A DNA stretch of 64,000 bases from Niallia alba (GTDB lineage Bacteria; Bacillota; Bacilli; Bacillales; Cytobacillaceae): the NCBI RefSeq assembly GCF_012933555.1, contig NZ_JABBPK010000001.1:3326001-3390000 (forward strand), written 5' to 3'. How positions within the stretch are numbered: the stretch's first letter is position 1; the number at the start of each line of letters is the position of its first letter. The position numbers were made by a program, and so were the translations under genes. Under the pieces are notes generated by a model. That model was not told the origin of the DNA. It saw nothing but the letters and a program-made list of their open reading frames with translations, and made no database searches. Shown here piece after piece: positions 1 to 64,000 of this stretch.

Positions 1-1251
1 GGCATAACGCTCTCCCATCAATCCTTGTAATTCTGGGAATTCATAGACCATATTTGTTACGAGATCAAACTTAGCAATTTGTGCTGCTCTATCAACATCT
101 TGTTTTTCTTCTGTAGTTAAATGTAGTTCTTCCGATAACTTGGAAGCAATCAATCGTACACGAGCTACTTTTTCTGCTAAAGTACCAATCTCTTCATGAT
201 AAACAATTGCTTCTAATTTTTTAAGAAGTTCGTCTATCATTAATTTTTGATCTTCTTTATAGAAGAATGCAGCATCCGCAAGTCTCGCTCTTAATACTTT
301 TTCATTTCCTTTTGCAACTTTGTCTAGGTGTTGATGGTCTCCATTACGAACGGTTACAAAGTAAGGCAATAACTCTCCTTCCTTCGATTTAACAGGAAAA
401 TAGCGTTGATGTTCTTTCATACTAGTAATTAATACTTCTGTAGGCAAGTCTAAAAAGGACGCTTCAAAAGTACCGTATAACGCAGTTGGATACTCAACTA
501 AATTGGTAACTTCCTCTAATAAGTCTTCGTCGATTGGAATAATCCAATTGTTTTCTTCTTCTAATTTTTTTATTTGCGAAACAATTGCCTCTTTCCGTTC
601 TATTGCATTAACCATCACATACTGAGCCAACATTTTCTTCTCATAATCAGATGGATTAGTAAATACTATTTCTCCACCTAAGAAACGATGACCACGTGAT
701 TCGTTAGAGGTCTCCACATTAGTAATTGAGAATGGAATAATTTCTTCTCCAAATAATGCGATAATCCATTTAATTGGACGTATATAGCGTAAATCATTAT
801 TTGCCCAGCGCATATTTTTCGGGAATGTTAAACTTAGAATCAAATCTTTTAATTCTAGTAACAATTCACTTGTTTGTTTCCCTTTAATAAACTTTTTAAC
901 ATGAGCGTATTCAACACCATTTATCTCTTTAAAATAAATATTTTCTACGGTTAACCCTTGCCCTCTTGTAAAACCTTCAGCTGCCTTAGACCATTCGCCA
1001 GCTTCGTTCTGAGCAATACGTTTAGCAGGACCTTTTGCTTCTTCTTCCATATCTTGTTGTGATTCATCTAAACCAGCAACAAGAAGTGCTAATCTACGAG
1101 GAGAAGAAAAAGCCTGAACAGAAGTATATCCTAATTGCTTCTCAGCAAGCCAAGCCTCCATCTTCTCCTTTAGGGACAGAATACTTGCAGAGATAAAGCG
1201 TGCTGGCATTTCTTCTAAACCAATCTCCAATAATAAGTCTCTCTTATTCAT
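1..1251 (-). CDS. glyS: Glycyl-tRNA synthetase beta subunit (partial)
   Basis: The first ~417 residues of GlyS are visible; the C-terminal part lies beyond the left edge of the window. The protein starts [19 protein letters not shown], the usual GlyS N-terminus, with the conserved SFSSPRRLA-type segment soon after. GlyS pairs with GlyQ as the alpha2beta2 enzyme that charges tRNA-Gly; the beta subunit supplies tRNA recognition and accessory domains. Its ATG at 1251 overlaps the glyQ stop codon by 8 bp, so the two are translationally coupled, and both are controlled by the T-box leader upstream of glyQ. Confidence 0.96.
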
Positions 1252-2134
1252 GACTTTCTCCCTCCTTGCTTTTTAAAATTGGGAATCCTAACTTTTCTCT
1301 TTCTTCGTAGAATGTTTTTGCAACTTTACGCGCTAAATTTCTACATCTTCCAATGTAACCAGTTCTTTCCGTAACAGAAATTGCTCCTTTAGCATCCAAT
1401 AGGTTGAAAACATGAGAGCATTTTAAAACATAGTCATATGCAGGATGTACTAGCCCCTCGTCCATTTGTCTATGTGCTTCTTTTTCATAAATAGAAAATA
1501 AGTTAAAGAGCATTTCTGTATCAGATGTTTCAAATGTATATTTACTATGTTCGAATTCTGGTTGATAAAATATATCTTTAACCGTAAACCCATCTGTCCA
1601 TTCTAAATCAAAAACATTTTCTTTATCTTGAATGTAGGACGCTAATCGCTCAATCCCATATGTTATTTCAACAGACACTGGCTTACATTCCATACCACCA
1701 ACTTGTTGGAAATAAGTAAATTGAGTGATCTCCATGCCATCAAGCCATACTTCCCAGCCCAGCCCAGCACAGCCTAAAGAGGGATTCTCCCAGTTATCCT
1801 CTACAAAACGGATATCATGCTCAAGTGGATTAATTCCTAATGCTCTTAAAGAATCTAAGTATAATTCTTGAATATTATCTGGAGACGGCTTCATAATTAC
1901 TTGAAATTGATGATGTTGATATAAACGGTTTGGATTTTCTCCATATCTTCCATCTGCTGGTCTTCTAGATGGCTCCACATATGCCACATTCCATGGCTCA
2001 GGACCAATCGCTCTTAAAAAAGTATATGGGCTCATTGTTCCTGCCCCTTTTTCTACATCGTAAGCCTGCATAAGAATACAGCCATAATCAGACCAATGTT
2101 TTTGCAATGTTAAAATCATGTTTTGAATATTCAT
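1244..2134 (-). CDS. glyQ: Glycyl-tRNA synthetase alpha subunit
   Basis: This is a 296-residue class II aminoacyl-tRNA synthetase alpha chain, the usual family length. It starts [19 protein letters not shown], and the motif-rich core ([20 protein letters not shown], then [18 protein letters not shown]-like segments around residues 110-130) is typical. It forms the glycine-adenylate with ATP and works with GlyS in the cytoplasm. A strong GGAGGTG ribosome-binding site precedes the ATG. It is the first gene of the glyQS operon, and expression is set by the upstream glycine T-box. Confidence 0.97.
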
Positions 2135-2204
2135 TGCTTTTAATACACCTCCGAGTTAATAAAACGTATATTCAGCATAGATTTAGGTAGAGTTTGTTCT
2201 TTTA

Positions 2205-2425
2205 GGAACGCAAAAAACTCCCATCCCTATGCCAAATATTTGACATAGGGACGAGAGTAAACCCGCGGTTCCACCCTATTTGCTGTATAAATACAGCCAC
2301 TTTCATACGCAGTTGCTCCAAGAACGCCTTCCTTAATGCTCATGTACCTGGCTTTCACTGTCCCAAGCTCGCTTTTCATGAGGAGAATTAAGTACTACTT
2401 TCTATTCACCACAACACTCTTATTT
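2205..2425 (-). promoter_or_regulatory. Glycine T-box riboswitch leader of glyQS
   Basis: On the minus strand, the leader between the promoter and glyQ carries the T-box core AGGGTGGAACCGCGGG (2262-2277), followed at once by a long intrinsic terminator. The T-box core pairs with the CCA end of uncharged tRNA-Gly to form the antiterminator. A GGC triplet at 2326-2328, on the 3' side of the predicted stem I, is the likely glycine specifier codon, assigned by position only. Uncharged tRNA-Gly should permit readthrough into glyQS. The architecture matches the known B. subtilis glyQS T-box, which lacks stem II. Confidence 0.93.
2212..2258 (-). terminator. T-box regulated intrinsic terminator
   Basis: A 17-bp stem (ACTCTCGTCCCTATGTC paired with its near-complement, including GU wobbles) closes an 8-nt AU loop and is followed by six U residues. 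Its 5' arm follows the T-box core, which suits an attenuator that competes with the antiterminator. Confidence 0.9.
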
Positions 2426-2431
2426 ACATGA

Positions 2432-2460
2432 ATAATATCGAAATTTTTTTAAATTGTCAA
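2432..2460 (-). promoter_or_regulatory. SigA promoter of the glyQS leader
   Basis: TTGACA (2455-2460), a 17-nt spacer and TATTAT (2432-2437) match the vegetative SigA consensus almost perfectly. The predicted start of transcription, about 2425, gives a leader of roughly 290 nt that contains the T-box. Confidence 0.88.
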
Positions 2461-2511
2461 CCTTGCTAAAGTCTATATCTTCTTAAACCACTTGTCATTT
2501 ATATTTAAACC

Positions 2512-3267
2512 TTATGTAAAAGCATCCCCTAAATTTTTCATTGATTGAATAAATTTTTTGGATTTCAAATACAAACCAGAATACTCTTCATAATAAGCAT
2601 CAATAATCATACTAAGCTCTTTCTTAGTTGACTCTTTCACTGAGATACTTCCTAGACGTGAAATATCCATATAATAAAAAACGCGGAGAAGCTTTACCGT
2701 AGCCTGGGAAACCTTATAATGATATGGATCTTTTTCCAAGCATTGATGACAAATCAGCCCACCTTCCCGAATCGAGAAAGAAAAATGGCCTTCGGTTGCC
2801 CCACAAAAAACGCAACGATCTAATGTTGGATATAACCCTAAACTGTTTAACATTTTCAGCTCATAAATATTCACTAATATTTCCGGATCATATTCTTCAT
2901 TCATATAGTTTAAAGTTTGAAACAATAATTCAAAATGAAACGGATTTGGCTTTTTTTCCTCTGTACACTTATCCGTAAGCTCGACTATATAACTAGCATA
3001 TGCAGTAAGAAAAATATCTTCTTTTAATCCACGCATGCTAGAAATAATATCGCCTTGCTGCAAAAGTCCTAATCCACTACTACGCTGGACAAGAAAATAA
3101 CCATAGACAAAAGGTTGGGTTACAGCTGAAAGTCTGCTGTTTGGCTTTTTGGCACCTCTAGCCATTACCCCAACCTTTCCCCATTCTCTCGTATAAAGAG
3201 TTACTATTTTATTGGATTCACTATAGTCAATTGATCTAATTACGATCCCTTCACACTTTTCCAGCAT
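2512..3267 (-). CDS. recO: DNA repair protein RecO
   Basis: RecO is a 251-residue mediator that anneals single strands and helps load RecA on SSB-coated DNA, with RecF and RecR. The N-terminal OB-fold segment ([20 protein letters not shown]) and [18 protein letters not shown] are typical. A zinc-finger-like cluster CVFCGA...CHQC is visible near residues 150-178. An in-frame ATG two codons upstream (3273) is also usable. I chose 3267 because known homologues start ML-x-KCEG, but the ribosome-binding site does not clearly separate the two. yqzL and era lie upstream on the same strand. Confidence 0.95.
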
Positions 3268-3300
3268 CACCATTCACCATCCCTTACTATAAGGACAGTG

Positions 3301-3444
3301 CTATGAGATGGGATAATCAAGTTCTGCTAGTTCCTCTTCTTTCATTCCTGGTATTTCATGATTAGCCTTTTCTAATTCTTTAAAAAGTAGATAAGTATCA
3401 ATGTTACCTGTTTGGGAAAAAACTTTCCAGGTAAAGTCTAACAT
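3301..3444 (-). CDS. yqzL: Small protein YqzL
   Basis: A 47-codon ORF reads MLDFTWKVFSQTGNIDTYLL and ends ELAELDYPIS, closely matching B. subtilis YqzL, which occupies the same position between era and recO. The ATG follows an AAGGTGGGG ribosome-binding site by a suitable distance. The function is unknown. The short acidic C-terminus is conserved in the family as I recall it. Its 3' end lies 33 bp before recO, so it is probably co-transcribed with recO. Confidence 0.92.
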   Translation of the reverse strand: MLDFTWKVFSQTGNIDTYLLFKELEKANHEIPGMKEEELAELDYPIS

Positions 3445-3585
3445 GTAAAACCCCACCTTTCGATTTTTAACTAGCTGTTTACAACCTTAATCTTATCATA
3501 GCCTGTCTTTATAAAATCATGAGACGAAAATATTGTTAATTGATCGCATGTATAATTTTTAATTACCAGTTCCGCTTTTTTAAAC

Positions 3586-3667
3586 AAAGCTGTTCACTTT
3601 CCCACAGGAGTCTACACATATTTCTAAATTCCTCCTATTGAAAACAACAATCCTTTTAAAAACAGCC
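3586..3667 (+). repeat. Decayed copy of the GGCTGTTTT inverted-repeat element
   Basis: The segment holds a degenerate left end (AGCTGTT), the internal word CCCACAGGAGTCTAC, and the conserved right end AACAACAATCCTTTT...AAAACAGCC. These match the element at 31228-31436, but the middle ~120 bp are missing. TTTTAAA-type runs flank both sides, an imperfect relic of a target duplication. It lies between yqzL and era. Confidence 0.6.
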
Positions 3668-3684
3668 TTTTAAAAAATAGGTTA

Positions 3685-5131
<1,447 letters not shown>

Positions 5132-5340
5132 TTATCCCTTTTTGTCAGCAAAATTTTTGCTTATAAATTATTTTAAAGAAAAAAATTAGCGTTTTCAAAT
5201 CTCATTATCATTGACCCTATGTAATATATACTGTCTTAAAATTATATACTAATTTATACATACAATAAAGAGGCAGAAGTCAGGAGTTTTAATTGTTTAC
5301 TATTTCTTAAAAAATTGTCGTAACGATTCTATCTTTGACT

Positions 5341-5447
5341 AATGGATTGTTGCAACTTATCGGACCTATACAGGAGAGTTCAACCTCACTTCCTCGATTT
5401 TCCGTTTCTTTCGGTTGGGGTTTAACTAGCCTTAAGAGTGGGTTAAA
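5341..5447 (+). repeat. Family-B interspersed repeat, copy 1
   Basis: Blocks AACTTATCGGACCT, CACTTCCTCGATTTTCCG and TTAAGAGTGGG occur in the same order and spacing as in 41405-41522 and, inverted, 54779-54905. No ORF or recognised RNA family fits. The rest of the 4991-5465 gap, apart from this repeat, shows no gene. Confidence 0.7.
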
Positions 5448-5465
5448 AAAGTCATGTAAAATAAC

Positions 5466-5556
5466 AGAAAAAAGCTATCTTTTAAAAATAAGATCCAATC
5501 GCAATGAATGATAATCATTGCTTCATCGATCTAATTTTTATCTAGATAGCTTTTTC
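5466..5556 (-). terminator. Long composite hairpin terminator after dgkA
   Basis: On the minus strand AAAGCTATCT pairs with AGATAGCTTT followed by U residues, closing a ~90-nt structure. Inside it are two further near-perfect stems: AAAAATTAGATC with its complement, and GCAATGA with TCATTGC. It lies just downstream of the dgkA stop codon. Confidence 0.75.
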
Positions 5557-5562
5557 TTATTT

Positions 5563-5958
5563 CTAGCTCATTATAGCTTGTAGTATTTTCGGGATAAAAA
5601 TAACTCCACCAATCACCACAGAAAGAATTGCTGCTACAAATACGGCACCTGCCGCTATATCCTTTGCCTCTTTTGCCAATGGATGATATTCACTTGTAAC
5701 CAGATCTACTACTCGTTCAATAGCAGTATTTATCAGCTCCAAACTAATGACTAACCCAATACAAAACGCAATGAACATCCACTCATGTTTCGATAAATCA
5801 TTTAAAATACCTAATATAATAACAAGAATAGATATTACCAAATGAATCTTTACATTTCTTTCTTGTTTAATAGCAGTTAGTATTCCTAAAACAGCTAGGC
5901 GGAAGGAGGATAATTGACTGTTCTTTCGAATCCTTTTATCTTTGTAATCCGAACTCAT
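5563..5958 (-). CDS. dgkA: Undecaprenol/diacylglycerol kinase family protein
   Basis: This is a 131-residue membrane kinase of the DagK family. The Gram-positive members phosphorylate undecaprenol to recycle the cell-wall lipid carrier. Three hydrophobic segments are visible, with the family signature [15 protein letters not shown] followed by [16 protein letters not shown] (residues ~75-110), which holds the nucleotide and Mg2+ contacts. The start overlaps ybeY by 23 bp. In B. subtilis the order ybeY-dgkA-cdd-era is the same; here a repeat and a terminator separate dgkA from cdd. Confidence 0.93.
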
Positions 5959-6406
5959 CTAATATATCCTTTTGTAGAGTAAACATCACTTTTTCTTCTT
6001 CTTCTGTCATATGGTCATATCCTAGCAAGTGCAAAAAGCCATGAACAGATAAAAATCCAAGTTCTCGCATATATGAATGACCATATTCCTTTGCCTGTTC
6101 CTCCGCTTTATCGATAGAAATGACAATATCGCCTAACATTCTAGGAAGACCTTCCCCAACCAACTGAATCTCGCCTTCTCCTAATTCCTCAAGTGCAAAA
6201 GAAATGACATCTGTCGGTTGATCCTTTTCTCTGTATTCCCTATTTATTTCTTGAATTTGCTCATTATGAACAAAAGTGATGGAAAGCTCAATTTCTCCTT
6301 GCAGGTTTTGTTTTTTAGCTGCAAATTGAAGAAGATCATTAATCTTTGTTCTTTCACTTTCCTTTACTTTTTCCGTTTCATCAATAAAATCAATTTCTAA
6401 ATTCAT
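5936..6406 (-). CDS. ybeY: Endoribonuclease YbeY
   Basis: YbeY is a zinc endoribonuclease that takes part in 16S rRNA 3'-end processing and ribosome quality control. The 156-residue protein carries the metal motif [11 protein letters not shown] (H-x3-H-x5-H) near residues 120-130 and the preceding LGDIVIS strand. The length is normal. The start follows AGGAAG and lies 12 bp after the pgpH stop codon, so it is operonic with pgpH and dgkA. Confidence 0.96.
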
Positions 6407-6418
6407 ACTATACTTCCT

Positions 6419-8590
6419 TTACTTTTTCATTTCAGGATATTCGATTCGTGAATGAAAAATCCCTTTTAATGTTTCACTTAATGTATTTCGAACAATTTCT
6501 AATTCCTTTAATGTTAAATCACATTCGTCCAATTGTCCATCTTGTAAACGATCAGAAATAATATTTTTAATTAATGAATCAATTTGATCCGTAGTTGGCG
6601 CATTTAAACTTCTTACGGCTGCTTCCACACTATCTGCAATCCCGATAATTGCTACTTCTCGTGTCTGCGCCTTCGGTCCAGGATAACGGTAATCATGTGC
6701 TTTTACCTCTCCACCCTTTTCTCTTGCCTTATAATAAAAATATTTTAATAAAGAGGTTCCATGGTGCTGCTCAGCAATATCGACTATTTCTTTTGGCATT
6801 TTATATTTTCTTAATAATTCCGCGCCATCCGTTGCATGGGCAATTATAATATTTTTACTTGCTTGAGGCGGGATGCGGTCATGGGGATTCCCCATATTCA
6901 TTTGATTTTCAATAAAGAAATGCGGCCTTTTTGTTTTGCCAATATCATGATAATAGCAACCTACTCTTGCTAGTAAGCCATTGGCTCCAATCGCCTCGCA
7001 TGCTGATTCTGCTAAATTAGCAACCATAACACTATGATGATAGGTACCAGGTGCCTCTGTTAAAATTTTTCGCAATAACGGATGATTTGGATTGGAGAGC
7101 TCAATTAACTTGATTGTTGAAAGAACTCCAAAGCCTGTTTCAAGAAATGGAAGGAAACCAATTGTTAAAACAGCAGAGCTAATTCCTGATATAATAGCCA
7201 ATAAAATGAACACGCCATATTCTTTTGCACCATAATGGCCATTTTGCAAATATAAAATCGCTAATATCGTAACAATGTTAATGAAAGAAATAAAGAATCC
7301 TGCATAAAGAATATTGTTTCGCTGATTCCTTTTATTTAAAAATAACGTTCCTGCCAAACCACTCGCAATAATATATATTCCCATTCCAACGTTAAAAGTT
7401 CCAGCAACGCCTTCATTAAACATAATCATTCCACAAATGGCAAGAATAATGGTTACCAACATGGCTGATTTCTCTTCCATTAATATTTTAATTAGCATCA
7501 CAGCCATTGCAGCCGGAAATATATAACCAATCTCTGTATATTCAAACTGTTGAAACATACTTATCGTTTTCATGAGGACAATCGTTACACTTAATACTAG
7601 AAAGAACATTAAATAAAATTGAATATTTTTCTCTTTTTCCTTTGATATTCTTTTGAATGTATAAAAATATAAAGCAGCTAGTATGGATAATATAATTAAA
7701 CCTAAACCAATAAAGGGCTGAATCGAATTATCACTATCCAACAATCCAACAAGCTCAAGCTGCCTATGTATTTCCCTGCTAATTAATTGACCTTCTTCTA
7801 CAAGAACTTGACCTTGAAGGACTCTTATCGGCTCAACGCTATCCACAGCTTGCTGACGCATCTCTTCAGTCGCAGTCGGATCATAAAACTCATTTTGAAT
7901 AATGGCAAATCTTCCTAAGTCGATACTTGCACTTTTTAAATCAGATGTTAAACCATCATTAACCTTTAAAATATCCTCCACTCTTTTTTTCGCATTCTCA
8001 ACCTCGTCAGAAGGAATCTTTCCATTCATGACTGTATGTATCGCTGTAACTGTAATATCTTTTGCTATTTCTAATTGATCTTCTGAATAAGGAATAAGTG
8101 ATTTTAAAGATCGATCCATTATTTCGTTCGTCACTTCATTGGTTAGTTTTCCCTTTAGCAATTCGACCTTCTCATCAACAGATGGCTCTTTTATCGAATC
8201 TTTGTCCTTATCCTCTTCTTCTGCTTTTTTCTTTTTTTCTTCCAATTCTTTTTCTACTTCATTATTTACTTCCGTCACTGAATCAAATATGGATGATATT
8301 AAATCCACACGATTTTGCGCTATTTCTTTATTAACAACATATACGTCCTGTACTTGATTTTTTGCTTCTTCTTTCTTTTTTTCTGTACTTTCTTTATCTT
8401 CCACCGTGATTGGTGAACGAATCGTTTGATCTGCAACAGAAAATAGCTGTACGTTTAATTTTTCCGGCTTTACATTTCCATACAGTGTAAAGAATAGAAT
8501 AACACCAATTAAAACAAATAGAATTATTTTAAAAAGGGTAATATTCATTAGTTTTATTACGTTATTACTCATTCTCTGCCAAACGCTCAT
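6419..8590 (-). CDS. pgpH: 7TM-HD cyclic-di-AMP phosphodiesterase PgpH
   Basis: This 723-residue YqfF/PgpH-type protein degrades c-di-AMP to pApA. It has one N-terminal membrane segment, a ~250-residue extracellular domain with a Lys/Glu-rich coiled-coil insertion (around residues 100-150), seven transmembrane helices (about 290-480), and a cytoplasmic HD domain. The HD residues show as HHSVMVANLAE, YYHDIGK and AEQHHGT. The ATG follows AGGAGG. A terminator separates it from phoH upstream, whereas B. subtilis has a continuous operon, so it probably has its own promoter in 8591-8846, where I see no clear consensus. Confidence 0.95.
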   Translation of the reverse strand: MSVWQRMSNNVIKLMNITLFKIILFVLIGVILFFTLYGNVKPEKLNVQLFSVADQTIRSPITVEDKESTEKKKEEAKNQVQDVYVVNKEIAQNRVDLISSIFDSVTEVNNEVEKELEEKKKKAEEEDKDKDSIKEPSVDEKVELLKGKLTNEVTNEIMDRSLKSLIPYSEDQLEIAKDITVTAIHTVMNGKIPSDEVENAKKRVEDILKVNDGLTSDLKSASIDLGRFAIIQNEFYDPTATEEMRQQAVDSVEPIRVLQGQVLVEEGQLISREIHRQLELVGLLDSDNSIQPFIGLGLIILSILAALYFYTFKRISKEKEKNIQFYLMFFLVLSVTIVLMKTISMFQQFEYTEIGYIFPAAMAVMLIKILMEEKSAMLVTIILAICGMIMFNEGVAGTFNVGMGIYIIASGLAGTLFLNKRNQRNNILYAGFFISFINIVTILAILYLQNGHYGAKEYGVFILLAIISGISSAVLTIGFLPFLETGFGVLSTIKLIELSNPNHPLLRKILTEAPGTYHHSVMVANLAESACEAIGANGLLARVGCYYHDIGKTKRPHFFIENQMNMGNPHDRIPPQASKNIIIAHATDGAELLRKYKMPKEIVDIAEQHHGTSLLKYFYYKAREKGGEVKAHDYRYPGPKAQTREVAIIGIADSVEAAVRSLNAPTTDQIDSLIKNIISDRLQDGQLDECDLTLKELEIVRNTLSETLKGIFHSRIEYPEMKK

Positions 8591-8846
8591 ATTTACCTCC
8601 TATCATTAAAAATAGGTTGATTAGCTTATTTATCATCTTAAACCTATTTCTTAACCCTTAACCTATCTAGATGAAATTTCTCCCTTTGCAGCTGGTCTAG
8701 AGGCTCCTCTTTACTTTCCTTTTTGCTAAGTAAAGTCATCATTAACATAGAAGCAAAAACCTTATCATATGTAAAATGATAACAGTTTTTTCGATTGTTT
8801 TCACCCTTTTTCGAAATATTTCATCTTTCCAAAAGGATTCAAACAT

Positions 8847-8904
8847 AAAAAAGAGACAGTATACCTTAAGTCCTCTAAAACACTTAAGATATTGTCCCTT
8901 TTTT
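8847..8904 (-). terminator. Intrinsic terminator after phoH
   Basis: On the minus strand GGGACAATATCTTAAGT pairs imperfectly with ACTTAAGGTATACTGTCTC across a short loop and is followed by six U residues. It ends the yqfC-yqfD-phoH transcript. The remaining 8591-8846 shows only small inverted repeats and no gene. Confidence 0.85.
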
Positions 8905-8905
8905 C

Positions 8906-9871
8906 TTACACATCTTGTTTTCCATATGCGTTAATGATTTTTCCAACTAATGGATGTCTTACTACATCACTTTCTTCTAAATGAACAAAGCCAATTCCGT
9001 TAACACTTTGCAGTATTTGTTCAGCAACCACCAAACCAGATTTAACACCTTTTGGTAGATCTATTTGTGTTTTGTCACCTGTAATCACCATCTTGGAACC
9101 AACTCCAAGCCTCGTTAGAAACATTTTCATTTGAGCATGAGTTGTGTTTTGTGCTTCATCCAAAATTACAAATGCATCATCCAATGTTCTTCCACGCATA
9201 TACGCAAGTGGAGCAACCTCAATCGTATTTCTTTCAATCAAACGTGTTGTATGCTCCATACCGAGAACATCATGCAACGCATCGTATAATGGGCGTAAAT
9301 ATGGATCCACTTTTTCTTTCAAATCTCCTGGCAAAAATCCTAAACTTTCACCAGCTTCTACTGCTGGTCTTGTTAAAATAATTCGATTTACTTTACCATT
9401 CTTTAAAGCATTTACGGCCATCACAACGGCTAAATAAGTCTTACCGGTACCTGCTGGCCCTATTCCAAACACTAAATCATGTCTTCTTATAGAGCGTATA
9501 TACTCACTTTGTCCAATTGTTTTTACTCTAATTGATTTACCTTTAATCGTTTTCGCTATTTCTTCATCATATAGTGACCCGAAATATTCAAGTGTTCCTT
9601 TCTTTGCCAAAGAAATAGCATAAATCACATCTCGTTGACTGATAGAAACACCTTTACGGATAACTTGTAAAAGTTTCTCAACAATATCCCCCACGAGCTC
9701 TATTGAATCAGGACTTTCAGAAGAAACAAGCAATGTTTCTCCTCTCGTTACGATGTTACAATCTAATTCTTTCTCAAGCACTTGCAGATTGCTATCTCCA
9801 TTACCAAGTAAAGCAATCGCTTCGTTTGGATCTTTCAATTTTACATTCATCGTTTTTAAATCTTCTGTCAT
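8906..9871 (-). CDS. phoH: PhoH-family ATPase
   Basis: This is a 321-residue PhoH/YbeZ-type P-loop ATPase, often linked to YbeY and RNA metabolism. The Walker A motif is GPAGTGKTYLA (around residue 137), Walker B is FVILDEAQN, and an N-terminal R3H/KH-like region precedes them. The biochemical role in Bacillus is not settled. Its start overlaps the yqfD stop by 4 bp (ATGA), so it is coupled to the sporulation genes yqfC-yqfD. Confidence 0.93.
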   Translation of the reverse strand: MTEDLKTMNVKLKDPNEAIALLGNGDSNLQVLEKELDCNIVTRGETLLVSSESPDSIELVGDIVEKLLQVIRKGVSISQRDVIYAISLAKKGTLEYFGSLYDEEIAKTIKGKSIRVKTIGQSEYIRSIRRHDLVFGIGPAGTGKTYLAVVMAVNALKNGKVNRIILTRPAVEAGESLGFLPGDLKEKVDPYLRPLYDALHDVLGMEHTTRLIERNTIEVAPLAYMRGRTLDDAFVILDEAQNTTHAQMKMFLTRLGVGSKMVITGDKTQIDLPKGVKSGLVVAEQILQSVNGIGFVHLEESDVVRHPLVGKIINAYGKQDV

Positions 9872-11061
9872 TCTGTATCTCCTTGAGTTAGAGGATGTGC
9901 TTTCGCAATGTTTTCTACTGTTGTAAAAGCTATATTTAGTTTTACTTTACCATTCTTTATATCTTGTTGCAAAATTTTTTCTTCCTTAATTTTTCCATCT
10001 TCTCCAATTCGTTTCATAATATCCTTTCTTGCATCTTCCTTCCCTTTCTTCACAGCTTCCTTGCCACTATATCCCCTTTTCACAATTTCCTTTTCCCGAT
10101 AAGTCTCATTTACAACCTTCACCGGTAACTCCCATTTGAAAAACTTAACATTCGTCTCGTTCTCTTCTTTCTCAAACTGCTTATATTCTACTTTGCCGAA
10201 TCCCCATACAGGTATATCCCACTTACCTAGCCTTATATAAAATTTTTGTTTCTCTTCTCCATTAAATACTTGGAAAGTTGTTTCTAAAGGAACTGTCACT
10301 TCGGTTGTATACCAGACTTCCCCCCATACTTTTCCTTTAGCAGATACACTTTTCGTATTATCTTCCTTTCCTATTGTTCCAGAAACTAACAATTGTCCTT
10401 TTTTTACAACTTCATTGATTGTATATTGTTTCGTACCAGATTCCACAAAATCAGATACTATTGTCGCTTTTTTCGTCGCTACTAAATTTTGTGGTCCCAC
10501 TTCTTCCTTCTTCTTCGGTTCATTTTTCTCAACAACCTGGAAATGATAAGTTGTCCCTTTTAACTCCACACCAATCCATGTAATCGCATCAATATTATTC
10601 GTTAGTTCCGCTTGGATTTCATCTAACTCTTTCGCAAAAAATTGAAATTTACCAATTTTAATATCCATCTTGTCAAGCTGCTTACGTATCTGATATTCTG
10701 TTGCCGGATTTGCTCCCTTAACCTCTATTCCCCATACCATATTGGATAAAGTCAGAACTAGTCCTAAAAAAAGGAATAACCCCATCACAAAACCACTATT
10801 CTTCCACAATCTCTTATATAGAAATGGAGCTCCAGCTCTGCGCTGAAACTCTATTTTTATACCGCTGCCTCTAACTAAACGACGAAAATGGTGAATTTTC
10901 TTTAAACTAATTTGAAAAGTTACAGCTTGAGGTCCATGTTTTTTTACACGCCAGATAGCAATATCATTTTTTAATAACTTATTTAAAAAGCGTTCTAAAC
11001 CTTTGCCCGTTGCTTTCACTGTAATAATCCCTGTTAAATATTCAATCCAATGATTTTTCAT
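9868..11061 (-). CDS. yqfD: Sporulation protein YqfD
   Basis: YqfD is a SigE-dependent mother-cell protein of unknown biochemical function, conserved in endospore formers. The 397-residue protein has a basic N-terminal region, one transmembrane helix (FVMGLFLFLGLVLTLSNMVW, around residues 90-110) and a large outside domain. I chose the ATG at 11061 because it follows GGGAGGAAATT and matches homologue starts (MKNHW...). A longer in-frame start at 11079 would overlap yqfC and lacks a ribosome-binding site. It lies 14 bp after yqfC and overlaps phoH. Confidence 0.92.
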   Translation of the reverse strand: MKNHWIEYLTGIITVKATGKGLERFLNKLLKNDIAIWRVKKHGPQAVTFQISLKKIHHFRRLVRGSGIKIEFQRRAGAPFLYKRLWKNSGFVMGLFLFLGLVLTLSNMVWGIEVKGANPATEYQIRKQLDKMDIKIGKFQFFAKELDEIQAELTNNIDAITWIGVELKGTTYHFQVVEKNEPKKKEEVGPQNLVATKKATIVSDFVESGTKQYTINEVVKKGQLLVSGTIGKEDNTKSVSAKGKVWGEVWYTTEVTVPLETTFQVFNGEEKQKFYIRLGKWDIPVWGFGKVEYKQFEKEENETNVKFFKWELPVKVVNETYREKEIVKRGYSGKEAVKKGKEDARKDIMKRIGEDGKIKEEKILQQDIKNGKVKLNIAFTTVENIAKAHPLTQGDTE

Positions 11062-11075
11062 AATTTCCTCCCAAA

Positions 11076-11360
11076 TCACTCATTTATGTATAAAACTTGA
11101 TCTATTTTCCCTTCTAATAATATTTCTTCCGGCAATATCGTTTTAATAACGAACCCTTTTCCTTTGATTAACAGTTGCCCTTGTTTTAAAAGCAATCGCA
11201 ATTCTTTATCTGAAAAGGTTATTAACCCTCGGTGGTTCTCTACATAAATATGTATTTGTCCGATCATTGTGATTCTAGGTAAGTCCATCATGACATCTTG
11301 AGGAAGTTCTAAGTTTTTAATCATCCAGTTCCGCAAGTTATGTCCCCACTTTTTAGCCAT
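11076..11360 (-). CDS. yqfC: Sporulation protein YqfC
   Basis: A 94-residue protein matches the YqfC/YabP-like sporulation family, of which B. subtilis YqfC is a SigE-regulon member needed for full sporulation. A central beta-rich segment (RITMIGQIHIYVENHRGLITF) and the C-terminal ILPEEILLEGKIDQVLY are visible. The ATG is preceded by GGGGGG. It heads the yqfC-yqfD-phoH cluster. I could not identify a convincing SigE promoter in the 11361-11460 region. Confidence 0.9.
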   Translation of the reverse strand: MAKKWGHNLRNWMIKNLELPQDVMMDLPRITMIGQIHIYVENHRGLITFSDKELRLLLKQGQLLIKGKGFVIKTILPEEILLEGKIDQVLYINE

Positions 11361-11524
11361 AAAAAAAGAACCCCCCTTTCCTCTCTTTTATGAGATTCTC
11401 TAGATAGACAGTACGCTTTCTTACACTTACTATCATCATATTCAAGGAGTTTTACATTATGCTAAGAAAAACATTGGCAGCATGCTTTCTATCGAAATTT
11501 TCTTCTGTTTAATCTTACACGCAT

Positions 11525-11590
11525 AAAAAAAGAGCCATTATCAAGCAAATAGTTTCTCGAAGGGAGAAATAACGCTTAATAATAACTCTC
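11525..11590 (-). terminator. Intrinsic terminator of the nfeD-floA-yqfB operon
   Basis: On the minus strand an arm containing ATTATTAAGC pairs with GCTTGATAAT. An inner TTTCTC/GAGAAA stem lies between them, and seven U residues follow. It lies immediately after the yqfB-like ORF. Confidence 0.85.
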
Positions 11591-11604
11591 TATACTTGTA
11601 TTTC

Positions 11605-12045
11605 TTATTTTTTAGTTTTACTTTGCATAGATGCTCTATGCGGATTTCTTGATCGAGGGGAAGCTAAAACTTCAGAAAATACGACTGCCTGAACAATATT
11701 TTCCTTTGTAAAGAAGCCTTCCGAATCTGCTCCTTTAACCACCTGATTTAAAACTGGCACTTGAGCTCCTCGATTTCGTTGCTGTTCCATCATTTTAATT
11801 TTCTTTTGTAAACTTGCATTTTCTCTTTGAAGCCTTTCCAACTCAGAAAGTGGTTTTTTCTTTTCCACCACTTTTTTTGTTTTTTCAGGAACTGCCATGA
11901 CTGGTTGTTTTCTTTCCACTTCTCGGTTAACAGGCTTTGGCACCTGTGGTCTTGTTTGTTTAGGAGCCTGTTGTTTTTTGCTATTGTCAAATATAGAAGA
12001 GAAGAGAAAAGCTACAACAGCAATTATTATTGGAAGGATTTCCAA
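11605..12045 (-). CDS. yqfB: YqfB-like membrane-anchored protein
   Basis: This 146-residue protein has an N-terminal hydrophobic helix (EILPIIIAVVAFLFSSIF), then a Lys/Pro/Gln-rich linker, a predicted coiled coil (SELERLQRENASLQKKIKMM, residues ~68-90) and a C-terminal segment with SPRSRNPHR. Position after floA and its layout match B. subtilis yqfB, a SigW-operon gene of unknown function. It may be a partner of the flotillin FloA. The start is TTG behind GGGAGGG. The symbol rests mainly on synteny. Confidence 0.75.
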   Translation of the reverse strand: MEILPIIIAVVAFLFSSIFDNSKKQQAPKQTRPQVPKPVNREVERKQPVMAVPEKTKKVVEKKKPLSELERLQRENASLQKKIKMMEQQRNRGAQVPVLNQVVKGADSEGFFTKENIVQAVVFSEVLASPRSRNPHRASMQSKTKK

Positions 12046-12070
12046 ATCTTTTCCCTCCCTTTCTTAAAGT

Positions 12071-13072
12071 TTACTCATTATCATCTTTATTTTTCTGATC
12101 ATCTGTCAATTTGCCAATGGAGCCTCGCATTTCTGTATCAGCAGTTATATTTTGTAAGTTCATATAATCCATTACACCCATATTGCCAGAACGCAATGCA
12201 TCAGACATAGCCATAGGAACCTCTGCTTCTGCTTCCACAACTTTAGCACGCATTTCTTGTACTTTTGCCTTCATCTCTTGTTCTTGGGCTACAGCCATTG
12301 CTCTACGTTCTTCTGCTTTCGCTTGAGCGATTTTTTTATCTGCTTCTGCTTGCTCTGTTTGTAATTCCGCTCCGATGTTTTTGCCGATATCAACATCCGC
12401 AATATCAATCGATAGAATTTCAAAGGCAGTACCAGCATCTAAGCCTTTAGATAAAACAGTTTGAGAAATCATATCTGGATTTTCTAATACCTTTTTATGG
12501 TTATCAGACGAACCGATTGTCGAAACAATTCCTTCCCCAACTCTGGCTACAACTGTTTCTTCTCCAGCTCCCCCTACTAGTCTCTCAATATTTGCACGCA
12601 CTGTAATTCTTGCTTTCGCTTTAACTTCAATACCATCCATCGCTACACCAGCGATAAAAGGTGTCTCAATTACTTTCGGATTGACACTCATTTGAACCGC
12701 TTCTAATACATCCCGTCCTGCTAAGTCAATAGCAGCACATCTTTCAAATGATAACTCAATATTTGCACGATGGGCAGCAATTAAAGCATTTACAACTCTA
12801 TCTACATTACCTCCGGCAAGATAATGACTTTCTAATTGGTTAATCGTTGCATTTATCCCAGCTTTATGTGCTTTAATTAGCGGATTTACGACACGACTTG
12901 GAATTACCCTTCTTAAACGCATCCCCACCAATGTAAAAATACTAATTTTCACTCCAGCTGCTAAAGCAGATATCCATAGCATGACTGGCACAAAAGTTAA
13001 TAGTACCCCTAATAAAATAACTGCCAGTACTACTACGATAATCCAAAAAATTTCAAATCCTCCAACTAACAT
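12071..13072 (-). CDS. floA: Flotillin-like protein FloA
   Basis: FloA is a 333-residue bacterial flotillin that scaffolds functional membrane microdomains and affects membrane fluidity and signalling. An N-terminal membrane hairpin (residues ~8-50) precedes the SPFH/PHB domain ([14 protein letters not shown] ... [27 protein letters not shown]). A long Ala/Glu coiled coil ([20 protein letters not shown]) and the [20 protein letters not shown] tail follow. Its ATG overlaps the nfeD stop by 1 bp. It is part of the SigW-driven envelope-stress operon. Confidence 0.96.
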
Positions 13073-14412
13073 TACTCATCCTCCTTTAGTATATCTTTCG
13101 TTAGTATTTCCCTTACCACAATTCTAGAACCTTCAACTTTTACCACTTTTACATTTTTCTCTTTATCAATAAAACTACCTTCACTCACTACATCAACTCT
13201 TTCCTCGTTCACGAGAACTACGCCAGCAGGACGTAATGCAGTCAAGGCAATTCCTGTTTTTCCAATCAAATCCTCGCGATTTTGATTAGAGACATACCCA
13301 TTTTCTGTACTAGTTGAGTCTGTTAATATTATTTTTCTAAAGAATTTCATTTTTCTACCAAACACCTTTACTAATAAGATAGATGCGATAATCGAAACCC
13401 CTATTGCGATTACAAGGCTTATCCCTATGACCGCAATATCTCCACTTGCAAGAAACATACTTGCTATGACTGAAACAATCCCTATTGCTCCCGCTATTCC
13501 TCCGACGACAAAGAATTCCAATATAATTAAAAGGATACCTATCACAAAGAGAATTAGACTTTCATATCCTGCAAGTCCTGCGACTAGGTGACCATAGAAA
13601 AAGAGCAGCAGTGCAGATATTCCCGCAATTCCCGGGAGTCCAAATCCAGGTGAATATAACTCAATAATCAACCCTAGACTTCCAATCGACAATAAAATAG
13701 GAACGATAATAGGATTTGTCACGAACCTTGCTATTTTCTCTGCGAAACTTTCATCTAGCCTTTCTAATTTTGCATCCTTCAAGTCTAACTGATTCAATAC
13801 ATCATCTAAACTTTTAACAGTACCGTTTGAATATTCTATTTCTTGTGCTTCAGATGAAGTTAAGGTTAAAAAAGTCCCAGATTTCTTTATTCCCGGTATA
13901 GCAATAGATTTATCTGCCATAGCCATCGCATAAATTGGATCTCTCCCTGTCTTCTCTGCTGCACCTTTCATCGCAGAAAGCCAGTAAGATTGAGCTTTTT
14001 CATCCGCTGCGTTTCCTTGTTGGTCAATCACTCCAGAAGAGCCTATCCTGCCTCCTTCCACCATATAGATTTCATCGGTATTTAACGCAATATAAGAACC
14101 TGCTGAAATAGCATCTTGATTAATGTAAGTTACGGTTTTAATATCTGTTTCAGATATTCTTTTTCCTATTTCAATAGCAGCCGAAACGTCTCCACCAGGA
14201 GTATTCATATCAAAAATAATGGCACTAGCGCGATTTTCTTCTGCTTCTGTTATTGCTCGATCGATAAACTCACTCAAACCTTTTTCAACAGTATTCTTAA
14301 TCGGAACCACATATACTATCTTGTCATTATTCGCATAAATGATGCTTGGAATGATAGATAGTAAAAGCATAAAAAGAAGAGGAATAAACAATAATTTCTT
14401 TTGCCTTTTCAA
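13072..14412 (-). CDS. yqeZ: NfeD-type membrane-bound serine protease (YqeZ)
   Basis: This long-form NfeD partner of flotillin has 446 residues. A signal/anchor sequence is followed by a ClpP-like serine protease domain ([16 protein letters not shown]; nucleophile in SAGSYIALN; Lys in the downstream helix), then four or more transmembrane helices, and a C-terminal OB-fold NfeD domain ([18 protein letters not shown]). The start is TTG at 14412, behind a strong AAAGGAGGGAG. A longer reading from 14487 would begin upstream of the SigW promoter and so cannot be the main start. It forms an operon with floA and yqfB. Confidence 0.92.
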
Positions 14413-14460
14413 ATTCTCCCTCCTTTCTAAAATATAATAGGAAAAGCTTATGACTATGTA

Positions 14461-14486
14461 TACGGTTAACTTGACGAAAAGTTTCA
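14461..14486 (-). promoter_or_regulatory. SigW promoter of nfeD-floA-yqfB
   Basis: TGAAAC (14481-14486), a 16-nt spacer and CGTA (14461-14464) exactly match the ECF SigW consensus. In B. subtilis this operon (yqeZ-yqfA-yqfB) belongs to the SigW envelope-stress regulon, so the function is conserved here. The site also fixes the TTG start of nfeD. Confidence 0.92.
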
Positions 14487-14593
14487 CTTTTTTTTAATTT
14501 TTTATTAGATGTTTTTTTGTAAATAGATAAAACAAAAATTAGGCAAACGACCTCGTACTCTAAAAAAAGAAAACCTTTTCAATCCCTTTATGT

Positions 14594-14627
14594 AAAAAGG
14601 CTGCAGACTTAATCTGCAGCCTTTAAA
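14594..14627 (-). terminator. Intrinsic terminator after yqeY
   Basis: AAAGGCTGCAGA pairs with TCTGCAGCCTTT across a short loop and is followed by U residues on the minus strand. It separates rpsU-yqeY from the SigW operon. Confidence 0.9.
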
Positions 14628-14639
14628 ACATAAACTTAT

Positions 14640-15083
14640 TTATGAAAGGTGTTGTTGTACAAGTTTATTTACTAGTGAACCGTCTGCTTTTCCTTTTACT
14701 TTAGGCATTAAAGCAGCCATCACTTTTCCCATCTCTTTCTTCGAAGAAGCACCAGTATCGGCGATTGTTTGTTTCACAATCTCTGCTAGCTCCTCTTCCG
14801 AAAGCTGTTCAGGCATATATATTTCAACATGTTTTAACTCCGCACGTATTTTGTCAACAAGATCTTCACGACCTGCTTTCTCAAACTCATGGAGGGAGTC
14901 TTTGCGTTGTTTTACTTCGCGAGAAAGGACAGATAACTCGTCTTCTTCAGAAAGATCTCTACCAAGCTTAATTCTTTCATTCTGAATGGCAGCCTTAATC
15001 ATTCGAATTACAACTAGTTTATCTTTTTCTTTGTTTTTCATCGCTTGCTTCATATCATTGTTTAAGCGTTCGAGAAGACTCAA
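14640..15083 (-). CDS. yqeY: YqeY/GatB-tail family protein
   Basis: This 147-residue, mostly helical protein belongs to the GatB/YqeY family, which shares the tRNA-binding tail fold of the amidotransferase GatB. Segments [31 protein letters not shown] and [21 protein letters not shown] are typical. The specific role is unknown. The start is TTG behind GAGGGTG. It follows rpsU by 17 bp in the conserved rpsU-yqeY pair. Confidence 0.93.
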
Positions 15084-15100
15084 TTTAGCTACACCCTCTC

Positions 15101-15274
15101 TTAGAACTTACGTTTTCTTGCTGCTTCTGATTTTTTCTTACGTTTCACACTTGGTTTCTCGTAGAATTCGCGCTTTCTAGCTTCCTGCAAAGTACCAGTT
15201 TTTGATACTGAACGTTTGAAGCGACGAAGAGCATCTTCAAGCGATTCGTTTTTACGAACGACGGTTTTAGACAT
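15101..15274 (-). CDS. rpsU: 30S ribosomal protein S21
   Basis: S21 is 57 residues, beginning [20 protein letters not shown] and ending in the basic tail [14 protein letters not shown]. It binds near the anti-Shine-Dalgarno region of the 30S subunit and assists initiation. I chose the internal ATG at 15274 behind GGAGGGAGGG, which gives the family length. An upstream in-frame ATG at 15337 lies within the promoter and has no support. Confidence 0.97.
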
Positions 15275-15335
15275 TCTCTTTCCCTCCCTCCGAACACAAC
15301 ACACTAACATCAACATGGTTTCCATGTACCTTGAC

Positions 15336-15364
15336 ATTATAATATATCAAAGTTACAAGGTCAA
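15336..15364 (-). promoter_or_regulatory. SigA promoter of rpsU-yqeY
   Basis: TTGACC (15359-15364), a 17-nt spacer and a perfect TATAAT (15336-15341) on the minus strand. The leader of ~55 nt before rpsU starts about 15329. Confidence 0.9.
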
Positions 15365-15599
15365 CCGTATTTGACCTAGTTAGACAAATTGTTTTAAAAA
15401 AACGTAAAAAAAAGGTGTTTTACACAAGAAATCAGCCTTTTTCTCCCTCCATTCCTTTCTCGTCCTCAATTTTTCCCTCTATAAATCATTTTAAACACCC
15501 TGCCATATAAGCTACTATAAAGAAGTTTATTCTTCTATCATTTAAATGGCATGTCCTTCTTCTTCTCTTCATATAGTTCTGATAAGGAGGAAGCATACA

Positions 15600-16517
15600 A
15601 TGATTTATCTTTTACTTTTTATCGGACTTATCCTTTTATTTATTTATGGAATGACGCTTTTACGAACAGGCTTATTTAATTTATCTTCTCATTCATTGAA
15701 AGGTTTACTCGAAAAATTAACAGATAAACCTTGGAAGGGCTTAATCGTGTCCATCATTATTACAGCACTTCTCCAAAGCAGTGCTGCAGTTATGGTGCTC
15801 ACAATCGGATTAATTTCTGCAAGAGTTTTAACTTTTCCTCAATCCATTGGAATTATTTTAGGAACAAATATTGGGACAACATTTACAACCGAATTTATTA
15901 CTTTTGATATTAATAATTATTTACTGCCACTTGCCATTATTGGTGTACTGTTTATGATTATAAATAAATATCAGTTAAGAAGTTTTGGTTTCATTTTATT
16001 TGGTATTTCTATCGTCTTTACAACGATGAGAGGCTTTAAATATTTTGCTGGAATGATTGAAAACCAAACAACATTAAATACTTTTTTTCTCCAATTGGCA
16101 GATCGTCCTTTCCTCGCTCTTCTAGTTGGCATTGTTATTACCGCATTGATTCAATCAAGTACTGCTACAATTGGAATTATTATGGGTTTTTTGACGGCAG
16201 GACTGCTTCCTATCGAGATTGCTATTGCAATTATGTTAGGTTCTAATATTGGAACATGCGTTACTTCTTTTTTGGCTTCACTCGGAACAGAAAAAAGTGC
16301 GAAACTCTGTGCATATGCCCATATTTGGTTAAATATCGGTGGGGTTATTTTGTTTTATCCATTTATCCATGAATTAGCTGCTATTGTTAAAAATATGACG
16401 TCCGATATTGATGTCCAACTGGCCCATGCAAGTCTACTATTTAATGTCTTGTCTTCGCTTTTAGTTCTTCCCTTTGCTGAACGTTTTGGCAAATTAATCA
16501 TGCGTATACACAGTTAA
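15600..16517 (+). CDS. yqeW: Na+/phosphate cotransporter family protein (YqeW)
   Basis: This 305-residue integral membrane protein belongs to the NaPi-II-like (PNaS) family. The two inverted half-repeats each carry the QSS signature (LLQSSAAVMVLTIG near residue 58 and IQSSTATIGIIMGF near residue 183). About eight hydrophobic helices are visible. There is no cytoplasmic PhoU domain. The ATG at 15600 follows AAGGAGG; the longer reading from 15546 adds a non-hydrophobic tail without a ribosome-binding site. It is divergent from rpsU, as in B. subtilis. Confidence 0.9.
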   Translation: MIYLLLFIGLILLFIYGMTLLRTGLFNLSSHSLKGLLEKLTDKPWKGLIVSIIITALLQSSAAVMVLTIGLISARVLTFPQSIGIILGTNIGTTFTTEFITFDINNYLLPLAIIGVLFMIINKYQLRSFGFILFGISIVFTTMRGFKYFAGMIENQTTLNTFFLQLADRPFLALLVGIVITALIQSSTATIGIIMGFLTAGLLPIEIAIAIMLGSNIGTCVTSFLASLGTEKSAKLCAYAHIWLNIGGVILFYPFIHELAAIVKNMTSDIDVQLAHASLLFNVLSSLLVLPFAERFGKLIMRIHS

Positions 16518-16672
16518 AGATGTTTTTCTCTATATTGGATTAATGAAAAGAGACTGGACAGAACAAAATATATAATAAATACAGACGAACAATCTCTCAT
16601 TTAGTAGCGAAACCAACTCGTTCCATTACGCTACAGACACTCTATGGAGACCACTGAAAAAGTCTTTTTTCG

Positions 16673-16866
16673 TGCGAAATGAAGAGCAAGCATGTTTGAA
16701 AGTAAAAATAAGATTGGTTTGGAGAGGAGTCCGCTCGACTCCTATGGGAGCTGCGAGAAAGTCCAAGACCCCGCAGGAACTTAAGAAGCGAGGAGGCATG
16801 GTGCTCGCCCCATGGAAAGCGAAGTGTATTTAGGCTGCGGCTGATCACCACAAACCTTCTTTCTTA
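16673..16866 (-). repeat. Diverged copy of the GGCTGTTTT element, inverted
   Basis: Read on the minus strand, it contains CCGCAGCC, AATACACTTCGCTTTCC, GGGGTCT and CATAGGAGTC in the same order as the elements at 31228 and 62423, with many substitutions. The terminal GGCTGTTTT arms are not recognisable. An apparent 69-codon ORF through it is a by-product of the repeat. Confidence 0.65.
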
Positions 16867-16871
16867 AAATG

Positions 16872-16924
16872 AATAAAACCCCAAACAATCATACGAATAT
16901 TTCTTATATGTACGTATAATCGTT
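16872..16924 (-). terminator. Possible terminator after the ABC exporter genes
   Basis: On the minus strand AACGATTATACG pairs with CGTATGATTGTT (two wobbles) across ~29 nt and is followed by TGGGGTTTTATT. The loop is large and the U-tract weak. 16518-16672 shows no gene. Confidence 0.4.
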
Positions 16925-16963
16925 CGGAGTTATTTGGTTGAAAATACTTATGTTTCAGTCTCT

Positions 16964-18745
16964 TTACATTACTTTTAATAAATCATATTGGGATTGATAT
17001 AAATGATAATACAATCCTTTTTTAGTCATTAACTCTTCATGGGTACCTTTTTCCGCAATTCTACCACCATCCACATAAAATATTTGACTGCTATTTTTAA
17101 TTGTCGATAGGCGATGGGCGATGATGAAAGAAGTCCGACCTTTTAACAATTCGGTAATTCCTTCTTGCAGGAGTTCCTCTGTTTTTGTATCAATGCTACT
17201 CGTAGCTTCATCTAAAATCAGTATTTTAGGGTTTGCTAAGAGGGCTCGTGCAAAAGAGATCAGCTGCCTTTGTCCCGCTGATAATGTACTGCCTCGTTCC
17301 TCTACAACAGTATGATAACCGTCCTTTAAATCTTTAATGAAATCATGAGCTCTTACAATTTTAGCTGCTGCAATAATTTCTTCTTCAGTTGCATCCAGCT
17401 TTCCATAACGAATATTTTCTAGAATGGTTCCTGAAAATACAAAAGTGTCTTGAAGCATCACACCCATTTGCGAGCGGAGAGATTTCAGCGTAACATCCCT
17501 GACATCTATCCCATCAATTTTTACGCTTCCTTCATTTACATCATAAAACCTGCTTAACAAATTGATAATGGTTGATTTTCCGGCACCTGTTGGTCCTACT
17601 AAGGCAATGCTTTCGCCCGCATTTATATGAAAGCTAACATCGTTAAGGATGTTTTTCCCTTCTTCGTAGCGGAAAGAAACATGGTCAAATGTGACATTTC
17701 CCTTTATTGTTGGCATTTGGATCGCTTTTGGATCATCCTTAATATCTGGTTCTACATCCAATGTTTCAAATATGCGCTCTAAATAAGCGGAAGCAGTAAT
17801 AAGCGCATTATAGAAGTTCCCCATATTTATAACAGGGTTCCAGAAATTATTGACATATCCAATAAACGCCACAAGTGTTCCTGTACTAACATCTACCCCA
17901 ATCTGACGTATTCCTACGAAATAAATTAAACTTGTCGTTAAAACAGAGATGTTTTGCACCCCTGGCCATAATAAAAACTGAATGGATACTGCTTTAAGCC
18001 AAGATGTACGTGTCTCATTACTAACTTCATCGAAAATTTCAAAGTTTTCCTCTTCCCTAGCAAATGATTGGGTAATTTTTATCCCAGCAATACTTTCATG
18101 GATATAGGCATTCATATTAGATTGTTTATTACTTAACACTTGATATGCTTTTCTCTGCATATTTTTGATAACCCATACTAATAATCCTAAAATCGGCAAG
18201 AGTGCTAAACTATACAACGTTAATTTTGCATCAATTGCAAACATGAAAATTAACGTAATAATTACGCTGATGATATCAGAAATGAGATTGATTAAACCGT
18301 TACTCAATAAATCACTTAATGTATTAATATAGTTAACGACTCTTATCAAAATTTTCCCATGGGGACGATTATCAAAGTAAGAAAAGGGAAGCTTCTGTAA
18401 GTGCTGAAAAATATCTAAGCGCATATCCTTTAAAATATTCTGACCAATTTGTGTAATCCATTGAATACGGTAGCGCATACATATTCCGATTACAACTAGA
18501 GAAAGAATAAACAAAATACTAATTCCTATCAGTAATGATATATCTTTATTTGGTATAATTTCATCAATTGCAATTTTCGTAAAAAACGGACCAAGCATCC
18601 CTGCCACGTTGGCAATTAATATGATTAGCAATGTAATAAACAATGCCTTTTTATAAGGTTTAATATAAGCACCGATTCGTTTATAGTGACTCCAATTAAA
18701 TTCGGTTTCTAATTCTTCATCGACATTAAATTTATTACGGGCCAA
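16964..18745 (-). CDS. ABC exporter subunit with canonical ATPase site
   Basis: This 593-residue half-transporter has an N-terminal six-helix export domain (residues ~25-320) and a C-terminal nucleotide-binding domain. Walker A is GPTGAGKST, Q-loop MLQDTF, signature LSAGQ, Walker B ILILDEA with the catalytic Glu, and the H-loop follows in FIIAHRLSTI. Its start overlaps the upstream ABC gene by 11 bp. Together they look like a heterodimeric multidrug or lipid exporter of the BmrCD/TM287-288 type. The substrate is unknown. The signature has Ala in place of Gly, consistent with one degenerate composite site. Confidence 0.9.
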   Translation of the reverse strand: MARNKFNVDEELETEFNWSHYKRIGAYIKPYKKALFITLLIILIANVAGMLGPFFTKIAIDEIIPNKDISLLIGISILFILSLVVIGICMRYRIQWITQIGQNILKDMRLDIFQHLQKLPFSYFDNRPHGKILIRVVNYINTLSDLLSNGLINLISDIISVIITLIFMFAIDAKLTLYSLALLPILGLLVWVIKNMQRKAYQVLSNKQSNMNAYIHESIAGIKITQSFAREEENFEIFDEVSNETRTSWLKAVSIQFLLWPGVQNISVLTTSLIYFVGIRQIGVDVSTGTLVAFIGYVNNFWNPVINMGNFYNALITASAYLERIFETLDVEPDIKDDPKAIQMPTIKGNVTFDHVSFRYEEGKNILNDVSFHINAGESIALVGPTGAGKSTIINLLSRFYDVNEGSVKIDGIDVRDVTLKSLRSQMGVMLQDTFVFSGTILENIRYGKLDATEEEIIAAAKIVRAHDFIKDLKDGYHTVVEERGSTLSAGQRQLISFARALLANPKILILDEATSSIDTKTEELLQEGITELLKGRTSFIIAHRLSTIKNSSQIFYVDGGRIAEKGTHEELMTKKGLYYHLYQSQYDLLKVM

Positions 18746-20495
18746 TGGTTGCTCCCCCTTCTTCCTGCTCTACTAATCCTAGCTGTCTTTTGTATACATC
18801 GTAATACATTCCTTTTTTGGCAACGAGCTCTGCATGTGTTCCTCGTTCCTTTACTTCGCCTTTATCAAGAACTAAAATAAAGTCTGCTTCTCTCACAGAA
18901 GAAATCCGATGCGCAATAATAAATGTTGTTTTAGTTTGCGTTAGCTGAGTTAGTTCTTTTTGAATCTTACTTTCTGTTTCCATGTCTACTGCCGATGTCG
19001 TATCATCTAATATTAAAATAGACGGATCCTTTGCTAACGCCCTCGCTAAGGAGATTCTTTGCTTTTGACCGCCAGATAATCCAACCCCACGCTCGCCTAC
19101 GATTGTATCGTATCCTTCAGGCATTTTAGCAATGAAATTATGAGCATCTGCAATAGCTGCTACACGCTGAATCTGTTCCATATTCAAATATGGATTTCCA
19201 AAGGAGATATTTTCCTCAATCGTATTGGAAAACAAAAAGATGTCTTGCATTACCATCGAAATTTGATCACGGAGCTTCCGTACTGGCCATTCTTTGGCAT
19301 TGACATGATCAATTAATACTTCCCCATCTGTCGGATCATAGAATCTTGCAATTAAGTTAACAAGCGTAGATTTGCCTGATCCTGTTTCACCTAAAATCCC
19401 CACTGTTTGCCCCGGTCGAACGCTAAAGGAAACATTTTTTAAGATTGGTGTTTCTGGATCATCGGAAAACGCAAAAGAGACATTTTCAAATGTTACATAT
19501 CCAGAAATTTTCTTGCCTTTCTTTCTGTCTTCCACCATAATTTGCGGCTCGGTATTTAATAAATTTCTAATTTTTACACACGATGCATTAAAACGCTGCA
19601 CATCATTTATCAGCCATCCGCTCATACGCATTGGCATATTTAGAAGCCACATAAAGCCGTTAAAAGCAACCAAATCACCAATGGACATACTTCCTTGGAT
19701 AACAAATAACCCACCTAATAATAATGTAATAACAGCTAATACGCCTGCAAATCCGTCCAACCATGGTAAATATTTTTTCGAAACATTAGCAGAATCAAGA
19801 TTACGCTTCCGATAATCATTGTTAAAATGATTAAACTTTTCAATTTCATATTCTTCACGAGAAAACGCTTTAACTACTCGATTTCCACTAATATTTTCTT
19901 CTACCATGGAGTTCAGTCTTGAAAAACTTTCGCGAATTTCTAAAAATACAGGATGTGCTGCTTTGGACATTTTTTGCGTAAAAATAAAAATAATTGGTGT
20001 AACGGCAACAAGTGCTAATGTTAGTTTCCAATCGATGCTCATCATTACTAGAATAGCAACGACAAACCAGATGACACATTCAGCGATATTGTAGCAAACC
20101 CATGAAACAAAATGGCGTATCGCATCCATATCCCCTGTCATCCTCGCCATAATATCCCCTACTCTATTATGATTGAAAAAGTCAAAATCAAGCTCTTGTA
20201 GTTTTTTGTACATATCTTGCCTGATTTCAAACTGTGCATCTTGACCAACATGTTCATAGAACATTTGGTATATGTAACGAGTAACCGTTCTAATAAGTGT
20301 TGCCCCTATCATCGCTAACAGAATTGGAACTAAGAGTTGGACTCGATTATTCTCAATGACTTCATCAATCAATTTTCCGCTTAAAATAGGAATAATCACT
20401 ACAAAGAAGGAATTTGCCAATAAAATCAACGTTGCACTAATTACTTTTTTCTTATTCTTCTTTACATAATTCCAAATCCATTGGTAATTATTCAA
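18735..20495 (-). CDS. ABC exporter subunit with degenerate Walker B
   Basis: This 586-residue half-transporter pairs with the downstream gene. An N-terminal six-helix membrane domain precedes an ATPase domain with Walker A GETGSGKST, signature LSGGQ and Walker B ILILDDTTS. Asp replaces the catalytic Glu. In heterodimeric exporters such as BmrC or TM287 the same change marks the subunit that carries the non-hydrolysing site. The start is TTG at 20495 with a modest ribosome-binding site (AAAGAGTG). It is divergent from the AraC-type regulator, a possible control gene. Confidence 0.9.
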   Translation of the reverse strand: MNNYQWIWNYVKKNKKKVISATLILLANSFFVVIIPILSGKLIDEVIENNRVQLLVPILLAMIGATLIRTVTRYIYQMFYEHVGQDAQFEIRQDMYKKLQELDFDFFNHNRVGDIMARMTGDMDAIRHFVSWVCYNIAECVIWFVVAILVMMSIDWKLTLALVAVTPIIFIFTQKMSKAAHPVFLEIRESFSRLNSMVEENISGNRVVKAFSREEYEIEKFNHFNNDYRKRNLDSANVSKKYLPWLDGFAGVLAVITLLLGGLFVIQGSMSIGDLVAFNGFMWLLNMPMRMSGWLINDVQRFNASCVKIRNLLNTEPQIMVEDRKKGKKISGYVTFENVSFAFSDDPETPILKNVSFSVRPGQTVGILGETGSGKSTLVNLIARFYDPTDGEVLIDHVNAKEWPVRKLRDQISMVMQDIFLFSNTIEENISFGNPYLNMEQIQRVAAIADAHNFIAKMPEGYDTIVGERGVGLSGGQKQRISLARALAKDPSILILDDTTSAVDMETESKIQKELTQLTQTKTTFIIAHRISSVREADFILVLDKGEVKERGTHAELVAKKGMYYDVYKRQLGLVEQEEGGATIGP

Positions 20496-20580
20496 TAGGA
20501 ATCTACACTCTTTCTTTTTTTATTTGTGTACTTCAAAAATGATATTTCTAAAGATAGATAAATATACTTATAAAACAAAA

Positions 20581-20593
20581 TTCACTAAGTGAA
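20581..20593. promoter_or_regulatory. Perfect 13-bp palindrome upstream of the ABC genes
   Basis: TTCACTAAGTGAA is a perfect palindrome about 85 bp upstream of the exporter start codon. It could be an operator for a dimeric repressor. No protein can be assigned to it. Confidence 0.3.
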
Positions 20594-20594
20594 A

Positions 20595-20723
20595 TCAATA
20601 ATATCTCTTAATACAAATAAAGGGGTGTATAAAAAGTTTAGATTCGCTTTCATACTTTCTGCCTCTCTCCCATCTTTTTGGCGTTGTTAAACCATTTGTT
20701 ACGCTCTGCTGCCTTTCACACAC
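20595..20723 (-). CDS. Possible 42-residue ORF with strong ribosome-binding site
   Basis: A GTG at 20723 follows AAGGAGG by six bases and opens 42 codons rich in Arg/Lys (TPKRWERGRKYESESKLF). I do not recognise a family. It lies in the ABC-araC intergenic region and shares bases with the 20684-20771 inverted repeat, so it may be a chance reading through a repeated or structured element. Confidence 0.25.
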   Translation of the reverse strand: MCERQQSVTNGLTTPKRWERGRKYESESKLFIHPFICIKRYY

Positions 20724-20771
20724 TTTGATCCTCCTTATCTGCCTTTTTGCAGGTAACAACTACGTTAACAA
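20684..20771. repeat. Long imperfect inverted repeat between ABC and araC genes
   Basis: Three nested complementary pairs line up: TTGTTAA with TTAACAA, TTGTTAC with GTAACAA, and CTGC with GCAG. They are separated by 3-6-nt offsets and enclose a ~39-nt loop. It is either an RNA hairpin or a small mobile-element relic. The remainder of 20496-20966 holds the araC promoter and no other gene that I can support. Confidence 0.5.
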
Positions 20772-20901
20772 TGCCATTTAAATTATTTTATTTTAAAATG
20801 CTACAAATAGTATCACTGCTTAAGTGCAGACACTACTTGTAAGTTTAAAAAGATAAGAAAGAACTCATTTCTTATCACAGATTAATTTTAGTCATGACTG
20901 T

Positions 20902-20931
20902 TTGACGTAACTAGTACTTAAATTGTATAAT
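20902..20931 (+). promoter_or_regulatory. Likely SigA promoter of the AraC-type gene
   Basis: TTGACG (20902-20907), an 18-nt spacer and TATAAT (20926-20931) precede the araC-like gene by about 35 bp. Confidence 0.7.
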
Positions 20932-20966
20932 TATGGACAAAATTTGACTTGAAAGGAGTACATTGA

Positions 20967-21752
20967 ATGTTATACTATCAATCAAATTATTTTGGACAAA
21001 ATGGCGATTTTGATCGTATATCAGCATTCACTCCTACTAACCTTCCACACTTCCACCGCAGCATGGAATTGATAATGGTCGATGAAGGAACACTGGAGCT
21101 TAATATACAGAATAAAACCTATACACTGCAAGCTGGAGAAAACGCTCTCATTCTTTCAAATCAGATACATAGTTTGCATAGCACTCAGAAAAATCACTCT
21201 TGGATTTATGTCTTTTCACCAGAATTGGTTAATCAGTTTTATCAACTAAGTAAAAATAAAGACTTAATCCATCCAGTATTCAGTTTACAACCTAACACTT
21301 GTGAGATGATAAAGGAGTTGTTCATTAAAAGTAAAAGCTCGATGCTTGCTAAAAAAGGAGTATTATATTTGATTTGTGCGGAATTATTAAAACAAACATC
21401 ATTTAAAGAGGAAACACGGAGAGATGATTATTTATTACATGATTTACTGAACTATATCCAAAATCACTTTACAGAGGAACTTTCATTAAAAGAGTTATCA
21501 CAAAGGTTTGGTTATGATTATTCTTACCTATCTAGATTTTTTACAAAGATACTAAAAGTACCATTCGTTGATTTTTTAAACGGGCATCGGGTTACATTGG
21601 CATCCCAATTATTAAAAACAACGGATAGTAAAATCACAGAAATTGCTGATATGGTTGGATATAAAAACATTCGCAGTTTTAATCGAAACTTCGAAAAAAT
21701 TATGCATACTACCCCAAGTAATTACCGAAAAGCATATACAGAAACATATTAA
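20967..21752 (+). CDS. AraC-family transcriptional regulator
   Basis: This 261-residue regulator has an N-terminal cupin-like sensing domain (HFHRSMELIMVDEGTLEL, residues ~26-48, then QAGENALILSNQIHSLHS) and a C-terminal double helix-turn-helix domain (LSLKELSQRFGYDYSYLSRF, then ITEIADMVGYKNIRSFNRNF). Such proteins usually sense a sugar or small ligand and activate nearby genes. It faces away from the ABC exporter genes, so it may control them, but its ligand is unknown. AAGGAG precedes the ATG. Confidence 0.9.
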   Translation: MLYYQSNYFGQNGDFDRISAFTPTNLPHFHRSMELIMVDEGTLELNIQNKTYTLQAGENALILSNQIHSLHSTQKNHSWIYVFSPELVNQFYQLSKNKDLIHPVFSLQPNTCEMIKELFIKSKSSMLAKKGVLYLICAELLKQTSFKEETRRDDYLLHDLLNYIQNHFTEELSLKELSQRFGYDYSYLSRFFTKILKVPFVDFLNGHRVTLASQLLKTTDSKITEIADMVGYKNIRSFNRNFEKIMHTTPSNYRKAYTETY

Positions 21753-21774
21753 TACTATTAATAATCACATACCA

Positions 21775-21820
21775 AAAAATCCTTAGAAAAACGAAAGTAT
21801 CATTTATTCTAAGGATTTTC
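21775..21820. terminator. Bidirectional terminator between araC-like gene and deoC
   Basis: AAAATCCTTAGAA pairs with a near-perfect complement across ~20 nt, with A/T runs at both ends. It can stop the convergent transcripts of the regulator and deoC. Confidence 0.8.
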
Positions 21821-21831
21821 TATTACAACTA

Positions 21832-22497
21832 TTAATAATCACCAGTGCTCGTTAAGCCATTAACGATTGCTACCCCAGAGCTTGCTCCAATTCTAGTTGC
21901 TCCTGCAGCAATCATTTTCTCTGTATCTTCGCTGCTGCGCACACCTCCAGAAGCTTTTACACCTACATCTGGTCCAACCGTTTTTCTCATTAATGCAATA
22001 TCCTCAACCGTCGCTCCACCTGTAGAGAAGCCTGTTGACGTTTTTACAAAGTCAGCTCCTGCTTCTACAGCTAATTTACAAGCGATTTCTTTTTCCTCAT
22101 TTGTTAGCAGGCTAGTTTCAATTATTACTTTTGATAAAGCTTTGCCTTTAGCAGCGTCAACAACTGCTTTTATGTCTTCTTTAACTAAATCATAATTTTT
22201 ATCCTTTAGCGCACCAATATTAATAACCATATCTACTTCTGTCGCACCATTTTTGATTGCATCCTCTGTTTCAAATGCTTTTGTTGCGGAAGTAGTTGCG
22301 CCTAAAGGGAAACCGATCACTGTACACACTTTTACTTCTGTTCCACTCAGTAATTCACTTGCAACTTTCACCCATGTTGGGTTAACGCAGACCGAAGCGA
22401 ATACATATTGTTTTGCTTCTTCACATAGAGTAACAACCTGTTCTTTTGTTGCATCTGCTTTCAATAAAGTGTGATCAATCATTTTAGCAATATTCAT
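21832..22497 (-). CDS. deoC: Deoxyribose-phosphate aldolase
   Basis: DeoC splits 2-deoxyribose 5-phosphate into glyceraldehyde 3-phosphate and acetaldehyde in nucleoside catabolism. The 221-residue TIM-barrel protein carries the Schiff-base lysine in [10 protein letters not shown] (around residue 151) and the second active-site lysine in [10 protein letters not shown]. The start follows AAAGGAG. It stands alone between the AraC regulator and mtaB, not in a dra-nupC-pdp operon, so its regulation is unclear. Confidence 0.96.
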
Positions 22498-22634
22498 TAT
22501 GATTCTCCTTTGATTTATGTACTAATGAAAATGATGTCGAAGCTCTTTGCAGCAATTGAAACAAAGAGATTCAACAACATATTCTAAATTAATATTACTT
22601 TCCGTAACACAAAAAGTGAACAATTAATTTTTTC

Positions 22635-23987
22635 TTAAGAAACAATCGCTGCTTGATCTTCTATTTCTTCCAGAACGCGGACAAATTGTCCTTCATTCAC
22701 AGGATAGCCAGCTTTGATGATTTTAACCTTAACAATTTTCCCAACCATTTCCTCTGTAGCAGGGAAAACTACCTTTAGATAATTATCTGTATATCCTACA
22801 TAAAGCTTGCCATTTCCATCCTCTTTGTAAACTTCTTCTGGAATAACTTCTACTACTTCCGCTTCATAGTTAGACGCATATTCTTTTGCCAGCTGATCAG
22901 AAAGCGAAATCAAACGATGTACTCGCTCATTCTTCACATCTTCATCAATCTGGTTGTCCATACGTGCAGCAGGAGTTCCTGTTCTCTTTGAATAAGGGAA
23001 TACATGTAATTCGGAAAATTTATGGTCTTTAATAAAATTATATGTTTCCATAAACTCTTCTTCTGTTTCTCCTGGGAAACCGACAATAACATCGGATGTA
23101 ATTGCTAATCCTGGTAAAGCCTCTTTTAATCTCGTAATTCTTTCCGCAAAGAATTCCATCGTATATTTTCTTCTCATTCTTTTTAAAACAGTGTCTGATC
23201 CTGATTGAATAGGAATATGAAGATGATTTACAATTATTTTAGATTTATCCAATACTTCGATTACTTCATCTGTTATTTGACTAGCCTCAATAGAAGAAAT
23301 CCGAAGACGCTTTAGCCCCTTCACCTGCGATTCTAGATCACGAAGTAGGTTAGCTAAATTATAGTCCTTCATATCAGAGCCATATCCGCCTGTGTGAATA
23401 CCTGTTAACACGATTTCTTTATAGCCAGCATCCACTAATTGCTGCGCTTGTTTAATAACATCTTGTGGGTCTCTAGAACGCATCAATCCTCTTGCCCAAG
23501 GAATTATACAGAAAGTACAAAAGTTATTACAGCCTTCTTGAATTTTTAAAGATGCTCTCGTTCTATCTGTAAATGCAGGTACATCCATTTCTTCATAAAC
23601 ACGATTTTTCATGATGTTTCCAACTGCATTAATTGGTTGTCTTTCTTGTTTGAATTGTGCAATGTACTCTAGCATTTTCACACGATCCTGTGTCCCTACT
23701 ACAATATCGACACCAGGGATAGCCATGATTTCTGCTGGTGATGTTTGTGCGTAACAACCTGTAACACAAATAACCGCATCAGGGTTTTTGCGGACTGCAC
23801 GACGAATAACTTGACGGCTCTTCTTATCCCCTGTATTCGTAACAGTACATGTATTTATAACATATACATCTGAAATATTTTCATAATCTACACGTTCATA
23901 GCCTTGTTGTTTAAACAACTGCCAGATCGCTTCCGTTTCATAATGGTTTACTTTACATCCTAATGTGTGAAAAGCAACTGTTGGCAT
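22635..23987 (-). CDS. mtaB: tRNA N6-threonylcarbamoyladenosine methylthiotransferase
   Basis: MtaB (YqeV) converts t6A37 to ms2t6A37 in tRNAs that read ANN codons. The 450-residue protein has an N-terminal UPF0004 domain with cluster cysteines (LGCKVNHYE, NTCTVT, VTGCYAQ), a radical-SAM domain with CNNFCTFC (around residue 150), and a C-terminal TRAM domain. The ATG at 23987 lies 5 bp after the rsmE stop and 8 nt after GGAG; a GTG three codons upstream is less likely. It is operonic with rsmE. Confidence 0.95.
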   Translation of the reverse strand: MPTVAFHTLGCKVNHYETEAIWQLFKQQGYERVDYENISDVYVINTCTVTNTGDKKSRQVIRRAVRKNPDAVICVTGCYAQTSPAEIMAIPGVDIVVGTQDRVKMLEYIAQFKQERQPINAVGNIMKNRVYEEMDVPAFTDRTRASLKIQEGCNNFCTFCIIPWARGLMRSRDPQDVIKQAQQLVDAGYKEIVLTGIHTGGYGSDMKDYNLANLLRDLESQVKGLKRLRISSIEASQITDEVIEVLDKSKIIVNHLHIPIQSGSDTVLKRMRRKYTMEFFAERITRLKEALPGLAITSDVIVGFPGETEEEFMETYNFIKDHKFSELHVFPYSKRTGTPAARMDNQIDEDVKNERVHRLISLSDQLAKEYASNYEAEVVEVIPEEVYKEDGNGKLYVGYTDNYLKVVFPATEEMVGKIVKVKIIKAGYPVNEGQFVRVLEEIEDQAAIVS

Positions 23988-23992
23988 TTTTA

Positions 23993-24736
23993 TCACTCCA
24001 TCAATTCAAAATGATAAGATACAGCAGACAATAGATATAACGGTGCAGTCTCTGTTCTTAATATTCTTGGACCAAGTCCACATGTCACAAAATCTTGCTC
24101 TTTTAATAAATTTACCTCTGATTCACTTAGACCACCCTCTGGTCCAAACAAGGCAAGGATTGTTTGCCCCTTTGTCATCGACTGTAATTTCTTCGTTAAC
24201 ATAGCCGATTCGCCTTCTTTTGCCTCTTCCTCATAAGCAATTATCTTTACGTCATAGCTTTTTGAGCGTTTGATTAATTCTTTCATACTGATTGGGGTAC
24301 TTACTTCTGGTATCATCGTTCGATGAGATTGTTCAGCCGCTTCTTTGGCAATTTTATTCCAGCGAATGAGCTTTTTTGCCCCTTTTTTTTCATCCCATTT
24401 AACGACAGAGCGAGCTGCTATAAAAGGGATAAACTCATAAGCGCCTAATTCTGTCCCCTTTTGAATAATCCATTCTAGCTTATCCCCTTTTGGCAGTCCG
24501 CTCACGATGGAAACAGAAACAGGTAGTTCTATTTCTCCTTCTAACCATTGTACCACTTTTGCAGTGACTTCGTTTTCGAAAATATTTTCTATTGAACACT
24601 GTGCTACCTGTTGATCATTATTGACACAGTATATTTTATCTCCAACATTCATGCGCATCACACGAACTATATGATGATAATCATCTTCTTGGATTATAAA
24701 AGTATCTTCTTCCTGTTTAGCAAAATAACGCTGCAA
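23993..24736 (-). CDS. rsmE: 16S rRNA m3U1498 methyltransferase RsmE
   Basis: RsmE is a SPOUT-fold methyltransferase for U1498 of 16S rRNA. The 247-residue protein has an N-terminal PUA-like segment and the C-terminal trefoil-knot motifs ALFGPEGGLSESEV and CGLGPRILRTETAPLYLLSA, which bind S-adenosylmethionine. The start is TTG behind AAGGAAAG. It lies between prmA and mtaB in the conserved dnaJ-prmA-rsmE-mtaB order. Confidence 0.96.
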   Translation of the reverse strand: MQRYFAKQEEDTFIIQEDDYHHIVRVMRMNVGDKIYCVNNDQQVAQCSIENIFENEVTAKVVQWLEGEIELPVSVSIVSGLPKGDKLEWIIQKGTELGAYEFIPFIAARSVVKWDEKKGAKKLIRWNKIAKEAAEQSHRTMIPEVSTPISMKELIKRSKSYDVKIIAYEEEAKEGESAMLTKKLQSMTKGQTILALFGPEGGLSESEVNLLKEQDFVTCGLGPRILRTETAPLYLLSAVSYHFELME

Positions 24737-24859
24737 TCGAATACCTACTTTCCTTTAAGCAATAGAGAAGGAAGAATCGCAAAACGAAACTTCCCTTTTC
24801 CTTTAGAATATACGCTTACTCTTACAGCTTAGCGCCGTCAAAAAGACATTTGTTATACC

Positions 24860-25801
24860 TTAGTTCTTTTTTTGAGCGGTAATGCTTACCCAATCTTCCA
24901 TTTGTACTGTTTCTATTATTTCTAGTCCTGAAGCTATAATAGCATCTTTCACTTCTTCTTTTTTCTGAAGAATAATACCAGAAGCAATAAAGTAACCGTC
25001 TTTCTGAAGTAAACGGTAAACATCATCTGTAAATCGTACGATAACCTCTGCCAAAATATTTGCAACAATTACATCTGCCTGTTCGTCTATACCGCTTAAT
25101 AGATTATTTTGGCGAACTGTTGTTTTTTCATGAACCTTGTTCAACTTAATATTTAGCTTTGCAGAACGTACTGCAACTTCATCCAAATCTAAAGCCAGTA
25201 CAGAGCTAGCTCCTAGCATCGCAGCGGCAATGCTTAATACACCAGATCCAGTCCCTACATCAATAACCACATCATCTTTTTTTACTATTCTTTCCAAAGC
25301 TTGGATGCATAATACAGTTGTTGGGTGAGTTCCTGTACCGAATGCCATACCTGGGTCTAATTCAATAATTAATTCATCTGTATGAACTGGAGTATAATTC
25401 TCCCAAGTTGGCACAATTGTAAATTTCTCCGATATCTTTACAGGATGATAATATTTTTTCCAAGCGGTCGCCCATTCTTCTTCATTAACTTCCATAATAG
25501 AAACTTTATTTAATCCAATATCAATATTAAATAGTACTAAATTATTAATATTTTCTTTAATTGCTTCCACTGTTTCTCCAAGAAAACTATTGATCGGTAA
25601 GTATGCTTTAACTAGAACGCCTTCTTCAGGATAATCATCAGGATTTAGTTGGTAGATTTCGCCGAATTGGTCTTCTCTTTCCTTAATTAATTCAAAGGGA
25701 TCTTCAATAACTACCCCACTAGCACCTGCTTCATGCAAAATATTTGAAATAGGTTCAATCGCTTCATTTGTAGTATGAATTGTGATTTCTGACCATTTCA
25801 T
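24860..25801 (-). CDS. prmA: Ribosomal protein L11 methyltransferase
   Basis: PrmA trimethylates ribosomal protein L11. The 313-residue protein has an N-terminal substrate domain ([18 protein letters not shown]) and a class I methyltransferase domain with [14 protein letters not shown] and motif [17 protein letters not shown] (around residue 175), then NILAEVI. I chose the ATG at 25801, which matches homologue starts MKWSE; an in-frame TTG at 25810 lies too close to the GGAG. A repeat insertion separates it from dnaJ. Confidence 0.95.
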
Positions 25802-25825
25802 TTCTACCAACTCCTTTTTGATTAT

Positions 25826-25987
25826 GGCTGTTTTCGTAACGTTTGTTGCTATTACCTGCAGCCGAAATACACTTCGCTTTCCGTGGGGATCGCGCTAATC
25901 CCATAGGAGTCTACGTGTATTCCGGCTGCTCCATTTTCCAACTAATTCTTTTTTTCTATAGAAAAAAGAATTTGAGCAAATACAACT
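25826..25987 (+). repeat. GGCTGTTTT-family element next to dnaJ
   Basis: It starts GGCTGTTTTCGTAACGTTTGTTG and carries CGCTTTCCGTGGGG, ATCCCATAGGAGTCTACGTG and TTCCGGCTGCTCCATTTTCC, as in the copies at 31228 and 62423, with a shorter middle. The right terminal repeat is decayed. The flanks TTGATTAT (25818-25825) and CTGATTAT (25988-25995) form a 7/8 target duplication, and the right copy contains the dnaJ stop codon. Confidence 0.8.
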
Positions 25988-25991
25988 CTGA

Positions 25992-27116
25992 TTATTCACC
26001 TTTAAATGCTTTTTTCACTTTAGAGAAAAAGCTATCATCTTCTTCTCCTTGAGGGGAAGCCCCTGTTACATCAGCAAACTCTTGTAAAATTTGCTTTTGT
26101 TTTTCGGATAGCTTTGTTGGCGTTATTAGTCGTACAATCACGTGTTGGTCACCTTGACCGTATCCACGCACATTTGGAATACCTTTGCCTTTAAGTCTAA
26201 ATTTCGTTCCTGTTTGTGTTCCTGCAGGTACTTTTAGCTTCACTTTTCCATGAATCGTAGGGACTTCAATTTCATCCCCAAGTGCAGCTTGAACAAAAGT
26301 AATCGGCATTTCACAATATACATCTTCCCCATCACGCTCGAAGAAATCATGTCTTCTTATGTGGAATACAACATATAAATCACCTGCTGGTCCTCCATTC
26401 ACTCCAGGCTCACCTTGACCAGATACTCTTAATTGTTGGCCATCATCGATACCTGCAGGAATTTTAACACTGATTTTACGGCGTTTTTTCACTTTACCAG
26501 TTCCGCCACAAGTAGAACATTTATGCTTAATCTCTTTACCAGTACCATGGCAATAATTACATGTTCTTCTATTCACAATACGACCGAACGGCGTATTTTG
26601 CTCTACATTCAATTGCCCTGTACCGCTACAATGCTTACATGTAACTGGTTTGGTTCCAGGTTTTGCACCTGTTCCACTACATGTTTCACAGTTTTCTTCT
26701 CTTGGTATTTCAATTTCTGTCTCTTTGCCAAATGCCGCTTCTTCAAATGAAAGGGTCATTGTATATTGTAAATCAGCCCCTTGGCGTGGAGCATTAGGAT
26801 CTCGTCTTCTTGAACCTCCACCACCAAAAAATGTGCTGAAAATATCTTCAAAGCCACCGAAACCACCGAAGTCTCCCCCGCCACCAAATCCTTGATTAGG
26901 ATCTGTGTGCCCAAATTGATCATAATGAGCTCTTTTTTGATCATCACTTAAAACTTCGTATGCCTCTTTGACTTCTTTAAACTTTTCATCTGCATCTGCA
27001 TCTTTATTAATATCTGGATGATACTTTTTCGAAAGCTTACGATATGCTTTTTTTATTTCATCCTTAGAAGCGCCTTTGCTTACTCCCAGGACTTCATAGT
27101 AATCTCGTTTATCCAT
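25992..27116 (-). CDS. dnaJ: Chaperone DnaJ
   Basis: DnaJ is the 374-residue Hsp40 co-chaperone that stimulates DnaK ATPase and delivers substrates. The J domain has the HPD motif ([10 protein letters not shown], around residue 33), followed by a Gly/Phe-rich linker (residues ~75-100), four CxxCxGxG zinc repeats ([32 protein letters not shown]) and the C-terminal substrate domains. It is the last gene of hrcA-grpE-dnaK-dnaJ and ends next to a mobile repeat. Confidence 0.98.
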
Positions 27117-27237
27117 AATTGATTACCACTCCCCGATTCTTTTCACATAGATGCTATTGTATCATTTTGCCTTTCCAAAGTACAATAGTTTATTGCTATC
27201 TTTCTTAAATATCGATTAAAAACTTATTCTCTAAAAG

Positions 27238-27274
27238 AAAAGTCAAAGTCAAGATAACCTGACTTTGACTTTTT
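27238..27274 (-). terminator. Strong hairpin between dnaK and dnaJ
   Basis: A perfect 14-bp stem (AAAAGTCAAAGTCA with its complement) closes an 8-nt loop and ends in UUUU on the minus strand. It probably makes a partial terminator or processing point that lowers dnaJ expression relative to dnaK. Confidence 0.8.
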
Positions 27275-27299
27275 ACTAGACGTCTATTGTTTATTTCAA

Positions 27300-29776
<2,477 letters not shown>

Positions 29777-29898
29777 CTTGTTTCACCTCCCTTAAAGGAA
29801 TCATTCCAATGAAAACCATACTGATTGATAGAAATTTATCAATCTTTTATGGTCTTTATATAAATCGATTTTCTACCCTTTTAAATATTCCACATAAG

Positions 29899-30927
29899 TT
29901 ACTTTTGATACAAATTAGTAAGTACTTTTGTTAGGTCATTTGATAAAATATTTAATAAGCTTATAACCCTTGAATATTCCATTCTTGTTGGACCAAGAAT
30001 AGCGATTGAACCAATTTGTTCATCCCCGATACTATAGGAAGCGGAGATAATACTGCAATTTTCCATTGCGGTGTTATTATTCTCTCTTCCAATTTTAATG
30101 CTAATATCAGATGAGTTATTGCGAATGAGCTCTGGAATCCCATCCTCTTTTTCAATCATATTCAATAAATTTCTTATTTTCGTAATATCATGAAATTCAG
30201 GTTGACTTAAAATATTTGTTTTCCCACCAAAAAATAATTTTTCATGGGTATCAATTTTCACTGTTTCTGAAAGTGAGTTGATAAAATACTCATAATTACT
30301 AATATGTTGTTTCAATAAGAAAGCTACTTCCTTATAAATCTTGTTATGAAGCTTGTCAATTGAAACTCCCATTAGCCGTTCATTCAAAATATTAACCAAT
30401 TTCTCTATTTCCCCTGCATGGATAGAATCAGGTAAATGAAACATTCTGTTCTCTACATGGCCTGAATCTGTCACAATAATGGCGATTGCCGTATGGTTGT
30501 TCAAAGGGACAATTTGAATTTTCTTCAACTTGTTTTCCTTAACGGCAGGTCCAAGGACAATAGTAGTATAGTTTGTTAAATCAGACAATATTTTAGCAGA
30601 TTTTTGCACAATATTTTCTAATTCATAAATTTTTTCTGCAAATAATGAGTTAATCCTCATAATATCTGAACGCTTTAATTTCTGTGGTGATAATAGATGA
30701 TCAACATAAAAACGATATCCCTTTTCTGAGGGTACACGCCCTGAAGAAGAGTGCGTTTTTTCTATAAATCCAGACTCCTCTAAATCAGCCATTTCATTAC
30801 GGATGGTAGCGGAGCTAAACGTGATGTTTTCTTTCTTCGATAAGCTCCTTGAGCCTACGGGTTGTGCTGTTGAAATAAAATCATCAATAATCACTTGTAA
30901 TATTAATAATTGACGATCAGTTAACAC
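29899..30927 (-). CDS. hrcA: Heat-inducible repressor HrcA
   Basis: HrcA represses class I heat-shock operons by binding CIRCE, and it needs GroEL for activity. The 342-residue protein has a winged-helix N-terminus ([26 protein letters not shown]) and a GAF-like C-terminal domain. The best start is GTG at 30927, six bases after AGAGGTG, which matches homologues beginning ML-TDRQLL. A longer ATG reading from 30948 overlaps the CIRCE arm and is unlikely. Confidence 0.95.
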
Positions 30928-30941
30928 ATTAATCACCTCTG

Positions 30942-30968
30942 TTAGCACTCTTTATTAACGAGTGCTAA
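30942..30968 (-). promoter_or_regulatory. CIRCE operator
   Basis: TTAGCACTC, a 9-nt spacer and GAGTGCTAA form the perfect CIRCE consensus between the promoter and the hrcA start codon. HrcA binding here autoregulates hrcA-grpE-dnaK-dnaJ. Confidence 0.98.
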
Positions 30969-30978
30969 ATCTATATAT

Positions 30979-31008
30979 AAAGTAGCAAAAACAAAGGGTC
31001 TGTGTCAA
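30979..31008 (-). promoter_or_regulatory. Promoter of the hrcA operon
   Basis: TTGACA (31003-31008), an 18-nt spacer and TACTTT (30979-30984) lie directly upstream of CIRCE. The -10 is imperfect, and an alternative TATATA lies a few bases downstream. Confidence 0.65.
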
Positions 31009-31227
31009 TAATTTGGTCCTTTTTTCTGCAAGAAATTTTTACCTTCTAGTCAACCTAGACATTGAATTGCTTTTTATCTCTTTACTAGTTACTAAAAATA
31101 CACTCCGTTCAAGTAAGAAGAATGTTAAACACTTCGTTATCTACCTTTATGCAGCCCACTCTGTATTTCTTCTTTTACAACCAACACATTTTTAAAACCC
31201 AAAAATAAGTTAGGTTTCTTTTCTAAA

Positions 31228-31436
31228 GGCTGTTTTAGTAAAGTTTGTTGCGATTACCCGCAGCCGGAATACACTTCGCTTTCCGTGGGGCTAAGCTTAA
31301 GCCTCCTCAGCTTCGCCTCCGGGGTCTCAGACTGTCTCGCTAATCCCACAGGAGTCTACGTATATTCCGGCTGCTCCATTTTTCCAACTAATTCTTTTTT
31401 CCTATTGAAAAAACAACAATCCTTTAGAAAACAGCC
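31228..31436 (+). repeat. Complete GGCTGTTTT-family miniature inverted-repeat element
   Basis: This 209-bp element begins GGCTGTTTTAGTAAAGTTTG and ends in the imperfect complement ATCCTTTAGAAAACAGCC. It is flanked by an exact 8-bp direct repeat, TTTCTAAA (31220-31227 and 31437-31444). It has no coding capacity; inner arms such as CGGAATACACTTCGC and TATATTCCGGCTGC give further stem potential. It sits between hemW and the hrcA promoter. Confidence 0.88.
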
Positions 31437-31457
31437 TTTCTAAATAAAGAGACTTCA

Positions 31458-32600
31458 TTACTTAAGCACTCCAATAAAGGATTGAAAAACTTCATTCCCC
31501 AAAAATCTGCCCTTATCGGTTAATCTCAAATATCCATCCTCGATTTCAATAAGCTCTCGACTAATTAGCCCCTTTATTTCTTTATCAAAAAGCTGTAATA
31601 GATTTTGATTATATTTTTCTTCAAAAGATAGTAAACTTACCCCTTTGTTTTTTCTTAATCCAAGGAATAATTCTTCTTCCATTTGTTCTACGACTGTTAC
31701 TTCGTGTTCGTGCATAAGTGGAAACTCGCCTTGTTCTAATGGCTGCATATATTTTTTTAATGGCCCATAATTAGAGTATCGGTTCTTACCTACATAACCG
31801 TGTGAGCCTGCTCCAAACCCAAAATACTCTGTATTATTCCAGTATGTGAGATTATGACGACTTTCAAAACCAGGTTTCGCAAAATTACTAATCTCATATT
31901 GTTGAAAACCGTGATTTGCCATCTCCTCCATTAATACGCCATACATGCTTGCTTCCACATCTTCACCAGGTGTAGGTAGTTTCCCCTTCCGCATCAAATT
32001 ATAAAAAACAGTTTTTGGCTCTATAATCAGGGAGTATCCTGAATAGTGCTGGATATCTAGTGTAAATGCTGTATTTAAGGTTTCTTGAAAATCTTCCAAT
32101 GTTTGTCCAGGCAAACTATAAATTAAGTCTACACTTATATTATCAAACCCAATCTTTTTTGCAGATTCGATGGATGAAAACACCTCTTCAGCCTTATGAG
32201 TTCTACCAATCCTCTGTAATAGCTCGTTATTAAAAGATTGAACACCGAAACTTAAACGGTTGACGCCTCCCTCATAAAGAGCCTTTAATTTATCTTCTGT
32301 TAAATCCCCAGGATTTGCTTCAAAGGTATATTCTATTTCTGGATGAACTTTAAGTTCTCTATTAATAATTCCACAAAGTCGTTCCAATTGAGGTGCAGTT
32401 AAACTTGTTGGTGTTCCTCCCCCGACAAAAATCGTAGAAAGCTTTTGTTCCCCATATTTTTCAATGGTTAACTTCATTTCTTTCTCTAGAGAATCGAGGT
32501 ATTCATCTACTGGCTGTCCTTTTAAAAACACTTTATTAAAATCACAATAGTGACAAATATGCTCACAAAATGGAATATGGATATATGCTGCTTGTATCAA
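31458..32600 (-). CDS. hemW: Radical SAM heme chaperone HemW
   Basis: HemW is a 380-residue radical-SAM protein related to HemN. It acts as a heme chaperone rather than coproporphyrinogen oxidase. The cluster motif is CEHICHYCDF (residues ~13-22), followed by GGGTPTSL and FGVQSFNNELLQRIGR. A C-terminal HemN domain follows. The TTG start at 32600 is consistent with homologues beginning AYIHIPFCEH. It follows lepA. Confidence 0.94.
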   Translation of the reverse strand: MIQAAYIHIPFCEHICHYCDFNKVFLKGQPVDEYLDSLEKEMKLTIEKYGEQKLSTIFVGGGTPTSLTAPQLERLCGIINRELKVHPEIEYTFEANPGDLTEDKLKALYEGGVNRLSFGVQSFNNELLQRIGRTHKAEEVFSSIESAKKIGFDNISVDLIYSLPGQTLEDFQETLNTAFTLDIQHYSGYSLIIEPKTVFYNLMRKGKLPTPGEDVEASMYGVLMEEMANHGFQQYEISNFAKPGFESRHNLTYWNNTEYFGFGAGSHGYVGKNRYSNYGPLKKYMQPLEQGEFPLMHEHEVTVVEQMEEELFLGLRKNKGVSLLSFEEKYNQNLLQLFDKEIKGLISRELIEIEDGYLRLTDKGRFLGNEVFQSFIGVLK

Positions 32601-32675
32601 TTTTTCACAACCTTTTAATTAGTTAACTATGTGATGAAACAAGTTTTAAGATCAACTTGTTTCAATGAATAAATA

Positions 32676-32766
32676 AGAAAAGAGGTGATGCTTGTTGGCA
32701 CCTACCTCCCTTACTTATAGCAGTCAATGATATGATTAGCAAGTTTCTTGCATCATTTTGATTGAC
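32676..32766 (-). other. Two consecutive hairpins between lepA and hemW
   Basis: The first structure (32720-32766) pairs AGTCAAT/ATTGACT, ATGAT/ATCAT and GCAAG/CTTGC around a 3-nt loop, without a U-tract. The second (about 32682-32708) pairs GAGGT/ACCTC and TGC/GCA and is followed by UUUUC, so it resembles a weak terminator. Together they may end or tune the lepA transcript. Confidence 0.5.
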
Positions 32767-32789
32767 TCCTTTTATGTCATTCTGCCTTT

Positions 32790-34625
32790 TTACTTTTTCG
32801 TATTATTATCATCCATACGCAATACTGCCATGAACGCCTCTTGCGGAACTTCAACAGATCCAACTTGCTTCATCCGTTTTTTTCCTTCTTTTTGCTTTTC
32901 TAGCAATTTACGCTTACGGGAAATATCCCCACCATAACATTTTGCCAATACGTTTTTACGCATTGCTTTAATGGTAGAACGAGCGACAATCTTTTGGCCA
33001 ATTGCTGCTTGGATTGGCACCTCAAATTGCTGACGCGGAATCAGTTCCTTTAACTTCTCCACAATAACTTTTCCTCTTTCGTAAGCAAAATCCTTATGAA
33101 CAATAAAGCTAAGCGCATCTACTTGTTCTGAATTCAGTAAAATATCCATCTTCACTAAAGTCGATGTTTTATATCCAATGAGTTCATAATCAAATGAAGC
33201 ATATCCTCTCGTATTTGATTTCAATTGGTCAAAGAAATCATAAACAATTTCGGATAATGGAATTTCATACATAATCTTGACGCGAGTCTCATCCATATAT
33301 TGCATATCGATGAATACGCCTCTTTTTTGTTGACATAATTCCATAATGGCACCGACATATTCATTTGGAGCCATCATCGTTGCCTTCACGTACGGTTCTT
33401 CAATTCGTTCGATTTTTTGAGGATCTGGCATCGCTGATGGATTATCTACCTTGATTTCTGTTCCATCTGTCAAAATAACATCATAGATAACACTTGGAGC
33501 AGTTGTAATTAAGTCAATTTTGAATTCACGCTCAATTCGCTCTTGAATAATCTCCATATGAAGTAGGCCCAAGAAACCACAACGAAAGCCAAATCCTAAT
33601 GCTTGTGATGTTTCCGGTTCAAATTGCAATGCTGAATCATTCAGCTCTAATTTTTCCAATGCTTCACGTAAATCATTAAATTTTGCACTGTCTATTGGAT
33701 ATAAACCACAATAAACCATTGGATTAAGCTTTCTATATCCTGGTAATGCTTTTGTTGCGCCATTCTTCGCGCTTGTAATCGTATCCCCTACTCGAGTATC
33801 ACCAACATTTTTAATTGCAGCTGTTAAAAAACCTACATCTCCAACAGATAATTCATCGGTATTAACAGCTTTCGGTGTAAATACCCCTACTTCAATAACT
33901 TCAAATTCTTTACCTGTTGCCATCATTTTAATTTTGTCACCTGGTTTAACTGTTCCATCAACCACACGAATATAAGTGACTACACCCCGGTAAGCGTCAT
34001 ATAAACTATCAAAAATAAGTGCTTTTAACGGTGCCTCTGGATCTCCTTCTGGCGCAGGAACTTTTTCTACTACTTGTTCAAGTATATCTTCTATCCCAAT
34101 ACCAGCTTTTGCAGAAGCAAGCACAGCCTCTGAAGCATCTAATCCAATAACTTCCTCAATTTCGTTTCTAACTCTCTCAGGATCAGCACTTGGAAGGTCG
34201 ATTTTATTAATAACAGGAACTATTTCCAAATCATTATCAATTGCTAAATAAACATTAGCTAATGTCTGTGCTTCAATTCCTTGTGCTGCGTCAACTACTA
34301 ATACAGCTCCTTCACACGCAGCCAAACTACGTGATACTTCATATGTAAAATCCACGTGTCCTGGTGTGTCTATGAGATGAAGGGTATATATTTCTCCATC
34401 TTTTGCTTGATATTTTAATTGGACTGAGTTTAGTTTAATCGTAATTCCGCGTTCTCTTTCCAAATCCATTGAATCTAAAAGCTGATCTTTCATCTCACGT
34501 GCAGTGAGTGCATTTGTTTTTTCTAATATTCTATCAGCTAGGGTTGATTTCCCATGATCTATATGTGCAATAATAGAAAAATTTCTAATTTTTGATTGTC
34601 TTTTAAGCATCTCTTCTCTGTTCAT
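32790..34625 (-). CDS. lepA: Elongation factor 4 (LepA)
   Basis: LepA is a 611-residue translational GTPase that acts in ribosome back-translocation or biogenesis. G1 is AHIDHGKST (residues ~20-28), then [16 protein letters not shown] and NKIDLPSA. The domain order is EF-G like, but it ends in the LepA-specific C-terminal domain with [24 protein letters not shown]. The length is normal. Confidence 0.98.
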
Positions 34626-34727
34626 TTAGTTCACTCCTACAATAATCGCGCATGTACACTATTTTTGATTATAGCAGTGTGAAGAATAAGATTCAACGAA
34701 AAGTAAAATGAATTACTAAACAGTTTT

Positions 34728-35075
34728 CTATTTTTCTTTTTCCTCTATTATATCTCCAACAAGACTAACTCCTTTTTCCGCTAAAGAAGATATCGTATCT
34801 GCTACCCCTTTACCAATACTGGACAGTAAGTTAAAAGCTTTTATTTCTTCTAATTGCTGTTTTTTTTGATCCAAATCATGGCTTGTGATATTTTGGCCAA
34901 GAACTGATGCCTCCATATTACCATCCTCATTTTTAATGGATACAGCACTTTGAAATCCTTGATCTTCATAGCCTTTCATTTTGTGTATTCCACTATTTGC
35001 TTGCTGCATTCCGAATAATACACATATAAACATTAACAAAACGATACCTACCGCGCCTAATGTATATAGTTTCAA
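34728..35075 (-). CDS. yqxA: YqxA-like protein (DUF3679)
   Basis: This ~115-residue protein has one N-terminal transmembrane segment (TLGAVGIVLLMFICVLFG) and an extracytoplasmic part. Length and position upstream of lepA match B. subtilis YqxA. The function is unknown; it lies in the sporulation-linked gpr-spoIIP-yqxA-lepA block. The start is uncertain: TTG at 35075 lies about 10 nt after AAAGGGG, whereas a TTG at 35084 is too close. spoIIP, normally next to it, is absent here. Confidence 0.8.
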   Translation of the reverse strand: MKLYTLGAVGIVLLMFICVLFGMQQANSGIHKMKGYEDQGFQSAVSIKNEDGNMEASVLGQNITSHDLDQKKQQLEEIKAFNLLSSIGKGVADTISSLAEKGVSLVGDIIEEKEK

Positions 35076-35118
35076 CTTGATCAATCCCCTTTATTTTAAG
35101 TATCAAGTTTGTAATTCC

Positions 35119-35174
35119 AAAAATCACCTTTCCTAGTAACTCTATTAAAAATGTATGAAGTTACTAGGAAAGGT
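35119..35174 (-). terminator. Intrinsic terminator after gpr
   Basis: A perfect 16-bp stem (ACCTTTCCTAGTAACT with its complement) closes a 17-nt loop and is followed by GATTTTT on the minus strand. It separates gpr from yqxA. Confidence 0.85.
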
Positions 35175-35192
35175 AGAACCCTTTTCTTTTAT

Positions 35193-36314
35193 TTAGTGTG
35201 TATTGTAACCAACATTGTCTTGATTAATGGCTGAATGAAGGGCAGCATTTAATCCATTTGCAAGTAGGTTTGCCATGTCTTCAATAAAAACATCCACTTC
35301 TTTCGGTGTTACCATTAAATTATGACCAATTGGGGATAGCACTTCATAAATTAACTTTCGTTTTTCTTCCTCAGGCAAAGTACCGATAATGCCGAGAAAT
35401 GTCTTACGATGCTGTTCCTCCGGTAAGTCTTCATCTGTCAATGTTCTTCTTTCACCAAAATTTAAGCCCGCAGGAGCCAGCGCTCTCGATGGTTTATTCC
35501 CTTCTCTGAGCTCTTTTCCAAAATGCTTTAATATATAATCAATTGTGTCACTTGTAATCGACACAGCATCAACAACAGTTGGAACACCAATCGCGATAAC
35601 AGGTCTTCCGAGAGTTTCTTCACTAAGCTCTTTTCGTTTATTTCCGACTCCAGACCCAGGATGAATACCTGTATCAGAAACTTGAATAGTGGAATTCACA
35701 CGATCAATAGAACGTGATGCAAGAGCATCAATAACAATCACAAAATCAGGATTTGTTTTTTCGACAACGCCTTTTATAATGTCACTCGTTTCTATTCCTG
35801 TTAAGCCCATCACACCTGGAGCTAGACTTGATACCGGACGATAGCCCTCTTCTACACTTTCTGGCTGTAATTCATATAAATGTCTTGTCACTAGTATATT
35901 TTCACAAACCTGTGGCCCTAGCGCATCGGGAGTAACGTTCCAGTTTCCCAATCCCACTACTAGACAGGAAGCATCCTCTTTTATATTGCTCAGCTTTAAA
36001 AATTGCGAAAACTCTTTCGCAAATACTCGCTCTACTTTTTCCTGCAATTTTGTATCTTGCTGTCTTATTCCTAATACTTCGATTGTCAAATATTTCCCTC
36101 GTTTTTTTCCTATAATCTCCTCGCCCTTTTCTGTAACTTCCACATAGGACATTTTAATTCCATTTTCTTCTTTTTCCTTGATAATTACGCCATCAAGGTT
36201 TGATTGATCCTGTTCATTTTGAACAAGTCCTTGTTTATGTAAAGCTAAATCTTTTGCTTCAATTGCTAAGTCTGTACGGATAGAATACATGCTTAAATCT
36301 AGTTTTTCCTCCAT
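35193..36314 (-). CDS. gpr: Germination protease GPR
   Basis: GPR cleaves the small acid-soluble spore proteins during germination; it is made as a zymogen in the forespore under SigG. The 373-residue protein begins [20 protein letters not shown], and maturation normally removes ~15 N-terminal residues next to such a segment. Typical blocks are [30 protein letters not shown] and [20 protein letters not shown]. Two adjacent ATGs exist; 36314 has the better spacing to AAGGGG. Weak SigG-like boxes lie at 36355-36384. Confidence 0.95.
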
Positions 36315-36354
36315 CATTATCCCCTTCCAATCGATTTAATTATAAGAGTATTAC

Positions 36355-36384
36355 TAGCATTGCCTTTCTCCCGAAAAAAATTCA
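36355..36384 (-). promoter_or_regulatory. Weak SigG-like promoter of gpr
   Basis: TGAATT and CAATGCTA are spaced 16 nt apart upstream of gpr. They resemble but do not match the SigG consensus (TGAATA and CATACTA). The context supports it more than the sequence does. Confidence 0.3.
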
Positions 36385-36522
36385 TATCGTGCAAATTGGT
36401 ATGAGGTATTGCATTATTAGTCCTCGTTTGATAAAATATCTCTTGTTCTTTAAGTTTTTTAGGAATGTATATATCGAGTTTAAATAATGAACTTGATGCT
36501 TCTTTTTAGGAGGTGAACGTAA

Positions 36523-36789
36523 ATGCCAAATATTAAATCTGCTATTAAACGTGTGAAAACTAGTGAAGCTCGTAACGCTCAAAACACTACAGTTAAATCT
36601 GCAATGCGTACTGCTGTTAAAAAGACTGAAGCTGCTATTGCTCTTAATGATACAACTGCTGCAAATGAAAGTTTTGTAGAAGCTGCTAGTAAGTTAGACA
36701 AAGCTGCTGCAAAAGGTCTTATTCATAAAAATGCTGCTGCTCGTAAAAAATCTCGTTTAGCTAAAAGAAAAAATGCTTTAAACGCATAA
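36523..36789 (+). CDS. rpsT: 30S ribosomal protein S20
   Basis: S20 is an 88-residue, highly basic helical protein that binds 16S rRNA early in assembly. It begins [20 protein letters not shown] and ends [29 protein letters not shown] precedes the ATG. It is transcribed against its neighbours, holA and gpr, as in B. subtilis, and ends in its own terminator. Confidence 0.98.
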
Positions 36790-36793
36790 TGAG

Positions 36794-36828
36794 TAAAAAA
36801 AGACTATCGAAACGATAGTCTTTTTTTA
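36794..36828. terminator. Bidirectional terminator between rpsT and holA
   Basis: GACTATCG pairs with CGATAGTC around a short loop, with A7 on the left and T7 on the right, so it can serve both convergent genes. Confidence 0.92.
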
Positions 36829-36886
36829 TGCCTTTTATTTTATCCCCTTGTAAAATTTCACTATAAAGTCTAAAAATCCCAATCTT

Positions 36887-37909
36887 CTACAACCCATGTC
36901 CTAACTGAAACAATATCATTTCTATCACCATATTTTTTGGCATAGTACCTGTTTTCAGCTGAAAATCACCTTCTGCAAATAGGCGGATACATTTAGTTAA
37001 TTCCTCTTCTGTAAAGCGCTGAGCTTGTCCTGCTGCTAATTTGACTCGAAATGGATGAACCTTTAACACAGAAGCAATTTGCTGCTGCCCGTAACCTTTC
37101 TGTGATAGGCCTTTCACTTGATAGATTAAGCGGAATTGATTTGCTATGATTGAAAGAATCTTTAATGGTTCTTCATTTTGCTTTAATAAATCATAATAAA
37201 TGCGCAATGCTTCATCAATTTTTTTAGAGATTACCTTATCGACAAGCGTAAAAATATTTTGCTCGAGCGATTTCGCCACTAATTCTTCCACAATGTCTTT
37301 CGTAATTAGTTTTGAATCCTGCACATATAAGGCCATTTTATCTATTTCTGTTGTTAAAAGGGATAAATTTGTTCCAGCAAGACTGAGAATAGTATCTAAA
37401 CCGTCTTCATTTATCTCTACATGATTATATGCCGCCCGTTGTCTTAACCATTTTTTCAGTTCTTGTTCATTTAATTTTTTCGCTTCTAAAACAGAGGAAA
37501 TCGTTTTTAACTGCTTCGTTATTTTTTTTCTTTCATCTAATTTTTCATAATTAGCTACAAAAATCATAGTAGTGAACGGGGAAGGTTCTTTCAAGTATTC
37601 TTCCAGTTTCTTTACATTATGTTCTACCTTTGACTTAGATTTCTCAGCTGTTAAGAAAAAAGGGTTATTTAATACAATTACTTTTCTTTCCCCAAAAAAA
37701 GGAATTGTCTCTGCATCCTCTATTGCTAATTCTATCGGAGTTTCCTCCAAATCATATGTAGATAAATTAAAATCCTCGTCCTCTTCGTTTAATAAAGATT
37801 GCAATAATAAATATTTCGTTTCATTTATTAGAAAAGTCTCGAGTCCATATAATAAATAGACAAAAGAAAAATCTTTATTTTTTATTTTTTTCCATAATTC
37901 TTCGATCAT
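36887..37909 (-). CDS. holA: DNA polymerase III delta subunit
   Basis: This 340-residue HolA (YqeN) opens and loads the beta clamp as part of the clamp loader. An N-terminal AAA+-like fold (FVYLLYGLETFLINETKYLL, then TIPFFGERKVIVLNNPFFL) lacks a functional Walker A, as is normal for delta. The helical collar domain covers the C-terminal third (KILSIIANQFRLIYQVKGLS). GGGGAG precedes the ATG. In B. subtilis the small gene yqzM follows comEC here, but I could not find it. Confidence 0.94.
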   Translation of the reverse strand: MIEELWKKIKNKDFSFVYLLYGLETFLINETKYLLLQSLLNEEDEDFNLSTYDLEETPIELAIEDAETIPFFGERKVIVLNNPFFLTAEKSKSKVEHNVKKLEEYLKEPSPFTTMIFVANYEKLDERKKITKQLKTISSVLEAKKLNEQELKKWLRQRAAYNHVEINEDGLDTILSLAGTNLSLLTTEIDKMALYVQDSKLITKDIVEELVAKSLEQNIFTLVDKVISKKIDEALRIYYDLLKQNEEPLKILSIIANQFRLIYQVKGLSQKGYGQQQIASVLKVHPFRVKLAAGQAQRFTEEELTKCIRLFAEGDFQLKTGTMPKNMVIEMILFQLGHGL

Positions 37910-38387
37910 TTCTTCTCCCCATTCCTAAAACATTTTTCCTTTGTGATTTAGTTCATCACTAAACAATTATTATATACGAAATTCCTTTGAATTGTCCTTT
38001 TTTTATCAAAAATCAGCTTATGTAAATACAGAAAGAAGGTCCTCTTTCTACCATTTCTCTTGTTAAAGAATTCTTCCATAAAGCTTGTGTTATCGCTTTA
38101 GCAAGATTTACTAGTAGCAAGAAATGATAAGTTAAGGAACCTTCCTTCGATCTATAATGAACGTTACACACTAAGGCCTAGGATACTTAATATGTAACGG
38201 TACACTTTTGTATTACTAGTGTGCTCGAATGGCTTTAAATCTATTTGTGTCAAGTCCTGACAGCAAAGGAAATCTGTGCGAATCATGTCAATATAGATAA
38301 GTATTTTTTAGTCCAATTGGATAGGTATTTAGATGACATTTTCCCATTATTTATCGCCATTTTATCGCCATTCACTTATGTTATATT
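37910..38387. other. 478-bp gap between comEC and holA without a recognisable gene
   Basis: No ORF over 40 codons with a credible start is visible. It contains an imperfect inverted repeat CGTTACA/TGTAACG (38162-38199) around CTAAGGCCTAGG. A short open stretch on the minus strand (about 38015-38128, ending in TREMVERGPSF) lacks a start codon and may be a decayed gene end. No yqzM-like sequence was found. Confidence 0.5.
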
Positions 38388-40718
38388 CTATGGAATTTGC
38401 AAATGAAATGTGCCACCTTTTTCGGAAAAATAAAAAGAAATCCCCCCATTTTCATCTGTTCTAAATACTTTTACTTTATTCTCATTTAAAGTAGAAAGCA
38501 CTTCCTTACTAGGATGATGATATCTATTATTTTCACCTACAGAAATCACAGCAATTTTCGGCTTAAGCCGCTCAATAAATTCGCTACTAGAAGACGTTTC
38601 GCTGCCATGATGTCCTACCTTTAAAACGTCTACATCTTTTAAATTCGGATAATTATTCAGAACCTCTTGTTCCCCTTCTTTCTCTAAATCACCTGTAAAT
38701 AGCCATGTAATATCAGCGATATTCGCATAAATTACAATCGAACCATTATTCTTCGTTAGTTCCTTTTTTTGTAAAGGGGCCAATACAGAAAAGAAATCTT
38801 CCCCCGCGTTCCATTTATGACCAGCTTGAATAAGACGAATAGGGATTTGCTTCTTCTGTGCAAAATTTAATACCTTTTCTTCCTCCATAGTACGTTCTTC
38901 TGTTACATTTGGATACATGATTTCTTTTACCTTTAATTGTTCGATAATCGCTGTGGCACCCCCAATGTGATCTAAATCGCCATGTGTTAAGATCAATTTA
39001 TCAATCGTATGAATTCCTTTACTTTTTAAAAAAGGAACAACTGTCTTTGTACCAACTTCAAAGGGCTCTTTTCTCTTTTGCCAGTCCTCCTGAGGAAATG
39101 TAACCGTTCCACCTGTGTCAATTAAGTATGTTCCCTTATTATTTGCCAACTGAATAAGAATGCTATCCCCTTGCCCAACATCAATAAAAGTGATTTCCCC
39201 TTTAGCGGGATAGATATTGTTAATGAATTGAAGACTAATGAGCAAGAGTGGAAGACAATATAACCATTTCCTTGAGTTCTTCGAAATATTTTCGTATAAA
39301 TAAAAGAACATTGGCAGACTGACACTATAGACACAAACAAAAAAGAAGGATGGTCTTCCCAAAATGATCGTGCTAAAAGGATAACTCGCTAATTTCAACA
39401 CCAGCCTATCAGAAAGCATTATCAGAAGATCTAAAGGGAATGAAAAGACGGAAAACAATTGCGGAAACAAAAAGGAAACAACAAAGAGAATCAGTAAATA
39501 AGGCAAAACAATAGTCGTATAAAAAGGGATGAAAATAAGATTTGCTAGTAATGATAATGTAGGAATTTCATAAAAGTAGTATAAAATAATAGGAAGTACA
39601 GCATATTCGGAGATAAACGTAATAAAGAAATACATTTTAATGGTTGAGGTATGATACTCCTTAATAAGTGAGGAAGAGAGAATGAGAAAAAAACATACGA
39701 TAAACGATAATAAAAATCCAATACTAAACAGCATTCGCGGCTGAATCAATAAACAAAAACAAAAAACGATACTAATTATATCAATCATCGGAAATCTAGA
39801 GGGGAGACGAAATTTATTTATGGCTAAGAGAATGAAAGAAGTGGAGACAGCTCTTACAACCGATGGGCTTAATCCTGTTAAAACAGCATAAATCGGCAAA
39901 AGTAGTAATAAAATAGTGCTAGTCCATTCTTTCGTTAATCCAAAACGAATCAGTAAAAAATAAAGTATACCTACTAAAACGACAACATGTGAACCAGATA
40001 TAGCTAATAGATGAATAATCCCTAGGCGTTGAAATGCATTTTGAAGATTTTCGTCCATCATGCTACGTTCTCCAAAAATTAGCGCTTCTGCGATTGGAAT
40101 AGTTGTATCAGTAAAATGCTCTGCAATCCAAACGGTTCCTTTTTCTCTTAGTTGCTTTAATAATAAAATACCATTTCTTTCTGTGACACAACTTGTTAGA
40201 TCCAATTCTTCAATTGATAATAGCCAATAAATCGAATTGTTTTCAAGGTACTGTTTATAGTTAAAGCCATTTTCATTTCTCTTGGAAGAGGGAAGAGACA
40301 ATGAGCCTTTAATCTGGCAAGTCTTCCCTATCACCTGCTCGGCTTCTAGCAAAATTTTTTCTTCTTCTGTTTCCATTTTGTAGAAAAGCAGCAATTTTTC
40401 TTCAGTTTGTTTTTCCTTTCCCACTACTCTCCATCTATCACCGTCTATGTCTGCTGGCTCTAAGAAGGTGATTAAAAAAGATGAAGCATCCTCCTTCATT
40501 TTCGAGCCGCTCCACTGATAGCTATAACTTCCCCGAACAAGGAATAAAAGAAAAATACAAAGCAGAAAAACACCTGATTTTACTGCTGCTTTTTTTACTA
40601 GAAACAACCAGCCTACGAATAGGAAATAGATTAAATAGACTATTATATGTTGTGTTAATGAACATAATAAGCCAAATAGGGCTGACACCGCGAAATACAA
40701 TAATCTTGATTGAATCAT
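38388..40718 (-). CDS. comEC: DNA uptake channel protein ComEC
   Basis: ComEC forms the inner-membrane pore that passes single-stranded transforming DNA. The 776-residue protein, full length, has N-terminal hydrophobic helices, an OB-fold region (residues ~80-160), the Competence membrane domain (LLAISGSHVVVLVGIL onward, ~230-470) and a C-terminal metallo-beta-lactamase-like domain. That domain shows FIDVGQGDSILIQ, THGDLDHIGG and KVGHHGSETSSS, the putative nuclease residues. It is the third comE gene, 48 bp after comEB. Confidence 0.96.
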   Translation of the reverse strand: MIQSRLLYFAVSALFGLLCSLTQHIIVYLIYFLFVGWLFLVKKAAVKSGVFLLCIFLLFLVRGSYSYQWSGSKMKEDASSFLITFLEPADIDGDRWRVVGKEKQTEEKLLLFYKMETEEEKILLEAEQVIGKTCQIKGSLSLPSSKRNENGFNYKQYLENNSIYWLLSIEELDLTSCVTERNGILLLKQLREKGTVWIAEHFTDTTIPIAEALIFGERSMMDENLQNAFQRLGIIHLLAISGSHVVVLVGILYFLLIRFGLTKEWTSTILLLLLPIYAVLTGLSPSVVRAVSTSFILLAINKFRLPSRFPMIDIISIVFCFCLLIQPRMLFSIGFLLSFIVCFFLILSSSLIKEYHTSTIKMYFFITFISEYAVLPIILYYFYEIPTLSLLANLIFIPFYTTIVLPYLLILFVVSFLFPQLFSVFSFPLDLLIMLSDRLVLKLASYPFSTIILGRPSFFFVCVYSVSLPMFFYLYENISKNSRKWLYCLPLLLISLQFINNIYPAKGEITFIDVGQGDSILIQLANNKGTYLIDTGGTVTFPQEDWQKRKEPFEVGTKTVVPFLKSKGIHTIDKLILTHGDLDHIGGATAIIEQLKVKEIMYPNVTEERTMEEEKVLNFAQKKQIPIRLIQAGHKWNAGEDFFSVLAPLQKKELTKNNGSIVIYANIADITWLFTGDLEKEGEQEVLNNYPNLKDVDVLKVGHHGSETSSSSEFIERLKPKIAVISVGENNRYHHPSKEVLSTLNENKVKVFRTDENGGISFYFSEKGGTFHLQIP

Positions 40719-40766
40719 ACATCGCTCCTCACGAGACCGCTGTAGACCGAGAATGGAGAAATCAGA

Positions 40767-41345
40767 TTAAATAGACGTCTTTGCTGTAGGTATTATGGAG
40801 AATAATTCTTCTGCTCTTTTTTCCAAAACCTCTACCTCTACAGTATCTGCATTATTTTCTTTTAATTGTTTTACAAGGGATTCTACAAACGCCTTTTTCT
40901 CTTCTATTTTCTCAAGCTCTTTTCTTTCCACTTGCACTGTTGCGATATTTGCCTGTTCAAAAAGCTCAAGAGCGTAGGGGTGATTTTTATAATCCATCTC
41001 ATAATAAACCGTTTTTATACCTGCTTGTACAATCGCTTTACAGCATTGAAGACAAGGAAAATGTGTTACATAGATATCTGCTCCGTCAGTCGGAACACCA
41101 AATTTAGCGCATTGTAAAATAGCATTCATTTCCGCATGAATGGTTCGAACACAATGGTTATCAATTACATAGCAGCCTTCATCAATACAATGAACACCAC
41201 CGGCTATACTACCATTATATCCTCCAGCGATTATCCGCTTGTCTCGGACAATAGTTGCCCCTACTGCCAATCTTGTACATGTGCTTCTTAAAGCCAACAA
41301 TTCGCTTTGAGCCATAAAATACTCATTCCATGAGATTCTTTCCAA
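40767..41345 (-). CDS. comEB: ComEB, dCMP deaminase family protein
   Basis: This 192-residue zinc deaminase belongs to the dCMP/cytidylate deaminase family. HAEMNAIL supplies the zinc His and catalytic Glu (around residue 70), and PCLQCCK supplies the two cysteines. In B. subtilis comEB is dispensable for DNA uptake, though it may act in localising competence proteins. A C-terminal extension (ERKELEKIEEKKAFVESLVK) looks coiled coil. The start is TTG behind GGGAGTG. Confidence 0.94.
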   Translation of the reverse strand: MERISWNEYFMAQSELLALRSTCTRLAVGATIVRDKRIIAGGYNGSIAGGVHCIDEGCYVIDNHCVRTIHAEMNAILQCAKFGVPTDGADIYVTHFPCLQCCKAIVQAGIKTVYYEMDYKNHPYALELFEQANIATVQVERKELEKIEEKKAFVESLVKQLKENNADTVEVEVLEKRAEELFSIIPTAKTSI

Positions 41346-41404
41346 TTATATTCACTCCCATAAGTTAACAAAATTAATAAAGAAACTTCCATCAATAAGA
41401 GTTT

Positions 41405-41522
41405 TCCCTCGCCCCTACGGATGGTTAGTTGCACTTATCGGACCTTTACGGGCAGTTAGCCCCCACCTAGCTTCCTTGATTTTCCGCGGATTGGGTCTTA
41501 CTTCCTGTTAAGAGTGGGATAA
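41405..41522 (+). repeat. Family-B interspersed repeat, copy 2
   Basis: It carries GGATGGTTAGTTGCACTTATC, GGACCTTTACGGGCAGTTAG, CTTGATTTTCCGCGG and GTTAAGAGTGGGAT. The same blocks are in copy 1 (5341-5447) and inverted copy 3 (54779-54905). It occupies most of the comEA-comEB gap; the remainder of 41346-41647 holds no gene. Confidence 0.75.
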
Positions 41523-41647
41523 ATACAATAATTCAATTCTTCATTAAGTTTATCGGGAAGTATGTTTTCAGTCAATTACAAAAAAGATGTAAGATTACTT
41601 TTACCCTATATCGCTTTTCTGTTGACCATTTAAAATTGGAAAGAGAT

Positions 41648-42268
41648 TTAATTTATCGTAAGAAAGGGTTCTAATTTTTCATATGTTTTCTCTCCAATTC
41701 CACTTATTTTTTTTAAATCCTCCTTTGTAGAAAATCCTCCATTTTGTTCACGGTATTCGATAATGGCTGCCGCTTTAGACGGACCCACTCCTGGTAATTG
41801 AAGCAATTCCGTTTCGCTCGCTTTATTAATATTTACTAGGCCTTCATTCGCAGAGAGACTTGCTTGGTCATTAACTACTTCTCCCTCTTCTCCTATATAA
41901 GGTACATAAATAATCATCTCATCCGACACTTTCATTGCAAGGTTCACTGCATTTTTTTCACCGTTATTCAAAATCCCTCCTGCCTTTTGAATAATGTCAT
42001 TCACGCGATCTCCCTCATTCGCCTCATAAACGCCTGGATTTTTGACTGCTCCTTTTACATCTACGAGTATAAACGTAACTTGTGGTTCTTCCTCAGCTAA
42101 CTCGCTCTCTGTTATTTCCTCCCCCCTTTCAGTTAATAAGTCATCTTGTGGGAAGTATTCTTCTTCATTCTTTGGCATAAGGATAGGATAAAAACGATAC
42201 AGCAAAAGTAGGGATATCCCACCTAAAACAAATAGAATGAATTTTTTATTTTTTCGAAGCCAGTCCAT
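41648..42268 (-). CDS. comEA: Competence DNA receptor ComEA
   Basis: ComEA binds double-stranded DNA outside the membrane during uptake. The 206-residue protein has an N-terminal membrane anchor (FILFVLGGISLLLLYRFY), an acidic linker, a SLBB-like segment (VDVKGAVKNPGVYEANEGDR, about residues 70-90), and a C-terminal pair of helix-hairpin-helix motifs (NINKASETELLQLPGVGPSK and KEDLKKISGIGEKTYEKL) that bind DNA. A repeat separates it from comEB. Confidence 0.96.
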   Translation of the reverse strand: MDWLRKNKKFILFVLGGISLLLLYRFYPILMPKNEEEYFPQDDLLTERGEEITESELAEEEPQVTFILVDVKGAVKNPGVYEANEGDRVNDIIQKAGGILNNGEKNAVNLAMKVSDEMIIYVPYIGEEGEVVNDQASLSANEGLVNINKASETELLQLPGVGPSKAAAIIEYREQNGGFSTKEDLKKISGIGEKTYEKLEPFLTIN

Positions 42269-42356
42269 GATAACTAATCATCCTTTCAGGTATATTTTGT
42301 ATTGTTGCTTCATATCGTTATATGAGAAACCGCTCATTATAGGGGGGGAAGAAAAA

Positions 42357-43184
42357 GTGAAAATTGGAATGATTGGTACTGGAAATATGGGGAAAATCTT
42401 AGTAGAAGCGATGATTGATGGAAATGCTATTTCCCCCGAAGACTTATTTATCTTTAATCGAACAATTAACAAAGCATTAGAAATTAAGGAAGATTATCCA
42501 AACATAAATGTATGCTATAGCGATATCGAAATAGCTAAACAAACAGATCTTACCTTTTTATGTGTAAAACCACATGATATGTATGAAGTTGCCAAGAACA
42601 TATCTCCATATTTAACAAAGGATAAATGTGTTGTATCTATTACTAGTCCAATAAGCCCTGACCAACTAGATTCTTTCTTTAGCTGCTCTGTTGCACGGAT
42701 TATTCCAAGCATCACAAATAGAGCATTAGCAGGGGTCTCTTTATTTTCTTATGGAAGCAATTGTACGGATGCGTGGAAAAAACAATTAGAGAGTTTCTAT
42801 GAAAATTTTTCGACTCCATTAGAAATTGAAGATAATATTACGAGAGTTGCCTCTGATATTGTCAGCTGTGGACCAGCATTTTTTAGTTATCTTACTCGCA
42901 GATTTATAGAAGGGGCAGTCGACGAGACGGAAATTGATTCAGAAACCGCAACAAAATTAGCTAGTGAAATGCTTATTGGGTTAGGAGAATTGTTAAAAAA
43001 AGGTTATTATACATTACCTACTTTACAGGAGAAGGTGTGTGTAAAAGGCGGAATAACGGGTGAAGGAATAAACGTACTGGAGAGTCAGTTAGGAGATACT
43101 TTTAATCAATTATTTCAGGCAACACAGGCTAAGTATGAAGATGATCAGCGATCCCTTAGAAATCTTGTTTCAGGACAAAAATAG
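42357..43184 (+). CDS. comER: ComER, pyrroline-5-carboxylate reductase-like protein
   Basis: This 275-residue P5C reductase-like protein has the Rossmann motif GMIGTGNMG at its start and the dimerisation domain with SCGPAFFSYLTRRFIEGAVD. ComER is divergent from the comE operon in Bacillus; a role in biofilm and sporulation signalling has been reported in the group. The start is GTG at 42357 behind GGGGGGG. A longer ATG reading from 42237 would overlap comEA and lacks support. Confidence 0.93.
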   Translation: MKIGMIGTGNMGKILVEAMIDGNAISPEDLFIFNRTINKALEIKEDYPNINVCYSDIEIAKQTDLTFLCVKPHDMYEVAKNISPYLTKDKCVVSITSPISPDQLDSFFSCSVARIIPSITNRALAGVSLFSYGSNCTDAWKKQLESFYENFSTPLEIEDNITRVASDIVSCGPAFFSYLTRRFIEGAVDETEIDSETATKLASEMLIGLGELLKKGYYTLPTLQEKVCVKGGITGEGINVLESQLGDTFNQLFQATQAKYEDDQRSLRNLVSGQK

Positions 43185-43275
43185 CTGATGCTAATAATAC
43201 TTTCTATTATACCTATTCGAATTCCTTCTTTCCTTTCAAATTATTATCAAGTAAATTTGAAAATAGTCGAGAACA

Positions 43276-43318
43276 TAAAAAAGGGAGATGGTCCATCTGC
43301 GGAGCACTTCCCTTTTTT
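43276..43318. terminator. Bidirectional terminator between comER and yqeM
   Basis: AAAAAAGGGA pairs with TCCCTTTTTT across a GC-containing loop, giving U-tracts on both strands for the convergent genes. Confidence 0.85.
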
Positions 43319-43367
43319 ATTATAATAACGATTTTAGAATGGCCTATTGCACTAAATCTAAAATTTT

Positions 43368-44123
43368 TTATTTAATCATTTCTTTTTTCTTACAGTAAAA
43401 GAAAATCCGTTCTGCGAGATCCTCTATCCCTTCGGAAAAATCTGCTTCGACTTTCACCACACTAAATCCAGTTAAATCTAGCCATTCGCTATATTGTTCA
43501 ACGGAATAGGTTCGTTGAAAATGGAGTTCATCATAACGATGATACATACCTGATTCTTCGTCCAATTCAAAAAAGCTTAAATCATGCTCTACGCTATTAG
43601 GATTTTCTCCTTCATAACATTGCCAAATGAGGCTCAAATCCTCGTCATTGACAGCGTATGTTTGATTAATAAATAGTTGGTTCATTTTATACAAAGAATG
43701 TACATCAAATATAAAAAGGCCGTTTTCATCTAAATGCTCATAAACACCCTTAAAAGTATTGATAACATCTTCTTCTGTTCTTAAATAATTAATAGAGTCG
43801 CAGCATATGCAAACTAGATCGAAAACAGGTAAGCCTTCTAAGCGAGACATATCCTGCTCCAAGTAAAAAACTCCTTCACCTGCTTCGATCGTTTTTGCTT
43901 GTGCTACACTTAGCATATCCTCTGATAAATCAACCCCAGTCACACGGAACCCAGCTTGTGAAAACCGAATTGACAACTCACCAGTTCCACAAGCTAAATC
44001 CAAAAGGTTTGCTCCATTCACTTTATAATCGCTTACCGCCTTCTTTACAAGCTCTACCCACTTATCATACGGCACATCATTCATTAAACGATCATAAAGA
44101 TAGGCAAACTGCTGATAACTCAT
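43368..44123 (-). CDS. yqeM: Class I SAM-dependent methyltransferase YqeM
   Basis: This 251-residue methyltransferase shows motif I LLDLACGTGELSIRFS (around residue 43), VTGVDLSEDMLSVAQ and a C-terminal extension. The substrate is unknown. Its start overlaps rsfS by 4 bp (ATGA), as in the conserved yqeK-rsfS-yqeM order. Confidence 0.92.
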   Translation of the reverse strand: MSYQQFAYLYDRLMNDVPYDKWVELVKKAVSDYKVNGANLLDLACGTGELSIRFSQAGFRVTGVDLSEDMLSVAQAKTIEAGEGVFYLEQDMSRLEGLPVFDLVCICCDSINYLRTEEDVINTFKGVYEHLDENGLFIFDVHSLYKMNQLFINQTYAVNDEDLSLIWQCYEGENPNSVEHDLSFFELDEESGMYHRYDELHFQRTYSVEQYSEWLDLTGFSVVKVEADFSEGIEDLAERIFFYCKKKEMIK

Positions 44124-44476
44124 TGACTAATCACACTTTCAATGTTCTCAACTGGCGCATCTCCCCAAAGACGTTCTAAATTGTAATAAGTTCTTTCATC
44201 GCGATGGAAAACATGAACAATAATATCGCCTAAATCAACTAAAATCCATTTTGCTTCATTAAAGCCTTCAAATCTTTTTACGGAAATTCCAAGTTCCCCA
44301 GATTTATCCTTGATTTCATTTGCAATAGCTTGTACTTGTTTGTCAGAATTACCGTGGCAAATCACGAAATAATCTGCTACAAGCGATATACCTTTCATAT
44401 TAAGCGCGACAATATTTTCTGCTCTTTTTGCATCAGCTGCTTTTACAGCAGTCCATAATAAAGTACGTTCATCCAT
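44120..44476 (-). CDS. rsfS: Ribosome silencing factor RsfS
   Basis: RsfS binds L14 on the 50S subunit and prevents subunit joining during starvation. The 118-residue protein has the family core AENIVALNMKGISLVADYFVICHGNS, then EGFNEAKWILVDLGDIIVHVFHRDERTYYNLERLWGDA split across residues ~70-108. It starts directly after the yqeK stop (TGAATG), so it is coupled to yqeK. Confidence 0.96.
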   Translation of the reverse strand: MDERTLLWTAVKAADAKRAENIVALNMKGISLVADYFVICHGNSDKQVQAIANEIKDKSGELGISVKRFEGFNEAKWILVDLGDIIVHVFHRDERTYYNLERLWGDAPVENIESVISQ

Positions 44477-45046
44477 TCAATCAACCTCCGTATTTATACA
44501 ATAACTATTATATGTTTCAAAACTTAAAGGAAATACTGCCCGATTATTTCGGATTAGAAAAATAATGGTATTTTTTACAGCTTGTAAAAAAGCACGTTCA
44601 AAATCTATTTCTGCTAATTCCCTTACCTCATCGACACCAGGAAAAGCTCTTCCTGGTTCAATATAGTCTGCTAAATAAACTATTTTTTCTAGCATACTCA
44701 TTTCTGGTCTTCCAGATGTATGATATCGAATAGCATCCAGTATTTCCTTATCTTTTATTCCAACTTCTTTTTCTACTAGAAAAGCACCTACTGGAGCATG
44801 CCAAAGTTCAGAATGAAATAATAAAAGATTTGGATCCATATTTTGCTCTACAATAATCTTTTTCATTTCATCCTTCTGACGGAATTTTGCATAATCATGA
44901 AATATTGCTGCCGTTTCCGCCTTTTCAGCATCTCCACCATATTTAATCGCTAGTTTAATGGCAGTTTCCATTACACCAATTGTGTGAATATAACGCTTTT
45001 CGGTAATCTGTTCTTTCACTATTTGTAAGGCTTCTTCACGATTCAT
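44477..45046 (-). CDS. yqeK: HD-domain Ap4A hydrolase YqeK
   Basis: YqeK hydrolyses diadenosine tetraphosphate symmetrically to ADP. The 189-residue HD protein carries H-x-GVMETA, FHDYAKF and the downstream HAPVGAFLV and YHTSGR metal-site segments. I chose the ATG at 45046, ten nt after GAGGAG, matching homologues that start MNREEAL; a TTG at 45064 would place the ribosome-binding site inside the gene. It overlaps nadD by 11 bp. Confidence 0.95.
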   Translation of the reverse strand: MNREEALQIVKEQITEKRYIHTIGVMETAIKLAIKYGGDAEKAETAAIFHDYAKFRQKDEMKKIIVEQNMDPNLLLFHSELWHAPVGAFLVEKEVGIKDKEILDAIRYHTSGRPEMSMLEKIVYLADYIEPGRAFPGVDEVRELAEIDFERAFLQAVKNTIIFLIRNNRAVFPLSFETYNSYCINTEVD

Positions 45047-45605
45047 ATAGTCGGTTCTCCTCAATATATCGCTTTACTTCATCTCTTACTAAAAACGAAA
45101 TCGTTTCCCCGTCCTTGACTCTTTCACGAATTAAACTAGAAGAAATATTAATATCAGGAACCTTTACATACTGAACAGGGTAATCTGTTTCCAATTGATA
45201 TTTAGGACGGTTTACACTAATGAATTTTACTATTTGCATAAGTTTTTCAATTTTATACCATTCAGGCAAATATTCTACCATATCGGCTCCAATTATAAAA
45301 TAAAAGTCAATATCCGGGTGAGCCTCATTTAAAAGCGTCATCGTATCATACGTATATGATTTACCTTCTCTGTCTAACTCCAGCGTTTCGATTCGAAAGG
45401 CAGAATGAACCTCTATGGATAATTGTAACATTTCCACTCGCTGAATATTCGTTACATCCCCTGATTTTATTTTATGTGGGGGTTCTTGATTTGGCATAAA
45501 CCAAATCTCATCTAAATTTTGGGCATGCAGCACTTCATTTGCTATGATTAGATGGCCTATATGAGGAGGATCGAATGTTCCTCCTAATATCCCTACTTTT
45601 TTCAC
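45036..45605 (-). CDS. nadD: Nicotinate-nucleotide adenylyltransferase
   Basis: NadD makes deamido-NAD+ from nicotinate mononucleotide and ATP. The 189-residue protein shows the nucleotidyltransferase motif GGTFDPPHIGHL (residues ~9-20), FMPNQEPPHK and the C-terminal SSSLIRERV (ISSSxxR) motif. It lies in the conserved aroE-yqeI-nadD-yqeK cluster. Confidence 0.97.
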   Translation of the reverse strand: MKKVGILGGTFDPPHIGHLIIANEVLHAQNLDEIWFMPNQEPPHKIKSGDVTNIQRVEMLQLSIEVHSAFRIETLELDREGKSYTYDTMTLLNEAHPDIDFYFIIGADMVEYLPEWYKIEKLMQIVKFISVNRPKYQLETDYPVQYVKVPDINISSSLIRERVKDGETISFLVRDEVKRYIEENRLYES

Positions 45606-45628
45606 AAAAAATCGCCTCTTCTACCAAT

Positions 45629-45922
45629 TTAAGATGGTAAATTTATCGTTTTGTTTTCTTTAGACTCTTTATATAAAACGATTGTATTTCCAATAATTTG
45701 AACTAGTTCACTCTTCGTTCCATTTACTAATTCACTTGCAACCGTATCTTTATCTTCATCACAATTTTGCAAAATGCTTATTTTTAATAATTCTCTTACT
45801 TCTAAAGCTTCACTAATTTGCTTAATCATATTGTCATTAACGCCACCTTTTCCCACTTGAAAAATAGGACTTAAATGGTGTGCCTTTGCTCGTAAAAATC
45901 TTTTTTGCTTACCTCTTAACAT
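45629..45922 (-). CDS. yqeI: RNA-binding protein YqeI (YhbY/CRM family)
   Basis: This is a 97-residue CRM-domain protein associated with pre-50S ribosomes. It begins MLRGKQKRFLRAKAHHLSPI and has the GKGGVNDNMIKQISEALEVRE core. The ATG at 45922 follows an ideal AGGAGG that overlaps the aroE stop codon. A longer ATG reading from 45991 runs inside aroE and is not supported. Confidence 0.95.
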   Translation of the reverse strand: MLRGKQKRFLRAKAHHLSPIFQVGKGGVNDNMIKQISEALEVRELLKISILQNCDEDKDTVASELVNGTKSELVQIIGNTIVLYKESKENKTINLPS

Positions 45923-45924
45923 GT

Positions 45925-46752
45925 TTATCCTCCTAGTTGTGTTAAAACACTGTATCTCATTCTGTCTGTATCTGGAAAAAAACCTTGCCATCTCTCAAAT
46001 GCTAAAGCTCCTTGGTATACAAACATATCAATGCCATTTTGAGTTTTTGCCCCTCTGGCTTTCGCTTCACTTAATATTTTTGTTTCCAATGGATTATAGA
46101 TAATGTCACTTACAAATGCTTCCCTCTTCAAATTAGTCATTTTAATGGGCGAAGCACCTATTTTCGGAGACATTCCAATAGAAGTGGTTTGTATAATAAG
46201 TTCATATTCGCCAAGCATTTTTTCCGCTAAGGCAACTTCCATTATATTGGTTTTTACCGGAAAAGGACATGCCTCTTTTAAGGCAACTGCTTTTACTAGT
46301 GTACGATTACAAATATCTATTTGTTGTACCCCATAGTGAGCCAATGTAAAATAAATGCCTCTTGCAGCACCGCCACTCCCAACAATCAATGTTCTTCTCT
46401 GTTTCAAATCAGGTAGTTGTTCTAAAAGCCCTTTTAGATATCCTTCTCCATCCGTATTATACCCCATCCACTTTCCATTTTCACAAACTACCGTATTAAC
46501 AGCACCAATTGCTTCACTCAGTGGGTCTAGCTCATCCAAATAGGGAATGATTGCTTGCTTATACGGTACAGTAACATTGAAGCCATCTATATTCATGTCC
46601 CTTAAACTTTGCAATCCCACTTCAAGCATTTCCGTTTTTATATGCACTTTTTTCATTTCAGCATCCAATCCATAAAATTGAAAAAGATCATTGTGCATGA
46701 CCGGTGACATGGAATGTTGAATTGGATCGCCAATTACTGCATAGTTCTTCAT
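45925..46752 (-). CDS. aroE: Shikimate dehydrogenase
   Basis: AroE reduces 3-dehydroshikimate with NADPH in aromatic amino acid synthesis. The 275-residue protein has the substrate motif SMSPVMHND (residues ~14-22), the catalytic Lys in GFNVTVPYKQAI, and the NADP-binding GSGGAARGIYFTL. The gene lies 49 bp downstream of yqeH and ends 2 bp before yqeI. Confidence 0.97.
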   Translation of the reverse strand: MKNYAVIGDPIQHSMSPVMHNDLFQFYGLDAEMKKVHIKTEMLEVGLQSLRDMNIDGFNVTVPYKQAIIPYLDELDPLSEAIGAVNTVVCENGKWMGYNTDGEGYLKGLLEQLPDLKQRRTLIVGSGGAARGIYFTLAHYGVQQIDICNRTLVKAVALKEACPFPVKTNIMEVALAEKMLGEYELIIQTTSIGMSPKIGASPIKMTNLKREAFVSDIIYNPLETKILSEAKARGAKTQNGIDMFVYQGALAFERWQGFFPDTDRMRYSVLTQLGG

Positions 46753-46801
46753 TTAAGCAGCTCTCTCCCTTTCCCCTTTTATAAAAAACTTTGCTGCTCA
46801 C

Positions 46802-47905
46802 TTATATCAGTGATTTACGCAGCATAGCGTGAACTCCCTTTGGTACATAAACCGATACTTGTATATTCGGTTCATTAACCGTTATCCACCCCAGTCCTGA
46901 AAAAACAATATCCGTCTTTGGCTCTTTTATAGAAAAGTCATGTCTAACTAGCTCTGGGAAATCATCCAAATGGTCTCTATTTGGCGGCGTTAATAGCTCT
47001 CCTGCATGCTTTTTATATAATTCATCTGCATTTTCCAATTTCGTACGATGTATCGTTATCTCATTAGAAAAATAGCATACAAAACTACTGCGTTCTCCTT
47101 TTACAAAATCAAACCTAGCTAGTCCACCAAAGAATAGTGTCTGTTTATCATTTAATTGAAAAATTCTCGATTTAATTTCTTTCTTCGGAGTAATAACTTT
47201 TAAATCTTTTTTATCTACAAAATGAGCCATTTGGTGATGATTAATAATTCCTGGTGTATCCACTAAATACTTACTGTCGGATAATGGTATTTCAATAATA
47301 TCTAATGTCGTACCAGGAAAATGGGAAGTAGTAATCACGTTTTCTTCCCCAGAAACCTCTTTAAGGATTCGATTAATAAATGTCGATTTCCCTACATTCG
47401 TACAACCAACTACATACACATTTTTTCCATGACGATGATATTCAATGGCTTCTAATACTTCTTTGATGTTCTTGCCTCTTTCCGCACTAACAAGATAGAC
47501 ATCTTCCGGTCTTAGCCCTAAATCCTTCGCTTCTTTTTTCATCCAATTAATAACTTTTTGCTGTTTCACCGATTTTGGTAAAAGATCGACTTTGTTTCCA
47601 ATTAGTAAAACTTTATTTTTTCCTGTAAAACGGTGGAGACCAGGGAGCCAGCTGCCGTTAAAATCAAAAATATCGACTATTTTTACAATTAGACTATCAC
47701 TTTTTCCAATCTCATTTAAAATCTTTAAAAAATCATCGTCTGTTAAAGAAACATCCTGTACTTCATTATAATGCTTTAAACGGAAACATCTTTGACAAAT
47801 TACTTCTTCCTTTTCTAGAGAAGAAGGAGGTGCATACCCTAATTCATCCTTATTTTCCGTTTGAATGGCAACTCCACAGCCTATACAATGTATTCTTTCT
47901 GTCAC
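46802..47905 (-). CDS. yqeH: Ribosome biogenesis GTPase YqeH
   Basis: YqeH is a circularly permuted GTPase needed for 30S assembly. The 367-residue protein starts with a zinc finger (CIGCGVAIQ ... CQRCFRLKHY, residues ~7-45). The permuted order G4 (GNKVDLLP), G5, G1 (GCTNVGKSTFIN, around residue 165) and G3 (DTPGI) follows. The start is GTG behind GGGAGG, three codons after the yqeG end. Confidence 0.96.
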   Translation of the reverse strand: MTERIHCIGCGVAIQTENKDELGYAPPSSLEKEEVICQRCFRLKHYNEVQDVSLTDDDFLKILNEIGKSDSLIVKIVDIFDFNGSWLPGLHRFTGKNKVLLIGNKVDLLPKSVKQQKVINWMKKEAKDLGLRPEDVYLVSAERGKNIKEVLEAIEYHRHGKNVYVVGCTNVGKSTFINRILKEVSGEENVITTSHFPGTTLDIIEIPLSDSKYLVDTPGIINHHQMAHFVDKKDLKVITPKKEIKSRIFQLNDKQTLFFGGLARFDFVKGERSSFVCYFSNEITIHRTKLENADELYKKHAGELLTPPNRDHLDDFPELVRHDFSIKEPKTDIVFSGLGWITVNEPNIQVSVYVPKGVHAMLRKSLI

Positions 47906-47908
47906 GTA

Positions 47909-48424
47909 TTAATCCTCCCAAGTCAATTTTCCGTTTCTACGAAACCAATTTAAAATTCTTCTTTCAATTTTCCGATTGATCCTTGTCATAAACCCATCTG
48001 TTTGAGCAACAGGAACTACTAAAATGGTGTGAAATCCACTTCTGTTTCCACCAAGAACATCTGTTAATAATTGATCACCTATAACAACTGTTTCTTCTTT
48101 TTTAATATTCATTTGCATGATAGCTTTTTTGAAAGCTCGGCCAAGTGGTTTCCGGGCAGCAAAGATAAAAGGAATTTGCAATGGATCAGAAAAAGACTTA
48201 ACCCTTGTTTCTTTATTATTGGAAACAATTGTTACTTTAATGTCATTTCTCTGCATTTCTGCAAACCATTCAATAATTTGCGGCGTCGCAAGCGGGCGAT
48301 CCCATTCTACTAACGTATTATCTAAATCCGTGATAATCCCCTTAATCCCTTTTTCTTTTAAACTTTCTGGTGAAATCTCAAATATATTTTTAACAAATTG
48401 ATTTGGCAAAAATTGATTGAACAC
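47909..48424 (-). CDS. yqeG: YqeG family HAD phosphatase
   Basis: This is a 171-residue HAD-superfamily (IIIA) phosphatase. It has the nucleophile motif DLDNTLVEWD (around residues 32-41), motif II VSNN and motif III/IV KPLGRAF ... GDQLLTDVLGGNRSG. The physiological substrate is not settled. The start is GTG behind AAGAGGTG. It heads the yqeG-yqeH-aroE-yqeI-nadD-yqeK-rsfS-yqeM operon, and a perfect Spo0A box lies about 160 bp upstream. Confidence 0.94.
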   Translation of the reverse strand: MFNQFLPNQFVKNIFEISPESLKEKGIKGIITDLDNTLVEWDRPLATPQIIEWFAEMQRNDIKVTIVSNNKETRVKSFSDPLQIPFIFAARKPLGRAFKKAIMQMNIKKEETVVIGDQLLTDVLGGNRSGFHTILVVPVAQTDGFMTRINRKIERRILNWFRRNGKLTWED

Positions 48425-48584
48425 TTAAAAAACACCTCTTAACTCTCTCATTTCTATTGTTTAACCAGAATGTCCTACTATTATTATGGTAACCATTTTT
48501 TTCGATAGAAGAAAGTAATATTATACCGTTTTTCCGCTTAAAGAAGATACCATATCCATTCTTTTTTTAATAAAAATAAAATAA

Positions 48585-48596
48585 TTTTCGACAAAA
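48585..48596 (-). promoter_or_regulatory. Perfect Spo0A box in the yqeG-sda intergenic region
   Basis: On the minus strand TTTTGTCGAAAA contains the 0A-box core TGTCGAA with the favoured flanks. It may place yqeG and/or sda under Spo0A~P control. Binding is inferred from sequence only. Confidence 0.6.
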
Positions 48597-48614
48597 TACG
48601 CATTTTTCAACATT

Positions 48615-48713
48615 TGTGGATAACATTATACACATAATACCCATTGATTTATATGCAATCCACATACTTCTCAACAAAATAATCACAGGTTATCCACTAA
48701 CTATTGTGGATAA
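48615..48713. promoter_or_regulatory. DnaA-box cluster upstream of sda
   Basis: Consensus or near-consensus DnaA boxes are TGTGGATAA (48615-48623), TTATACACA (48626-48634), TTATCCACT (48690-48698) and TGTGGATAA (48705-48713), plus a weak GCAATCCACA near 48655. DnaA is known to activate sda when replication stalls in B. subtilis, so this cluster fits that regulation. Confidence 0.88.
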
Positions 48714-48869
48714 ACGAACAGTTGTTCTCTATGTTTATTTTTGTTAAAGTAAGGATACATTATAATATCCAAAAAACTTCCAAGATTAACACGCAGAAAA
48801 AGGAACTAAATCAAAAAGTGCTTCCTCCATGAATAATCATGTTGGACAAGCAAGTTTCTCAAAAAATAA

Positions 48870-48876
48870 TGTCGAA
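48870..48876 (+). promoter_or_regulatory. Second Spo0A-box core upstream of sda
   Basis: TGTCGAA, a perfect core, lies about 150 bp before sda. It sits within a region bounded by AAAAAGTGC and GCACTTTTTT, which could pair as a long-range stem. Confidence 0.45.
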
Positions 48877-49025
48877 ATTGTACATCTAGTATGTATACTA
48901 CGCACTTTTTTAAAAGTTATTTCATCATGAAAGCACAAAAACCTTTTTCAGCATTGAAGATAATTACATTTATATATGTTTTTTAGAAAATGTTCTTACT
49001 ATATTCGAATGGAGGTGTTTCTGGC

Positions 49026-49166
49026 ATGCGGAAACTGTCAGATGAATTATTGATCGAGTCATACCATAAAGCTCGGGAACTAAACTTAAGCCCTGAATTT
49101 ATTCGTCTCATCGAAACAGAGATTCACCGACGTTCTCTAAGCAACAAGATAAAAGTCTCCTCTTAA
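49026..49166 (+). CDS. sda: Sporulation checkpoint protein Sda
   Basis: Sda is a 46-residue helical hairpin that binds the histidine kinases KinA and KinB and blocks phosphorelay when replication is faulty. The ORF begins [16 protein letters not shown] and ends KIKVSS, closely matching B. subtilis Sda. GGAGGTG precedes the ATG by 9 nt. DnaA boxes upstream link expression to replication status. Confidence 0.97.
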
Positions 49167-49199
49167 ATGAAAGAATAATATGAGCCATCTATACATTTG

Positions 49200-49234
49200 A
49201 AAACAGCCTTAATTGCAGGCTGTTTTTGTTTTTA
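49200..49234. terminator. Bidirectional terminator between sda and a small convergent ORF
   Basis: AAACAGCCT pairs with AGGCTGTTT around an 8-nt loop, with T-rich sequence after it on the plus strand and an A-rich start that gives U residues on the minus strand. Confidence 0.85.
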
Positions 49235-49378
49235 ACGATATTTGATTGTCTCTTCCTTGTACATAATAAATTCACTTTCAAAACAAGGCAAGCCTGCCAT
49301 CCAAACAAACAATGTGTGCTTATCTTTTTCCATTTTAGCCCACACGGAATAGAAATTCTCATTGAGCCTTTGAAGCAT
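49232..49378 (-). CDS. Predicted 48-residue protein overlapping psd
   Basis: A 48-codon ORF starts inside the last 20 bp of psd in another frame (MLQRLNENFYSVWAKMEKDK) and ends EETIKYR right at a terminator. TTAGGG lies 6 nt before the ATG. I do not recognise the family. The middle segment HTLFVWMAGLPCFESEFIMYK alternates hydrophobic and polar residues, like a small beta-rich domain. The ORF explains the whole psd-sda gap, which supports a real gene in an operon with psd. Confidence 0.6.
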   Translation of the reverse strand: MLQRLNENFYSVWAKMEKDKHTLFVWMAGLPCFESEFIMYKEETIKYR

Positions 49379-50165
49379 CCAATTCCCTAATTTCGCCGAT
49401 AACCTCCCCTATTTTAACCGGATACGGTATAGAAATAAAGTCCTTCTCTATAAATGTATTTTTTTCAAATAGTAACACAACGGTCGAGCCGAAGGAAAAA
49501 TAGGCCATTTCCTCACCTTGTACTAAGCGGTCTTTTTTATGGCTTAGTACGATAGAATTAATAAACATCGCACCAACCTTTACCATACAAATACTACTTC
49601 CTTCTTCTGTTTGGATTTCAGTTATAGAGCGATAATTTTTAGAAAGGGTCGAATCCCCCCACTTTAAACCATATTTATTAACAGGATACGATTTACTTCC
49701 AAGCGTCCAACGCTTTTTTACTAAGCCTGTTGCAGGACAGTGAATTCGATGATAATGACTAGGACTTAAATAAAATATGAGATACGTCCCACCTACGTAT
49801 TTATCAACCGTTTTTTCATCACCAAGCATTTCATGAATCGAATACGATTTTCCTTTCACTAAAATAGAACGATCCGTCCTTACTTGCCCAATATCTTCAA
49901 TTACCGCATCAACAGGACTTATGATTTCTCGAGTCTCCGCATCTACCTTTCTACAATTGACTTTTAATTTTCTAATAAAAAATTCGTGTAATGACCGATA
50001 TTCATGTAGCTGTTTTTCCATTTCATCTATATTTATTTTATAAACTTTTGCAAAGGAAGGAATAATATAACGGCTCCATCTAGAATAAGCAAATTTCTTA
50101 ATTAAATAGGAACTCCATCTTCCGTTTGTTAGTTCAATACAAAGTCGATACATTGTTTCTTTCAA
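49359..50165 (-). CDS. psd: Phosphatidylserine decarboxylase
   Basis: Psd makes phosphatidylethanolamine from phosphatidylserine. The 268-residue proenzyme is self-cleaved at the GST motif (FSFGSTVVLLF, around residue 227) to form the pyruvoyl cofactor. The conserved LSPSHYHRIHCPATG segment (about residue 135) is present. The start is TTG behind GGAGG. It is divergent from pssA, the preceding enzyme of the pathway. Confidence 0.95.
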   Translation of the reverse strand: MKETMYRLCIELTNGRWSSYLIKKFAYSRWSRYIIPSFAKVYKINIDEMEKQLHEYRSLHEFFIRKLKVNCRKVDAETREIISPVDAVIEDIGQVRTDRSILVKGKSYSIHEMLGDEKTVDKYVGGTYLIFYLSPSHYHRIHCPATGLVKKRWTLGSKSYPVNKYGLKWGDSTLSKNYRSITEIQTEEGSSICMVKVGAMFINSIVLSHKKDRLVQGEEMAYFSFGSTVVLLFEKNTFIEKDFISIPYPVKIGEVIGEIRELDASKAQ

Positions 50166-50284
50166 TGAAGCAATCCTCCAATAAATAAAATTTTTCTTTA
50201 CGGATATTCATATACTACATTAAAATTATATATGATTATATAAAATAGTTGTATGAAATTCATTTCATACTGGGAGTGAATCTA

Positions 50285-50824
50285 ATGTTTCTACATGGAG
50301 TTTTAGAACAAACTATCAAGAAAATTAAAACTCAACTGGCTAATGTTTTAACCTTAACGAATATTTCTTTAGGTGCTTTTGCAATTATCTATAGTTTAAA
50401 GGGACATCTTCAATTAAGTCTATTACTTATTTTTATCGCCGCCTTAGCAGATAGACTTGATGGAATGACTGCCAGAAAATTTAATATTGAATCAGAACTT
50501 GGCAAACAGCTGGACTCTATGAGCGATATCATTTCATTTGGGGTAGCACCAGCATTATTAGTATATCAAGGGGTACTATTTGATTTGGGGGCACCAGGCT
50601 CTTTTTTTACAGTGCTTTATATTGTGTGTGGCGCTTTTCGATTAGCTCGATTTAATATTACTGAAAGTCATGGCTTTTTTACAGGCTTACCAATTACGGC
50701 TGCTGGTTGTATCTTAACGTTTAGCTGTCTATGGTTTGCTTTCATCCCTCCACACATTTATTTATTTCTGATGCTCATTCTTTCAGTATTAATGATTGGG
50801 AGTTTTAAGTGGAGAAAAATTTAA
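50285..50824 (+). CDS. pssA: CDP-diacylglycerol-serine O-phosphatidyltransferase
   Basis: PssA makes phosphatidylserine from CDP-diacylglycerol and serine. The 179-residue membrane protein shows the CDP-alcohol phosphatidyltransferase signature DGMTARKFNIESELGKQLDS (D-G-x2-A-R-x8-G-x3-D-x3-D) and several transmembrane helices. I chose the ATG at 50285 behind GGGAGTG; the reading from 50249 lacks a ribosome-binding site. psd, divergent next door, uses its product. Confidence 0.94.
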   Translation: MFLHGVLEQTIKKIKTQLANVLTLTNISLGAFAIIYSLKGHLQLSLLLIFIAALADRLDGMTARKFNIESELGKQLDSMSDIISFGVAPALLVYQGVLFDLGAPGSFFTVLYIVCGAFRLARFNITESHGFFTGLPITAAGCILTFSCLWFAFIPPHIYLFLMLILSVLMIGSFKWRKI

Positions 50825-50867
50825 CAAACAATTTATCCTTTTTATAAGGCGATAGATTAATTCTGAG

Positions 50868-50909
50868 GACCACATAACTGCTTAAAGAAGCTGTTATGTG
50901 GTCTCTTTA
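50868..50909 (+). terminator. Intrinsic terminator after pssA
   Basis: A perfect 11-bp stem, GACCACATAAC with GTTATGTGGTC, is followed by TCTTTACTTTT. Confidence 0.88.
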
Positions 50910-50972
50910 CTTTTGATAACTTTTTAAAGGCGTCCATTGCCCTTATTTTGGTCCGAACACACCACTTAATAT

Positions 50973-52757
50973 CTATTCGTTGGTTAGTGCCAAGAACTCT
51001 TCTACATCCTTTATACAAAGCTCAATCGCACTATTCCAAAAATCTTCTTTCGTTAAATCAATTTGAAGATGCTTATATGCCAACTCTTCCACCGTCATGC
51101 TTGCTGTATCCTTTAATAAAGCAATATACTTCTCTTCATACCCCTTACCTTCCTCAATTGCCTTTGCATAAATTCCAAGCGAAAATAGGAAACCAAATGT
51201 ATAAGGGAAATTATAAAAAGGTACACCTGTAATATAAAAATGTAATTTTGAACCCCAGAAAGATGGATGATATTCCTCTAAGGAGTCTCCATATGCTTCT
51301 TTTTGTGCATCCAGCATTAACGAATTTAGTTGTTCTTTAGAAACTAGACCATTTTGGCGTTTTTCATAAAAGCTTGTTTCAAAAAGAAAGCGCGCATGAA
51401 TATTCATCAATAATGCTATGGAGCGCTGTATTTTGTCTTCTAATAATACTACCTTTTCTTCTTCTGTTGAAGCAGCTTTTACTGCCGCATCTGACACAAT
51501 CATCTCTGCAAATGTAGACGCTGTTTCAGCCACATTCATCGCATAATTCCTATTTAATGTATGCATATCCCTCATTACGTAAGTATGAAAGCCATGACCT
51601 AATTCATGGGCTAATGTCGAGACATTGGAGGGAGTACCAGAATACGTCATAAAAATACGTGACTGAGCACTTTCTGGAAAATAGGTGTGAAAGCCTCCTG
51701 GTCTTTTTCCTTTTCTATCTTCTGCCTCAATCCAGCTCTCTTCAAACGCTTTTTTTGCAAAAGCGGCCATCTCAGCGCCAAATTGTTCGAAGTGCTTAAT
51801 AATAAATTCAGCACCTTCTTGGTACGACATTTTTGTTTCTACCTTTCCAAGCGGTGCATCTAAGTCATACCAGCTTAATTTCTCTAATCCTAACAGTTTG
51901 GCTTTTCTATCTAAAAATTGTACAAACGGCTGTTTATTTTTTGCAATAGCATTCCACATCGCTTGTAATGTTTCTTCTTGCATACGATTAATGGCTAACG
52001 GCTCTTTCAAAAAACTACTCCAGCCTCTCATACCATAAACATTCAATCGAAAGCCAGCTAAATGGTTTAATGTTTTTGCAAGCACTTCACCATTTGCATC
52101 CCATGCTTTTTCCCATTCTGAAAACACTTTTTTTCTAACCATGCGCTCAGGACTTGAAAATTTATTTGCTGCTTGTCCAACAGATAAATTTTCCTCCTCA
52201 AAAGGAATCTGGATTTTTCCAACAATGGTATCATACATTTGGCCCCAGCCATAATATCCATCAACACTTAATTTATTTATGAGTGTTTCTTCTACTTCTG
52301 ATAATTTTTCTTTTGCAGCTGTTCTTCTTTCCGACAGTACAAAATAAAGTTCTTCCAGATCGTTACCTTTAAATAAAGAATCCCATTCTATGTCACTATA
52401 TAAAGATAATTTTCCGTCCAAGATAGTTAATACATTTTGAAACGAAGTACTTAGTTCTGTTACTCTCCCTCTTAGTGTACTCGCTTCTTTATCCTCCATA
52501 TTCTGTGCCTCTAAACAACTGACAAAGGCACCTGCTTGTCTTACTTTTTTTACCACGATCTCAAACTGTCCTACAATTTCCCGTAAAGCCTCTACCTCTG
52601 CTTCTTCTTTTAATGGCTCAAACTTATGTACATATGTTGACAATTTATCAATTTCATCTATTGAAATGGCAATATGCTCTCTAAACTTTGAGGAATCACT
52701 GCCTCCAGGAAATAATCCTTCTAAATCCCATGTTTCTTGATATTTTTTAATGTACAC
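50973..52757 (-). CDS. pepF: Oligoendopeptidase F family metallopeptidase
   Basis: This 594-residue M3-family zinc metallopeptidase cleaves oligopeptides in the cytoplasm. The metal motif HELGHGFHTY (HExxH) is near residue 390, with the third ligand in NVAETASTFAE. The start is probably GTG at 52757, ten nt after AGGAG; the TTG at 52766 lies too close to it. It stands alone between pssA and the sporulation-linked group. Confidence 0.92.
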   Translation of the reverse strand: MYIKKYQETWDLEGLFPGGSDSSKFREHIAISIDEIDKLSTYVHKFEPLKEEAEVEALREIVGQFEIVVKKVRQAGAFVSCLEAQNMEDKEASTLRGRVTELSTSFQNVLTILDGKLSLYSDIEWDSLFKGNDLEELYFVLSERRTAAKEKLSEVEETLINKLSVDGYYGWGQMYDTIVGKIQIPFEEENLSVGQAANKFSSPERMVRKKVFSEWEKAWDANGEVLAKTLNHLAGFRLNVYGMRGWSSFLKEPLAINRMQEETLQAMWNAIAKNKQPFVQFLDRKAKLLGLEKLSWYDLDAPLGKVETKMSYQEGAEFIIKHFEQFGAEMAAFAKKAFEESWIEAEDRKGKRPGGFHTYFPESAQSRIFMTYSGTPSNVSTLAHELGHGFHTYVMRDMHTLNRNYAMNVAETASTFAEMIVSDAAVKAASTEEEKVVLLEDKIQRSIALLMNIHARFLFETSFYEKRQNGLVSKEQLNSLMLDAQKEAYGDSLEEYHPSFWGSKLHFYITGVPFYNFPYTFGFLFSLGIYAKAIEEGKGYEEKYIALLKDTASMTVEELAYKHLQIDLTKEDFWNSAIELCIKDVEEFLALTNE

Positions 52758-53003
52758 TATACTCAAGCTCCTTCCTTTAATTACTACTATGCCATTATAG
52801 TTTGATTATCGAACTATTTCCATTATTTCTATGAAAATAGTAAAATTTTTCAGACTAAAAGAAGCAAGCACCCCGATTTTAATCAAGATGCTCATTAACA
52901 ACTAAAAATGACTGAAAGCTTGCATGTATTGTCCATTATTTTAGTAGCACTAATAACTTTTATCAAAAAAATATATGCTTGCCTATTCTTCTTTCTTTTT
53001 TAC

Positions 53004-53216
53004 TTACCGATAATAACTGCCAAATGCCCAAAAACCCCAAAATAGAATAATAACAATAAATAGAATGATTAAGAATGCGTACCAGAAACCACCAGCTCCA
53101 CCATATACTCCTCCATATGCTGGATAAGGGGCACCACCATATCCAACTGGCGCAGGTCCTATTCCTCCAAGTGGAACAGCGGGTGGTACTTGATTCGAAT
53201 ATCCATAACCAACCAT
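53004..53216 (-). CDS. Gly/Tyr/Pro-rich small membrane protein
   Basis: This 70-residue protein starts with a Gly, Tyr and Pro rich half (VGYGGAPYPAYGGVYGGAG) and ends with one hydrophobic helix (FWYAFLIILFIVIILFWGFW). The layout recalls YjcZ-type sporulation small proteins, but it is not a clear member. AGAGGAGG precedes the ATG. A SigK-like promoter at 53239-53266 and the neighbours cwlC and sigK suggest late mother-cell expression and a spore-coat or membrane role. Confidence 0.75.
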   Translation of the reverse strand: MVGYGYSNQVPPAVPLGGIGPAPVGYGGAPYPAYGGVYGGAGGFWYAFLIILFIVIILFWGFWAFGSYYR

Positions 53217-53238
53217 TAAAATTCCTCCTCTCTTTCTA

Positions 53239-53266
53239 TAAAATATTCTTATTTTGTTCCTAATGT
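53239..53266 (-). promoter_or_regulatory. SigK-like promoter of the Gly/Tyr-rich gene
   Basis: AC, a 17-nt spacer and AATATTTTA on the minus strand differ from the SigK consensus (AC and CATANNNTA) by one base in the -10. The match is short and could be chance. Confidence 0.35.
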
Positions 53267-53328
53267 TTTAGGCAATTGTCCTATTTTCTAGCAATTTTCC
53301 TACTTTCGCCGATTACTTCTTCTTTCTT

Positions 53329-54093
53329 CTAACTAGTAATGAACGCATTAAATCCTGCTTCCCTTGCTCTTTGTGCTAATCGCTCCGCATTATTTCTATT
53401 ACTAAATGCTCCAATTTGTACTTTAAATAGGTTGTCTCTAAACAAAACAGCAGTGTCAAACCCTTTTTCACTTGCTTGAGATGCTGTTTTTTCGGCATTT
53501 TCTTTTACTTTAAAAGCTCCGATTTGTACACGGTATATCGGAGACTGAGTTTGTTTTTTCTGAAGGGAAAAAGCGCTTTCTAATCCGTTGACATGCCCTC
53601 TAGCAATCTTTGTAATGAAATTGCTGTCTTTTAACTGATTAGCATCTATTGCTGTATCAATAAATCCATTTTCTGTTAACAGCGCAGGCATGATTGTTTC
53701 TCTCAATACATGGAAATTCGCACTTTTCTTTCCTCTATTGTTAAATCTGGTCTCAGCAATTACTTCTTCATGAATCTCATTCTGATAAGTTGATGTTGGT
53801 GCACCAACTCCTGGAAATATATAACTTTCAAAGCCAGTACCACCACCTGCATTAACATGAATTGAAAGAAAAAAATCAGCATTCCAGTTATTGGCGGCAT
53901 TCGTTCTTGCTGCCAGGCTTACCGTTGAATCGCCATTACGACTCATCCGAATTTCTACTCCTTCATATTCATTCTGAAGAATATTTCTAATCTGTTGAGC
54001 AATCATTAATGTAATATTTTTTTCTTGTAATCCATTTCCTACTGCTCCAGAATCAGATCCACCATGGCCAGGATCGATAAAAATTTTCACCAT
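53329..54093 (-). CDS. cwlC: CwlC-type N-acetylmuramoyl-L-alanine amidase
   Basis: This 254-residue amidase matches B. subtilis CwlC, the SigK-dependent enzyme that lyses the mother cell. The Amidase_3 domain has the zinc and catalytic segments IDPGHGG (residue ~10), LQEKN, FLSIHVNAGG and LTENGFID. Two SPOR repeats (YRVQIGAFKVKENAEK and FKVQIGAFSNRNNAER) follow at the C-terminus and bind denuded glycan. No signal peptide is visible, as in CwlC. The start is ATG at 54093 behind AAGGTGG; the longer reading from 54156 is not supported. Confidence 0.93.
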   Translation of the reverse strand: MVKIFIDPGHGGSDSGAVGNGLQEKNITLMIAQQIRNILQNEYEGVEIRMSRNGDSTVSLAARTNAANNWNADFFLSIHVNAGGGTGFESYIFPGVGAPTSTYQNEIHEEVIAETRFNNRGKKSANFHVLRETIMPALLTENGFIDTAIDANQLKDSNFITKIARGHVNGLESAFSLQKKQTQSPIYRVQIGAFKVKENAEKTASQASEKGFDTAVLFRDNLFKVQIGAFSNRNNAERLAQRAREAGFNAFITS

Positions 54094-54095
54094 GC

Positions 54096-54135
54096 TTTTC
54101 ACCACCTTTCTAATAGTATAGTAAGGTGGTGAAAA
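54096..54135 (-). promoter_or_regulatory. Perfect inverted repeat covering the cwlC ribosome-binding site
   Basis: A 13-bp perfect inverted repeat (TTTTCACCACCTT and AAGGTGGTGAAAA, 14-nt loop) spans the cwlC Shine-Dalgarno AAGGTGG, two bases before the ATG. In a transcript starting upstream it would hide the ribosome-binding site. If transcription starts inside it, it may be a protein-binding palindrome. Confidence 0.8.
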
Positions 54136-54176
54136 ATCGCTTGTTTTAAAGCCCATATATCACACATTATTATTCT

Positions 54177-54204
54177 TATACTATTAAGTTGCAAAGAAAA
54201 TGGT
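54177..54204 (-). promoter_or_regulatory. SigK-like promoter of cwlC
   Basis: AC (54203-54204), a 17-nt spacer and AATAGTATA (54177-54185) differ from the SigK consensus by one base in the -10. The predicted start near 54170 leaves a ~75-nt leader that contains the inverted repeat. Confidence 0.4.
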
Positions 54205-54261
54205 TCTCTTTTTAGGCATAAACCTACGTTAGTAAAGGCAAGCTTTACGCCGATTCTCTTA

Positions 54262-54729
54262 TTACTTGCTTGGCGGCAAAATAATATTCTCCCTTTCTAT
54301 ATTCTCAATATATTTCACTTCATGAATAGCACCATTCTCATCACAATAGTAAATGGATTTACTAATAATCGTTTCCTCGTCTTCCCCAAAACTTAAAAAT
54401 ACGATATACTTGATCGTTCTTTCTTGCAAACCTTCCATATCGATGCTGTCATTTTCCGAAACAAATTGATACGTTGGTTGCGAACCCAAATCAAATCTCC
54501 ATACAACATTGTTGTACATATCACCTCTAACTACTTCATGCTTCATGCCTAGATTGGAGTTGATGTCAGCTTTGCTTTGTATATTTCTTATTGTATCTTT
54601 TAGCTCAGACATGGAATAATTGAATTCATCATGATGTGTGCTTGCTTTATCCTCCATACCATGCGTTGGCCAAGTGGTGGTAAGCAAAGATATCAATAAT
54701 GTTAAGAATAGTATGTGTCTTATAAACAC
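54262..54729 (-). CDS. Exported protein of unknown function
   Basis: This 155-residue protein has an N-terminal signal peptide (FIRHILFLTLLISLLTTTWPTHG) and a mature acidic domain with a predicted mixed alpha/beta fold (SELKDTIRNIQSKADI, then VVWRFDLGSQPTYQFVSEND). I do not recognise the family. The start is GTG behind AAGGGG. It lies between cwlC and a divergent exported protein, in the sporulation-flavoured group. A family-B repeat sits directly upstream. Confidence 0.7.
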   Translation of the reverse strand: MFIRHILFLTLLISLLTTTWPTHGMEDKASTHHDEFNYSMSELKDTIRNIQSKADINSNLGMKHEVVRGDMYNNVVWRFDLGSQPTYQFVSENDSIDMEGLQERTIKYIVFLSFGEDEETIISKSIYYCDENGAIHEVKYIENIERENIILPPSK

Positions 54730-54778
54730 TGGTCTTCAACCCCTTCAATAAGCTCTAATCCTTCCGTTTTGCATCAAC

Positions 54779-54905
54779 GTTATCCCACACTCTTAACGGA
54801 CAGTAAGACTCCCCCTCAAGCTTAGGAGAATACGAGGAAAATAGGTGGGAGATCAACTGTTCGTAAAGGTCCGATTGGTTCAACTAACCATCAGTGGGGG
54901 AAAAA
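54779..54905 (-). repeat. Family-B interspersed repeat, copy 3 (inverted)
   Basis: Read on the minus strand it has CCCACTGATGGTTAGTTG, CGGACCTTTACG and GTTAAGAGTG...GGGATAAC, colinear with copies at 5341 and 41405. It fills the upstream region of the exported-protein gene. The rest of 54730-55165 holds the SigE promoter and no other gene. Confidence 0.72.
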
Positions 54906-55115
54906 GGATCTGCCCACTGACGGAAGTTTTACTTTATATTTCATTTATATTACAAATATTTTAAAATATTTACGAGATGCAAAAATTTTTTGAGGCAATT
55001 CATTTTTTCCTTATAAAAATATTTGGAGGGCCTGTACCTTTTTAACCCTATGATTTTCGTAATCTAAAAATGATTAAATTTTCCAATTCTTTCGTTCTCC
55101 ACCCTTTACTTATTC

Positions 55116-55143
55116 GCATACTTTAAAAGGACATGCATACAAT
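55116..55143 (+). promoter_or_regulatory. SigE promoter of a small exported protein gene
   Basis: GCATACT (55116-55122), a 13-nt spacer and CATACAAT (55136-55143, exact -10) match the SigE consensus (KMATATT and CATACAHT) at 14 of 15 bases. The predicted start of transcription is about 55150, giving a leader of only ~15 nt. Confidence 0.75.
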
Positions 55144-55165
55144 GTAAGGAAGGAGGAGAGAAAAG

Positions 55166-55486
55166 GTGAAAAAAATCTCTTTAATATCCATTATCATCTT
55201 ATTGGGTTTTATTGCTTACATAGAAACTCCAACTGCTAAAATTAATAAAAATCAAGTTCTCTTTTATGGATCTACAAATGAAGAGCAAGAGGTTTCCAGT
55301 AATGCCAGTGAAATATTTGGTGCTCCTGATCTTGAATATAAATTAGATGAGACAAAAGAAGTGGATGGGTTTATAGTGGAAGTTTACCGAGAATATGAAA
55401 TTTACAAAAATCGGCAAGGAGAAGTAGTAAAAACCGTAGCTACCGACAACACAGAATACATACATTACGCAAAGTATAAAAGATAA
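55166..55486 (+). CDS. Small exported protein, probable sporulation gene
   Basis: This 106-residue protein has an N-terminal hydrophobic anchor or signal (KKISLISIIILLGFIAYI) and an acidic mature part (SSNASEIFGAPDLEYKLDET, then EVYREYEIYKNRQGEVVKTV). I recognise no family. The start is GTG behind AAGGAGG. A near-consensus SigE promoter directly upstream and the neighbouring sigK make mother-cell expression likely. It ends in its own terminator. Confidence 0.75.
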   Translation: MKKISLISIIILLGFIAYIETPTAKINKNQVLFYGSTNEEQEVSSNASEIFGAPDLEYKLDETKEVDGFIVEVYREYEIYKNRQGEVVKTVATDNTEYIHYAKYKR

Positions 55487-55490
55487 AATA

Positions 55491-55536
55491 AGCCGCTTAG
55501 TCAAAGATACGAACCAATCGACTAAGCTGCTCTTTT
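55491..55536. terminator. Terminator after the small exported protein gene
   Basis: GCTTAGTC pairs with GACTAAGC (extended by AGC/GCT) across a 17-nt loop and is followed by TCTTTTA on the plus strand. Confidence 0.75.
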
Positions 55537-55601
55537 ATCCTTCTCGCCTTTTCAACTAGATTTTCTATTAGTTTATGATGTTTTTTATGCAAAACGATCC
55601 T

Positions 55602-55632
55602 CATAAGAATGCATATTGTTAACATTCTTATG
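55602..55632 (-). terminator. Hairpin downstream of sigK
   Basis: CATAAGAATG pairs perfectly with CATTCTTATG around an 11-nt loop just after the sigK stop. The following tract (AGGATCGTTTTG) is U-poor, so termination is likely but not certain. Confidence 0.55.
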
Positions 55633-55640
55633 TAAAATTG

Positions 55641-56360
55641 TTATTCATTTTTTCGCTTTTTTTCCTTTTCGGCCCGGTAGAATTCATGAAACATTTTCAT
55701 CAAGGCTCTCTTTTCTATTCGCGAAACATAGCTCCTCGATATTCCTAGTTCTTTCGCAATTTCTCTTTGTGTTTTTTCCTTCTTTAAATCGAGACCAAAT
55801 CTTCCGATAATCACTTCTTTTTCTCTTTCATCTAATACATCAATATATTCTTTTACTTTTTCGAGCTCCATATTTAACTGTATCGTATTTACAACATCTT
55901 CCGATTCTGATTTTAGTACATCTATAAGACTGATTTCATTTCCTTCCTTATCTTGACCAATTGGATCATGAAGAGAAACATCTTTTTTTGTTTTCTTCAA
56001 AGCTCGAAGATGCATAAGTATTTCGTTTTCAATACAGCGAGCGGCATAAGTAGCTAATTTTGTTCCTTTTCCCTCTGAAAAACTCTCTATCCCTTTTATG
56101 AGACCGATTGTTCCAATCGAAATTAGATCTTCTGAATCTTCCCCTGTATTTTCAAATTTTTTCACAATATGGGCAACTAAACGCAAATTATGCTCTATTA
56201 GCATATTTCTCGCATGCGAATCACCTTCAGCCATCAATCGTAAATATTTCTTTTCATCACTCGCTGATAATGGTTGGGGAAATGCATTGTTCTTAACATA
56301 GGACACAAGAAAAACCAATTCTTTGAGTAAAGCTCCAAGCGACAACAAGATTCCAGTCAT
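55641..56360 (-). CDS. sigK: RNA polymerase sporulation sigma factor SigK
   Basis: SigK directs late mother-cell transcription (coat, cwlC and others). The 239-residue gene is intact, with no skin element between the two halves. The ~20-residue pro-sequence ([16 protein letters not shown]) precedes [12 protein letters not shown], where SpoIVFB cleaves in B. subtilis. Region 2 ([38 protein letters not shown]) is highly conserved, and region 4 carries the helix-turn-helix [28 protein letters not shown] precedes the ATG. I could not find a clear SigE promoter. Confidence 0.97.
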
Positions 56361-56667
56361 CTTTCCACCTCCACATTCAAGGACAATTGCCTATACTTCA
56401 TTACTATGTAAAAAGTGAGGTGGTTTTGCATGTCCAAGTGACAATAAACTTTGGAAAATCTATTTTATTTTGGTTTATTCACTATCTGCTTTGGGTAATA
56501 TCAAGAAGCACAAAATCGATAAACTTCTATTTAATTATTTTCTATGGATACAAAAAACAATGAATAATTTTCCAATTATTTTAAAATGAATACAAAATTC
56601 TCATTATTTCCTTGTATAATACATATATTGATAGCTTTTTTCTATTACATGGGGGTGGACAAACAAA
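56361..56667. other. Divergent sigK-fbp intergenic region
   Basis: This holds the divergent promoters of sigK and fbp. A TATAAT lies at 56615-56620 before fbp but has no good -35 at 17 bp. CCACCTC about 55 nt upstream could pair with the sigK ribosome-binding region GAGGTGG, but this is a 7-bp match only. No other feature is seen. Confidence 0.4.
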
Positions 56668-58605
56668 ATGGATACTAAATATTTGGATTTACTAACAGAA
56701 AAGTATGATTCTGAAGAAAAAGTGGTTACTGAAATAATAAATTTAGATGCCATACTCAATCTTCCAAAGGGGACCGAGCATTTTGTCAGTGACCTGCATG
56801 GAGAGTATCACGCATTTCAACATGTTTTAAGAAATGGTTCTGGAAATGTTAAGGAAAAAATTCGCGATTTATTTAAAGACGAGCTTTCCAAAACGCAAAT
56901 CGATGAATTTGCAACATTGGTATATTATCCAGAAGAAAAGCTAAAAAGAGTAGTAAATTCATTTATACATACAACAGAACTGGATACTTGGTATGCTGAT
57001 ACGATCGAAAGGATGATTCGCCTAGTATCCTATGCATCTTCCAAGTATACAAATTCCAAAGTGAGAAAAGCGTTGCCACAGCAGTTTGTTTACATAATTG
57101 AAGAATTATTGTATGAGAAAAATGAATTAAATAATAAAACCGATTATTATTCAAGCATCATTAACAGAATTATTTCTTTAGGACAAGCGAATAAATTAAT
57201 TATCGGCCTATCCTATACAATACAAAGACTAGTTGTTGATCATTTGCACGTCGTTGGAGATATATATGACCGAGGACCCTACCCCGATAAAATCATCGAA
57301 ACATTAATGGAGTATCACTCCGTGGATATACAGTGGGGGAATCATGATGTTCTATGGATTGGTGCATTTGCAGGGTCAAAAGTCTGTCTTGCTAATATTA
57401 TTCGTATTTGTGCAAGATATGATAATTTAGATATTATCGAGGATGCATATGGTATAAACTTACGGCCACTCTTAAATTTAGCGAATAAATATTATAACGA
57501 TAATAAAGCTTTTCGTCCAAAAATGAATGCCAAAAAAGAAGAAAACTCAGAAGAAAATATTTTACAAATAACAAAAATCCATCAAGCTATTTCCATCATT
57601 CAATTTAAACTAGAAATGCCTATTATCAAAAGACGTCCTGATTTCCAAATGCACCACCGTCTACTTTTAGAAAAAATTAATTACGAGAATAATACCATTG
57701 ATTTAAACGAAAAAAATTATTCACTAGAAAATATTTGTTTTAATACAATTAATCCAAAAGATCCTTCAAAGCTATTAAAAGAAGAAGAACAAGTCATGGA
57801 TAAGCTGCTTTTTTCGATCCAGCATTCAGAGAAACTTGCAAGGCACATTCACTTTCTTATGAATAAGGGGAATCTATACTTAAGATATAACAGCAATTTA
57901 TTAATCCATGGTTGTATTCCTTTAAATGAAGATGGAACGATGAAAACGATGCGCATTGATGGAAAAGATTATTGCGGAAAGGAATTATTTGATCTATTTG
58001 AATACTATTTACGCTATAGCTTTAATCATCCTGAAATATCGGATGACTTTGCAACAGATTTAGTTTGGTATTTATGGACTGGTGAAAATTCCTCGTTATT
58101 TGGCAAAAAAGACATGACTACATTCGAGCGGTATTTTATTAAAGAAAAGGAAATCCATAAAGAGAAAAAGAATCCTTATTACTCCTTGCGAGAAAACGAA
58201 GAGGTATGTCGCCACATTTTAGAAGAATTTGGGCTAAATCCTGATCAAGGACATATTATTAACGGGCATACACCCGTAGCTGAGATCAATGGAGAAAACC
58301 CAATTAAAGCCAATGGGAAAATGATTGTTATTGATGGTGGTTTCTCCAAAGCCTATCAATCAAAAACAGGAATCGCAGGCTACACTTTATTATATAACTC
58401 TTATGGCATGCAATTGGTTGCACATAAGCGCTTTACTTCAAAGGAAGATGTTTTAGAAAATGGTACAGATGTCTTGTCTGTAAAAAGAGTAGTCGATAGA
58501 GAGTTACAACGCAAAAAGGTATTAGAAACAAATGTAGGTCAAAAATTACTGGAGCAAATGAATGATTTAAATCGATTGTTGGAATACCGCTATATTAAAA
58601 AATAA
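56668..58605 (+). CDS. fbp: Class III fructose-1,6-bisphosphatase
   Basis: This 645-residue metallophosphatase is of the Firmicutes-specific FBPase class III type. It has [19 protein letters not shown] (residues ~38-56), [13 protein letters not shown] and [12 protein letters not shown], the metallophosphoesterase motifs, and a C-terminal [10 protein letters not shown] segment. It feeds gluconeogenesis by converting fructose 1,6-bisphosphate to fructose 6-phosphate. In B. subtilis fbp lies elsewhere (yydE region), so this location differs. GGGGGTGG precedes the ATG. Confidence 0.95.
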
Positions 58606-58608
58606 GAG

Positions 58609-58655
58609 AAAAAACAAGCAGCGGGTTTTTATTTTAGCCCGCTGCTTGTTTTTAT
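58609..58655. terminator. Bidirectional terminator between fbp and the YrzI array
   Basis: A perfect stem of about 16 bp (AAAACAAGCAGCGGG and its complement) around a 12-nt AT loop ends in T5. It can also stop leftward transcripts of the YrzI-type array. Confidence 0.92.
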
Positions 58656-58735
58656 CTGTAATTCTTTTTTATCGATAGAAGATTGCTTCCTCATAAGCGC
58701 TTCATTCGTGCAGGTTGTTCATTCAAACCCCTAAG

Positions 58736-58798
58736 TTAGTCAGTATCTTTCTCCGCCCATAAGATTGATTGTCGACATTGCAAGATGATCAAAAACAT
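58736..58798 (-). CDS. Possible 20-residue ORF after the YrzI array
   Basis: An ATG follows GGAGAGGTGG closely and opens 20 codons (MFLIILQCRQSILWAEKDTD), placed like a fourth member of the array. The N-terminal hydrophobic start is like the YrzI units, but it is short. It may be a truncated remnant. Confidence 0.35.
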   Translation of the reverse strand: MFLIILQCRQSILWAEKDTD

Positions 58799-58832
58799 TT
58801 TTATCCACCTCTCCTTTTTATCTATATTTTTA

Positions 58833-58970
58833 TTAGAAATGCATCATAGAAAACTGTTTCCTTCTATTTTCTTCCATAATTTCTTCAATATTTTGCTGAT
58901 GAATGATTTCTTCTTCAGTCATTTGTTTTTGATGTACAGTAATTGTAAAAAATAACATATTTATCGTCAT
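58833..58970 (-). CDS. YrzI-family tandem small protein, unit 1
   Basis: A 45-residue ORF begins MTINMLFFTITVHQKQMTEE and continues with a Glu-rich helix (EEIMEENRRKQ). Length and sequence pattern match the YrzI-type tandem small proteins of Bacillus. AGGTGG precedes the ATG. Two paralogous ORFs lie upstream on the same strand. Confidence 0.85.
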   Translation of the reverse strand: MTINMLFFTITVHQKQMTEEEIIHQQNIEEIMEENRRKQFSMMHF

Positions 58971-58990
58971 AATTATCACCACCTATGATG

Positions 58991-59143
58991 TTAGTAATTG
59001 ATTCGAGAAAAATACCCAGAACGAATTTGCTTGTTTTTTGTTTCTTCGAATATTTGCTCGATTTCCTGTAAATGAGCATGTTCTTCTTCACTCCACTTTT
59101 TCAAGTTAATAGTTATTGTAATAAAGAAAATATTTAAGGTCAT
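58991..59143 (-). CDS. YrzI-family tandem small protein, unit 2
   Basis: A 50-residue ORF begins MTLNIFFITITINLKKWSEE and continues EEHAHLQEIEQIFEETKNK. It is the middle member of the three-gene array. GGGAGGTG precedes the ATG. The hydrophobic beta-like first 12 residues followed by an acidic helix are shared by all three units. The function is unknown. Confidence 0.85.
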   Translation of the reverse strand: MTLNIFFITITINLKKWSEEEHAHLQEIEQIFEETKNKQIRSGYFSRINY

Positions 59144-59170
59144 GTCTTCACCTCCCAAGAGTGAATTTTT

Positions 59171-59320
59171 TTACAACCTATGGTTTAAATAGCCAATTTC
59201 ATGCAGCTTTCTACGATTTTCCTCCATTCTCTTCTCCATTTCCATCTCTTGTAACCACTCTGCGTTTGTATACTGCTTTTTCTTAATCGTTACCGTTAGA
59301 AAAATTAGATTTAACGTCAT
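59171..59320 (-). CDS. YrzI-family tandem small protein, unit 3
   Basis: A 49-residue ORF begins MTLNLIFLTVTIKKKQYTNA and ends with a Glu/Arg helix (EKRMEENRRKLHEIGYL). I chose the ATG at 59320 behind TAGGAGTGGG; a longer reading from 59380 would run into the preceding terminator. It is the first transcribed unit of the array. Confidence 0.85.
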   Translation of the reverse strand: MTLNLIFLTVTIKKKQYTNAEWLQEMEMEKRMEENRRKLHEIGYLNHRL

Positions 59321-59380
59321 ATTTCCCACTCCTAATTTTCGTTTTTTTCCATAAATGGTATATTTTTCTCGTGAGCGCAC

Positions 59381-59411
59381 AAAAAAACCGCAAATAGACT
59401 GATCTGCGGTT
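59381..59411 (-). terminator. Terminator 2 of the 31-residue gene
   Basis: On the minus strand AACCGCA pairs with TGCGGTT around a 12-nt loop and is followed by seven U residues. Confidence 0.85.
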
Positions 59412-59426
59412 CAAAAAAAGGCATAA

Positions 59427-59457
59427 TAAAACCGCAGGACACGACTACCCAGCGGTT
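59427..59457 (-). terminator. Terminator 1 of the 31-residue gene
   Basis: On the minus strand AACCGC pairs with GCGGTT around a ~17-nt loop and is followed by UUAUU. It has nearly the same outer arms as terminator 2 and lies 24 bp after the stop codon. Confidence 0.7.
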
Positions 59458-59480
59458 GGAATATTTTAGTTAAAATAAAA

Positions 59481-59576
59481 CTAAGATAACAAATCCCATT
59501 CCGAAGTGGTTGAATTCGTGTATGTTACATATTTAATTACTACTACACTGTTTAATTCTGGTAAATTTCTGACCAT
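59481..59576 (-). CDS. Isolated 31-residue protein with full expression signals
   Basis: An ATG at 59576 follows an ideal AAGGAGG and opens 31 codons (MVRNLPELNSVVVIKYVTYT to TTSEWDLLS). A consensus SigA promoter lies 43 bp upstream and two tandem terminators follow. The peptide has a short hydrophobic centre and no signal peptide. I do not recognise the family. A longer frame from 59687 begins upstream of the promoter and is not used. It may be a small protein or a dual-function RNA of about 200 nt. Confidence 0.7.
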   Translation of the reverse strand: MVRNLPELNSVVVIKYVTYTNSTTSEWDLLS

Positions 59577-59618
59577 TTTATTCAACCTCCTTAGAATTTT
59601 TTTGTTCTCACATTGGTA

Positions 59619-59647
59619 ATTATATCCTTCGATGCCATTTTTGTAAA
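59619..59647 (-). promoter_or_regulatory. SigA promoter of the 31-residue gene
   Basis: TTTACA (59642-59647), a 17-nt spacer and a perfect TATAAT (59619-59624) on the minus strand lie upstream of a strong ribosome-binding site. Confidence 0.85.
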
Positions 59648-59705
59648 CCTCTTTTTGAAAAAATGGACATTTCACACTATTTTTCAAGTTTTTTTGTTAT
59701 ATCTG

Positions 59706-59738
59706 CTTCTATGAAGTTTGTTGCTATTGCCCGCAGCC
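59706..59738 (+). repeat. Left-end fragment of the GGCTGTTTT-family element
   Basis: GAAGTTTGTTGCTATTGCCCGCAGCC matches the left arm of the element at 31228 almost exactly and then diverges. It is a truncated relic next to yrhC. Confidence 0.6.
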
Positions 59739-59791
59739 CCTTATTCTCTACATCCAGAAAGATTATGGCTAAAATCCCCTTTAAATCTAAC

Positions 59792-60031
59792 TTATGATTC
59801 TTTCCATTCATCCAAAAGTTTTTTTAATTTCTTAGCTTTACCCAAAAATAAAATCGAAGCACTTAAGAAAAGAATCGAAGTAATGAGCATTCCAATGTTA
59901 TAACCAGCTACCTTGTCCATTTTCGGAATGATTATTCCTATATAAAAAAACGCTCCAACTGCTAATAAAACGGTGCCGAATTGCTGATAATCAGATATTT
60001 TGTCCGTTAAGATTTTCATCTTTTTCTCCAT
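59792..60031 (-). CDS. yrhC: YrhC-like membrane protein
   Basis: This 79-residue protein has two transmembrane helices (GTVLLAVGAFFYIGIIIP and NIGMLITSILFLSASILFLG) with a basic tail. It resembles YrhC, which follows mccB in B. subtilis. The function is unknown. AGTAGGGG precedes the ATG. A terminator-like hairpin separates it from mccB, so it may be transcribed independently or by readthrough. Confidence 0.85.
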   Translation of the reverse strand: MEKKMKILTDKISDYQQFGTVLLAVGAFFYIGIIIPKMDKVAGYNIGMLITSILFLSASILFLGKAKKLKKLLDEWKES

Positions 60032-60164
60032 TTCTTCCCCTACTTCCTAGTAAACTATATAATTACCATAACATAGGAATAGAAGAATAAGCTTTATGAA
60101 ATCAATAGCTAAATTGCGATATTATGGAAAATACAGCGATCTCCGCAACTAAGTATCCATCAAA

Positions 60165-60206
60165 CAAAAGAGATTTACAAATAGATGCACTATCTGTAAA
60201 TCTCTT
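60165..60206 (-). terminator. Intrinsic terminator after mccB
   Basis: On the minus strand AAGAGATTTACAGATAG pairs with CTATTTGTAAATCTCTT across a 5-nt loop and is followed by UUGUUU. Confidence 0.88.
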
Positions 60207-60214
60207 GTCTATTA

Positions 60215-61348
<1,134 letters not shown>

Positions 61349-62272
61349 TTAAATTCCTCCATCAAATATTTTCTTGCTTATATAACGATCACTAGAATCA
61401 GGGAAAATTACAACAATATTACTGCCACTTTTTGCTTTCTTAGCTTCTTGTATAGCGGCATATAAAGCTGCTCCTGAGGAACTGCCTACAAGCAGACCTT
61501 CCTTTTTGGCTACAAGCTTTACATAATGGAAGGCATCTGCATCAGAAACAGTATAAATTTGATCAAAATAGCTTTTATCCATATATGCTGGTAAAAACTC
61601 CATCCCAATTCCTTCTGTTTTATGCGGGCCACTTTCCCCTCCATTTAAAATAGAGCCCTCTGGTTCTACTATTACTGCTTTAACACCTGGATTTTGTTCT
61701 TTTAAATACCGAGCCGTTCCCATAAAGGTTCCGCCTGTGCCAGCACCAGCGATAAATATATCAACTTGATAATTTAATTGCTCCCATATTTCCGGACCGA
61801 GTGTTTTATAATACGTATTAGGATTTGCCTCATTTTCAAATTGTCCTGGGATATAAGAGTTAGGAATTTGTTCTTGCAGTTCTTTCGCTTTTTCGATTGC
61901 ACCTTTCATTCCTAATGAAGTTGGTGTATGAATAATTTCTGCTCCCAACGCTTTCATTATCTCTTGCTTTTCCAGGCTAAACTTCTCAGGTACACAAACA
62001 ATTACCTTTATACCTGTATTTAACGATGCAAGTGCTAACCCGATTCCCGTATTCCCCGCAGTAGGTTCGATAATCGTGCCGCCTTCAGCAAGTTTTCCAC
62101 TCTGCAATGCTTCTTGAATTAATTCATATCCTAGTCTATCTTTTATACTTCCACCTGGATTATAAAATTCCAATTTGGCAAATATACGAACATTTTCAGG
62201 TAATGAAAAATGAGTAAGTTCAACCATAGGTGTACGACCAATTAATTGATGTACATTCTGATAAACATTCAA
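61349..62272 (-). CDS. mccA: O-acetylserine-dependent cystathionine beta-synthase MccA
   Basis: MccA (YrhA) joins homocysteine with O-acetylserine to make cystathionine. The 307-residue PLP enzyme has the PLP lysine in GGSIKDRLGYEL (around residue 44), PTAGNTGIGLAL and the GSSSGAALYAA loop. The start is TTG behind GGGGGG. In B. subtilis it follows mtnN in one operon under CymR; here a mobile repeat lies between them. Confidence 0.95.
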   Translation of the reverse strand: MNVYQNVHQLIGRTPMVELTHFSLPENVRIFAKLEFYNPGGSIKDRLGYELIQEALQSGKLAEGGTIIEPTAGNTGIGLALASLNTGIKVIVCVPEKFSLEKQEIMKALGAEIIHTPTSLGMKGAIEKAKELQEQIPNSYIPGQFENEANPNTYYKTLGPEIWEQLNYQVDIFIAGAGTGGTFMGTARYLKEQNPGVKAVIVEPEGSILNGGESGPHKTEGIGMEFLPAYMDKSYFDQIYTVSDADAFHYVKLVAKKEGLLVGSSSGAALYAAIQEAKKAKSGSNIVVIFPDSSDRYISKKIFDGGI

Positions 62273-62422
62273 ACTCTACACCCCCCTTTTATTCTTACCT
62301 TATTTACAAGAAATTTCGTTCCATCCATAAATTACTTCCGTTCCAACTATTCTTAGTGATTTACTAGTGTTTAGAGATGAAGAAGGGCGAAATACTCCCC
62401 TTCTTTATCTCTTTTTAAATTT

Positions 62423-62620
62423 GGCTGTTTTTCGTAAAGTTTGTTGCGCTTACCCGCAGCCGGAATACACTTCGCTTTCCGTGGGGCTAACCTTGAGCCT
62501 CCGGGGTCTCAGACTGTCTCGCTAATCCCCGTGGCGTCTACGTGTATTCAGTCTGCTCCATTTTTCCAACTAATTCTTTTTTTCGATGGAAAAACAACAA
62601 TCCTTTAGAAGAAAACAACC
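62423..62620 (+). repeat. Complete GGCTGTTTT-family element between mtnN and mccA
   Basis: This 198-bp element begins GGCTGTTTTTCGTAAAGTTTG and ends in the imperfect complement TCCTTTAGAAGAAAACAACC. It is flanked by exact 8-bp duplications TTAAATTT (62415-62422 and 62621-62628). The right copy includes the mtnN stop codon. The rest of 62273-62422 holds no gene and no clear promoter for mccA. Confidence 0.88.
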
Positions 62621-63313
62621 TTAAATTTTATCAACGATTCCCATTACTAAATTTGCTGAATGTACAGCAGCTTTTTCTAAGTATTGGTCAAAAGATAGAT
62701 GGGATTCCTTCCCAGCAATATCTGATAAAGAGCGTATAATTACAAATGGTATATTGTATTGATAGGCAACCTGAGCGATGGCTGCTGCTTCCATTTCAAC
62801 AGCTTGCAGATTTTCGAATTTCGATTTTATAAACGCTGCTTTTTCTGGCTGATTAATAAACGAGTCACCAGTTGTAATCAATCCTGTTACTACTGTATGA
62901 TTACCAATTTCTTTTGCACTTTGTTCTGCAACAGCAATTAGTTTTTCATTTGCCTTAAAACTTGCTGGCATTTGTGGGACTTGCCCGTATTCATAGCCGA
63001 AAATAGTAGCATCTACATCATGATGACGCACTTCATTCGAAATGACAACATCTCCTACTTCTAGCTCAGGATTCAACCCTCCTGCTGAACCAGTATTAAT
63101 GAGATAATCTGGCTTAAATGTTTGAAGAAGAATTGTGGTACTCATCGCTGCATTGACTTTCCCTATACCTGAGCGAAGTAAGACAACTTCTTTTCCAAAT
63201 AATTCGCCTTCAATAAATTGAAATCCAACGACTGTGTGTTCTTTCTTATTTACTATTTTTTCGCGTAATAAAGTTACTTCTTCTTCCATTGCACCGATTA
63301 TTGCGATTTTCAA
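62621..63313 (-). CDS. mtnN: 5'-methylthioadenosine/S-adenosylhomocysteine nucleosidase
   Basis: MtnN cleaves MTA and SAH, releasing adenine; it clears SAH so that homocysteine can enter trans-sulfuration. The 230-residue protein shows IGAMEEEV (residues ~6-13), [18 protein letters not shown] and [13 protein letters not shown] with the catalytic Asp in SLSDIAG. The start is TTG behind AGAGG. A mobile repeat directly follows its stop codon. Confidence 0.95.
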
Positions 63314-63317
63314 TTCA

Positions 63318-63965
63318 TTAACCTCTTTCGTTTATTTTTTCCCCTTCCATAATCCAGACAAAATCATTCATCTTTTTGAAATGTGTAGTAAAACCATTCT
63401 TTTCTAAGAGTTCTGTTAGAATGGGGATTGTTGTATAATATTCTCTCTGTAAGTCTTCTGCTAAATTATGCTGCCCTTTTTTACTTGCATCTAGAATTGC
63501 TTGGTTGTACGCTTCTTTTGTGACATACATAGTATCAGCAAACACTATTTTACCACCTATAGGTAGAAGATTACTATACTGTTTAATCGCTTCTTCTTTT
63601 TCTTGATCGGTTAAATGATGAAATGCATAGGTACTTACAAATGTATCTGGTTTACTATCTAACTTAAATTGAAGAAAGTCACCCTCTATTAACTGTGCCT
63701 TTGCACCGATTTTTTCCTTCGCCAACTTTCTCATAGCAGGTGATGGTTCAATTGCAGTAACCTTTAAACCCTTTGCAATCAATTTTAGTGTAAGGTTTCC
63801 TGTACCAGGTCCGAATTCGACAACATGACCAGTGGAACGTTCTGCTACATTATTTAAAATATGATCATAATGGTGAAAAACTGCTTCATACTCTTTGTTA
63901 TTCGTAAGACTGTCATCATAAGAATCAGCCCATTGTTCAAATATCTCAAGGAACTCTTTTCCCAT
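63318..63965 (-). CDS. yrrT: Class I SAM-dependent methyltransferase YrrT
   Basis: This 215-residue methyltransferase has motif [16 protein letters not shown] (around residue 46), [14 protein letters not shown] and [16 protein letters not shown]. It is the first gene of the yrrT-mtnN-mccA-mccB-yrhC cluster for methionine-to-cysteine conversion. The substrate is unknown. The ATG follows AGGGGTG. The upstream control region lies beyond the right edge of the window. Confidence 0.93.
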
Positions 63966-64000
63966 AGCTTTGCACCCCTGTTGTTTAAATATATATAATT

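Follow-up and report, generated by a model that had tools for sequence, protein, structure and literature searches.

The IS1595 family of insertion sequences (IS) generates target duplications of 8 bp that are A/T-rich, according to passages in two papers (PMC12561309, PMC8101967). An IS1595-related MITE has been listed with ISHwa6 of Haloquadratum walsbyi, the table entry giving 165 bp, seven copies, an IR of 25 and a DR of 8 (PMC3852290). In Bacillus, bcr1 is a short B. cereus repeat present in up to 130 copies, which according to passages of the source is confined to the B. cereus group and associated with a TTTAT motif (PMC6542083).

The element analysed here lies in a 64,000-nucleotide stretch of the Niallia alba genome, the whole of which is called the window. 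It resembles the H. walsbyi MITE in being short and IS1595-type, with inverted ends and an 8-bp duplication; however, that MITE has an archaeal host and far fewer copies, and the two are likened by a table entry, not by sequence (PMC3852290). The bcr repeats of Bacillus are likewise short and high-copy, but here there are 8-bp duplications and a class-wide core, a distinction drawn from the passages describing bcr1 and not from its sequence (PMC6542083). IS1595 elements proper (NF033547, PF12762) share with the MITE the 8-bp A/T-rich duplications described in the passages cited above and, within its own taxonomic family, similar ends. They encode a transposase, whereas the MITE has none and carries a hairpin core instead. 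Open-licence PMC papers, in which four fixed strings stood for the core words, yielded no description of the core or the element.

The first-pass annotation had described a 209-bp element with an exact 8-bp target duplication, and both its position (31228-31436) and the flanking TTTCTAAA repeats were confirmed. The element has GGCTGTTTT at its left end and AAAACAGCC at its right end. It is located between an ORF at 29899-30948 (- strand), which we take to be hrcA, with a CIRCE-like repeat, and the end of an ORF at 31458-32600 (- strand), presumably hemW. The element lacks a transposase gene and contains no ORF of ≥ 60 aa. Short ORFs (71 to 111 aa) overlap 13 other copies among 30 loci (the ORF-overlap row for copy L026 falls outside its element), and a transposase, at 335 aa, is far longer. 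The arms of the core hairpin, taken from the inverted-repeat listing of the window, are 31260-31289 and 31345-31374, and a covariance model of the core matches 31252-31383 on the + strand (46.7 bits). Both strands of the element fold more strongly than shuffled sequences (z of -5.6 and -5.1). Three further copies of the MITE, one of them a remnant, and a separate copy of the core are present elsewhere in the window (Table 1).

Table 1. Features of the element and of related copies in the 64-kb window
Feature	Position	Strand	Basis or remark
Target duplication, left copy TTTCTAAA	31220..31227	.	Sequence and direct-repeat listing
Left terminal inverted repeat GGCTGTTTTAGTAAAGTTTGTTGC	31228..31251	+	Consensus of 46 copies GGCTGTTTTCGTAAAGTTTGTTGC
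Inner core, imperfect hairpin GCAGCCGGAATA...TATTCCGGCTGC around CTTCGCTTTCCGTGGGG...CCCACAGGAGTC; order-wide structured module	31260..31374	+	Inverted arms and model match
A/T-rich right arm, lowest conservation of the segments (46 aligned copies)	31375..31412	+	
Right terminal inverted repeat, GGCTGTTTTCTAAAGGATTGTTGT as the - strand reads	31413..31436	-	
Target duplication, right copy TTTCTAAA	31437..31444	.	Sequence and direct-repeat listing
Second MITE copy	62423..62620	+	Exact 8-bp duplication TTAAATTT, 62415-62422 and 62621-62628
Third MITE copy, shortened, right end decayed	25826..25987	+	Duplication 7/8 if the end is placed here
Core copy within a different repeat family	16710..16841	-	Model R1, 47.7 bits
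MITE copy remnant, right end only	3633..3667	+	

The MITE is abundant in its own genome (5.24 Mb). At least 40 matches spanning most of the element (89 to 100% identity) and one 35-bp fragment were found, 40 of 338 first-look candidates having been scored. In 30 of these loci the 8-bp duplication was exact in 17, matched at 7/8 in three, at 6/8 in three and at ≤ 3/8 in seven. The left end (23 bp, ≤ 3 mismatches) occurs 126 times, compared with 0 for a reversed-pattern control, and 90 of these copies were read (the 30 from the element search and 60 fetched afterwards). A right end is recognizable in 63 of the 90 and absent in 27. The duplication is exact in 34 of the two-ended copies, 7/8 in eight, 6/8 in six and ≤ 5/8 in 15; thus a genome-wide search for the ends with flanking 8-bp repeats, as had been proposed, recovered duplications matching at 7-8/8 in 42/63 two-ended copies (42/90 of those read). 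These 42 duplications are A/T at 315/336 bases, the first half being T-rich and the second A-rich. Among plasmid records, two match the MITE query, and a query with 30 bases of the end gave short matches in 20.

In two MITE copies (L022, G000:C1:564222, and L023, G000:C1:1293561; see also loci L333 and L334) the right terminal repeat is interrupted by an IS that is putatively IS110-like, judged by the start of its transposase. The break is at the identical base and in the identical direction in both. Beyond the IS the terminal bases of the MITE resume, followed by the target duplication, which matches at 8/8 in L023 and 7/8 in L022. This resembles site-specific insertion at the end of the MITE.

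An empty site in relatives, suggested as a check on transposition, was readable at another copy and not at the locus itself. At L027 (G000:C1:2301390) the genome reads target-MITE-target, and the joined flanks align unbroken in four relatives (G001, G002, G004 and G010) at 86 to 88% and also match G006 (71%). At the junctions used, those of G002, G004 and G010 with the G001 row set aside, only one target is present, TTTATTTT in G002 and CTTATTTT in G004 and G010. At hrcA-hemW, four close relatives (hrcA 91 to 92%) lack the element, since their unaligned gap of < 100 bp is too short to hold it; the spacer has diverged too far for an exact empty allele to be read there, the comparison of the joint leaving out a wrongly oriented G004 row. 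Taken together, the many copies, the exact 8-bp duplications and the uninterrupted site at L027 bear out the original view of a transposed, non-autonomous element, here one of a large family.

The ends and duplications had been expected to help in naming the partner transposase, and they led to the IS1595 class. The IS1595 domain PF12762 is present in 9/13 genomes of the genus. A transposase of this family from the genus (NF033547, with an IS1/IS1595 Zn domain) matched 109/193 genomes when searched across the taxonomic family, including four matches in the N. alba genome. Thirty IS1595 loci were fetched, of which 15 have ends with an exact 8-bp duplication, 14 have none and one is chance-like. 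In ten of the 30 the ends match one or other MITE end at 20-23/24 and are flanked by an exact 8-bp duplication (three of the ten share one transposase in three genomes, and in one the gene is interrupted by a stop). Another five have GGCTCTGTTAAA-type ends, matching those of the MITE at 13-14/24. The best IS (L171), with ends GGCTGTTTTCGTAAAGTTTGTTGT, matches at 23/24 at one end and 21/24 at the other. By BLAST, MITE and IS ends gave rows of 22 to 48 bp at 79 to 88% with weak E-values (best 6e-5). Because IS1595 ends match at 20-23/24 with exact 8-bp duplications, the MITE ends belong with the IS1595 group of the genus and related genera. Among the 30 loci there was no IS with identical ends, and none with MITE-matching ends was found in the N. 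alba genome, where the two stronger of the four transposase matches were examined. Those two elements have GGCTCTGTTAAA or GGCTCTGTTTAA ends and exact 8-bp duplications, and were rejected as direct partners (14/24 end match for L195, with ends of the same kind in L031). A cognate IS in the same genome is not required, as a MITE whose partner was lost needs none. In three IS1595 elements of the genus (L151, L154 and L161) a second ORF of 154 to 178 aa runs on the opposite strand and, by eye, encodes a lipoprotein-like or DinB-like product, so that these look like ISs with passenger genes.

The ISL3, IS6 and IS256 families also give 8-bp target duplications, and one of them might have moved the MITE in place of IS1595. 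This is highly improbable: IS1595 elements carry ends similar to those of the MITE, and ISL3 (PF01610), the one of these three families searched, is present in only 3/13 genomes of the genus and absent from that of N. alba, with no convincing ends at 11 ISL3 loci, some of which are cut by contig ends.

From the similar ends, duplications, copies and empty site, the element is very probably a MITE that an IS1595-family DDE transposase moved in trans, transposition itself being inferred; this high confidence extends to the MITE and its IS1595 assignment only. The transposase would recognize GGCTGTTTTCGTAAAGTTTGTTGC-type ends of about 24 bp, and insertion into an A/T-rich site by an 8-bp staggered cut would leave the 8-bp duplications. 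Between its ends the MITE carries a hairpin core of about 115 bp. Many Bacilli have this core, which is shared with other IS1595-type MITEs and a GAGGCTGGGACA-ended repeat and has kept its pairing through changes on both sides.

The core is the unusual part of the MITE. All 13 genomes of the genus match the element, several through its inner part alone. An 89-base core query matched 262/397 genomes of the order (91/136 genera), and the covariance model, under stricter filters, found the core in 104/398 genomes of the class (35/146 genera), other orders included. The impression that the inner words are widespread in intergenic DNA of Bacillaceae is borne out by this distribution. In the N. alba genome the model matched at least 132 places (150 of 984 candidates were scored), and in some other genomes first-look candidates number in hundreds. 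Eight plasmid records contain the core (three from Priestia, two from Peribacillus and one each from Niallia, Bacillus and Brochothrix); phage records gave no match at an E-value of 1e-3.

GG..CC ends with a 7-8/8 duplication surround 28/105 core places, compared with 0/390 random places in the same loci; the 28 comprise 18/34 in the N. alba genome, 7/33 in the genus, 3/35 in the order and 0/3 at hrcA loci. In the order-wide set, IS1595-like ends were present on both sides at 7/35 core places (7/493 random places) and GAGGCTGGGACATAA-like ends at 5/35 (0/493), one place being in both counts. The 3/35 order-wide places picked out above, where the test for ends plus duplication was strict, are the loci L244, L246 and L250, each with full GGCT ends and an exact duplication. 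Among core copies outside the genus, an intact MITE setting was thus seen at only a few. Inverted pairs of cores, about 200 bp or less apart, are present in L115, L116, L117, L127, L129 and L138.

In addition to IS1595-type MITEs, the core occurs in another repeat, whose ends are GAGGCTGGGACA; the two have the same core and different ends. In the N. alba genome this repeat is about 570 bp long and present in 14 copies (L313-L322 and L324-L327) at 97 to 99% identity, so it has apparently multiplied there recently. Each of the 14 copies has two inverted core matches, the second of which sits, by eye, in a nested, decayed IS1595-type MITE. The repeat may be an IS1182-type element. In three copies in which both flanks were read, the bases on the two sides complement each other, as would follow from insertion into a palindrome. 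Judged by its carriers and range, the core is an independent module that reaches beyond this MITE family.

Conservation of the predicted fold was examined in an order-wide set of 32 core copies. Of 39 predicted pairs, 18 have changed on both sides with pairing kept, and 96.9% of cells are paired. Shuffles of the alignment gave a mean of 5.8 pairs with two-sided changes and none of 500 was as high as observed, but shuffles overstate covariation because the copies are related. Slid structures gave four to eight such pairs, with 43 to 54% of cells paired. The unpaired internal columns have a mean conservation of 0.889 (n = 22), compared with 0.913 for paired columns (n = 78), and 8/22 are invariant in all 32 copies. 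Within the N. alba genome, identity to the consensus over 46 copies was 0.849 for the core, 0.951 and 0.926 for the ends and 0.797 for the A/T arm, the copies having been picked by their ends, which favours end identity. Core decay with kept ends fits a part that serves the spread of the element more than it serves the host at individual sites.

The core also shows signs of direction. With neighbouring genes taken as ORFs of ≥ 100 aa, both neighbours are on the MITE - strand in 43 of the 90 copies read and on its + strand in 15; the remainder comprise 15 convergent, 15 divergent and two without neighbours. This 43:15 bias (P = 0.0003) is 37:13 at 150 aa (P = 0.0009). The order set has a ratio of 14:4 (P = 0.03) with the 100-aa limit and of 15:4 (P = 0.02) with that of 150 aa. 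Among wobble-like intermediates in 81 distinct core rows, counted at pairs with a Watson-Crick majority, there are 62 A-C and 38 G-U cells, so that mismatches able to wobble on the strand opposite the window + strand exceed those able to do so on the other by 62:38 (P = 0.02). Both biases are leads, cells and copies being related.

These biases, together with the two-sided changes at core pairs, would be accounted for if the core were a structured RNA module on the strand opposite the window + strand, active when read through from the neighbouring gene and predicted, for example, to shape mRNA 3' ends or stability. Such a role is nonetheless unlikely. The cells and copies behind the ratios are not independent, the ratio is 12:5 in the order set at 70 aa (P = 0.14) and 11:4 in the genus set (P = 0.12), and the core copies of the N. 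alba genome have decayed almost as far as the A/T arm (0.849 versus 0.797). Moreover, a consensus scan for intrinsic terminators found no terminator-like site at the MITE (0 in 30800-31700, with a mean of 0.5 in shuffles), and no Rfam 15 family reached its gathering score, either in the window or in the 20 order loci (of 30) that were scanned. The best sub-threshold Rfam match, at 14.5 bits against a gathering score of 50, is chance-like.

Pairing in the core could also be maintained by a mutational process, without selection. When strands switch within an imperfect palindrome, one arm can be corrected from the other, so that two-sided changes would require no function, and the core is a single long near-palindromic hairpin in a multicopy repeat, just the kind of structure on which this known process might copy one arm to the other. 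Correction should erase loops, however, and because the internal loops are about as conserved as the pairs, with 8/22 columns invariant, plain arm-to-arm correction is disfavoured and rather improbable as what keeps the pairing. The core might also, although this is less likely than not, be an undescribed structured nucleic-acid module of the class Bacilli, passed between MITE backbones, with a fold kept by selection as a one-strand RNA or as a DNA hairpin that mobile elements need. The likeliest reading, itself short of even odds, is that the core is retained as an aid to the spread or tolerance of its carriers, since individual copies decay within a genome whereas its shape persists in lineages throughout the order.

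For Bacillaceae, the MITE offers a clean test system together with a partner class. Of greater importance is the core, a hairpin with compensatory changes that is found on two kinds of mobile backbone and in much of the Bacilli, and that may account for much of the intergenic repeat in these genomes. It poses the question of why different MITEs keep one folded insert, and the hairpin deserves follow-up for a role of its own.
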